34,575 bases of DNA from positions 1 to 34,575 of the forward strand of contig CABYSN010000010.1 in assembly GCA_902521645.1 (NCBI GenBank), read 5' to 3'. The first letter of the stretch is position 1. Every line of letters starts with the position of its first letter. Shown in pieces: positions 1 to 34,575 of this stretch. A program made the position numbers and the translations under genes. The DNA comes from Planctomycetota bacterium. GTDB lineage: Bacteria > Planctomycetota > Phycisphaerae > Phycisphaerales > SM1A02. The notes under the pieces are model-generated. The model was given only the letters and a program-made list of their open reading frames with translations, searched no databases and was not told the origin of the DNA.

Positions 1-146
1 GACCATCCCAGAAATGCTTCGAGCACCTCCGGGTGCGATGCCAGTCCCTTGAAGATGTTCACCTGCATCTCCTTGAGCGGGCCGTTCAGAAGATCTGCTC
101 CGGGTCCGGTGTCGTTTGCGGGGTCGATGGTCGTGAGGCGTGGCAT
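1..146 (-). CDS. AhpD-like / carboxymuconolactone decarboxylase family protein (N-terminal part only)
   Basis: The first 48 codons of a minus-strand gene run off the left edge of the window. The start is the ATG at 146-144, preceded by AAGGA about eight bases upstream. The visible peptide begins MPRLTTIDPAN and continues with a GPLKEMQVNIFKGLASHPEV segment. This resembles the amino end of alkylhydroperoxidase/carboxymuconolactone-decarboxylase-like proteins, where a short N-terminal arm precedes the helical core. The catalytic CxxC-type region would lie outside the window, so activity cannot be judged. It reads in the same direction as ychF and lies 179 bp downstream of it, so co-transcription is possible. 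Family assignment rests only on the N-terminal pattern. Confidence 0.6.
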   Translation of the reverse strand, partial: MPRLTTIDPANDTGPGADLLNGPLKEMQVNIFKGLASHPEVLEAFLGW

Positions 147-190
147 GGGTGATTTCCTTGTCTTCAGGTGGGGGTGTTCGGTGCATCGGT

Positions 191-208
191 CCCCGTTCGA
201 ATTCGGGG
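191..208. repeat. Short inverted repeat between ychF and the AhpD-like gene
   Basis: CCCCG, an 8-nt loop TTCGAATT, and CGGGG form a 5-bp stem. It is flanked by two copies of the direct repeat GTGCATCGGT (181-190 and 215-224). There is no T-tract on either strand, so it is not a clear terminator. It could be a weak attenuator or chance. Confidence 0.3.
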
Positions 209-325
209 TCTGACGTGCATCGGTTCTTGGAGATTCTAGTTGTTCTCGTCGTTTCTGGTCATGTGGTGCTGGAAATTCGCCCGGTCAGGCATGGTGGTGT
301 GGCCGTTGGAGCGCACTGGTCGTCC

Positions 326-1414
326 TCAGACGTTGAAGAGAAAGTGCACGACGTCTCCGTCCCGGACGATGTATTCCTTGCCTTCGCTGCGGAGCTTGCC
401 CGCCTCTCGTATGGACTTCTCGTTCTTGTATTCCTCGAGCTCTTCGATCGAGTAGCACTCGGCACGGATGAAGCCCCGTTCGAAATCCCCGTGGATCACG
501 CCCGCCGCCTTGGGCGCCGTGTCTCCCTTCTGGATCGTCCACGCCCTGATCTCCTTCGGGCCTGCGGTGAAGTAGCTCTGCAGTCCGAGGAGTTCATAGG
601 ATCCGCGTGCCACCACGGCCAGAGCAGGTTCGGACATCCCGAGTGATTCGAGCATCTCCATCTTGTCTTCATCATCGAGTTCGGCCAGTTCGGATTCGAT
701 CTTCGCGCAGACCACCACGACCTCGCCGCCGGTCTTCGCCGCGTAGTCCCGGACGTTCTGAACCATCTCCCCGGATCCATCCGCGTGCTCCTCATCGACA
801 TTGCAGACGTAGAGGATCGGTTTCGCGGTGATGAATCCGAATGATCGAACCACCTTCTGCTCTTCCGGAGTGAATTCGAGCGACCGTATGGGTTGCTCGT
901 CTTCGATGCAGGTCTTGCAGCGTTCGAGGATGCCTGCCCGGAATTTCGCATCCTTGTCCCCGGATCGTGCCTGCCGCTGAGCCTTGTCAAGGGTGCTCTC
1001 GACCTGTTCGCTATCTGCGAGCAGGAGTTCCAGTCCGATGATCTCGATGTCGCGCACCGGATCGACCGATCCCGAGACATGAAGAATGTCGTCATCGACG
1101 AAGCACCGGGTCACCTGAAGAAGTGCGTCGACCTCCCTGATGTTCGCCAGAAACTTGTTCCCAAGACCCTCGCCCTTGCTGGCGCCTTCCACCAGGCCGG
1201 CGATGTCGACCAGGCGGATGACCGCTGGAATGATCTTCTCGGTCGGCATGTGGGCGTTGATTCTGGCCAACCTCGGATCTGGCACGCTCACCACGCCGAT
1301 ATTCGGCTCGATCGTGCAGAAGGGGTAGTTCTGAGCTTCGATTCCAGCTGCCGTGAGGGCGTTGAAGAGGGTGCTCTTGCCGACGTTGGGAAGACCGACG
1401 ATGCCGCATTCCAT
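326..1414 (-). CDS. ychF: Redox-regulated/ribosome-binding P-loop ATPase YchF (OLA1 family)
   Basis: A 362-residue protein, the usual family length (E. coli 363). The P-loop GLPNVGKS is at residues 7-14. The G3-like [17 protein letters not shown] segment and the NVDE motif in place of the NKxD of true GTPases are present; the latter is the YchF signature linked to ATP preference. A coiled-coil middle is followed by a C-terminal TGS domain ending [12 protein letters not shown] chose the ATG at 1414 because AGGAG sits nine bases upstream and the protein then starts [12 protein letters not shown] like its homologues. In-frame upstream ATGs (1438, 1486) would add unconserved residues. YchF binds ribosomes and nucleotides and is implicated in stress and translation control. 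It is divergent from mrdA. Confidence 0.95.
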
Positions 1415-1488
1415 GGGTGTGTTCTCCTGAATCGACATCCTATCCGAAGTTGATGGGTCGTCCTTTACGATTTGCCGCCCGAACACGG

Positions 1489-1517
1489 GAGACAGGACGC
1501 TTTTCTCGGGTGATAAT
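1489..1517 (+). promoter_or_regulatory. Predicted sigma70-type promoter of mrdA-rodA-rsmG
   Basis: GAGACA (1489-1494), a 17-bp spacer, and GATAAT (1512-1517) lie just before the mrdA ATG at 1530. Initiation about seven bases after the -10 would leave a leader of roughly six nucleotides, shorter than the GGAGAG seen at about 1519. The transcript may therefore be nearly leaderless, or a further upstream start may exist. Confidence 0.4.
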
Positions 1518-1529
1518 GGAGAGAGCAGA

Positions 1530-3917
1530 ATGCATATCGTTCGATCCAGATTTCCTCTCTTCTTCTATCGCCGACTGGTTCTCGTCGTCGCCACGGGTGT
1601 CTTTGCGGCCAGCCTCCTCGGTACCCGACTCATTCAACTGACGGTGTTCGAGGGTGAGGCTCTTCGACGAACCGCCGAACAATCGATCCGGCGTGATCAA
1701 TTCCTGCCTTCATGGCGGGGATCGATCATCGATCGAAAAGGACTTGTTCTCGCCGAGGATCGCGCGAGTTGGGATGTGGGGGTGCCATTCGCCGTCCTCT
1801 CCGGACGATGGGCGAACGATTTTGCCACTGAACAGGCGATCGATTCAGTGGGGAGTGATGCCTGGGCGATGCTCTCTCCCGAGGCGCAGGGACGTTTGAT
1901 TCTCGATCGTGTGCCCTCATGGAATGCTCTGGTCGAGCAGTTGTACGAAGGACTTTGTGCGCATGCCGGTCTTCAGCGATCGGATTTGGATCGTCGGATC
2001 GATGCGATTCTGCAATCGATCTCCAGAATGGTCGCGCATGTTCATGATCGTCAGCGAACCGCCTTTCAGGCGTCTCAGGAGACAAGCACGCTGGATGTCT
2101 TCAGGCCGAGGCCGATCGCAGAGGAACTCGAATCACACGTGCTGGTGACGGGCCTTGATGACGAGGTGGCGTTCGCTCTCCGGCGATTCACTCGAGCGAT
2201 CGATCAGGAGGCGAGAAGTCGTCTTGAAGACCGTCGTGGAGATTCGATCGAGTTGGTCGAACTGATCGACGGGAGTCGTCGAAGCCAGCCTCTGAACGGC
2301 AGTCTGGTCGAGATCGATCGGTCTCGATTTCCACGTTCGCTTCGGTCGGACGAGCCATTGGAGCTTCTCGTCGCGGGTGTGGGTGATCACATCCTCGGTC
2401 GTACACGGACCGACGTTCGAGCCGAAGATGTGAGGCGTCGACCGTTTCGAACTCCCGGTACGGCTGAGGTTCTCGATCTCGGTGGGTATCGGGCCGGCCT
2501 TGATTCAATCGGAGTCCGGGGACTCGAAGCCTCGATGGAGGACCGCCTGCGTGGGACTCGCGGGATCGAGTCTCGGAACCTTGAAACGGGGGAGGTCTCC
2601 ATCCAGCCTCATGTCCCCGGTGAGGACCTGCAGGTGACGATCGACTGGGATCTTCAGGCGGAGATTCAAGCCCTGCTCGATCCGCGGGCCGGGCTGGCAC
2701 GGGTGCAGCAGTACCACGTCGGATGGGAGGATGGTGCACCCAAGCCCACCCGCCTGCCGCTCGGGACCCCGCTTGATGGTTCTGTGGTGGTGCTCGATGT
2801 CGAGACGGGTGAGATACTCGCGATGGCTTCCAGTCCGACGTTCACCGACGGTCTGGCGATGGATCGGGGTGATCGCACGACCCACGCACCCTTTCTGCAT
2901 CGGGCGGTCGAAGCCGCGTGTCCCCCCGGATCGATCGTGAAGCCATTGGTCTACGTGGCGGCGGTCACCGATGGTGTGATCGCCGTCGACGAGACGATCG
3001 AGTGCACAGGGCACCTGCTCCCGGACAGGCCGGATCGATTGCGGTGCTGGATCTACAAATCATATGGAACGACCCATGGAGGGCCCGAAGATCCTCTTGA
3101 CGTGACTCGGGCGATTCAGAATTCCTGCAACATCTTCTTCTACACCGTCGGGCAGCGGATGGGGCTTCAGCGACTTGCCGACTGGTATCGGCGGTGGGGT
3201 CTTGACGAGCCGCTCGACACCGGGCTCGCCTATGAGCGTGAGGTCGAGGTGACGCGAGATGAGGTGTCACGTTGGGAGACGCGTTCCTTCGGAGAATCCG
3301 GTGGTCAGGTTCCGCGGCCTTCCGATGTTCCGAGTGGCGGGCGTGGTGGTGAATCGATCATGCTCGGAATCGGGCAGGGACGACTCACCTGGACGCCCGT
3401 CCAGGCAGCCAATGCCTATGCCATGCTCGGTCGAGGTGGCACGATCCTGGATGCGCATCTCATTCGTGAGAACTGGTTTCAGGAGGGGCGTCGTACCGGA
3501 GACCTCGAGCTCGATCCGGAGGCCTGTCGCCGGGCCTTGGAAGGGTTGCGCCTCACGGTCGAGGATCCGCAGGGCACCGGAAACAATCTTCGCTATCCCG
3601 ATGGACGTGATCCCATCTTCGACATCCCCGGAGTGCGCGTCTGGGGCAAGACGGGAACGGCGACGGCACCCGCCCGGCGCGTCGATGTCAACGGTGACGG
3701 CATTTTCTCCGATGCTCCGCCCGATGAACGAAGGACCGGTCTCGATCATGCCTGGTTCGTGGGGCTGGCGGGCGATCTTGCCGACGGGAGACCACGCTAC
3801 GCCGTGGCGGTCCTGCTCGAATACGGAGGGTCCGGAGGGCGGGTCTCGGGACCACTTGCCGCGGAGGTGATTCGCGCCCTTGTTCGCCATGATTATCTCG
3901 AGGGTGAGGCGCCGTGA
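1530..3917 (+). CDS. mrdA: Penicillin-binding protein 2, cell-elongation transpeptidase
   Basis: A 795-residue class B PBP, longer than E. coli PBP2 (633). One N-terminal membrane anchor spans about residues 14-33. A dimerisation/pedestal domain follows, and then the transpeptidase domain. The three catalytic motifs are intact: SIVK (S468 nucleophile, K471), SCN (532-534) and KTG (707-709). It cross-links peptidoglycan in the periplasm together with the RodA glycosyltransferase, whose GTG start overlaps its stop (GTGA). GGAGAG precedes the ATG. The middle pedestal region is expanded. Directly after KTG there is a DVNGDG loop resembling a calcium-binding EF-hand loop (719-733), not usual in this family. 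The mreBCD genes normally found nearby are not in the window. Confidence 0.92.
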
Positions 3918-5146
3918 GTCGGATCTCCCAGCGATCATCCGAAAGAAGGCCCTTCCGTGGTTCGATCGCGGATTGGCGTGAGTCAGCGCGATCGATTCAT
4001 CCTCGCGGCACATCGTGGTTCAATGTTGGCTGGGTGGTGCTTCTGGCAGCGATCGCACTGAGCATTCTCGGCGTCGTCACCATTCAGACCACCCAGCCCA
4101 CCTACGCCACCCGCCAATTCGTCCATCTTCTGATCGGAATCATCCTCGCGATCGCGGTGGCCGTGCCGGACTACCGGAAGCTCCGGCGATTCACCTGGCC
4201 GATCGCGATCATCTCGATCGTCCTTCTGATCTTCGTGCTCATCCCATTCGTCCCCGACTGGTTGGTGCGCCCGCGAAACGGGGCTCGTCGCTGGATCAAC
4301 CTGTTCGTGACCGACGTTCAACCTTCGGAGCTGGCCAAGATCGCGTGGATCGCTCTGATGGCGGAATGGCTGGTCAGAAGGAACACCTACCGACGTTTCA
4401 GTGGTTTCATCCTGACCTTTCTGGTGACGCTCGTCCCATTCGGGCTGATTCTCATCGAACCCGATCTGGGAACCGCCTTGTTGTTCATTCCCACCTTGCT
4501 GGTCATGCTCGTGGTGGCGGGCGCTCGATTGCGACATGTCTTTCTGGTTCTGCTCTGCGGGATCTCCCTCGGGCCACTGGCGTATTTCACGCCCGGTGTC
4601 CTGAAGCCGCACCAGATCGCGCGAATCGATGCGATCGTCGCCCAGTTCAAGGGTGACTCGAGTCTTGATCGGGACGAGGGTTTTCAGGCGGCTCGCGCCA
4701 GAATCGTGGTCGGATCGGGTGGCGTGACCGGCGTCGGTCGTGAGCATGCTCGCGCCATCGTGCAGTTCAATCGTCTGCCGGAAGAACGCAATGACATGAT
4801 CTTCGCGGTGCTGGTCTGTCGTTTCGGCCTTCTTGGTGGCGCGCTGATGGGGCTTCTCTTCATCCTCTTCGCGACGGCGGGCATGACCGTGGCAGCGACG
4901 AGTCGGGATGGTTTCGGTCGCCTGCTGGTCGTCGGAATCGTCGCGATGGTGTTCTTTCAGATGTTCGTGAACACGGGAATGACGATCGGACTGCTCCCCA
5001 TCACCGGAATGACGCTACCCTTCGTTTCCTATGGAGGCACGAGTCTCGTCGCCACCTGGATCATGGCGGGATTGATTCTCAACGTCGCCCTGCGGCGACC
5101 CCGGCGTTTTCAGCGCGAGACCTTCACTTTCGACGAGAGCACATGA
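3914..5146 (+). CDS. rodA: RodA, SEDS-family peptidoglycan glycosyltransferase
   Basis: A 410-residue polytopic SEDS protein. It begins at a GTG that overlaps the mrdA stop, so translation is probably coupled. About 45 hydrophilic residues precede the first membrane span (about 46-66), longer than in E. coli RodA (370 residues in total). Family hallmarks are the DVQPSELAK segment after the third span, the PEERNDMIFAVL segment near the catalytic extracellular loop, and the C-terminal LPITGMTLPFVSYGGTS signature. It polymerises lipid II into glycan strands in the elongasome with PBP2. FtsW is the main alternative, but pairing with PBP2 rather than FtsI favours RodA. Its stop overlaps the rsmG start (ATGA). 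Confidence 0.9.
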   Translation: MSRISQRSSERRPFRGSIADWRESARSIHPRGTSWFNVGWVVLLAAIALSILGVVTIQTTQPTYATRQFVHLLIGIILAIAVAVPDYRKLRRFTWPIAIISIVLLIFVLIPFVPDWLVRPRNGARRWINLFVTDVQPSELAKIAWIALMAEWLVRRNTYRRFSGFILTFLVTLVPFGLILIEPDLGTALLFIPTLLVMLVVAGARLRHVFLVLLCGISLGPLAYFTPGVLKPHQIARIDAIVAQFKGDSSLDRDEGFQAARARIVVGSGGVTGVGREHARAIVQFNRLPEERNDMIFAVLVCRFGLLGGALMGLLFILFATAGMTVAATSRDGFGRLLVVGIVAMVFFQMFVNTGMTIGLLPITGMTLPFVSYGGTSLVATWIMAGLILNVALRRPRRFQRETFTFDEST

Positions 5147-5856
5147 CCAAGATCGAACAACCACCAGATTCCTTTCTTGAAGCCGCCGATGAACTCGGCA
5201 TTCGATTCGATGACGGTGACGTCGAGCGCCTGGGTCAATGGCTCGCGATTCTCGAAGAGACCAACAAGCGAATGAATCTGACGCGGATTCTCGATCACGA
5301 GAGCGCCTGGCATCGCCACGTGCTCGACAGTCTCACCTTGATCCCGTACGTCATGACCGCTCAAGCCGAGAACCTGCTCGACATCGGGAGTGGTGGTGGT
5401 GCCCCCGGGCTTCCTCTTGCGATCATTCTTCCCGAGTTGAAGGTGGGTCTGCTCGAAGCCACCGGCAAGAAGGCAGCGTTTCTCAAGAAGACCGCACGCA
5501 CGCTGGGTCTCGAAAACGTCATGGTCATCAACGATCGTGCCGAAGCCGCGGCCGCTCTGGACGCACCCGATCGCGAGGCCTGGGACGTGGTCACCGCCCG
5601 GGCGGTGGGGCGTCTGCCCTTGCTGCTCGAGTACACGGTTCCCTTCGCCCGGGTGGGAGGCATCGTGCTTGCCATCAAGGGTGAACAGGCCGCCAGTGAG
5701 GTGGAGGAGTCCAAGCGGGCGCTTCATGCGCTGCACAGCCAGGTGGTCGAACAGCACCGGACATCCACCGGAACGATCGTTCTCATCGAAAAACTCCGCA
5801 AGACCGCTCGTGCCTATCCGCGCCCAGTCGGGGACCCCTCTCGGAATCCTTTGTGA
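5143..5856 (+). CDS. rsmG: 16S rRNA (guanine-527-N7)-methyltransferase RsmG (GidB)
   Basis: A 237-residue Rossmann-fold methyltransferase, near family length (E. coli 207). The SAM-binding motif I, LLDIGSGGGAPGLPLA, starts near residue 78. It is followed by ATGKKAAFLKK and DRAEA in the order seen in RsmG. The N-terminal MNLTRI and HVLDSL segments are also family signatures. The enzyme methylates G527 in the decoding region of 16S rRNA; its loss typically gives low-level streptomycin resistance. The ATG overlaps the rodA stop by four bases, making the gene the third member of an overlapped run. The C-terminal tail is slightly longer than usual. Confidence 0.93.
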   Translation: MTKIEQPPDSFLEAADELGIRFDDGDVERLGQWLAILEETNKRMNLTRILDHESAWHRHVLDSLTLIPYVMTAQAENLLDIGSGGGAPGLPLAIILPELKVGLLEATGKKAAFLKKTARTLGLENVMVINDRAEAAAALDAPDREAWDVVTARAVGRLPLLLEYTVPFARVGGIVLAIKGEQAASEVEESKRALHALHSQVVEQHRTSTGTIVLIEKLRKTARAYPRPVGDPSRNPL

Positions 5857-5881
5857 ACCCAGTCGGTCTAGGATGTGACTG

Positions 5882-7933
5882 ATGCCGATCGATGCCGTCA
5901 ACTTCCTGTCGCCAGAAGGCGCGATCGCTCGCCGCCTCGAAGGCTATGAAGCCAGGCAGCAGCAGGTCGACATGGCCGCTTCGGTATCGAAGACGCTTGA
6001 AAAACGTGGTCGGATTTTGGTTGAAGCCGGCACTGGCGTGGGGAAGAGCTTCGGATATCTGCTGCCCGCCATCAGTCGGGTCGTCGATCAGGGCGAGCGG
6101 GTCGTGATCTGCACGAACACCATCAGTCTTCAGGAACAGATCATCGAGAAGGACATCCCGCTTCTCAATGCCGTCATTCCGGAGGAGTTCTCTGCGGTCC
6201 TGGTCAAGGGTCGCGGGAATTACCTGTCCTTGCGACGTCTCAAGCTCGCCAGTGAGCGACAGAATCGCCTGCTTGCCGATGATGGTGAACGCCACTCGCT
6301 CGAGATGATCGAGGAGTGGGCCTACACGACCCGTGACGGTTCACTCGCCACGCTGCCCCAGCTTCCCCGGCAGGCGGTCTGGGATCTCGCCCAGTCGGAT
6401 TCCGGCAACTGCATGGGGCGAAAGTGTCAGACCTACGACAAGTGCTTCTTTCAGGCGGCTCGCCGTCGCATGGATCATGGCCAGATACTCGTCTGCAATC
6501 ATGCATTCTTCTTCAGCGATCTCGCGCTTCGAATCCGTGGCGGCGGCATCCTGCCGGCCTATGACCACGTGATTCTCGACGAGGCGCACAACGTCGAGAC
6601 CATCGCCGCCGAGCATTTCGGTGTGCGTGCCGGTGAAAGTGGTGTGAAGCATCTTCTGAAGCGCCTCTACCACCGGACCAGTGGCCGCGGCTATCTCGCC
6701 ACCCTCGAAGTGCGCGAGGATGCGATCTCCAGAGTCGACCAGACGATCGAGTCCGTGCTGAGATGCGGCAGTCGTTGTGACGATCTGTTCGATGCCCTCT
6801 TCCGCTGGAATGCCGCGAACGGGGGTTCAAGTGGGCGGGTTCGCGCTCCCGAGATCGTGGAGGATCGTCTCTCGACCGAATTGCGTGAACTGGCACGATT
6901 GCTGCGTCTTCTGAAGGAAGGCGCCACCCGTGAGGCGGATGAGTTCGAGCTGGTCTCGTATGCGCAAAGAGCGGAAGGGATCGCCGACGACCTTGAACTC
7001 CTGCTCTCGCAGAGGATGGATGGATGCGTCTATTGGATCGATGTCGCACGTGCCCGGCGGGGCAGCCGAGGGCGTGGAAACGTCTCGCTTTGCTGTGCCG
7101 CGATCGACGTCGCTCCCATTCTTCGTGAACATCTCTTCTCGCGCGAGATCTCGGTGGTCATGACCTCGGCGACACTTGCCACCGGAGAGGGTGATTTCTC
7201 CCACGTGAAGACCCGTTTGGGGTGTGAAGACGCCGAATCCCTGCAACTCGGAAGCCCTTTCGACCATGCCGAACAGATGCGCGTCATCATCGAGAGCACG
7301 ATGCCCGAACCTCGGGCCGGAAACTATCTGCCGGAACTCGCGGATCGGATCCTCGATCACGTTCTTGAAACCGATGGGGGAGCCTTCGTTCTCTTCACCA
7401 GCTTCGCCCATCTCGATTCGGTGGTGGAAAGAATCGGGCCACGTCTTGCGGATCTCGAGTTTCCGCTGCATGTTCATGGGCGGTCCGGGCCACGCGGCCT
7501 TCTGGTGCGCCGTTTTCGTGAGGATGACCGAAGCATTCTCTTCGGTACTTCCAGTTTCTGGCAGGGCGTCGACGTGCGCGGGCGGGCGCTTCGAAATGTC
7601 ATCGTGACGCGGTTGCCGTTCGATGTTCCTGATCGCCCTCTGGTCCAGGCACGGCACGAGCAGATCGAGGCTCGTGGCGGGAAGCCGTTTTCCGAGGACC
7701 AACTGCCTCGTGCGGTGATTCGATTCAAGCAGGGCGTCGGTCGCCTCATCCGATCGCATCGTGACTCGGGGCGGGTCGTCATTCTCGATCCTCGGATCGT
7801 CAGCAAGGGCTATGGGCGACGATTTCTCGAGTCACTTCCGGCAGGCGTTCGTCTCGAATATGGATCCCGTTCGGAGTCTTTCGAGGATGACACGACCGGT
7901 TACATCGAGCCACCGGACGATTGGATCGCATGA
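5882..7933 (+). CDS. dinG: DinG/XPD-family ATP-dependent DNA helicase
   Basis: A 683-residue superfamily 2 helicase. Walker A GTGVGKS is at 50-56 and the DEAH box at 233-236. The C-terminal motif VI-like QGVGRLIRS is intact. Three cysteines spaced as in iron-sulfur DinG/XPD proteins (C177, C182, C188) are present. The fourth ligand, normally a cysteine in the KGRxNYLC segment, is a serine here (S116), and C205 just beyond might substitute. The enzyme is expected to unwind forks, R-loops or G-quadruplex DNA 5' to 3' during repair. It starts 25 bp after rsmG with AGGA upstream and may belong to that transcript. DinG versus YoaA identity is not settled. Confidence 0.88.
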   Translation: MPIDAVNFLSPEGAIARRLEGYEARQQQVDMAASVSKTLEKRGRILVEAGTGVGKSFGYLLPAISRVVDQGERVVICTNTISLQEQIIEKDIPLLNAVIPEEFSAVLVKGRGNYLSLRRLKLASERQNRLLADDGERHSLEMIEEWAYTTRDGSLATLPQLPRQAVWDLAQSDSGNCMGRKCQTYDKCFFQAARRRMDHGQILVCNHAFFFSDLALRIRGGGILPAYDHVILDEAHNVETIAAEHFGVRAGESGVKHLLKRLYHRTSGRGYLATLEVREDAISRVDQTIESVLRCGSRCDDLFDALFRWNAANGGSSGRVRAPEIVEDRLSTELRELARLLRLLKEGATREADEFELVSYAQRAEGIADDLELLLSQRMDGCVYWIDVARARRGSRGRGNVSLCCAAIDVAPILREHLFSREISVVMTSATLATGEGDFSHVKTRLGCEDAESLQLGSPFDHAEQMRVIIESTMPEPRAGNYLPELADRILDHVLETDGGAFVLFTSFAHLDSVVERIGPRLADLEFPLHVHGRSGPRGLLVRRFREDDRSILFGTSSFWQGVDVRGRALRNVIVTRLPFDVPDRPLVQARHEQIEARGGKPFSEDQLPRAVIRFKQGVGRLIRSHRDSGRVVILDPRIVSKGYGRRFLESLPAGVRLEYGSRSESFEDDTTGYIEPPDDWIA

Positions 7934-7986
7934 TCGCTTGGTCATGGTGATCTGCGACCTGGAAGATCGAACACGCACGCAAAAAC

Positions 7987-8022
7987 AAGAAACGACCCAC
8001 CGGCTTAGATGAGTCGTTTCTT
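7987..8022. terminator. Bidirectional intrinsic terminator between dinG and the PEP-CTERM-like gene
   Basis: AAGAAACGAC (7987-7996) pairs perfectly with GTCGTTTCTT (8013-8022) around a 16-nt partly paired loop. On the minus strand the stem is followed by a clear T-rich run (TTGTTTTTG), and on the plus strand by a shorter one. It sits between two convergent genes, as expected for a shared terminator. Confidence 0.8.
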
Positions 8023-8049
8023 TGATTGGGGGGGGAGGGAAGGAAGTCG

Positions 8050-8706
8050 TCAGGCGCGACGTCGTCGCGCAGCAAGTCCGGCAAGTGCGAGCAGGGAGAG
8101 CGCTCCTGGTGCCGGAACCGTGTTGTATTCAAGAAGTTCACCGAAACTGGCCGAGCCGCCCCAGCTGGCCGACGTTCCATTCATCAGGTCCGTGGCCGGA
8201 TCGCCCTGGCTGCCGCCCGTCGTGCCGATTTCGAATCGGAGAGAATCTCCGAGCTCAAGGCCGAGCGTGGCCAGTTCGATCGACATGGTGACGGTGTTGG
8301 TGCCGGAATCGATGCTGTTCATCGATCCGCCTGCGGCCGAAGCCCACGAGGATCCATTCCAGTTGTTCAGATCCGTGCCTCCGGTGCCATCGACCCATGC
8401 GCCCATGTAGAAATCGATGCCAGCTGGTCCCATGTCGACATTTCTGACCCAGGGGTTGTTGTTGCCATCAGCACCTGATCCATCGACGGAATCGACGAAG
8501 ACCATGTACTTGGTCCAGCTCTCGAAGCTACTCGTCGTGATCGAGAAGAACACGTTGGTGTCATCGTTGGTCACTTCGACCGAGATGAGATCCAGATTCG
8601 AGTTGGGTGGTCCTTGATCACCAGCTGAATCGGTGTAGATATCAGCCACTGATGTGGATGCTGTCACAGCAATCAATGCCAGAGCGCAGGTGGAATATGC
8701 AGACAT
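8050..8706 (-). CDS. Secreted PEP-CTERM-like protein of unknown function
   Basis: A 218-residue exported protein. The N-terminal signal peptide is about residues 1-21 (hydrophobic core CALALIAVTAS, cleavage after VAD or nearby). The body is rich in D, N, G, S and T. The C-terminal sorting tail is VPAPGA, a hydrophobic helix, then RRRRA. This matches the degenerate PEP-CTERM pattern common in Phycisphaerae, where an exosortase would process and anchor the protein; no exosortase gene is in the window. The body is probably an all-beta surface domain, but I do not recognise a named family. The gene is monocistronic and ends at the bidirectional terminator. The upstream GAGAG gives a weak ribosome site. 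Confidence 0.82.
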   Translation of the reverse strand: MSAYSTCALALIAVTASTSVADIYTDSAGDQGPPNSNLDLISVEVTNDDTNVFFSITTSSFESWTKYMVFVDSVDGSGADGNNNPWVRNVDMGPAGIDFYMGAWVDGTGGTDLNNWNGSSWASAAGGSMNSIDSGTNTVTMSIELATLGLELGDSLRFEIGTTGGSQGDPATDLMNGTSASWGGSASFGELLEYNTVPAPGALSLLALAGLAARRRRA

Positions 8707-8816
8707 GGGAGTCTCTCTTCAGTTGAACGCCCGAGGGAGAGCGTGAATTGGGAAGCCATGAGGGATGGCTCTGAGACTCAAATTAGCGGTTTCATCACTC
8801 GTTGCAAGCACTTCTT

Positions 8817-11450
8817 TCAGTTTTTCGTGCTTGAAATCAGCCTCAGGCCCGTCGGAAGGACGATCGTGGAGGCTACGAGCACGCTGGCTGATCCAAGCAC
8901 CATGATCCATCCAAGGCTTTGGAGGCCCTGGTGGTGGGCGAAGATCAGCATTCCAAACCCGATACCGGTGGTACAGGCCGTCAGGGTGACGGCTTTGAGG
9001 GTCTCCCCGAAATCCTCTTCTTCGCCGGATCGGATCATCTTCCAGCGATGAACCACGTGAATGCAGCTGTCGGCTCCAAGTCCGATCAGTATGGGGATCG
9101 CGAAGAAATTCGCGAGGTTGATGGAAATGCCGAACGATGCCATTCCCCCGAGGGTCCAGAGGATGGCAAGCGCGAGTGTCAAAAGGCATGCCATGGTCTT
9201 CCCGAAGGATCGAAAATCAAGCCAGATGCCCAGTCCGACCACGATGATCGCCCCCCAGGCCATGACGAGAAAGGCATGGTGCATTTCGCGAATCGATTCG
9301 TATTGGGTGATTGGAACGCCCGTGGCATCCGGCGACACGGTTCGCAGTGCCGAGACGAAGGCGTCCATCGCCGCAGGTTCCCAGATGTTCTCCTTCGGTT
9401 GGAGCAGGACGGCATGGCCGCCGTCCTCCGCGCTGAAGCGCGCACGGACCGCCTCCGGAAGCACCGTTCGAATCGACTGGTCCGCACCTTCGATCAACCA
9501 GGCGAGATGCCGTCTGCTGGTCTGCAGCGACGCCTCGACATGGGAGGTCAGTGCGATGGGGTCGAGTTCGAGGAGTTCCGCAAGTCTGCTCCGAAGCGAG
9601 TCCAGTGTCTCGCGCTCGGGCGCGGGAATCGTCTCTCCTGCCAGCGTGACAATGGTCTGCAGGTTTCGAGCAGCCTTTCGGAGGACATCCTTGACCGCCT
9701 TCGGTTGAGCTGTCTCTCGAATCGAAGGAGGCGTTGTCAGATCGGTGTCCAGCGCCGCCAATCGTTCGAGGGCGAGCGTTCTGGCTTCGGTCGGGGGGGC
9801 CACGAAATCCAATGCGCTTCTGATGGGCCCGATCTCCTGCTGCTTCCGTGCGAGTTCGAGAACGGAGGGGACCTCATCCAGGTCCTCCACGATGATCGCG
9901 CCGAACCAGCTTCCGGATGAGTCGTCCTCGAAGAGTGCCTTCTCCCAGCGAACCGAGGGCAGATCCTTCGATTGCAGGTCAAGCAGATTGCTTTCGAACT
10001 CAAGTCGTTCGTAGGTGATCAGTCCGGCGGGGATCGCGCTCGCCAGAGCCAGCGCCAGGACGGTTCGACCGATCTTTCCCGAGCGCGCTTTCTCGAGTCG
10101 GCCCACGGTGGGGCTGGCTTTCCGAATTCCGGATGGGACGTCATCTTCCGTCATTCGAAGCAGGGCCGGCAGCACGATCGCCATGGAGAGTGCGCAGAAG
10201 ATCAGCCCCATTCCGGCGATGATTCCAAGCTCCCGAAGTCCCTGGAATCCTGTCGTCAATGCCAGGAAGAAGACGCCTGCACTGGTGGCCGCACCGGTCA
10301 GGTTTCCAGTGACCGCGGTCCTCATGACCTGTCCGACGGAGTCGGATGAACCTTGGAAGCGGCGCGATTCACGCCAGCGTGCGATCACATGGATGCCGTA
10401 GTCGATCCCCGCACCCACCAGAACCAGCATGAACACCATCGAGAGGAGATTCAATCTTCCGACGATCAGTGTCGCCGCACCATAGGTCCAGCCGAAGGCG
10501 ATCATGAAGGCGATCAGTGCGAGCAGGGGTCTGCGGCATTCGCGAAAATAGAGAATGAAGAGAATCGAGATCGCGATGAGTGCGAGCACCGTGCCTCGTG
10601 TCATGTCGCTCGCGCTGGTGGCAAGCTCGTCGGCCTGCAGGACCGGTTTTCCGGTGAGTCCGATGTCGAGTCCCGGAAACCGAGCCGATGTCTCGTCGAT
10701 GGCGGATCTGATCGCTCTCAGCGGCTCCTCGATCACTTCGAATGATTCGAAATTCTTCTCCGGCATGATCTCCAGGAAGTGCATTCGACCGGTGGAGGAG
10801 GTGAGGTAGACGGCCGCGGGCTTCGAACCCAGGCTGTCAGCGCTCCCGTCACTTGTCAGTGACTGAAGAAGGAAGCACGCGTTGGTGAACGAAACGGCGC
10901 CTTGTTCCGATCCGGATTCACCTCCGGTGATCGTGTCCGTGAGAAGTTCGTTCGCCTCGAACGCCAGTGCTCCGGGATCATCGGTCTCAAGAACGGACTT
11001 GATCGCCGCGTCGCTTGCAAGCAGATCGTCGAGACGGCTCATTGGCATCGAATGCGCCGACATGATCCATTGTTCTTCAGTGGTGATTCGAGATCGCACC
11101 GAGCGCAGTGCGGGGTGGTTTCGGAGCATCTCATCGAGTCCGTCGACCGCTTCCCTGGCACCCTGAGCATCGAGGTTTTCGCCTGCATCGACCACCACAT
11201 AGATCGCTTCCAGATCGCCGAATCGATCCAGATACTGGCGATACGTCTGCATGAAAGGTCTTTGGTCGCCGATCAGAGAGTTGGTATCCGCATCAAGGCG
11301 AAGTGTTTCGAGACTGAGCACGCTCCCTGAAACGGCCAGGCATGCGGCGAGAAGCACCAGGCTTTTGGGGCGAGCGATTATGAGACCGGTCAGAATCGTG
11401 AGCATCCGGTCTCTGAAGCGCGACTTCGCTCTTGGCGGGGATGAGAGCAT
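8817..11450 (-). CDS. MMPL/RND-superfamily transporter, HpnN-like
   Basis: An 877-residue inner-membrane exporter with the duplicated RND layout. A first span near residues 30-50 precedes a large periplasmic loop; a block of about five spans (about 280-440) contains GIDYGIHVIARW. The pattern then repeats with a second loop and a C-terminal block carrying GLGADSCIHVVHRW. Length and organisation fit the hopanoid-transport-associated HpnN group better than actinobacterial MmpL proteins. Substrate is unknown, but a lipid or hopanoid moved toward the outer membrane is the natural guess. No hopanoid biosynthesis gene is present here. The start is uncertain: an alternative ATG at 11405 would remove 15 residues. 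Confidence 0.85.
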   Translation of the reverse strand: MLSSPPRAKSRFRDRMLTILTGLIIARPKSLVLLAACLAVSGSVLSLETLRLDADTNSLIGDQRPFMQTYRQYLDRFGDLEAIYVVVDAGENLDAQGAREAVDGLDEMLRNHPALRSVRSRITTEEQWIMSAHSMPMSRLDDLLASDAAIKSVLETDDPGALAFEANELLTDTITGGESGSEQGAVSFTNACFLLQSLTSDGSADSLGSKPAAVYLTSSTGRMHFLEIMPEKNFESFEVIEEPLRAIRSAIDETSARFPGLDIGLTGKPVLQADELATSASDMTRGTVLALIAISILFILYFRECRRPLLALIAFMIAFGWTYGAATLIVGRLNLLSMVFMLVLVGAGIDYGIHVIARWRESRRFQGSSDSVGQVMRTAVTGNLTGAATSAGVFFLALTTGFQGLRELGIIAGMGLIFCALSMAIVLPALLRMTEDDVPSGIRKASPTVGRLEKARSGKIGRTVLALALASAIPAGLITYERLEFESNLLDLQSKDLPSVRWEKALFEDDSSGSWFGAIIVEDLDEVPSVLELARKQQEIGPIRSALDFVAPPTEARTLALERLAALDTDLTTPPSIRETAQPKAVKDVLRKAARNLQTIVTLAGETIPAPERETLDSLRSRLAELLELDPIALTSHVEASLQTSRRHLAWLIEGADQSIRTVLPEAVRARFSAEDGGHAVLLQPKENIWEPAAMDAFVSALRTVSPDATGVPITQYESIREMHHAFLVMAWGAIIVVGLGIWLDFRSFGKTMACLLTLALAILWTLGGMASFGISINLANFFAIPILIGLGADSCIHVVHRWKMIRSGEEEDFGETLKAVTLTACTTGIGFGMLIFAHHQGLQSLGWIMVLGSASVLVASTIVLPTGLRLISSTKN

Positions 11451-11652
11451 CTCTCAGACGATACCACTTCCTGAGCCTTGAAAACGCACTTCATGCGCCG
11501 GAAAAGTTGTCCTCAGGGACTGGAGTCTGGGTTTTTTGGTGTCATATTCCATTTCCAGAGATACTCTTGAAGGAACTCATTGAGTGCTTCCATCAACCCT
11601 GTCTGATTCGGGAAACGAGGCCATGCCGTCACACATGCGGCGGGTGTCCATC

Positions 11653-13713
11653 ATGAACATGCCACGAAACCTCCTGTCACTCGCACTTTTGACACTTTCA
11701 GTGTGTGCTTCCGCGGCAGCTCAGGAGTCGGTGGCACGGCGATGGTGCGACATCACGATCGAATCGATCCGCAACGATTTCGCGCGTCCTCCCGTCCATG
11801 CACGCAATCTCCATCACATTTCGGCCGCCATGTACGACGCCTGGGCGCTGTACGAACAGCTTGCGGTCGGTTTTCTCGTCGACGGTGATTACCTCGTGCC
11901 TGATCCGCAAGCGGCTCAGGAGGAGGCACTCTCATTCGCCGCCTACCGCCTGTTGCAGGCTCGATTCGCCAATGCCCCCGGTGCCGCCACGCTGATGCCT
12001 GCCTACGACGCCCTGATGGATGAGCTCGGGTACGACAAGACCTACACGGGAACGATCGGAGACTCTCCGGCGTCATGGGGCAACCGCATCGCAGCGAGCT
12101 ACCTCTTCTACGGGTTCAACGATGGTTCGAACGAGATCGGCGACTTCGAGAACATCTTCTACGAACCCGTCAACGACCCTCTGGTGGTCGCTCTGCCTGG
12201 AAATCCGACACTCACGGACCCCGCACGTTGGCAGCCCTTGACGCTGGATTTCTTCATCGATCAGTCGGGCAACATCGTTCCGGGTGCGACACCTCCGTTC
12301 CTGGCCGCCGAGTGGGGGCTGGTGAAGGGCTTCTCCATCGATGATGACGATGTCACGATCAAGGAACGCGATGGAGCGTTCTGGCCGATCGCTCACGATC
12401 CCGGTCCCCCCGTCCAGCTCGGGACCTCCACCGACGCGGAATACAAGCGGGGATTCGAACACGTCGCCATCTGGTCCTCTCATCTGGATCCCTCTGACGG
12501 GGTGGTGATCGACATCTCGCCCAATGCCATCGGAAACGCGACATTGCCCGCATCCCCCGACGACTGGGAAAGCTTCTACGACGTCAACGATGGGGGAGAC
12601 TCGGGCAGCGGCTACGCCGTCAATCCCGTCACCGGACAACCCTATCCTCAGCAGCTTGTGCCCCGTGGAGACTACGCCAGAGTGCTCGCTGAATTCTGGG
12701 CCGACGGACCCGACTCCGAACTGCCCCCCGGCCACTGGTTCGAGATTCTTCATTCCGTGAACGACGCTCTGTCCGATCAGGAACTTCTCATCGGAGGTGA
12801 AGGCGATCCCGTCGATCGCCTTGAGTGGGACGTCAAGGGTTATTTCGCGCTCGGCGGATGCATGCATGATGCCGCCATCGCTTCGTGGGGGATCAAGGGC
12901 TACTACGATTTTCCCCGTCCGGTCTCGATCATTCGATGGCTTTCTGAAAACGGACAGTGCACCGATCCTCTGCTGCCAAACTTCAGTGATTCCGGAATCG
13001 ATCTCGAGCCCGGCAGGATCGAATTGATCACCGCGGCATCATCCGCTTTCGGGGAACGTCACGCGCACCTCGCAGGAAACATCGATGAGATCGCGATCCT
13101 GGCATGGCGAGGTCCGAATTTCATCACGGACCCCGCCACCGACACCGCCGGCGTCGATTGGATCCTCGGAAGCGACTGGATGCCTTATCAGCGTCCGACC
13201 TTCGTGACACCCAATTTCGCAGGGTACGTGTCCGGACATTCCTGCTTCTCGAGAGCGGCCGCGGGACTCCTGCACAATCTGACGGGTTCGCCGTATTTTC
13301 CCGGCGGACTGGGTGAATTTCTTCTCCCGGCCAACGACTATCTGGTCTTCGAGCAAGGTCCAAGCGTCGACATCACGCTGCAGTGGGTGAGCTACTACGA
13401 CGCTTCCGACCAGTGTTCACTCTCTCGAATCTGGGGAGGAATCCACCCGAGGGTCGACGACATTCCAGGTCGCGAGGTCGGAGCGATCATCGGTCCCGAT
13501 GCCTGGGCCAAGGCGACTTCCTACTGGCTCGAACCCGATCCCTGTCCTCAGGATTTCAACGACGACGGCACCGTCAACGGTGCGGATCTGCTGATCATCC
13601 TGTCGAACTGGGGGAGCTGCTCGGGCTGTGAAGCGGACCTCAACGGCGACGGTTTCGTCAATGGTCTCGATCTGGCGATTCTGACCAGCACCTGGGGCGT
13701 CGGCTGCTCCTGA
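11653..13713 (+). CDS. Secreted vanadium-dependent haloperoxidase-type (PAP2 superfamily) protein with C-terminal dockerin-like calcium loops
   Basis: About 686 residues with a signal peptide (MNMPRNLLSLALLTL, cleavage after ASA). All three vanadate/phosphate-binding motifs are present in order: K415-x6-R422-P423, SGH at 527-529, and S591-R592-x5-H598-x3-D602. These residues bind vanadate in haloperoxidases and phosphate in PAP2 acid phosphatases. The large size, secretion and KYDxPRP-like context favour the peroxidase type; halide choice cannot be read. The last about 55 residues hold two DxNxDGxVNGxDL-type loops, each followed by a conserved WG. This is a dockerin/EF-hand-like pair common at the ends of planctomycete exported enzymes. 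The start is uncertain. A GTG at 11584 has a better AAGGA site, and ATGs at 11623 and 11635 are also in frame. It converges on pyrC with 12 bp between. Confidence 0.85.
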   Translation: MNMPRNLLSLALLTLSVCASAAAQESVARRWCDITIESIRNDFARPPVHARNLHHISAAMYDAWALYEQLAVGFLVDGDYLVPDPQAAQEEALSFAAYRLLQARFANAPGAATLMPAYDALMDELGYDKTYTGTIGDSPASWGNRIAASYLFYGFNDGSNEIGDFENIFYEPVNDPLVVALPGNPTLTDPARWQPLTLDFFIDQSGNIVPGATPPFLAAEWGLVKGFSIDDDDVTIKERDGAFWPIAHDPGPPVQLGTSTDAEYKRGFEHVAIWSSHLDPSDGVVIDISPNAIGNATLPASPDDWESFYDVNDGGDSGSGYAVNPVTGQPYPQQLVPRGDYARVLAEFWADGPDSELPPGHWFEILHSVNDALSDQELLIGGEGDPVDRLEWDVKGYFALGGCMHDAAIASWGIKGYYDFPRPVSIIRWLSENGQCTDPLLPNFSDSGIDLEPGRIELITAASSAFGERHAHLAGNIDEIAILAWRGPNFITDPATDTAGVDWILGSDWMPYQRPTFVTPNFAGYVSGHSCFSRAAAGLLHNLTGSPYFPGGLGEFLLPANDYLVFEQGPSVDITLQWVSYYDASDQCSLSRIWGGIHPRVDDIPGREVGAIIGPDAWAKATSYWLEPDPCPQDFNDDGTVNGADLLIILSNWGSCSGCEADLNGDGFVNGLDLAILTSTWGVGCS

Positions 13714-13725
13714 GGCTTCCGGGAC

Positions 13726-15048
13726 TCACATCGTGAACGTGCCATCGAGCTGATGGGCGATCGAGCCGTCGACGATCGTCATGGTCGCCCTCCCGGTGAC
13801 TTCCACGCCAGTGAACGGGGTGTTGCGTCCCTTCGAGGCGAATTCATCCGGGTCGATGGTCCACGTCATGGCAGGATCGATCACCGTGATGTCGGCGGGG
13901 AGACCGACATCAAGGCGGCCGATTCCCCGATCGTCGAGATCGACGAGGCGAGCCGGTTCGATGGTGAGCAGTGCGATCAGTCTCGGCCAGTCGATGTGGC
14001 CGGTCTCGATCAGTGCCTTGGCATACAGTCCGAGCGCGCAATCAAGTCCGACGATTCCAAACGGCGCGGCCTCGAAGTCCGAATCCTTCTCATTCTCCGT
14101 GTGCGGCGCATGATCCGTGGCAAGCACCGAAAGCGTTCCGTCGGCAACTGCCGCACGGAGGGCCTCCACGTCATCGGTGGTTCGGAGCGGGGGATTCATC
14201 TTGGCCGAGGTGTCGTAGCCATCACATGCTTCATCCGTGAGGAGCAGGTGATGCGGGGATGCCTCGCCGCTGGCAGCAAGGCCCTGTGCCTGTGCGCGCC
14301 TGAGGATCTCGACGGTTCCCGCCGATGAGACATGCTGCACGTGGTAGCGGCCACCGGTCTGCGCGAGCATTCTGACATCACGTTCGACGATCACTTCCTC
14401 GGCGAGTTTGGGCCAGCCGATCAGGCCGAGTTTCGACGCGACCGGGCCACTGTTCATCGAGGCTCCTCTGGTCAGAGCCGGGTCCTGAGCATGTTGCATG
14501 AACACCCGATCAACCTGGGCGCATGTCCTGAGCACGTTCAGCATCATCTGTGAATCGGCGACCACATCGCCGTCGTCCGAGATGCCCACGGCTCCCGCTT
14601 CGACAAGCGAGGCGATCGGTGCGATCTCCTCCCCGGATCGTCCGATCGTGGCGGCCGCCACGATGAAGACTCGGCAAGCCGCCGTTTCAGCGGCCCGAAG
14701 CCTGATGAAATCCATGGTGTTCCGGGAGTCGATCGTCGGAGTCGTGTTGGGCATGCAGCAGACGGTGGTGAAGCCGCCCTGCACGGCCGAAGCCGTTCCG
14801 GTCGCGATCGTTTCCTTGTGCTCGCCTCCGGGTTCTCGAAGGTGGACATGGGGATCGACGAGGCCGGGGGTGACGAGACAGCCGGTGGCATCGATCTCGA
14901 TGGCGCATTCGACGGCATCCGATGCCGTGCCGATCTCGGTCACCACTCCGTTGCGGATGAAGACGTCGCAGATCTCATCACGGCCGCTGGCAGGATCGAG
15001 CACGCGGCCGCCACGGATGAGGATGGTGTCGTCTTGTTGGGAATTCAT
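13726..15048 (-). CDS. pyrC: Dihydroorotase, class I
   Basis: A 440-residue amidohydrolase that interconverts carbamoyl-aspartate and dihydroorotate in pyrimidine synthesis. The metal-binding DPHVHLREPG motif places H67 and H69. The further ligands D159 (SDDGD), H186 (QHAQD), H239 (VQHVS) and catalytic D312 (ATDHAPHT) are all present, so it should be active rather than a PyrC-like pseudo-enzyme. Length and motif order match class I enzymes. The ATG overlaps the stop of the upstream lipoprotein gene (ATGA), so the two are translated from one message. No aspartate carbamoyltransferase gene is adjacent, although class I enzymes often work with one. Confidence 0.95.
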   Translation of the reverse strand: MNSQQDDTILIRGGRVLDPASGRDEICDVFIRNGVVTEIGTASDAVECAIEIDATGCLVTPGLVDPHVHLREPGGEHKETIATGTASAVQGGFTTVCCMPNTTPTIDSRNTMDFIRLRAAETAACRVFIVAAATIGRSGEEIAPIASLVEAGAVGISDDGDVVADSQMMLNVLRTCAQVDRVFMQHAQDPALTRGASMNSGPVASKLGLIGWPKLAEEVIVERDVRMLAQTGGRYHVQHVSSAGTVEILRRAQAQGLAASGEASPHHLLLTDEACDGYDTSAKMNPPLRTTDDVEALRAAVADGTLSVLATDHAPHTENEKDSDFEAAPFGIVGLDCALGLYAKALIETGHIDWPRLIALLTIEPARLVDLDDRGIGRLDVGLPADITVIDPAMTWTIDPDEFASKGRNTPFTGVEVTGRATMTIVDGSIAHQLDGTFTM

Positions 15049-15638
15049 TCGGCATCATCCTGTTCGTCAAGTTCGAGCATCAGATCATCTTCGGGGCCAG
15101 GTGGCGACACGTCGGCTTCGGAAGCTGTCGTGTCCGGAAGCATGATCGGTTCCCGTGGCGGAGTCGTCGTTCTCGGAGGTGCCGCCTCCAGACCGTAGAA
15201 CCCCTGAATGAGGACCGCCTTCGCGGAAAACTCGATCGTGCGATTGGTTCTGGTGGTGCCTTCGTCATTGGTGATCGAACCCGTGGCGGCCATGGGTCGT
15301 CCCCATGCCATGATTCTGCGGCCTCTGGCATTTCGCGGGATGGTGAAGCCATTCTCGAGAAAGACGAGGACGGGTGCGGTGGTTCCGTCGGAGAGGGTCA
15401 TCCAGTTCCCCGAGCCCTGGTCGATCGATTCGATCCATGCCTCCACGTACACATCCTGATTCCAGGTCGCTGCGACCGGCAACATGTCCAGTGGAAGCGC
15501 TTCGGCCTTGCGTGGGACCTGGACGTCGGCTCCGAAGAGGACCCACCCGGATCGTTCCGCTTCCCACCAGAGATTCTGTGCGCATCCGACGGACAGGGTT
15601 GTGATCAGAAGCAAGAGAACTGTGAGTGGGGCTTTCAT
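15045..15638 (-). CDS. Predicted lipoprotein with DUF4920-like domain
   Basis: A 197-residue exported protein. The signal sequence MKAPLTVLLLLITTLSVGC ends in a lipobox-like SVGC, with C19 the likely lipidation site. Residues about 62-110 (DVYVEAWIESI, GNWMTLSDG, then GFTIPRNARGRRIMAWG) follow the order of the DUF4920 family, a small beta-barrel/OB-like domain of unknown function in exported proteins. The C-terminal 45 residues are proline-, threonine- and acid-rich and probably disordered. The stop overlaps the pyrC start. Function is unknown, and the link with pyrimidine synthesis may be only transcriptional. Confidence 0.75.
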   Translation of the reverse strand: MKAPLTVLLLLITTLSVGCAQNLWWEAERSGWVLFGADVQVPRKAEALPLDMLPVAATWNQDVYVEAWIESIDQGSGNWMTLSDGTTAPVLVFLENGFTIPRNARGRRIMAWGRPMAATGSITNDEGTTRTNRTIEFSAKAVLIQGFYGLEAAPPRTTTPPREPIMLPDTTASEADVSPPGPEDDLMLELDEQDDAE

Positions 15639-15696
15639 GACGTCGGCTCCTGCAGGGGTGCTCGTGGATTCGGGTGCATTGTACGGATCTTAACGA

Positions 15697-15730
15697 CGAC
15701 CGCCTGCATCGAGGACGATGCAGGCGGTCG
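15697..15730 (-). terminator. Strong 15-bp hairpin downstream of the cysteine-rich lipoprotein gene
   Basis: A perfect 15-bp GC-rich stem (CGACCGCCTGCATCG and its complement) closes on the 4-nt loop AGGA, read as TCCT on the minus strand. It lies 42 bp after the stop of the minus-strand gene that ends at 15773 and before the next minus-strand start at 15638. No proper T-tract follows, so it may act as a Rho-assisted terminator or a 3'-end stabiliser. Confidence 0.55.
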
Positions 15731-15772
15731 GAAATGATTTGATTGCGAGTCGGTGACTCGTGATCAGCTGAC

Positions 15773-16150
15773 TCAGCCCGAGAATGGGCAGCCACCGGAG
15801 GTGGTGCTCATCTTGTCCATCTTGTCGGAACAGCTGCTTGAGCAGCCGTTGTCCGAGCTGACGGCGCCGGGTGCGGTGCTCATCTTGTCCATCTTGTCGG
15901 AGCAGCTGCTTGCGCAGTCGCTTTCGCTGACGGCACCGGGAGCGGTGGTCATCTTGTCACAGGCGCTTGCGCAGCTGCTTGCGCAGCCGCTTTCACCGAC
16001 GGCACCGGGAGCGGTGGTCGAGCAGCATGATCCTGTGTCGGAGCAGCAGCTTGCGCCGACCGCACCTGGGGTGGTTGTCTTGTGGTTGTGGCAGGCGGCG
16101 ATCGTCGAAAGAAGAGCGACGGCTGCGAGTGTTGTCAGTGTGCGGATCAT
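15773..16150 (-). CDS. Small repeat-built cysteine-rich lipoprotein
   Basis: A 125-residue predicted lipoprotein. A signal peptide (MIRTLTTLAAVALLSTIAAC) has lipobox IAAC, so C20 is lipidated. The mature part is four imperfect units of about 20-24 residues, each opening with a T(A/P)PGAV motif. The units continue with a cysteine cluster (CCSDTGSCC, CASSCASAC, CASSC, CSSSC), and the last three also with DKM or DKMDKM. The protein ends CPFSG. Twelve cysteines remain after lipidation. I recognise no named family. Metal or thiol chemistry at the envelope is possible but unproven. The ATG at 16150 has GGAG six bases upstream; an in-frame TTG four codons earlier is less likely. Confidence 0.78.
   Translation of the reverse strand: MIRTLTTLAAVALLSTIAACHNHKTTTPGAVGASCCSDTGSCCSTTAPGAVGESGCASSCASACDKMTTAPGAVSESDCASSCSDKMDKMSTAPGAVSSDNGCSSSCSDKMDKMSTTSGGCPFSG
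15804..15912. repeat. 37-bp near-perfect direct repeat inside the cysteine-rich gene
   Basis: Two 37-bp blocks (15804-15840 and 15876-15912) differ at one base and lie 72 bp apart, that is 24 codons. They encode the CS(S)SCSDKMDKMST part of two neighbouring units. The near-identity at DNA level suggests recent unit duplication or gene conversion. Confidence 0.85.
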
Positions 16151-16341
16151 TTGGGGCTCCAAAAGTGGTTGGTAGTCTGGGGTTCCATTCCCCCGGTGTG
16201 GTCTGGAACTACATTATTCGGTTCAACCATACTAGCTTGTGAAATCAATCTGAAACAGTCTCTTTTGAAACAGAATGCGAGCTAGGCTCAAATGGGTGGA
16301 AAAAGCCCGGATTTCATTTCTCTTGCTCAGAATGGTGCCTG

Positions 16342-17715
16342 ATGTCCGCTGAAGGGTCCGAAAACCCACATCCCGAGTCCTGGGACCTCCGTCGTCCCAG
16401 GCTGCTGTCGGCAGCGCATGACCTTGGAAAGACCCCCGGGGTCTATCTGATGAAAGACCGAGAGGGTCGGATCCTGTACATCGGCAAGGCAACCTCGCTG
16501 AGACAGCGGGTGAGCAGCTACTTCCAGATGAGCGGCCCCACGGACACCAAGACGCGGCAGATGCTCGCTCAGGTCGATTCCTTCGATTCCATCGATTGCG
16601 AAGGGGAGTGGGAGGCCCTGCTCATGGAGAGCAGGTTGATCAAGGATGTCCGTCCGAAGTTCAACATCCGGTTGCTTGATGACAAATCATTTCCATATCT
16701 CGCCGTCACCACTCGTGAAGATTTTCCCGGTGTCTACATCACACGAAATCCCGCGGATGAACGTCTCAAGGGCGCTCGGATTCTCGGTCCATTCACGTCC
16801 ATCGGTGATCTTCGAAGCGCTCTGCAGATCCTGCAGAAGGTCTTCAAGTTCAGAACCTGCGATCTGGACATTCAGGAAGACGATCCCAGGAACCGGCACT
16901 TCCGGCCCTGTCTTCTCCATTCGATCGGACAGTGCACCGCGCCCTGCGCCAATCGAGTCGATCGTGAGACCTATCGTGCCGACATCGAACGTTTTCTCAG
17001 ATTCCTCACATCGAAACGCACCACCGTTCTTCGAGAGCTCGAAGGTGAGATGAAGCATGCGAGCGACGAACGCCGGTATGAAAAAGCCGCGGTCATCCGG
17101 GACCAGATCCAGGCCATCAACCGCCTGGATGATCGAGAGAAGGGCAGCGGCCCGACCAAAGACTGGCAGACCGAGGTGACGATGTTCTCCGGAGATCCCA
17201 GTGGCGGCCTGCGTTCTCTTCAGAAGACGATCGGACTGGAGACGCCTGTTCGCTGCATAGAAGGCATCGACATCGCACACCTCGCCGGCTCGGAGACCGT
17301 CGGATCCAAGGTCTGCTTCATCGACGGAAGGCCTTTCAAGGACGGCTATCGTCGCTACCAGATCAAGACCGCCGACAATGACGACTATCAATCGATCAGA
17401 GAAGTGGTCTCGAGACGCTATCGAGATGCCGGTGCGGGGAAGGAGCTCTATCCGGATGTGATCCTGATCGACGGGGGGCTCGGTCAGCTGCATGCCGCGA
17501 TCGAGGCCTTTCAGACGCTCGACGTCAAGCCACCGATGGTGATCTCACTCGCCAAGAAGGAGGAGCTGATCTACGTGCAGGAGCGGGCGGAACCCATCAA
17601 GCTCGGGCGCGGAAATCTCGGCCTGAAACTCTGTCAGTCGATTCGTGATGAAGCGCACCGTTTCGCCCAGCATTACCACCACATCCTTAGACGCAAGAAG
17701 ATGCTCGACGAGTGA
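16342..17715 (+). CDS. uvrC: Excinuclease ABC subunit C, short form without C-terminal helix-hairpin-helix domain
   Basis: A 457-residue UvrC; the family is usually about 600. The N-terminal GIY-YIG nuclease (GVY 33-35, YIG 46-48) makes the 3' incision. Cysteines C173, C190, C198 and C202 fit the spacing of the iron-sulfur cluster reported for UvrC. The UVR domain (about 225-260) contacts UvrB. The RNase H-like 5' nuclease keeps D310, D377 and H439. The protein stops right after HRFAQHYHHILRRKKMLDE, where other UvrC proteins continue into a tandem helix-hairpin-helix DNA-binding domain. The following 24 bp to ftsH leave no room for it. The start is the ATG at 16342, without a strong ribosome site. 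Confidence 0.92.
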   Translation: MSAEGSENPHPESWDLRRPRLLSAAHDLGKTPGVYLMKDREGRILYIGKATSLRQRVSSYFQMSGPTDTKTRQMLAQVDSFDSIDCEGEWEALLMESRLIKDVRPKFNIRLLDDKSFPYLAVTTREDFPGVYITRNPADERLKGARILGPFTSIGDLRSALQILQKVFKFRTCDLDIQEDDPRNRHFRPCLLHSIGQCTAPCANRVDRETYRADIERFLRFLTSKRTTVLRELEGEMKHASDERRYEKAAVIRDQIQAINRLDDREKGSGPTKDWQTEVTMFSGDPSGGLRSLQKTIGLETPVRCIEGIDIAHLAGSETVGSKVCFIDGRPFKDGYRRYQIKTADNDDYQSIREVVSRRYRDAGAGKELYPDVILIDGGLGQLHAAIEAFQTLDVKPPMVISLAKKEELIYVQERAEPIKLGRGNLGLKLCQSIRDEAHRFAQHYHHILRRKKMLDE

Positions 17716-17739
17716 CCGGGACGGTCCCTTGTGGATGCG

Positions 17740-19836
17740 TCATGCCGGTTGGGGCATGATGCCGCCGAGATCCTCGTCGGGCGTGTCGTCCGAGCGCGGT
17801 GATTCCGGTGGAGGGGTGTTGTCGGAATTCCTGGCTTCCTCGTTGAGAAGGTCCGCGACCGTGGCCTTTTCGAGCGCTTCGCCACGCATGAGTCGGTCGA
17901 TGTCGTCCTTCTGCAGCGTTTCGTAGCGGAGCAGCGCTTCGGAGATCGCGACCACCTTGTCCCAGTTGGCCTCGAGAATGCGTTCCGCATCCGCGTAGGC
18001 CTCGTCGCCGAGGCGCTTCACTTCCTCGTCGATGATTCTGGCGGTCTCTTCCGAGTACTCCTTGTCGGCCATGAGTGATTCGCGGTTCTCGTCGCCTGAA
18101 TAGTTCACGAACCCGAGGCGCGATGACATGCCCCAGTCGAGGATCATGCGTCGCGCGTAATTGGTGAGCATGCGAATGTCCATCGCAGCGCCGCTGGAGA
18201 CATCCTCGGTCTTCTTCTTCTCGGCGATCCGGCCCGCGCAGAGCACTCGCATCGTCGCTTCGATGTATTTGCGTCCGTATCCGTAGCGATCCTTCTCCGG
18301 AAGGCTGAAGGTCGCACCCATCGCCTGGCCTCGCGGAATGATGGTCACCTTGTGCAGTGGATCGGCATGATCGAGAAGCGCCTGGACGACCGTGTGGCCG
18401 GCCTCGTGGTAGGCGGTCGCGACCCGCTCCTGTTCCTCGATCTTGCGACTCTTCTGCGCTCGACCGAAACGGATCTTGTCGCGAGCCTCTTCGAGATCGT
18501 GGAGATCGATCGCATCCTTGTCGGCCATGGTGGCGATGATCGCGGCTTCGTTGATGATGGCGGAGAGATCCGCACCCGAGAACATCGGGGTTCCGCGTGC
18601 GACCCGTTCCATGTCGACGTCAGGGGCGAGCTTCACCTTCCTGGCATGGACTTCGAGGATCTTCATCCGTCCGTAGACGTCTGGCAGCCCGACCTGGACG
18701 CCTCGATCGAACCGGCCCGGTCTGGTGAGTGCGGGGTCCAGGACGTCGGCACGGTTGGTCGCCGCGACCACGATGACCTGGTCGTTGGCTTCAAAGCCGT
18801 CCATCTCGACGAGGATGGCATTCAGAGTCTGTTCGCGTTCGTCGTTGCCGCCGCTCGAGAATCCACTGCCTCGACGTCGTCCGACGGCATCGATCTCGTC
18901 GAGGAAGATGATGCAGGGTGAGTTCTCCTTGGCCTGCTTGAAGAGATCGCGCACGCGGCTGGCACCGACGCCCACGAACATCTCCACGAAGTCGGAGCCT
19001 GAGATCGAGAAGAAGGGCACGTCCGCTTCCCCCGCGATCGCCTTGGCCAGAAGGGTCTTGCCGCATCCGGGAGGGCCTTCGAGCAGGACGCCACGCGGAA
19101 TGCGACCTCCGAGCTTGGTGAACCTCGAGGGGTTCTTCAGGAATTCGACGATCTCCGTCACTTCATCCTTCGCCTCGTCGATTCCAGCGACGTCGTCGAA
19201 GGTGATCGAGACCGAGTCTCCGGTGGTGATCTTGTGCCGGCTCTTGCCGAAGCTGCCGATCATGCCGCCCGGGCCGCCTCCTGCCGAACGCATCGATCTG
19301 CTGACGATGAACCAGATGATCGCGACCACGACCAGCACCGGTGCAAGTCCGATCAGAAGCTGCGTCCAGACGCTCTTCACATAACCGTTGACCTTGTAAC
19401 TCACGCCCAGCTTGTCGAGAGAGGTCTGGTAGTACTCCGAGTCGTCCGTGGTGGCCACGCTGATCCGTTCGTTGTCGGAGAACGCGATCGTGCCTTTCTT
19501 GACCGTGCCATAGACCGCCCCGGGCGTCAGAAGGATCGAGTCGTCCTGAATCTTGCCCTCTCTCACCATCGCGGCGAACTGGCTCCATGAATCGATCTGT
19601 GTCCCTCGCTCACTGCCGAATCCGATCACGACCCAGAGTGAGAGCATGATGAGAATCAGAATGATCCAGCTGGTCCGCTGCCGTGTCTTCTGGGGTGGCA
19701 TCGGCCCCCCCGGAGGAGTCGGCTTCTGATCATCCCCACCCGAGGGAGGGGTGTCGCCTGGTTTGCTGCTGAAGAGTGCGGTAATGGGCTGAAGTATTGG
19801 CATGGCTTTGAGATCGGTCGTTTGGAGTGGCTTCAC
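17740..19836 (-). CDS. ftsH: ATP-dependent zinc metalloprotease FtsH
   Basis: A 698-residue membrane AAA protease. A proline-rich N-terminal tail (about 1-52) precedes span 1 (about 55-73), a periplasmic domain, and span 2 (about 157-180). The AAA domain has Walker A GPPGCGKT (254-261), Walker B FLDEID (311-316) and the arginine-finger TRPGRFDR. The protease domain has the zinc site HEAGH (477-481) with D553 as the likely third ligand. FtsH degrades misfolded membrane proteins and regulators; in proteobacteria it also controls LpxC and so lipopolysaccharide levels. The GTG start overlaps the stop of the LptE-like gene (GTGA). An in-frame ATG at 19803 is an alternative start. It converges on uvrC. 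Confidence 0.95.
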
Positions 19837-20372
19837 CAGTCGACTTGAAGGGTATCCACAATATCCTGGGCGAGGGTCTGGGCGATTTCGAATCGTCCGA
19901 TGTCTATGGGCTGCTGAAGCGGCCTTGAGGGGGTGAACATCGCTGATACGGCAAAGCCGTTTCGGGCCACGATGGGCTCACCGGTACGCAGATTGATCCA
20001 TTCGAAGTCGACCGTCGCCTCGACGAGCATCTCGTTGGCAAGTCCGGTCGTGGGATCCTTCGAGAGCAGCACCAGCCGATATCGGTTGATGGACCCTCGA
20101 AGCATGGTATCCGCCCGCCCCTGGCCGGTCACTTTCCAGGGTGTGATTGTTTCAATCTCTTTGACCAGCGCTTCATTGAGGTTGGCCGCGATCTTGAGAT
20201 CCGAGGTGGCGTTTGCAAAGGCAAGGACGCTTATGGAGCGGTATTTCGTTTCAAATTGAGAGGCGCTTTCGATGCCCGAACCGGAGGTGCTGCACCCCGT
20301 CAGGATGATCATGAGGCCCAGCAACGTGCTGAGGGAGGTCGCAGCGGCACGAATGGATACGTCTGGGATCAT
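19833..20372 (-). CDS. LptE-like outer-membrane lipoprotein
   Basis: A 179-residue predicted lipoprotein. The signal peptide ends in lipobox LTGC at about residues 22-25 (IILTGCSTSG). The mature part starts with a segment around YRSISVLAFANATSDLKIAANL, then alternates beta strands (VTGQGRADTMLRGSI, ANEMLVEATVDFEW), and ends in a helix (FEIAQTLAQDIVDTL). This is the layout of LPS-assembly lipoprotein LptE as annotated in planctomycetes, which plugs the LptD barrel. The ATG at 20372 overlaps the upstream stop (ATGA); an open frame further upstream gives implausible H/R-rich sequence. Similarity is structural and weak at residue level, so the gene symbol is left open. Confidence 0.7.
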   Translation of the reverse strand: MIPDVSIRAAATSLSTLLGLMIILTGCSTSGSGIESASQFETKYRSISVLAFANATSDLKIAANLNEALVKEIETITPWKVTGQGRADTMLRGSINRYRLVLLSKDPTTGLANEMLVEATVDFEWINLRTGEPIVARNGFAVSAMFTPSRPLQQPIDIGRFEIAQTLAQDIVDTLQVDW

Positions 20373-21544
20373 GATTGGTTCTCGGAACTCTCGGTTTGAT
20401 TCGGTCTCGTCGGGAGGATGGTCTCTCCAGTGGTCTCGGAGATGGTGGGCAGCGTGGGCACCGGTGTGTCGGCGACGCCGGTCAGATCGGTGTCCTCGTT
20501 CCACGCGATGCCGAGCTTCTCCTGCCGCAGGGCGCGGTAGTCGGGACCCATCTTGACCACCGTCTCGGGCAGTTTCGCGAGAATGTCGGGTATCCCACGC
20601 AAGGCCTCGAGCGACGCGATCGAGTTTGGGTAGCGTGTGATCAAGGCACGGATGGTGTATTCCGCGGAGATCGGATCCGCGACCGAAAGGTAGTACTGCG
20701 CCGTGGTCAGAAGCTTGGAGGCATCGGATTCGTAGATTCGCACGAGCAGGGATTCCGCTCCGATGCGTTGGGCGAGTCCGGGTTCGTTGGCCCTCAGGTC
20801 TTCAAGACGAAGCCGCGCTTCCTGGAGCCCGGTCGAATCGTATTTCGGTCCTCGGTAGTCGGCCAGATACGAATAGATCAGTCGAAGGCGTGCCTTGTTC
20901 ACATCCTTCGATCTGGGATAGTTCTCGAGAAAAAGGTCGTAGGCTTCCGCAGCCATTCTCAGGTCCCGGACTCTGAAGTAGTAGTCGGCGAGCGCCATCC
21001 CCGCCTGCTCGGCCAGTCGGCTTCCGGGAAGGCGTTCCTGAATACGAATCAGCAGCTCCTGAGCCTCGTCGGTCGCAGGAACGATTCGAAACAGCGTGAG
21101 CAGCTTTCGATAGCGTCCGTTCGCATACTCCTGCGCGATCTCGAATTCCCGCTCCAGCGCGGTGACGAAGGCGGGGCTGTTCGGATAGTTGCGGGCGATC
21201 TCCTCGTATTCGAAGAGTGCTTCGTACTCGTCACCCATCGCAAGAAGGGCGTCGCCTCTGATCAGATAGGCTTCCGCGCGCGTGGGGGCGTTCGGGTATC
21301 GGTCGATGAAGGCACTCGCAAGATCCTTGCCGCGTTGCGGATTCCCTTCGAGAATCGCGCGGCGCGCCGAAAGCAGCTGTCTCTTTTGCAGCGACGCCTC
21401 CTCGGTCGAGGTGCTTTCCCAACGGTCATCCTGTCCGAGCTCGAACTCCTGAGTCTGCGCATCGACTCTGCCCGTGATCATCCCCGCCGCGACGAGCAGG
21501 GAGGCGATGACGGTGGTCTTCTTGATCCATTGCAAGTGGTTCAT
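20369..21544 (-). CDS. Periplasmic tetratricopeptide-repeat protein, BamD/YbgF-like
   Basis: A 391-residue exported protein. The signal peptide (MNHLQWIKKTTVIASLLVAAG, cleavage after VDA) has no lipobox, so it is probably soluble periplasmic rather than a lipoprotein like BamD. The mature part is a string of TPR-type helix pairs with signatures such as DRYPNAPTRAEAYLIRGDAL, NYPNSPAFVTALE and NYPRSKDVNKARLRL. These YP(N/R)S repeats are typical of BamD and CpoB/YbgF relatives. The C-terminal tail is T/P-rich. It heads an overlapping operon with the LptE-like gene and ftsH, which suggests envelope assembly or quality control. The start at 21544 lies 24 bp from the divergent lipid-kinase start. 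Confidence 0.75.
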   Translation of the reverse strand: MNHLQWIKKTTVIASLLVAAGMITGRVDAQTQEFELGQDDRWESTSTEEASLQKRQLLSARRAILEGNPQRGKDLASAFIDRYPNAPTRAEAYLIRGDALLAMGDEYEALFEYEEIARNYPNSPAFVTALEREFEIAQEYANGRYRKLLTLFRIVPATDEAQELLIRIQERLPGSRLAEQAGMALADYYFRVRDLRMAAEAYDLFLENYPRSKDVNKARLRLIYSYLADYRGPKYDSTGLQEARLRLEDLRANEPGLAQRIGAESLLVRIYESDASKLLTTAQYYLSVADPISAEYTIRALITRYPNSIASLEALRGIPDILAKLPETVVKMGPDYRALRQEKLGIAWNEDTDLTGVADTPVPTLPTISETTGETILPTRPNQTESSENQS

Positions 21545-21550
21545 TACCTG

Positions 21551-21560
21551 ATGGTACAAT
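21551..21560. promoter_or_regulatory. Near-symmetric divergent -10 region, possibly leaderless in both directions
   Basis: The 24-bp gap between two divergent start codons contains ATGGTACAAT. On the plus strand this reads as an extended -10, TGG-TACAAT (TACAAT 21555-21560), eight bases before the ATG at 21569, with TTGCAA at 21530-21535 as a loose -35. On the minus strand the same bases read TACCAT, six bases before the ATG at 21544. Both starts would give transcripts beginning almost at the start codon. Confidence 0.45.
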
Positions 21561-21568
21561 GAGACCAG

Positions 21569-22510
21569 ATGAAGGTGCTCATCGCATTCAATCCCGTCGC
21601 CGGAAAGGGCCGTGCCGGTGCCTCCGCCCGTGCCATCGGCGAGCACATAGACGGCCAGCCTCTTCCTGACGGACGTAGGATCGAGGTCTCCCTCGTTGAA
21701 ACGCAGGTGAGGCCCCTTGAAGAATGGTTGCTTCCCAAGCTGGATGAGGTGGATCTGCTCGTCGCGATCGGTGGCGATGGCGCGGTTCGAATGCTCGCTC
21801 CGGCGGCCATGCATGCCGGCATTCCGCTCTACCACTATCCAACCGGTACGGAGAATCTCTTCTCCCGTGATCACGGGATGGTCGCCGATCCGAACCATCT
21901 TCTTGACTCGATCAAGCGCGGTGAGATTCTCGAGATCGATGTCGGCGAGGTCGAGGGAAGCTTGATGCTGCTCTGTGCCTCGCTCGGATTCGACGCGGAT
22001 GTGGTGCATGACCTCGCCCGGCATCGTTCCGGACCCATCACCCATTCTTCCTACATCCGCCCGATCCTGCGCAGTCTTTTCAGCTGGAAACGGCTTCGCA
22101 GCCGTTTCTCGATCGCGATCGATGGCGGCACCTTCACGGCACCTCGATCGGGATTCCTGGTGATCGCGAATTCCTCTCAGTACGCACTTCGTCTGGATCC
22201 GGCACGTGATGCGTCGGTCCAGGACGGGCTCCTTGATGTGGTGTTTCTGCCGGCCAACAACGTCATCCAACTCCTGCTCTGGGCGGTCAGATGCCGGTTT
22301 GGGACCCCTTTGCGTCACCCGAAGGTCTTTTCCGGACGGGGTCGGGTCATTAGCGTCCGGTGCGAGCCCGGAGGGCGTCTTCAGGTCGATGGTGACCCGT
22401 CACACCCTGGAATCGCCTTGAATGAGATCGAGGCTCGTATCTCCGATCAGACGCTGTTGGTGCTCTCTGGATCGTCCGAGAAGTTTTCAATTTCAATCAA
22501 ACGGCCTTGA
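21569..22510 (+). CDS. Diacylglycerol-kinase-family lipid kinase
   Basis: A 313-residue protein of the DAGK/sphingosine-kinase/NAD-kinase-like fold. The N-terminal nucleotide-binding motifs are NPVAGKG (about residue 8) and IGGDGAVRML (GGDGT in most relatives). The third motif is PTGTENLFSRDHG, where most lipid kinases have GTGND-F-A-R. A C-terminal beta-sandwich domain includes DGLLDVVFL and QVDGDPSH, both expected. It should phosphorylate a membrane lipid such as diacylglycerol, but substrate is not readable and the altered GTGN motif leaves room for a changed role. It is divergent from the TPR-lptE-ftsH operon and sits upstream of the flagellar cluster with a 79-bp gap. Confidence 0.85.
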   Translation: MKVLIAFNPVAGKGRAGASARAIGEHIDGQPLPDGRRIEVSLVETQVRPLEEWLLPKLDEVDLLVAIGGDGAVRMLAPAAMHAGIPLYHYPTGTENLFSRDHGMVADPNHLLDSIKRGEILEIDVGEVEGSLMLLCASLGFDADVVHDLARHRSGPITHSSYIRPILRSLFSWKRLRSRFSIAIDGGTFTAPRSGFLVIANSSQYALRLDPARDASVQDGLLDVVFLPANNVIQLLLWAVRCRFGTPLRHPKVFSGRGRVISVRCEPGGRLQVDGDPSHPGIALNEIEARISDQTLLVLSGSSEKFSISIKRP

Positions 22511-22589
22511 GATCACTCATTGACTGGATCTCGTCCCATGAGTTGCCGATCGATCTCCTTGGAGTGAAACATCACAGGGAGCTCTCTCA

Positions 22590-23129
22590 ATGGCTACGAC
22601 ACAGAATTCAATCACCAACGACCAGACGGCTCCTCAGCGACGAGGAGGCCATTTCAAGACGATTGCGTTGGCCGCAGGCCTTCTGATCGCCGAAGCGGCA
22701 CTCTTCGTGGGTGGTTTCATGTACCTCACCCCGGATGCCGGGACAGCCGACATGGCGGAGGTGATGTCTGAAGAGACTCCCATGCTCAGCCGAATCTCCG
22801 AGATCAAGCTGGTCGAAGAGAAGATGACCAACGACCGCCTGGGTGCGGTCTACGTCTATCCGGTCGAGGTCTATGTCCATGTCCCTGAGGATCATGCACT
22901 CTGGCTCTCCGATCTGGTGGGTCAGTTTCAGCATGAGATCAGAGCCGAAATGGCGACGCTCTGGCGCCAGGCGGACCCTGCAGTGCTCCAGGATCCTCGG
23001 ATGAAGGTCATGACTGATCGGATCGAAACCCTTCTGCGAAAACGATTTGAGGGTGAAGCCAAGCCCGAGGTCTCAAGGATCGTGAAGGTCGTGATCGTCA
23101 GTGGCACCGGCTTCCGAATTCGAAGCTGA
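22590..23129 (+). CDS. fliL: FliL-like flagellar basal-body-associated protein
   Basis: A 179-residue single-span inner-membrane protein. A polar cytoplasmic tail (about 1-21) is followed by one membrane helix (about 25-46) and a periplasmic domain. That domain has the FliL-like order of a beta strand (AVYVYPVEVYVHV), a long helix ending in a TLLRKRF segment, and a final strand (RIVKVVIVSGTGFRIRS). FliL surrounds the MotAB stator and tunes its output. Overall similarity is low, and the call leans on position before fliN-fliO-fliP. AGGGAG eight bases upstream supports the ATG. It is the first gene of the flagellar block visible here. Confidence 0.65.
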   Translation: MATTQNSITNDQTAPQRRGGHFKTIALAAGLLIAEAALFVGGFMYLTPDAGTADMAEVMSEETPMLSRISEIKLVEEKMTNDRLGAVYVYPVEVYVHVPEDHALWLSDLVGQFQHEIRAEMATLWRQADPAVLQDPRMKVMTDRIETLLRKRFEGEAKPEVSRIVKVVIVSGTGFRIRS

Positions 23130-23143
23130 AGAATGCCCCGAAG

Positions 23144-23218
23144 ATGAAACTCGGTGAAATGGTCAAGGTGCTTGGGGATTCTCTGCAGCGCGTAGACCCT
23201 TTCTTCCGATGCAATTGA
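23144..23218 (+). CDS. Possible 24-residue small ORF ahead of fliN
   Basis: An ATG 14 bp after the fliL stop opens 24 codons beginning [17 protein letters not shown] and ending at TGA 23216-23218. This is one base before the first fliN leader hairpin. There is no strong ribosome site, but read-through from fliL is possible. Codon choice looks ordinary for the region. It lies where fliM would normally be. It may be a leader-peptide-like coupling element or chance. Confidence 0.3.
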
Positions 23219-23269
23219 TGCGCAAAGATTGCGCACCCCGGCAGGATGCCGGGGGTTCACGGCGGAGCC
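23219..23269 (+). promoter_or_regulatory. Structured fliN leader with GGA-loop hairpins
   Basis: Three consecutive hairpins precede the fliN ATG (23274). TGCGCAA-AGA-TTGCGCA is at 23219-23235 (7-bp stem). CCCCGGC-AGGAT-GCCGGGG is at 23236-23254 (7-bp stem, AGGAU loop). GGC-GGA-GCC is at 23261-23269 and contains the Shine-Dalgarno GGAG. GGA exposed in two loops, the second at the ribosome site, is the pattern of CsrA-type translational control. No T-tract, so not a terminator. Confidence 0.5.
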
Positions 23270-23273
23270 AACG

Positions 23274-23810
23274 ATGAACGAACCGAATTCCCACGGTGGG
23301 GTGCCTGATTCCATTGGCAACCCAACCCCCTCATCCCCGACCGACTCGGGGAACACCACACCTCAGACCAATGCCGGGGCGCCCTCGCCCGAGTCATCAC
23401 ATCCACCTTCGGCGCCTCATGACGCTGAAAAAGCGGTCGAGGGCACGGCACAAGCCGTTCGACGGGTGACCGAGGCGGCTGAACGCACTCCGGCAACCGA
23501 GCCTTTGGGTGCCCCTGATCTTCCCAATCTTGCCGCACAGGCAGGCGTGAGTTCGGTGGATGAGTCCATCGGGCTGCTCGATGACGTGCAGCTTGAAGTG
23601 AGGATCGAGCTTGGTCGCACCAAGATGCTCGTGGAGGACGTGCTTCGTCTGTCCTCCGATGCGGTGGTCGAACTCGACAAGGCTGCCGGCGACCCCGTGG
23701 ACATCTACGTCAACGGCCGGAGGATCGCTCGGGGAGAGGTGCTCGTTCTCAACGAGAACTTCTGCATACGAGTGAGCGAGATCGTCGACCCGCCGGCTCG
23801 CACGAGTTGA
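23274..23810 (+). CDS. fliN: Flagellar motor switch protein FliN
   Basis: A 178-residue protein. The first about 95 residues are low-complexity (P, S, T, A-rich) and probably disordered. The C-terminal SpoA (surface presentation of antigens) domain, about 100-173, has the FliN signatures [49 protein letters not shown] and an N-E-N-F-CIRV ending. It forms the C-ring that sets rotation sense and receives export cargo. The ATG at 23274 has GGAG six bases upstream; an in-frame TTG further upstream would start inside a hairpin and is rejected. Family length without the disordered arm is normal. fliM, its usual partner gene, is not adjacent. Confidence 0.9.
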
Positions 23811-23901
23811 CGCGTCGAAGCAACCCCCAGGTCCAGTCCAAGAGTCAGACAGAACGAGACGCTCTCCACGCGGTGCGCGTCGAGCAGACAAGGTCCAAAG
23901 C

Positions 23902-24765
23902 ATGAATCTCAATCCCATGAATCGCATGAGCATCCTCCTTTCATCATGCCTTCTTGCCTCGGTCCCCGCCGCGTCGTCCGCCCAGGAGGCGCCGTTGCTC
24001 GAACCGCTTCGCCTCACCGATCTCACGACCTCTTCCGAGGAGGTCGTCCCGGAATCCCTTTCTGAAGCGCCGATCTCCGAAGAACCTTCGATCGCCTCCA
24101 CCGAAGCGAGCTCCGTGTCCGCTTCATCCGAGTCCGTGGTCGAGGGCTCCGAAACTCAGGCCCCATCTGCGGAGGTCACGCCCGCAGCGGTCGAGGCGGC
24201 GAGCTCCCGCTGGTCGTCCCTCCCGTTGCCCGGTGGAGAGGCGGACGTCGCGGCTGCGGCTCCCGCCGGTGGGGTCGATGGCAGTGGTGCCCGTGATGTT
24301 CTTCAGGTCGGGGGTGGACTCGCCGGCGTCCTGTTTCTGATCTGGATCCTTCGAATGCTCGTTCGCAAGTCCGCCAGGACCGGAGCGGGTCGTGGGTTGC
24401 TCGCCCGTGTGCGCGCTCCGGAGGGTGTCGCCTCCATTCTCGCTCGCTACCCCGTCGCGCGTGGCGAACACGTCGTTCTGCTCGAGGTCGGGCGCCGGAT
24501 CCTGGTGGTCCATCAGGCGTCCGGATCGATGACCACGCTGTCCGAGGTCACGGATCGCGATGAGGTCGCCGACATCCGCGCGCGTGTCAATGGTGAAGAA
24601 CGTGAGAAAGTTGAAGAGTCCTTCGCGCCTGCTTTCGAAGCGTCGCTCGAATCCGATGCGGAGTCCTCCTCGCTGCAGCCCGTGGAGGGCATGCCGGGGT
24701 TCGTCGCCGAAACGGTCGATCTCACCAGACGAAAACGAAGATCGCTTGCCGGGGGTGCGGTGTGA
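23902..24765 (+). CDS. fliO: FliO-like flagellar export component
   Basis: A 287-residue protein. A signal-like hydrophobic start (about 9-27) is followed by about 105 S/E/A/P-rich residues. One membrane span (about 132-151, GGGLAGVLFLIWILRMLV) then leads into the cytoplasmic FliO core (ILARYPVARGEHVVLLEVGRRILVV followed by SGSMTTLSEV). FliO assists assembly of the FliP ring of the export gate. The order just before fliP supports the call. Its stop overlaps the fliP GTG (GTGA). The long acidic periplasmic arm is larger than in E. coli FliO (about 120 residues in total). The start could instead be the ATG at 23920 (MNRMS) or 23929 (MSILL). Confidence 0.8.
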   Translation: MNLNPMNRMSILLSSCLLASVPAASSAQEAPLLEPLRLTDLTTSSEEVVPESLSEAPISEEPSIASTEASSVSASSESVVEGSETQAPSAEVTPAAVEAASSRWSSLPLPGGEADVAAAAPAGGVDGSGARDVLQVGGGLAGVLFLIWILRMLVRKSARTGAGRGLLARVRAPEGVASILARYPVARGEHVVLLEVGRRILVVHQASGSMTTLSEVTDRDEVADIRARVNGEEREKVEESFAPAFEASLESDAESSSLQPVEGMPGFVAETVDLTRRKRRSLAGGAV

Positions 24766-25625
24766 CTCAAGGGGTGAAGTCTTCGAGCATTCTCTTCCTC
24801 GCCTTGAGCGCGACCGTCCTGCTCTTCGCGGCCGGGCATGCTTCCGCGGCCCCGGGCGGTGGTGCGATCCTGGTCGAGAACCCGATCGGTGCGGTCGAGC
24901 AGGCCGCAAGCGAGCTCGGGCTTGAAGGCGGCCTGTCCACCAGTCTGAACATCGTCGTCCTTCTCACGGTGCTTGCGATCGTGCCTTCGGTGTTCATTCT
25001 CTGCACCTGCTTCACCCGGATCGTGATCGTGCTGAGCCTGCTGCGTCAGGCGCTCGGAACGCAGGGCCTGCCGCCAAGTCAGATCATCGTCGGTCTGAGT
25101 CTCTTTCTGACATTGGTGGTGATGTCTCCGACCTTCTCGAGGATGTACGACGCCGGCATCAAGCCCTATCTGGCCGAGACCGCCGACAGTCAGTCCATGC
25201 CGGTGAATCAGATCGCCGCATGGGATCGCGCCAAGATGCCGCTGCGGGATTTCATGTTCGATCAGATCGACCACACCGGGAACTGGGAGACCGTCTGGAT
25301 GATCGAGGGATTCCGACGTGACGCCCAGTCGCAACCCATCGATCCCGCCAGCATGACCACCGACGACATCGATCTGCTGACCCTCGTTCCGTCCTACATC
25401 CTCAGCGAATTGAAGACCGCCTTTCTTCTCGGGTTCAAGATCTATCTGCCGTTTCTCGTGATCGACATGGTGATCGCCAGTCTCCTGATCTCGATGGGCA
25501 TGATGATGCTGCCACCGGTTCTGATCTCGCTTCCCTTCAAACTGCTCCTGTTCGTTCTCGTCGACGGATGGGATCTGGTCACCTTCCAGCTGATGTCGGG
25601 TGTCGCCCCGGCTCTCGGCGGGTAG
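24762..25625 (+). CDS. fliP: Flagellar type III export gate protein FliP
   Basis: A 287-residue inner-membrane protein with a cleavable signal peptide (to about residue 29, HASA). Four spans follow in the FliP pattern. Signatures are FTRIVIVLSLLRQALGTQGLPPSQII, the SPTF segment, and the C-terminal SELKTAFLLGFKIYLPFLVIDMVIASLL and MLPPVLISLPFKLLLFV. Five FliP subunits with FliQ and FliR form the export pore. The GTG start overlaps fliO by four bases. The segment between spans 2 and 3 (about 135-185) is longer than in enterobacterial FliP. Confidence 0.96.
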   Translation: MTQGVKSSSILFLALSATVLLFAAGHASAAPGGGAILVENPIGAVEQAASELGLEGGLSTSLNIVVLLTVLAIVPSVFILCTCFTRIVIVLSLLRQALGTQGLPPSQIIVGLSLFLTLVVMSPTFSRMYDAGIKPYLAETADSQSMPVNQIAAWDRAKMPLRDFMFDQIDHTGNWETVWMIEGFRRDAQSQPIDPASMTTDDIDLLTLVPSYILSELKTAFLLGFKIYLPFLVIDMVIASLLISMGMMMLPPVLISLPFKLLLFVLVDGWDLVTFQLMSGVAPALGG

Positions 25626-25652
25626 CTCCGTCTCCTCTCCAAGGGTCTCCGC

Positions 25653-25901
25653 ATGGATACTGAAAACATCGCTCTCGTCAGAGAAGCCCTGATGATCACC
25701 CTTCTGGTTTCGGCCCCGATTCTCGGTGCCGGGCTCCTGGTCGGTCTGGTCATCAGTCTTCTCCAGGCCGTGACCCAGGTCCAGGAACAGACGCTCGCCT
25801 TCGTGCCGAAGATCATCGCGATGGTGGTCGTCGCGATTCTCCTGCTTGGTTGGATCGGCGGTCAGATCTCGGTCTTCGCCGAGCGAATGTTCGGAGGTTG
25901 A
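25653..25901 (+). CDS. fliQ: Flagellar type III export gate protein FliQ
   Basis: An 82-residue two-span protein of normal length. The first helix is LMITLLVSAPILGAGLLVGLVISLL and the second FVPKIIAMVVVAILLLGWIG. Between them is the conserved TQVQEQTLAFVPK loop. It packs around the FliP/FliR core of the export gate. AAGG precedes the ATG, and fliR follows after seven bases. Confidence 0.95.
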   Translation: MDTENIALVREALMITLLVSAPILGAGLLVGLVISLLQAVTQVQEQTLAFVPKIIAMVVVAILLLGWIGGQISVFAERMFGG

Positions 25902-25908
25902 CGCGAGC

Positions 25909-26730
25909 GTGCAGGACACCGCTTCCATGACGACCGCGATGACGGGACTGGGTTCCATGGCGATCCCTCTGCTTCTCGTCGCCGCCAGGCTGGGCGGACT
26001 CGCGCTCTTCGCGCCGGTCTTCGGTTCTCCGGTCATCGTCGGGCGAGTGAAGATCCTCTTCTTCATCGGGATGGCCGCCGCGGCGATGCCGGTGCTCAGT
26101 GCCTCCGGAGCTCTGGTGGGTGCGGAGAGCCTCGGTCTGTGGGCGCTGCTCGCCTCGCTTGCCATCGAAATCGTCATCGGCGCCCTCATCGGCTTCATCG
26201 CTCTGATTCCGCTCTTCGCCATGCAGACCGGTGGTCTGGTCATGGCTCAGCAGATGGGGCTCGGGTTCGCCCGCTTCTACAATCCGGCCATGGGTGGTGA
26301 AGCCGACGTGCTTGAGAACATGTTGTTTCTGTTCGCGCTGGTCACCTTCATCGCGATGGGGGGGATCGACTGGTCCGTCCTCGCGGTGCTCAACAGCTAC
26401 CACTACGTCGGCATCGGTTCCATTCATCTCGACGGTGGGTTGTCGATGATGCTCAGCGGTCTGATCATGGCTGCCATCGAGATGGGAATGCGGGTCGCGG
26501 CGCCTCTGCTCGCGTTGGTCTTCCTCGAGACCGTCGCGATCGGTTTCATCGCCAAGACGGTTCCTCAGCTGAACATCCTGAGTCTCGGTTTTCCGATCCG
26601 GATCATGGTGGGAATCGGCACCATCATCGCAGGCATCGGAATTCTCAGCGAGGTCCTGATCGAATTCATCGATGACATCCTCGGTCTGATGATGAGCTGG
26701 TATCAGGAGGCGGGGGTGCCTGGTGGCTGA
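25909..26730 (+). CDS. fliR: Flagellar type III export gate protein FliR
   Basis: About 273 residues with six predicted spans, matching FliR (E. coli 261). Signatures include ARLGGLALFAPVFGSP near the start, the QTGGLVMAQQMGLGFA segment, and the APLLALVFLETVAIGFIAKTVPQLN region. FliR completes the export pore with FliP and FliQ and contacts FlhB. I start it at GTG 25909, with GGAGG 11 bases upstream; an in-frame ATG at 25927 is an alternative. Its last eight bases overlap the start of flhB. Confidence 0.94.
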   Translation: MQDTASMTTAMTGLGSMAIPLLLVAARLGGLALFAPVFGSPVIVGRVKILFFIGMAAAAMPVLSASGALVGAESLGLWALLASLAIEIVIGALIGFIALIPLFAMQTGGLVMAQQMGLGFARFYNPAMGGEADVLENMLFLFALVTFIAMGGIDWSVLAVLNSYHYVGIGSIHLDGGLSMMLSGLIMAAIEMGMRVAAPLLALVFLETVAIGFIAKTVPQLNILSLGFPIRIMVGIGTIIAGIGILSEVLIEFIDDILGLMMSWYQEAGVPGG

Positions 26731-27790
26731 AGACCTCGGTGAAAAGACTGAAGAGCCCACTCAGAAGAAGTTGCGTGATTCCCGCGAGGAGGGCAAGGTC
26801 GCCCGCAGCGCGGATCTGACTTCGGCGATCGTTCTGGCGGGAGGTTCCCTGGCGGTCTGGTTCGGTTTCGGGCCGATGTTCAACGTCCTCGGGCTCGCAC
26901 TTGAGCAGGTCCTGGCCGAGCCCGGGCTGAGAAACACCTCCCCTGGCACCTGGGCCGACTCCGTCGAAGTCGGAGCGCTCGCCGCGATGATCGGACTTCT
27001 GCCCATCATGCTGGTCATCTGGGGTGTCTGCGTGCTGGCCAACGTGCTTCAGGTCGGATTTCTGCTGGCTCCGAAGTCGGTCACGCCGAAGTTCTCCAAG
27101 CTCAACCCTCTCGAAGGCGCCAAGCGTGTCTTTGGAACATCCGCCTTCGTGAAGGCCGGACTCGATTCACTCAAGGTCGGTCTCGTGCTCTGCGTGGTGA
27201 TTCTCACGGTCAATGGAATGCATGACAAGGTGATGCTGCTTCCGATGCTTCCTCTGCCGGCGGCTCTGTTGGCGGTGGGGGAGCTGATGATGCAGCTGGC
27301 CTTGCGCATCGCGCTCATTCTCCTCCTCCTCGGTCTTCTCGACTATCTCTGGCAGAAGCATCGTCACAAGGATGGTCTGAAGATGACCAAGCAGCAGGTC
27401 CGTGACGAGTTCAAGCAGATGGACGGTGATCCCCAGCTCAAGCAGCGTCGCATGCAGTTCGCTCGTCAGCTCGCGCAGCAGCGAATCTCGAGCGCGGTGC
27501 CCAAGGCCGACGTGATCGTGACCAATCCGACCCACATCTCGGTGGCGCTTCAATGGGATCAGTCCACGATGAACGCTCCGGTGGTCGTCGCCATGGGCGC
27601 GGATCATCTCGCGCTCAGAATCCGTCAGATCGGCATGCAGCATTCGATTCCGATTCTCGAACGAAAACCTCTTGCCCGTGCGTTGTATGCACAGGTCAAG
27701 GTCGGAGATGAGATCCCCCATGACCTCTACCAGGCCGTCTCCGAGGTGCTGGCATACGTGTATCGTCTCGAAGGTCGGGCGGTCGGATGA
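26723..27790 (+). CDS. flhB: Flagellar export substrate-specificity switch FlhB
   Basis: A 355-residue protein. The N-terminal EKTEEPTQKKLRDSREEGKVARS is a strong FlhB signature. Four spans follow, and then the cytoplasmic domain with the autocleavage motif N268-P269-T270-H271. Self-cleavage between N and P switches export from rod/hook to filament subunits. The GTG start lies inside the end of fliR. The stop overlaps an ATG of a 12-codon minigene that leads directly to flhA. Slightly shorter than E. coli FlhB (382), lacking the usual C-terminal tail. Confidence 0.97.
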   Translation: MAEDLGEKTEEPTQKKLRDSREEGKVARSADLTSAIVLAGGSLAVWFGFGPMFNVLGLALEQVLAEPGLRNTSPGTWADSVEVGALAAMIGLLPIMLVIWGVCVLANVLQVGFLLAPKSVTPKFSKLNPLEGAKRVFGTSAFVKAGLDSLKVGLVLCVVILTVNGMHDKVMLLPMLPLPAALLAVGELMMQLALRIALILLLLGLLDYLWQKHRHKDGLKMTKQQVRDEFKQMDGDPQLKQRRMQFARQLAQQRISSAVPKADVIVTNPTHISVALQWDQSTMNAPVVVAMGADHLALRIRQIGMQHSIPILERKPLARALYAQVKVGDEIPHDLYQAVSEVLAYVYRLEGRAVG

Positions 27791-27825
27791 ACAATGACTT
27801 GAACGGATTCATGGAGAACCACTGA
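27787..27825 (+). CDS. Possible 12-codon coupling minigene between flhB and flhA
   Basis: The flhB stop forms ATGA with an ATG at 27787. This frame encodes MNNDLNGFMENH and stops with TGA at 27823-27825, which abuts the flhA ATG at 27826. The flhA Shine-Dalgarno (GGAG, 27813-27816) lies inside it. A ribosome finishing the minigene would be placed exactly at flhA. It is the only way the 35-nt gap is bridged by translation in an overlapping chain, but it may be coincidental. Confidence 0.35.
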   Translation: MNNDLNGFMENH

Positions 27826-27826
27826 A
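27808..27826 (+). promoter_or_regulatory. Hairpin sequestering the flhA ribosome-binding site
   Basis: TTCATGG and CCA(C)TGAA pair as a 7-bp stem with one bulged C around the tetraloop AGAA. The stem includes part of the GGAG site and the A of the flhA start codon. Translation of the preceding minigene would melt it. Confidence 0.4.
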
Positions 27827-30039
27827 TGGCTCAAGCGGCCGACGGTTCCAACCTTCCCGGCATCCTGCATGCCATCGCCCGGCGAAAAGAACTTCTCGTT
27901 CCGCTGGGATTCCTCGCGCTCATCGGCGTGCTGGTGGTCCCTCTGCCCTCTCTGCTGCTCGATCTTCTGATCTGCGCCAATCTCTCTCTCGCCGCGATCG
28001 TCCTGCTGACCACGATCCAGATGAAGCGGCCGCTCGAGTTCTCCGTCTTCCCGGCACTGCTTCTCGCGACCACTCTCTTCCGTCTGGTGCTGAACGTCGC
28101 CTCGACCCGTCTGATTCTTTCGGCCGACGGGTCCTCTCCGGAGGAACTCAAGGGTGTCGCTGGAAACGTCATCGACGCCTTCGCGAACTTCGTCGCAGGC
28201 AATGACGCCGTCGTCGGCGGGATCATCTTCATCATTCTCATCGTGGTCCAGTTCGTCGTGATCACCAAGGGTGCCACTCGCATGTCCGAGGTCGCGGCTC
28301 GATTCACCCTCGATGCCATGCCCGGCAAGCAGATGGCGATCGATGCCGATCTTTCCGCAGGCCTGATCAGCGAGACCGATGCCCGCGAACGTCGCGAGGA
28401 GGTCACTCGGGAGGCTGATTTCTACGGCGCCATGGATGGTGCGAGCAAGTTCGTCCGAGGTGATGCCATCGCCGGCATCGTCATCACCCTTGTGAACATC
28501 ATCGGTGGGGTGGCCATCGGTGTCATGGACAACGGTCTCGACGTGGGGTCCGCACTACGGACCTTCGGCATGCTGTCGATCGGTGACGGCCTGGTCTCAC
28601 AGATTCCGGCATTCATCGTCGCGATCGCCGCGGGCCTGATCGTGGCTCGTGCAGGTGGCGGCAAGGCGATCGGTGATGCGATCCCCTCCCAGCTGGTCTC
28701 GCAACCCACGGCGCTCTTCATGATCGCGCTCTTCCTGGGGATGCTCGCGTTCACCGGTCTTCCCGCGTTTCCTCTGCTCAGTGCGGCCCTGGGCCTGACC
28801 ACTCTCGGTTTCCTCTCCCTGCGAGGGCGGAAGCTGACCGCGGAACGCATCCGGGCCGAAGCCGCGCATGCGGCGAATGCCGGCTCCGAGGAAGCCCCGC
28901 CGGTCGATGATCTGCTTCGGGTCGACACCCTCGAGATCGAACTGGGGTACGGGCTGGTCCAACTGGTCGACTCCGGGCGTGGTGGAGGCATACTCGAGCA
29001 GATCACCAGGCAGCGTGAAGACATGGCGGGTGAGCTCGGCATCGTGCTTCCTCCGGTGCGCATCAGAGACAACGTCCAGCTTCCATCCGAGCAGTATCGG
29101 CTGCGGATTCGCGGTGCGGTCGTGGGTGAGGGCGTGGTGCATCCCGGGATGATCATGGCCATGGATCCCGGGGTGGTGACCACCGAGATCGAGGGTGTTC
29201 GTGAAGTCGAGCCGGTCTTCGGTCTGGAGGCGGTGTGGATCGATCCGGCGCAACGCACTCGTGCCGAAAATGCGAACTACGTGGTGATCGAGCCGGGGGT
29301 GGTTCTGGTCACCCATCTGGTGGAGATCGCTCGCCGGCATGCCGACGAACTGCTGTCTCGTGAAGAGGTGTCGAATCTCATCGAGAAGTTGAAGGAGAAG
29401 GCTCCGAAGCTCGTCGAGGAGACCGTTCCCGCGCAGATCAAGCCCGGCGAACTGCAGAAGGTGCTTCAGTCGCTGCTCCGTGAGCGCGTGCCCATCCGTG
29501 ATCTGGAGACGATTCTCGAGACGCTCTCCGAATGGTCGCAGCACACCAAGGATCCCGACGTCCTGGTGGAATATGTTCGCAACGGACTTCGACGCACCAT
29601 CTGCGCCCAGTACGCCGTGCCCGACGAACGCGGGGTCTCCAGGATTCGCTGCGTGACGGTCGACCCCACTCTGGAAGAACAGATCAGCGGTTACAAGGAG
29701 CAGACCGCCACCGGTACCACGCTTCTCATCCCCCCTCAGCTGGCGAGTTCCATCGGCCAGGCTGCCGTGGAGTCCCTTCGCGCTCTGGTGGATCGTGGAG
29801 AGCGTGCGATCGTCGTGGCCAGTCCCGGTGTGAGGGCCCAGGTTCGAGAGATCGTGAAGGCCTTCCTTTCCGATGTCGTGGTGCTCGGTATCAACGAGAT
29901 CATCGATGTGGAAATGGAAAGCCTCGGTCTGATTCAACTTGCACCGACGCCCAGTGCCTCGAGCGAGACCGGTGCGACGGCGACAGGATCGGACGAAGCT
30001 GCGGGAAATCCAACAAAGCCTTTCCAAACCTCTTCTTGA
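27826..30039 (+). CDS. flhA: Flagellar type III export protein FlhA
   Basis: A 737-residue protein. About eight N-terminal membrane spans include the highly conserved PLEFSVFPALLLATTLFRLVLNVASTRLIL region. The cytoplasmic loop carries the family signature MPGKQMAIDADLSAGLI followed by FYGAMDGASKFVRGDAIAGI. The C-terminal cytoplasmic domain (about 360-720) forms the nonameric ring that receives chaperone-substrate complexes. FlhA couples the proton gradient to export. E. coli FlhA is 692 residues; the extra length is a threonine/serine/alanine tail. GGAG nine bases upstream supports the ATG. Confidence 0.98.
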   Translation: MAQAADGSNLPGILHAIARRKELLVPLGFLALIGVLVVPLPSLLLDLLICANLSLAAIVLLTTIQMKRPLEFSVFPALLLATTLFRLVLNVASTRLILSADGSSPEELKGVAGNVIDAFANFVAGNDAVVGGIIFIILIVVQFVVITKGATRMSEVAARFTLDAMPGKQMAIDADLSAGLISETDARERREEVTREADFYGAMDGASKFVRGDAIAGIVITLVNIIGGVAIGVMDNGLDVGSALRTFGMLSIGDGLVSQIPAFIVAIAAGLIVARAGGGKAIGDAIPSQLVSQPTALFMIALFLGMLAFTGLPAFPLLSAALGLTTLGFLSLRGRKLTAERIRAEAAHAANAGSEEAPPVDDLLRVDTLEIELGYGLVQLVDSGRGGGILEQITRQREDMAGELGIVLPPVRIRDNVQLPSEQYRLRIRGAVVGEGVVHPGMIMAMDPGVVTTEIEGVREVEPVFGLEAVWIDPAQRTRAENANYVVIEPGVVLVTHLVEIARRHADELLSREEVSNLIEKLKEKAPKLVEETVPAQIKPGELQKVLQSLLRERVPIRDLETILETLSEWSQHTKDPDVLVEYVRNGLRRTICAQYAVPDERGVSRIRCVTVDPTLEEQISGYKEQTATGTTLLIPPQLASSIGQAAVESLRALVDRGERAIVVASPGVRAQVREIVKAFLSDVVVLGINEIIDVEMESLGLIQLAPTPSASSETGATATGSDEAAGNPTKPFQTSS

Positions 30040-30053
30040 GGCTTGCCGAAAGG

Positions 30054-30155
30054 TCCTCTTGAGAGGATGATTATCTCATCGACACATGGCAGGAAGCCAT
30101 GATCAGGGCCTCGGCCCTGACGCGTCCGCTCTGCCGGACGCACAGCCAGGAAGGC
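30054..30155 (+). promoter_or_regulatory. Hairpin-dense flhF leader with two AGGAA-loop hairpins
   Basis: Five short stems lie between flhA and flhF. They are TCCTC-TTGA-GAGGA (30054-30067); CATGGC-AGGAA-GCCATG (30085-30101); TCAGGGC-CTCG-GCCCTGA (30103-30120); GCGTCCG-CTCTGC-CGGACGC (30122-30141); and GCC-AGGAA-GGC (30145-30155). The last one's loop is part of the flhF Shine-Dalgarno. Two identical AGGAA loops, one at the ribosome site, suggest a CsrA-like binding pair. No T-tract follows any stem. Confidence 0.55.
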
Positions 30156-30163
30156 ACGCACCG

Positions 30164-31714
30164 GTGAAACTCAGAACATACAAGGCGTTCACTCAGGATC
30201 AGGCACTTCAGGCCGCACGAGCCGATCTGGGTTCGAATGTCAGGGTCGTGCAGTCTCGTGCCGTGAAGCGCAAGGGCGTGCTTGGATTCTGGCATCGACG
30301 CATCATCGAGGTGACCGTCGAGATCCCCGAAGTCGAGACGGCCTCCTCCGCGGGAATGCACGCTGCCGCGGTCTACCGTCCGGAGCAGGCGGCCCCATCC
30401 TCCGAGGCATCCGAGAGCGCCTCCGAGGTGCTCGACATGGAGTTCGAACGCGCCAAGACCCGGCGTCTCGCTCAGGCGCTCGCCATCAAGCTGGAGCGTG
30501 AGCGCGAACTTCGTCGCAACAATGAACGCAATGAGCGAGCGGTCGAATCGACGGCTCGTCTCCGCGAATCGATCGACCAGACTGTTGAAGCGGGTTCTGG
30601 TGCCATCGATGATGGCAAGGGTGCCAGGGTCAATCGAGCGCCCGTCTCCGACTGCGCCCGTCGATTCGTGGTCGAACAGCATGGTTCCGAGCAGCGGGTG
30701 CGTGAGCGCGAGGAACTTCTCGGGACCGGTTCGGTCGACTCCGAGGTGCCGCAGCGTGGCGTCGTCGAGGACCCCCTCGACAAGGTTCGTGCTGTGGTGG
30801 CGGCTGCGGTCTCCGATCAGGAGGGCGGTCCCTTCCCATCGGGGCAACGCCTGAATCTCGACGCACTCCGTGCGGTCTACACGCGACTCATCGAACAGGA
30901 GGTCAGTGAGGAGATCGCAGAGACGATTCTCGTCGAGATCGCCGAAGAGCTTGGGGGTGATGTCGGAGACCATGCGCATGTCACCAGCGCGGCCCGACGT
31001 CGGGTGAGCGATCTTCTTCCGATCGACGACCATCCTCTGGACATCCGTCAGGCAAGGCAGCAGGGACGTCCGCACGTGGTCGCCTTGATCGGCCCCACCG
31101 GCGTCGGCAAGACCACCACGATCGCCAAGCTGGCCGCATCCTGTCGCTTTCGACAGGGGCTTTCCGTCGGTCTGGTCACCACCGATTCCTTCCGCATGGC
31201 GGCCGTCGATCAGCTCGGTCGCTACGCCGAGATTCTGCAGGTCGATCTCGAAGTCGTGATCGAACCTGATGACATGGTTCCCGCGCTCGAGCGACTCGCC
31301 GATTGCGACGTGATTCTGGTGGATACCGCCGGCCGGAGTCGCCGTGACAGTGAACGGCTCGAAGAGCTCGGTGCGTTTCTTCGTGCGGCTTCGGCCGATG
31401 AGACCCATCTCGTGCTTTCGACCACCACTGGACAGCGGACGATGCTGCGTGATGCCGATGCCTTCTCCCGTCTGGGCGCGGATCGCGTGGTTCTGACCAA
31501 GCTCGATGAGGCTGATGGATTCGGGATCGTGCTCAACGTGATTCGAAGACTCGACACTCGAATCAGTTTCGTCACCATGGGTCAGGAGGTCCCCGACGAC
31601 ATCGAACAGGGTGGCGCGGATCGCATTGCACGGCTTCTCCTGGGACACGCTCCGATCGCTTCCCGGGCGGAATCCGTTCCTTCCAATGGCGTCGAATGCG
31701 AGCGTGTCGTATGA
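30164..31714 (+). CDS. flhF: Flagellar placement SRP-type GTPase FlhF
   Basis: A 516-residue protein. It begins with the FlhF signature KLRTYKAFTQDQALQAARADLGSN, which fixes the GTG at 30164 as the start. AGGAAGG is nine bases upstream, and an ATG at 30086 would translate a run of hairpins. A long acidic/helical middle (about 65-250) is followed by the NG domain: G1 GPTGVGKT (310-317), TTDSFRMAAVDQL, the DTAGRSRRDSE motif and TKLDE. FlhF marks the site of flagellar assembly at the membrane. Its stop overlaps the start of flhG, its regulator. Confidence 0.95.
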   Translation: MKLRTYKAFTQDQALQAARADLGSNVRVVQSRAVKRKGVLGFWHRRIIEVTVEIPEVETASSAGMHAAAVYRPEQAAPSSEASESASEVLDMEFERAKTRRLAQALAIKLERERELRRNNERNERAVESTARLRESIDQTVEAGSGAIDDGKGARVNRAPVSDCARRFVVEQHGSEQRVREREELLGTGSVDSEVPQRGVVEDPLDKVRAVVAAAVSDQEGGPFPSGQRLNLDALRAVYTRLIEQEVSEEIAETILVEIAEELGGDVGDHAHVTSAARRRVSDLLPIDDHPLDIRQARQQGRPHVVALIGPTGVGKTTTIAKLAASCRFRQGLSVGLVTTDSFRMAAVDQLGRYAEILQVDLEVVIEPDDMVPALERLADCDVILVDTAGRSRRDSERLEELGAFLRAASADETHLVLSTTTGQRTMLRDADAFSRLGADRVVLTKLDEADGFGIVLNVIRRLDTRISFVTMGQEVPDDIEQGGADRIARLLLGHAPIASRAESVPSNGVECERVV

Positions 31715-32718
31715 CGCTCGATCAGGCCACACGCCTTCGCGAACTCGCGGAGCAACATGAACGTTCCCGCAAGGAACGTGCGTCGACGGATCTCGGCGCT
31801 CGGTCCAAGAAGTCGGTGCCACCGGTCGCCTCGCCCCGCAAGCCGACCTTCGACGGTCCTCCTCGCCTCGCACATGCCACCGCATTCGTCAGCGGGAAGG
31901 GGGGCGTGGGGAAATCCAATCTGGCTTTGAACCTCGCGATCGCACTCGGTTGTCGAGGGCGTCGAGTCGTTCTGTTCGATGCGGACATGGGGATGGCGAA
32001 TCTCGATGTTCTCTGCGGACTCACTCCGACCGGGACGCTCGAGGATGTCGTTCGCGGGCGGACCACTTTGCGTGAGATTCTCGTGCAGGGGCCCGGCGGG
32101 TTCCAGCTCGTGCCCGGCGCCTCCGGTGTCGCTTCGATGGCCAACATCGACGGTCTCGGCCGGCGCAGGCTGCTCAAGCAGCTTTCGATGCTCGACACGG
32201 TGGCTGATCATCTGCTGATCGACATGGGGGCGGGGATCAGTTCCTCTGTCATGTCCTTTGCCGCCGCCGCGGATCGTGTCGTGATCGTGACCACCCCCGA
32301 GCCCACATCGATGACCGATGCGTATGGTGCGATGAAGGCACTGGTCTCGCGAAGCCGGCAGATGCGTCTGGATCTCGTCGTCAACATGGCCCACTCCGAT
32401 GAAGAGGGCGTCGACGTGCACACACGGATCAGCCGGGTCGCTCGCAAGTTTCTTGGCGTGGAACTCGGGCTTGCCGCGGTCATTCCGCATGACATGCTGG
32501 TCTCTCAGGCAGTACGCGTCCGACGACCCGTTCTTCTCGAGTCACCGCATGCACCAGTCACCCGCGCGATCGATCGACTTGCCAGACACCTCGAAGGACT
32601 TCCCGTCGAACGATTCGATGGGGCTGGCGCTGAGTCCGCATCGAAGCCGGCGGAGGCAGGTCGAGAGGGTGGCTTCTTCCAGAGACTTGCTGGAAGCATC
32701 TTCTCCAGAGGGCGTTGA
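31711..32718 (+). CDS. flhG: MinD-like flagellar number regulator FlhG (FleN/YlxH)
   Basis: A 335-residue ATPase. The start at ATG 31711 (ATGA overlap with flhF) gives MTLDQATRLRELAEQ. This contains the DQAxxLR motif known in FlhG to stimulate the FlhF GTPase. The deviant Walker A KGGVGKS is at 63-69. DADMGMANLDVLCG and the LIDMGAGIS segment are the MinD/FlhG hallmarks. The C-terminal helix around GGFFQRLAGSIF could act as a membrane-targeting amphipathic helix, as in MinD relatives. FlhG restricts flagellar number and placement with FlhF. An open-frame extension five codons upstream is unlikely. Confidence 0.95.
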   Translation: MTLDQATRLRELAEQHERSRKERASTDLGARSKKSVPPVASPRKPTFDGPPRLAHATAFVSGKGGVGKSNLALNLAIALGCRGRRVVLFDADMGMANLDVLCGLTPTGTLEDVVRGRTTLREILVQGPGGFQLVPGASGVASMANIDGLGRRRLLKQLSMLDTVADHLLIDMGAGISSSVMSFAAAADRVVIVTTPEPTSMTDAYGAMKALVSRSRQMRLDLVVNMAHSDEEGVDVHTRISRVARKFLGVELGLAAVIPHDMLVSQAVRVRRPVLLESPHAPVTRAIDRLARHLEGLPVERFDGAGAESASKPAEAGREGGFFQRLAGSIFSRGR

Positions 32719-32766
32719 GGCCCACTGACCCGCACAATTCCACCCATCTGCAGAGAAGAACGGGAA

Positions 32767-33120
32767 ATGGTGGAAAGAAAAGGGTGTTCTCGTCGATTTC
32801 CTTTGATGATGACTCATCGTTCACTGATCACTCCGCTTGCCTCCGTCCTGGGACTCTCAGGGTTCATGGTGGCACTTTCCGCGGGTGCTTTTTCAGGAAA
32901 TACACTCGACAGCGTTCTGGAACGGGCTTTGGTGAGCTCATTTCTGTGTTTTCTCGCTGGGGGGGCCATGGGGTTGATTCTCGATGGTGTTCTTGAACGA
33001 CATGCGCAGAAATTGCGCATCGAGCAGGCGGACGATGGCAACCCAGAGCAGAATCTCACTTCCGAAGAGGCGATCGTGACTTCGTCAGACAATGAGTCTC
33101 CGACCCAGGCTGTGGCCTGA
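32767..33120 (+). CDS. Small membrane protein between flhG and fliA, unknown function
   Basis: A 117-residue protein. A basic N-terminus (about 1-18) precedes two hydrophobic segments, about residues 20-42 (SLITPLASVLGLSGFMVALSAG) and about 52-72 (LVSSFLCFLAGGAMGLIL). A charged, acidic C-terminal tail (about 75-117) follows. I recognise no family. Position between the flagellar regulators flhG and fliA, on the same strand with a 48-bp gap, suggests a flagellar or motility role. The start could be the ATG at 32767 or ATGs at 32806/32809. No strong ribosome site precedes any of them. Confidence 0.65.
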   Translation: MVERKGCSRRFPLMMTHRSLITPLASVLGLSGFMVALSAGAFSGNTLDSVLERALVSSFLCFLAGGAMGLILDGVLERHAQKLRIEQADDGNPEQNLTSEEAIVTSSDNESPTQAVA

Positions 33121-33143
33121 GTTCGACATTGGGCTGACCGTGC

Positions 33144-33158
33144 GCTTGTGGAACAAGC
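33144..33158. promoter_or_regulatory. Inverted repeat overlapping the -35 of the fliA promoter, possible operator
   Basis: GCTTGT-GGA-ACAAGC is a perfect 6-bp inverted repeat lying across the TTGTGG hexamer. A dimeric regulator bound here would touch RNA polymerase directly. It is upstream of the start site, so it would not be in the transcript made from this promoter. Confidence 0.4.
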
Positions 33159-33175
33159 AGTGTGTCCCCTATAAT
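33146..33175 (+). promoter_or_regulatory. Predicted sigma70 promoter of fliA
   Basis: TTGTGG (33146-33151), an 18-bp spacer and a perfect TATAAT (33170-33175). Transcription would start near 33182, giving a leader of about 325 nt before the fliA ATG at 33506. An internal housekeeping promoter lets fliA be expressed apart from the upstream export genes. Confidence 0.65.
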
Positions 33176-33187
33176 CCTCCTGTCCTG

Positions 33188-33503
33188 GGTCAAGGAACGA
33201 CCATGGACATGCAGGACCGGTGTTCTACGCTGGTTCATCAATTCACACCGGGTACGCCCGGAATCGAACGGACTCGATTTTCATGATTGACTCGATCTTC
33301 ATGCACATTTTTGTCGAACGCGAAATGACTCGCGTTTCGATCGATGTGTCATGCTCGAGTTTCATGGACTCTGGAATCCCCGAGGGATCCCGCCGACTCC
33401 AGCTCGTGTGAATGGTTGAACCCGCCTAGAAAGCGTACGCCGGTCGACATCTCGAACAGGTGGGACTCTTCGGTCTCATCATGGCAAGGTCAAGGAGCGG
33501 ACC
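33188..33503 (+). promoter_or_regulatory. Structured fliA 5' leader with paired GGTCAAGGA hairpins
   Basis: Near the predicted start site, GGTC-AAGGAAC-GACC (33188-33202) forms a hairpin. At the ribosome site, GGTC-AAGGAGCG-GACC (33488-33503) forms its twin, with AAGGAG as Shine-Dalgarno in the loop. AAGGA fits the ANGGA consensus of CsrA sites. Between them are CCGGG-TACG-CCCGG (33248-33261) and a 9-bp bulged stem CGAACGCGA/TCGCGTTTCG (33315-33339). There is also a possible stem around ATCCC-CGA-GGGAT near 33377-33389. Confidence 0.5.
33271..33303 (+). repeat. 15-bp direct repeat in the fliA leader
   Basis: GACTCGATTTTCATG (33271-33285) and GACTCGATCTTCATG (33289-33303) differ at one base with an 18-bp period. 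A weaker third copy, GCTCGAGTTTCATG, is at 33353-33366. Each copy ends in ATG, but no ribosome site precedes them. Confidence 0.6.
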
Positions 33504-33505
33504 GC

Positions 33506-34531
33506 ATGGCGAATTCAACGACGACGAGCAAGACGCAGAAGAGCGTCAAGAGCAAGACGAAAACCAGGGAGAAGACGACGGCCTCAGGGCGAAAGTCCAC
33601 CAAGAAGACGGTGGAAATCGTCGAGTTGACCGAGGTCGCACAGGAGGTTCAGGTCACGGAAGCCGGTGCCGAAGAGGCCTCTGCCGAAGCCAAGCCCAAG
33701 CGGCGCTCGCGCCGTGCGTGTCGACGCGAAGTGACCAGTGACTACACCGAAGACCAGCTTCGTGAGATCGAAGCCGAGCAGGGTATGGAGAATCTCTGGC
33801 ATCTCTACCGTGAGTACGGTTGTGAAACCATGAGAAACTTCCTCGTGAAGAAGTACCACGACATCGTGAAGTACACGGCGGAGCGCATGCACATGCGACT
33901 TCCCAACGAGGTCGAGGTCGAGGATCTGATGTCAGCCGGTCTGTTCGGTCTCATGGATGCGATCGAAGCCTTCGACACCGAACGGGGTGTCAAGTTCGAG
34001 ACCTACTGCGGCACCCGCATCAAGGGCGCCATCTTCGATGAGCTCCGGCACATGGACTGGGTCCCACGACTGGTTCGTGCTCGCAGTTCCAAGGTCGACC
34101 AGGCACGGCGCACCATCGAGATGCGTACCGGATCGAAGGCCTCGGATGAACAGATCTCCGCGCACATGCAGCTCGACAGTTCCGAATACAAGAAGGTCAT
34201 TCGTGATTCACAGCCGGTCGGCGTCGTGAGTCTGACCCGGAAGTGGTTCGAAACCGATTCCAGCAAGGACGTCCGTGAGATCGATGTGATCAAGGACCAC
34301 CGTCAGGAGAATCCCCTCAACACGGTTCAGCGCCAGGATCTTCAGAATCTGATCACCAAGGGCCTCACGCGAGCCGAACGACTCATCGTCATCCTCTACT
34401 ACTACGAGGAGATGACCATGAAGGAGATCGGTCTGACGCTTGACCTCTCCGAGAGTCGCGTGAGCCAGATGCACTCCTCGATCCTGGCCCGACTGAAGGC
34501 TCAGATGCAGCATCGAGAGAAGGAATTCTGA
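33506..34531 (+). CDS. fliA: Flagellar RNA polymerase sigma factor FliA (sigma28) with long N-terminal extension
   Basis: A 341-residue group 3 sigma factor. Region 2 contains the family pattern LPNEVEVEDLMSAGLFGLMDAIEAFD followed by FETYCGTRIKGAIFDELRHMDWVPR, which is diagnostic for FliA/WhiG. Region 3 follows, and region 4 is LTRAERLIVILYYYEEMTMKEIG with the helix-turn-helix LSESRVSQMHSSI. FliA transcribes late flagellar genes. E. coli FliA is 239 residues; here about 95 extra residues precede the sigma core. They are lysine/serine/threonine-rich first, then acidic, then an arginine cluster (KPKRRSRRACRR). The ATG at 33506 is supported by AAGGAG eight bases upstream; more upstream in-frame starts lack one. 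Confidence 0.95.
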   Translation: MANSTTTSKTQKSVKSKTKTREKTTASGRKSTKKTVEIVELTEVAQEVQVTEAGAEEASAEAKPKRRSRRACRREVTSDYTEDQLREIEAEQGMENLWHLYREYGCETMRNFLVKKYHDIVKYTAERMHMRLPNEVEVEDLMSAGLFGLMDAIEAFDTERGVKFETYCGTRIKGAIFDELRHMDWVPRLVRARSSKVDQARRTIEMRTGSKASDEQISAHMQLDSSEYKKVIRDSQPVGVVSLTRKWFETDSSKDVREIDVIKDHRQENPLNTVQRQDLQNLITKGLTRAERLIVILYYYEEMTMKEIGLTLDLSESRVSQMHSSILARLKAQMQHREKEF

Positions 34532-34549
34532 TTCGACCTCGCTCGACTC

Positions 34550-34575
34550 CGCTCCAAGTTCGCTCCAAGTTCGCT
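34550..34575. repeat. 11-bp tandem repeat at the right edge
   Basis: CGCTCCAAGTT occurs at 34550-34560 and 34561-34571 and begins again at 34572, where the window ends. Copy number and role are unknown because the array is cut off. Confidence 0.6.

Follow-up and report, generated by a model that had tools for sequence, protein, structure and literature searches.

Conserved twin ANGGA hairpins suggest a CsrA-binding leader on the flagellar sigma factor gene fliA of Planctomycetota

The window, by which we mean the whole stretch of 34,575 nt that was analysed, is a contig of a 54%-complete, 1.39 Mb planctomycete assembly. It carries fliO, fliP, flhB, flhA, flhF, a flhG/MinD-like gene and a 117-aa frame, followed by fliA (33506..34531, + strand). 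The product of fliA is a 341-aa sigma factor of the FliA/WhiG family that matches TIGR02479 above the cut-off and has orthologues in relatives. Its ATG lies at 33506, and the preceding 117-aa frame stops at 33120. A longer in-frame start, the ATG at 33344, was rejected because of the conserved ribosome site at 33506 and the non-triplet indels found upstream within the genus. The 117-aa frame (32767-33120), located between the flhG-like gene and fliA, has two apparent membrane spans and gave no match in Pfam or NCBIfam. Its features agree with those published for the FlgV family, whose members have two TM helices, lie next to sigma-28 and are reported in Phycisphaerae (PMC11607428).

Upstream of fliA, a perfect −10 box, TATAAT, is found at 33170..33175 (+ strand) and is kept as TATAAT or TATACT in five members of the genus. 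The −35 sequence (TTGTGG) is poor, and a promoter scan did not report this predicted promoter. Transcription is predicted to start near 33182, which would give a leader of ∼324 nt. In the 46 loci of relatives where it could be determined, the AnGGA of the first hairpin followed the −10 box at a spacing of 16 to 29 nt, with 22 nt the commonest value (21/46). Since this spacing predominates even though leader length varies several-fold among the genomes, it supports a start near 33182. A first-pass annotation of the window had placed a transcript start about 325 nt before fliA on the strength of a perfect TATAAT; the box and the spacing bear this out, with the qualification that the −35 sequence is poor and the start is a prediction. 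Just upstream of TATAAT lies a perfect palindrome, GCTTGTGGAACAAGC (33143-33157), nearly invariant in the five genus members, which is a possible operator over the −35 region.

The leader is bounded by two hairpins. Hairpin I, GTCC-TG-GGTC(AAGGAAC)GACC-AT-GGAC (33182..33208, + strand), lies at the predicted 5′ end and is supported by sequence, by folding and by covariation in 29 relatives; given a start at ∼33182, it would begin with the first nucleotide of the transcript. Its inner part, GGTC-AAGGAAC-GACC, spans 33188-33202, and its outer stem pairs GTCC (33182-33185) with GGAC (33205-33208), replaced by GTCT/AGAC in two relatives (L005 and L067). The AAGGA of its loop (33192..33196, + strand) is putative CsrA site 1; the A, the GG and the final A are invariant in an alignment of 29 sequences. 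Hairpin II, GGTC(AAGGAGCG)GACC (33488..33503, + strand), covers the fliA Shine-Dalgarno, and GTCARGGAG is present at the ribosome site in 81 of 97 non-redundant fliA loci. Its AAGGAG (33492-33497, + strand), on the Shine-Dalgarno itself, is putative CsrA site 2 by sequence. A third hairpin, AATCGA(ACGGAC)TCGATT (33262..33279, + strand), also with an ANGGA loop, is conserved in five genus members, and the 5′ hairpin TCGA(AnGGAn)TCGA of L012 and L016 resembles it in sequence. There are further stems, e.g. CCGGG/CCCGG at 33248-33261. Between hairpins I and II, the minimum-energy fold and a five-genome consensus fold show a long-range structured insert of the genus (33215..33445, + strand), closed by GACCGG/CCGGTC; it is branched, and the few two-sided changes in the consensus fold lend it weak support. 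The entire leader folds better than shuffled sequences (z −3.2), with both hairpins I and II in the minimum-energy structure; in one relative with a short leader, the two hairpins were absent from that structure. The first-pass annotation had described the twin GGTC-GACC hairpins, the second on the Shine-Dalgarno, and clear stems between them. All of these were found, with the amendments that hairpin I is longer by its outer stem and that the leader holds three ANGGA hairpins.

We determined how readily such a leader arises by chance, which had been raised as a caution because GGA is common. For the repeated 9-mer GGTCAAGGA the caution was right: 21.7% of shuffles hold a repeated 9-mer, and the repeat was rejected as evidence when taken alone. 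GTCANGGANNNGAC occurs seven times in the window genome, and only the fliA copy directly precedes a long gene. The ANGGA hairpins themselves were rarely matched. In 2000 dinucleotide shuffles, with a hairpin counted at a stem score of at least 4, the mean number was 0.15 versus three in the window leader; three were reached in 0.15% of the shuffles, and an ANGGA hairpin at each end of the leader in none.

The comparison was extended to relatives. All 61 relative genomes gave a fliA match (in G031 only a weak sigma-factor match), as did 80 named loci. Loci with any 45-mer of coding sequence in common were removed as redundant, which left 97 fliA loci from Phycisphaerales and allies. Of these, 89 carry an ANGGA hairpin with a stem score of at least 3 at the fliA ribosome site. 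Among other genes of these loci, 4/116 have an ANGGA hairpin at their ribosome site with a stem score of at least 4. A 5′ ANGGA hairpin behind a −10-like box was detected in 46/97 loci, every one of which also has the ribosome-site hairpin. By this promoter-anchored rule about half of the 97 loci are without the 5′ hairpin, and 31 have no recognisable −10 box. This comparison is decisive for the reality of the twin hairpins. A covariance model was built for the short form of the twin leader and used to search 37 genomes; the top matches were fliA leaders and one fliA paralogue (G008), and the remaining matches were weak. The element is not phylum-wide: it was not seen in any readable FliA locus from other orders and classes, several of which have no clear start. 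Divergent fliA paralogues (L084, L086 and L087, from G033, G008 and G035) have leaders with ANGGA twin hairpins or similar sites.

To examine hairpin I as an RNA structure, sites were first chosen by ANGGA behind a −10-like box, without regard to pairing. A stem score of at least 5 was found for 51% of these promoter-anchored sites versus 5% of 694 ANGGA sites elsewhere. Swapping the 3′ arms between genomes lowered the mean stem score from 5.4 to 3.0, and the observed value was reached in none of 10,000 swaps. For covariation we aligned 29 sites with seven-base loops, selected by the AnGGA motif and some of them added on the basis of pairing. In this alignment 91% of cells are paired and 5/6 pairs change on both sides; there are 43 two-sided changes versus 12 in shuffles, and the covariation score was reached in 0/500 shuffles. 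Sliding the register reduced pairing to 25-51%. A hairpin scan behind the −10 box that ignored the motif recovered mostly GGA loops. The stem of hairpin II is almost invariant and consequently shows little covariation. Conservation and covariation of the stems, the check that the first-pass annotation had asked for, thus gave stems that are kept and a hairpin I that covaries. The hairpin I loop is AnGGA, with A, C, T or G as second base and U (T) next in 21/32 sites. In sequence it is close to the CsrA SELEX consensus RUACARGGAUGU (PMC7652899) and unlike the Shine-Dalgarno AAGGAG. A fixed loop between arms that are free to change but compensated therefore points to recognition of single-stranded loop bases in RNA, and these sequence patterns indicate an RNA-protein site in hairpin I rather than a DNA operator or a spare Shine-Dalgarno.

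A candidate binder is encoded in these genomes. csrA was found in 60/61 relatives, the sole exception being 74% complete, and fliW in 55/61. A search of the window genome for both genes, also proposed in the first pass, located fliW (55542), csrA (56050) and flagellin (56443) adjacent to one another on contig C1. Most relatives have two kinds of csrA: one, CsrA1, is encoded next to fliW and flagellin, and the other, CsrA2, is more divergent. The window assembly, which is incomplete, shows only CsrA1, a protein of 102 aa with L4 and R44 kept and a long C-terminal tail. The leader thus has ANGGA in a hairpin loop, a site on the Shine-Dalgarno and, in the same genome, a csrA with L4 and R44; the layout of a FliW-CsrA circuit, with fliW, csrA and flagellin together and a C-terminal extension on CsrA, is present as well. 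The flagellin genes of the same order provide an internal positive control: their ribosome sites lie in hairpins, e.g. CAATC(AAGGAG)GATTG and GTGTTC(AGGGA)GGACAC, which resemble the CsrA sites on Bacillus and Campylobacter flagellin mRNAs (PMC7652899, PMC4894983). The csrA1 ribosome site is itself in AGTTCC(AAGGAA)GGAGCT (L001, about 1480-1500) and, in L272, in GTTCC(AGGGAA)GGAGC, which suggests autoregulation of csrA1.

We estimate a probability of about 83% that the fliA leader is a CsrA-binding 5′ untranslated region controlling translation of the flagellar sigma factor. The first-pass annotation had proposed translational control through this leader by CsrA or another regulator. Stem conservation, covariation and the presence of csrA with fliW all support a leader of the CsrA type, from which we infer CsrA binding and regulation. 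In the proposed mechanism, a CsrA dimer would grip the 5′ hairpin, bridge to the ribosome-site hairpin and block ribosomes; repression, as opposed to activation, is suggested because a site sits on the Shine-Dalgarno. Once flagellin is exported, FliW would be free to take away CsrA (CsrA1) and fliA would be translated, so that repression is probably relieved by FliW. A backlog of flagellin would silence fliA and flagellin at once. By binding at the extreme 5′ terminus, CsrA may in addition influence mRNA decay, as it does on E. coli flhDC.

In the chief rival explanation, CsrA, possibly CsrA2, would bind the same leader mainly to protect the mRNA from decay at its 5′ end, and would activate fliA in the manner of E. 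coli flhDC. Such a role would suit the location of hairpin I at the predicted start of the transcript, its AnGGA most often 22 nt after the −10 box, and CsrA does stabilise flhDC near its 5′ end (PMC7652899). It would also accommodate four genomes (G005, G009, G020 and G030) that have no FlhA, fliW or CsrA1, and no flagellin where this was tested, and that keep sigma-28, CsrA2, the ribosome-site hairpin and an upstream GGA hairpin. The upstream loops of G009 are AGGAT and AGGAC after C or T, and so are not strict ANGGA. However, the second site on the Shine-Dalgarno, present in nearly all of the non-redundant loci, favours repression, whereas the flhDC sites are near the 5′ end, and we regard protection as the main role as unlikely.

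Two further explanations dispense with CsrA. Every Shine-Dalgarno has a GGA, and 5′ hairpins stabilise mRNA. The hairpins could thus be purely structural, a 5′-end stabiliser and a structured ribosome site whose GGA reflects chance, a Shine-Dalgarno or a decoy Shine-Dalgarno. The window has a possible small reading frame that starts at 33203, behind hairpin I, and would agree with this explanation, but this frame was rejected as a target served by hairpin I since it is not conserved, its ATG being absent in L005 and L067. The AnGGA loop, mostly followed by T rather than reading AAGGAG, stays constant while the stems vary, and such hairpins are rare on the ribosome sites of other genes. We consider a structural role by itself improbable. 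Alternatively, the inverted repeats could be DNA operators for a transcription factor, and hairpin I is indeed an inverted repeat adjoining the promoter. Its arms vary with compensation while its centre is fixed, the reverse of the operator pattern, and the other copy of the repeat covers the ribosome site at a distance of up to 300 bp. This explanation is strongly disfavoured, the least probable of those considered.

The arrangement has precedents on other genes. The flaA leader of Campylobacter jejuni is short, with two stem-loops bearing ANGGA loops, the second on the ribosome site, and compensatory changes (PMC4894983). This CsrA-FliW leader has the same architecture as the planctomycete twin hairpins, but its target is flagellin rather than a sigma factor, and it was demonstrated by coIP, footprinting and mutants while the fliA leader is known from sequence. 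The Bacillus subtilis hag leader likewise has two CsrA sites, one on the Shine-Dalgarno, with FliW as antagonist (PMC7652899), and differs in that its target is flagellin. A hairpin site bridged to a Shine-Dalgarno site, as in the fliA leader, is found on a different gene, glgC, in E. coli (PMC7652899). E. coli flhDC shares a site near the 5′ end, where CsrA blocks RNase E (PMC7652899), and differs in gene and in being activated. The E. coli fliA mRNA is a direct CsrA ligand by CLIP-seq and gel shift with RNA from −30 to +165, and the available portion of that report does not describe a conserved twin-hairpin leader (PMC5694010). The first-pass annotation knew of no such element for planctomycete fliA, and we agree: Rfam 15 gave no family match, only two chance-level matches far below gathering scores, and the literature searched describes no CsrA target for Planctomycetota. 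The planctomycete leader would bring not just flagellin but also the flagellar sigma factor under CsrA-FliW, and this CsrA-type fliA leader is backed by covariation across many genera. FlgM-like genes were found in 28/37 genomes, with matches in G005 (weak), G009 and G020, and a CsrA-FliW leader would be a second control on sigma-28 beside FlgM. The leader persists in the four genomes that lack fliW and CsrA1, so its retention does not depend on FliW, and control by FliW is not its sole role; in species without flagella the same leader must serve another purpose, and CsrA2 may bind it. A broader proposal, which we offer tentatively and as the less probable outcome, is that across the order CsrA gates sigma-28 translation as a second checkpoint beside FlgM, through which the sigma factor is tied, via FliW, to the state of export. 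By the same proposal, lineages that have lost flagella along with FliW and CsrA1 would retain the sigma factor, its leader and CsrA2 as a CsrA-sigma module with a non-flagellar function.

With two GGA loops, two CsrA proteins and FliW the model is testable, and relatives provide natural variation in spacing. In the 46 loci with both hairpins, these are 24 to 300 nt apart, 24-115 nt in most relatives and 300 nt in the window genus. In many relatives 24-75 nt separate the GGA sites, and a small stem (GGCT...AGCC) of weak statistical support often occupies the spacer. Bridging by one CsrA dimer has been measured at spacings of 10-63 nt (PMC7652899), a range that the linear 300 nt of the window exceeds; 19/46 loci fall at 24-63 nt and 27/46 exceed 63 nt, which counts against the CsrA model, although 10-63 nt is not a strict requirement. 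Leaders are typically short, and the window genus has enlarged its own to about 324 nt; there the structured insert may, according to the fold, bring the distant sites together. The long structured leader of the first-pass annotation accordingly applies to the window genus and some relatives; what the order shares is the twin hairpin, often in a short leader. In a side group (L145, L182, L195 and L197) the hairpin at the ribosome site reads CCC(AAGGAnC)GGG; here the 3′ arm, not the loop, contains the Shine-Dalgarno GGGAG.
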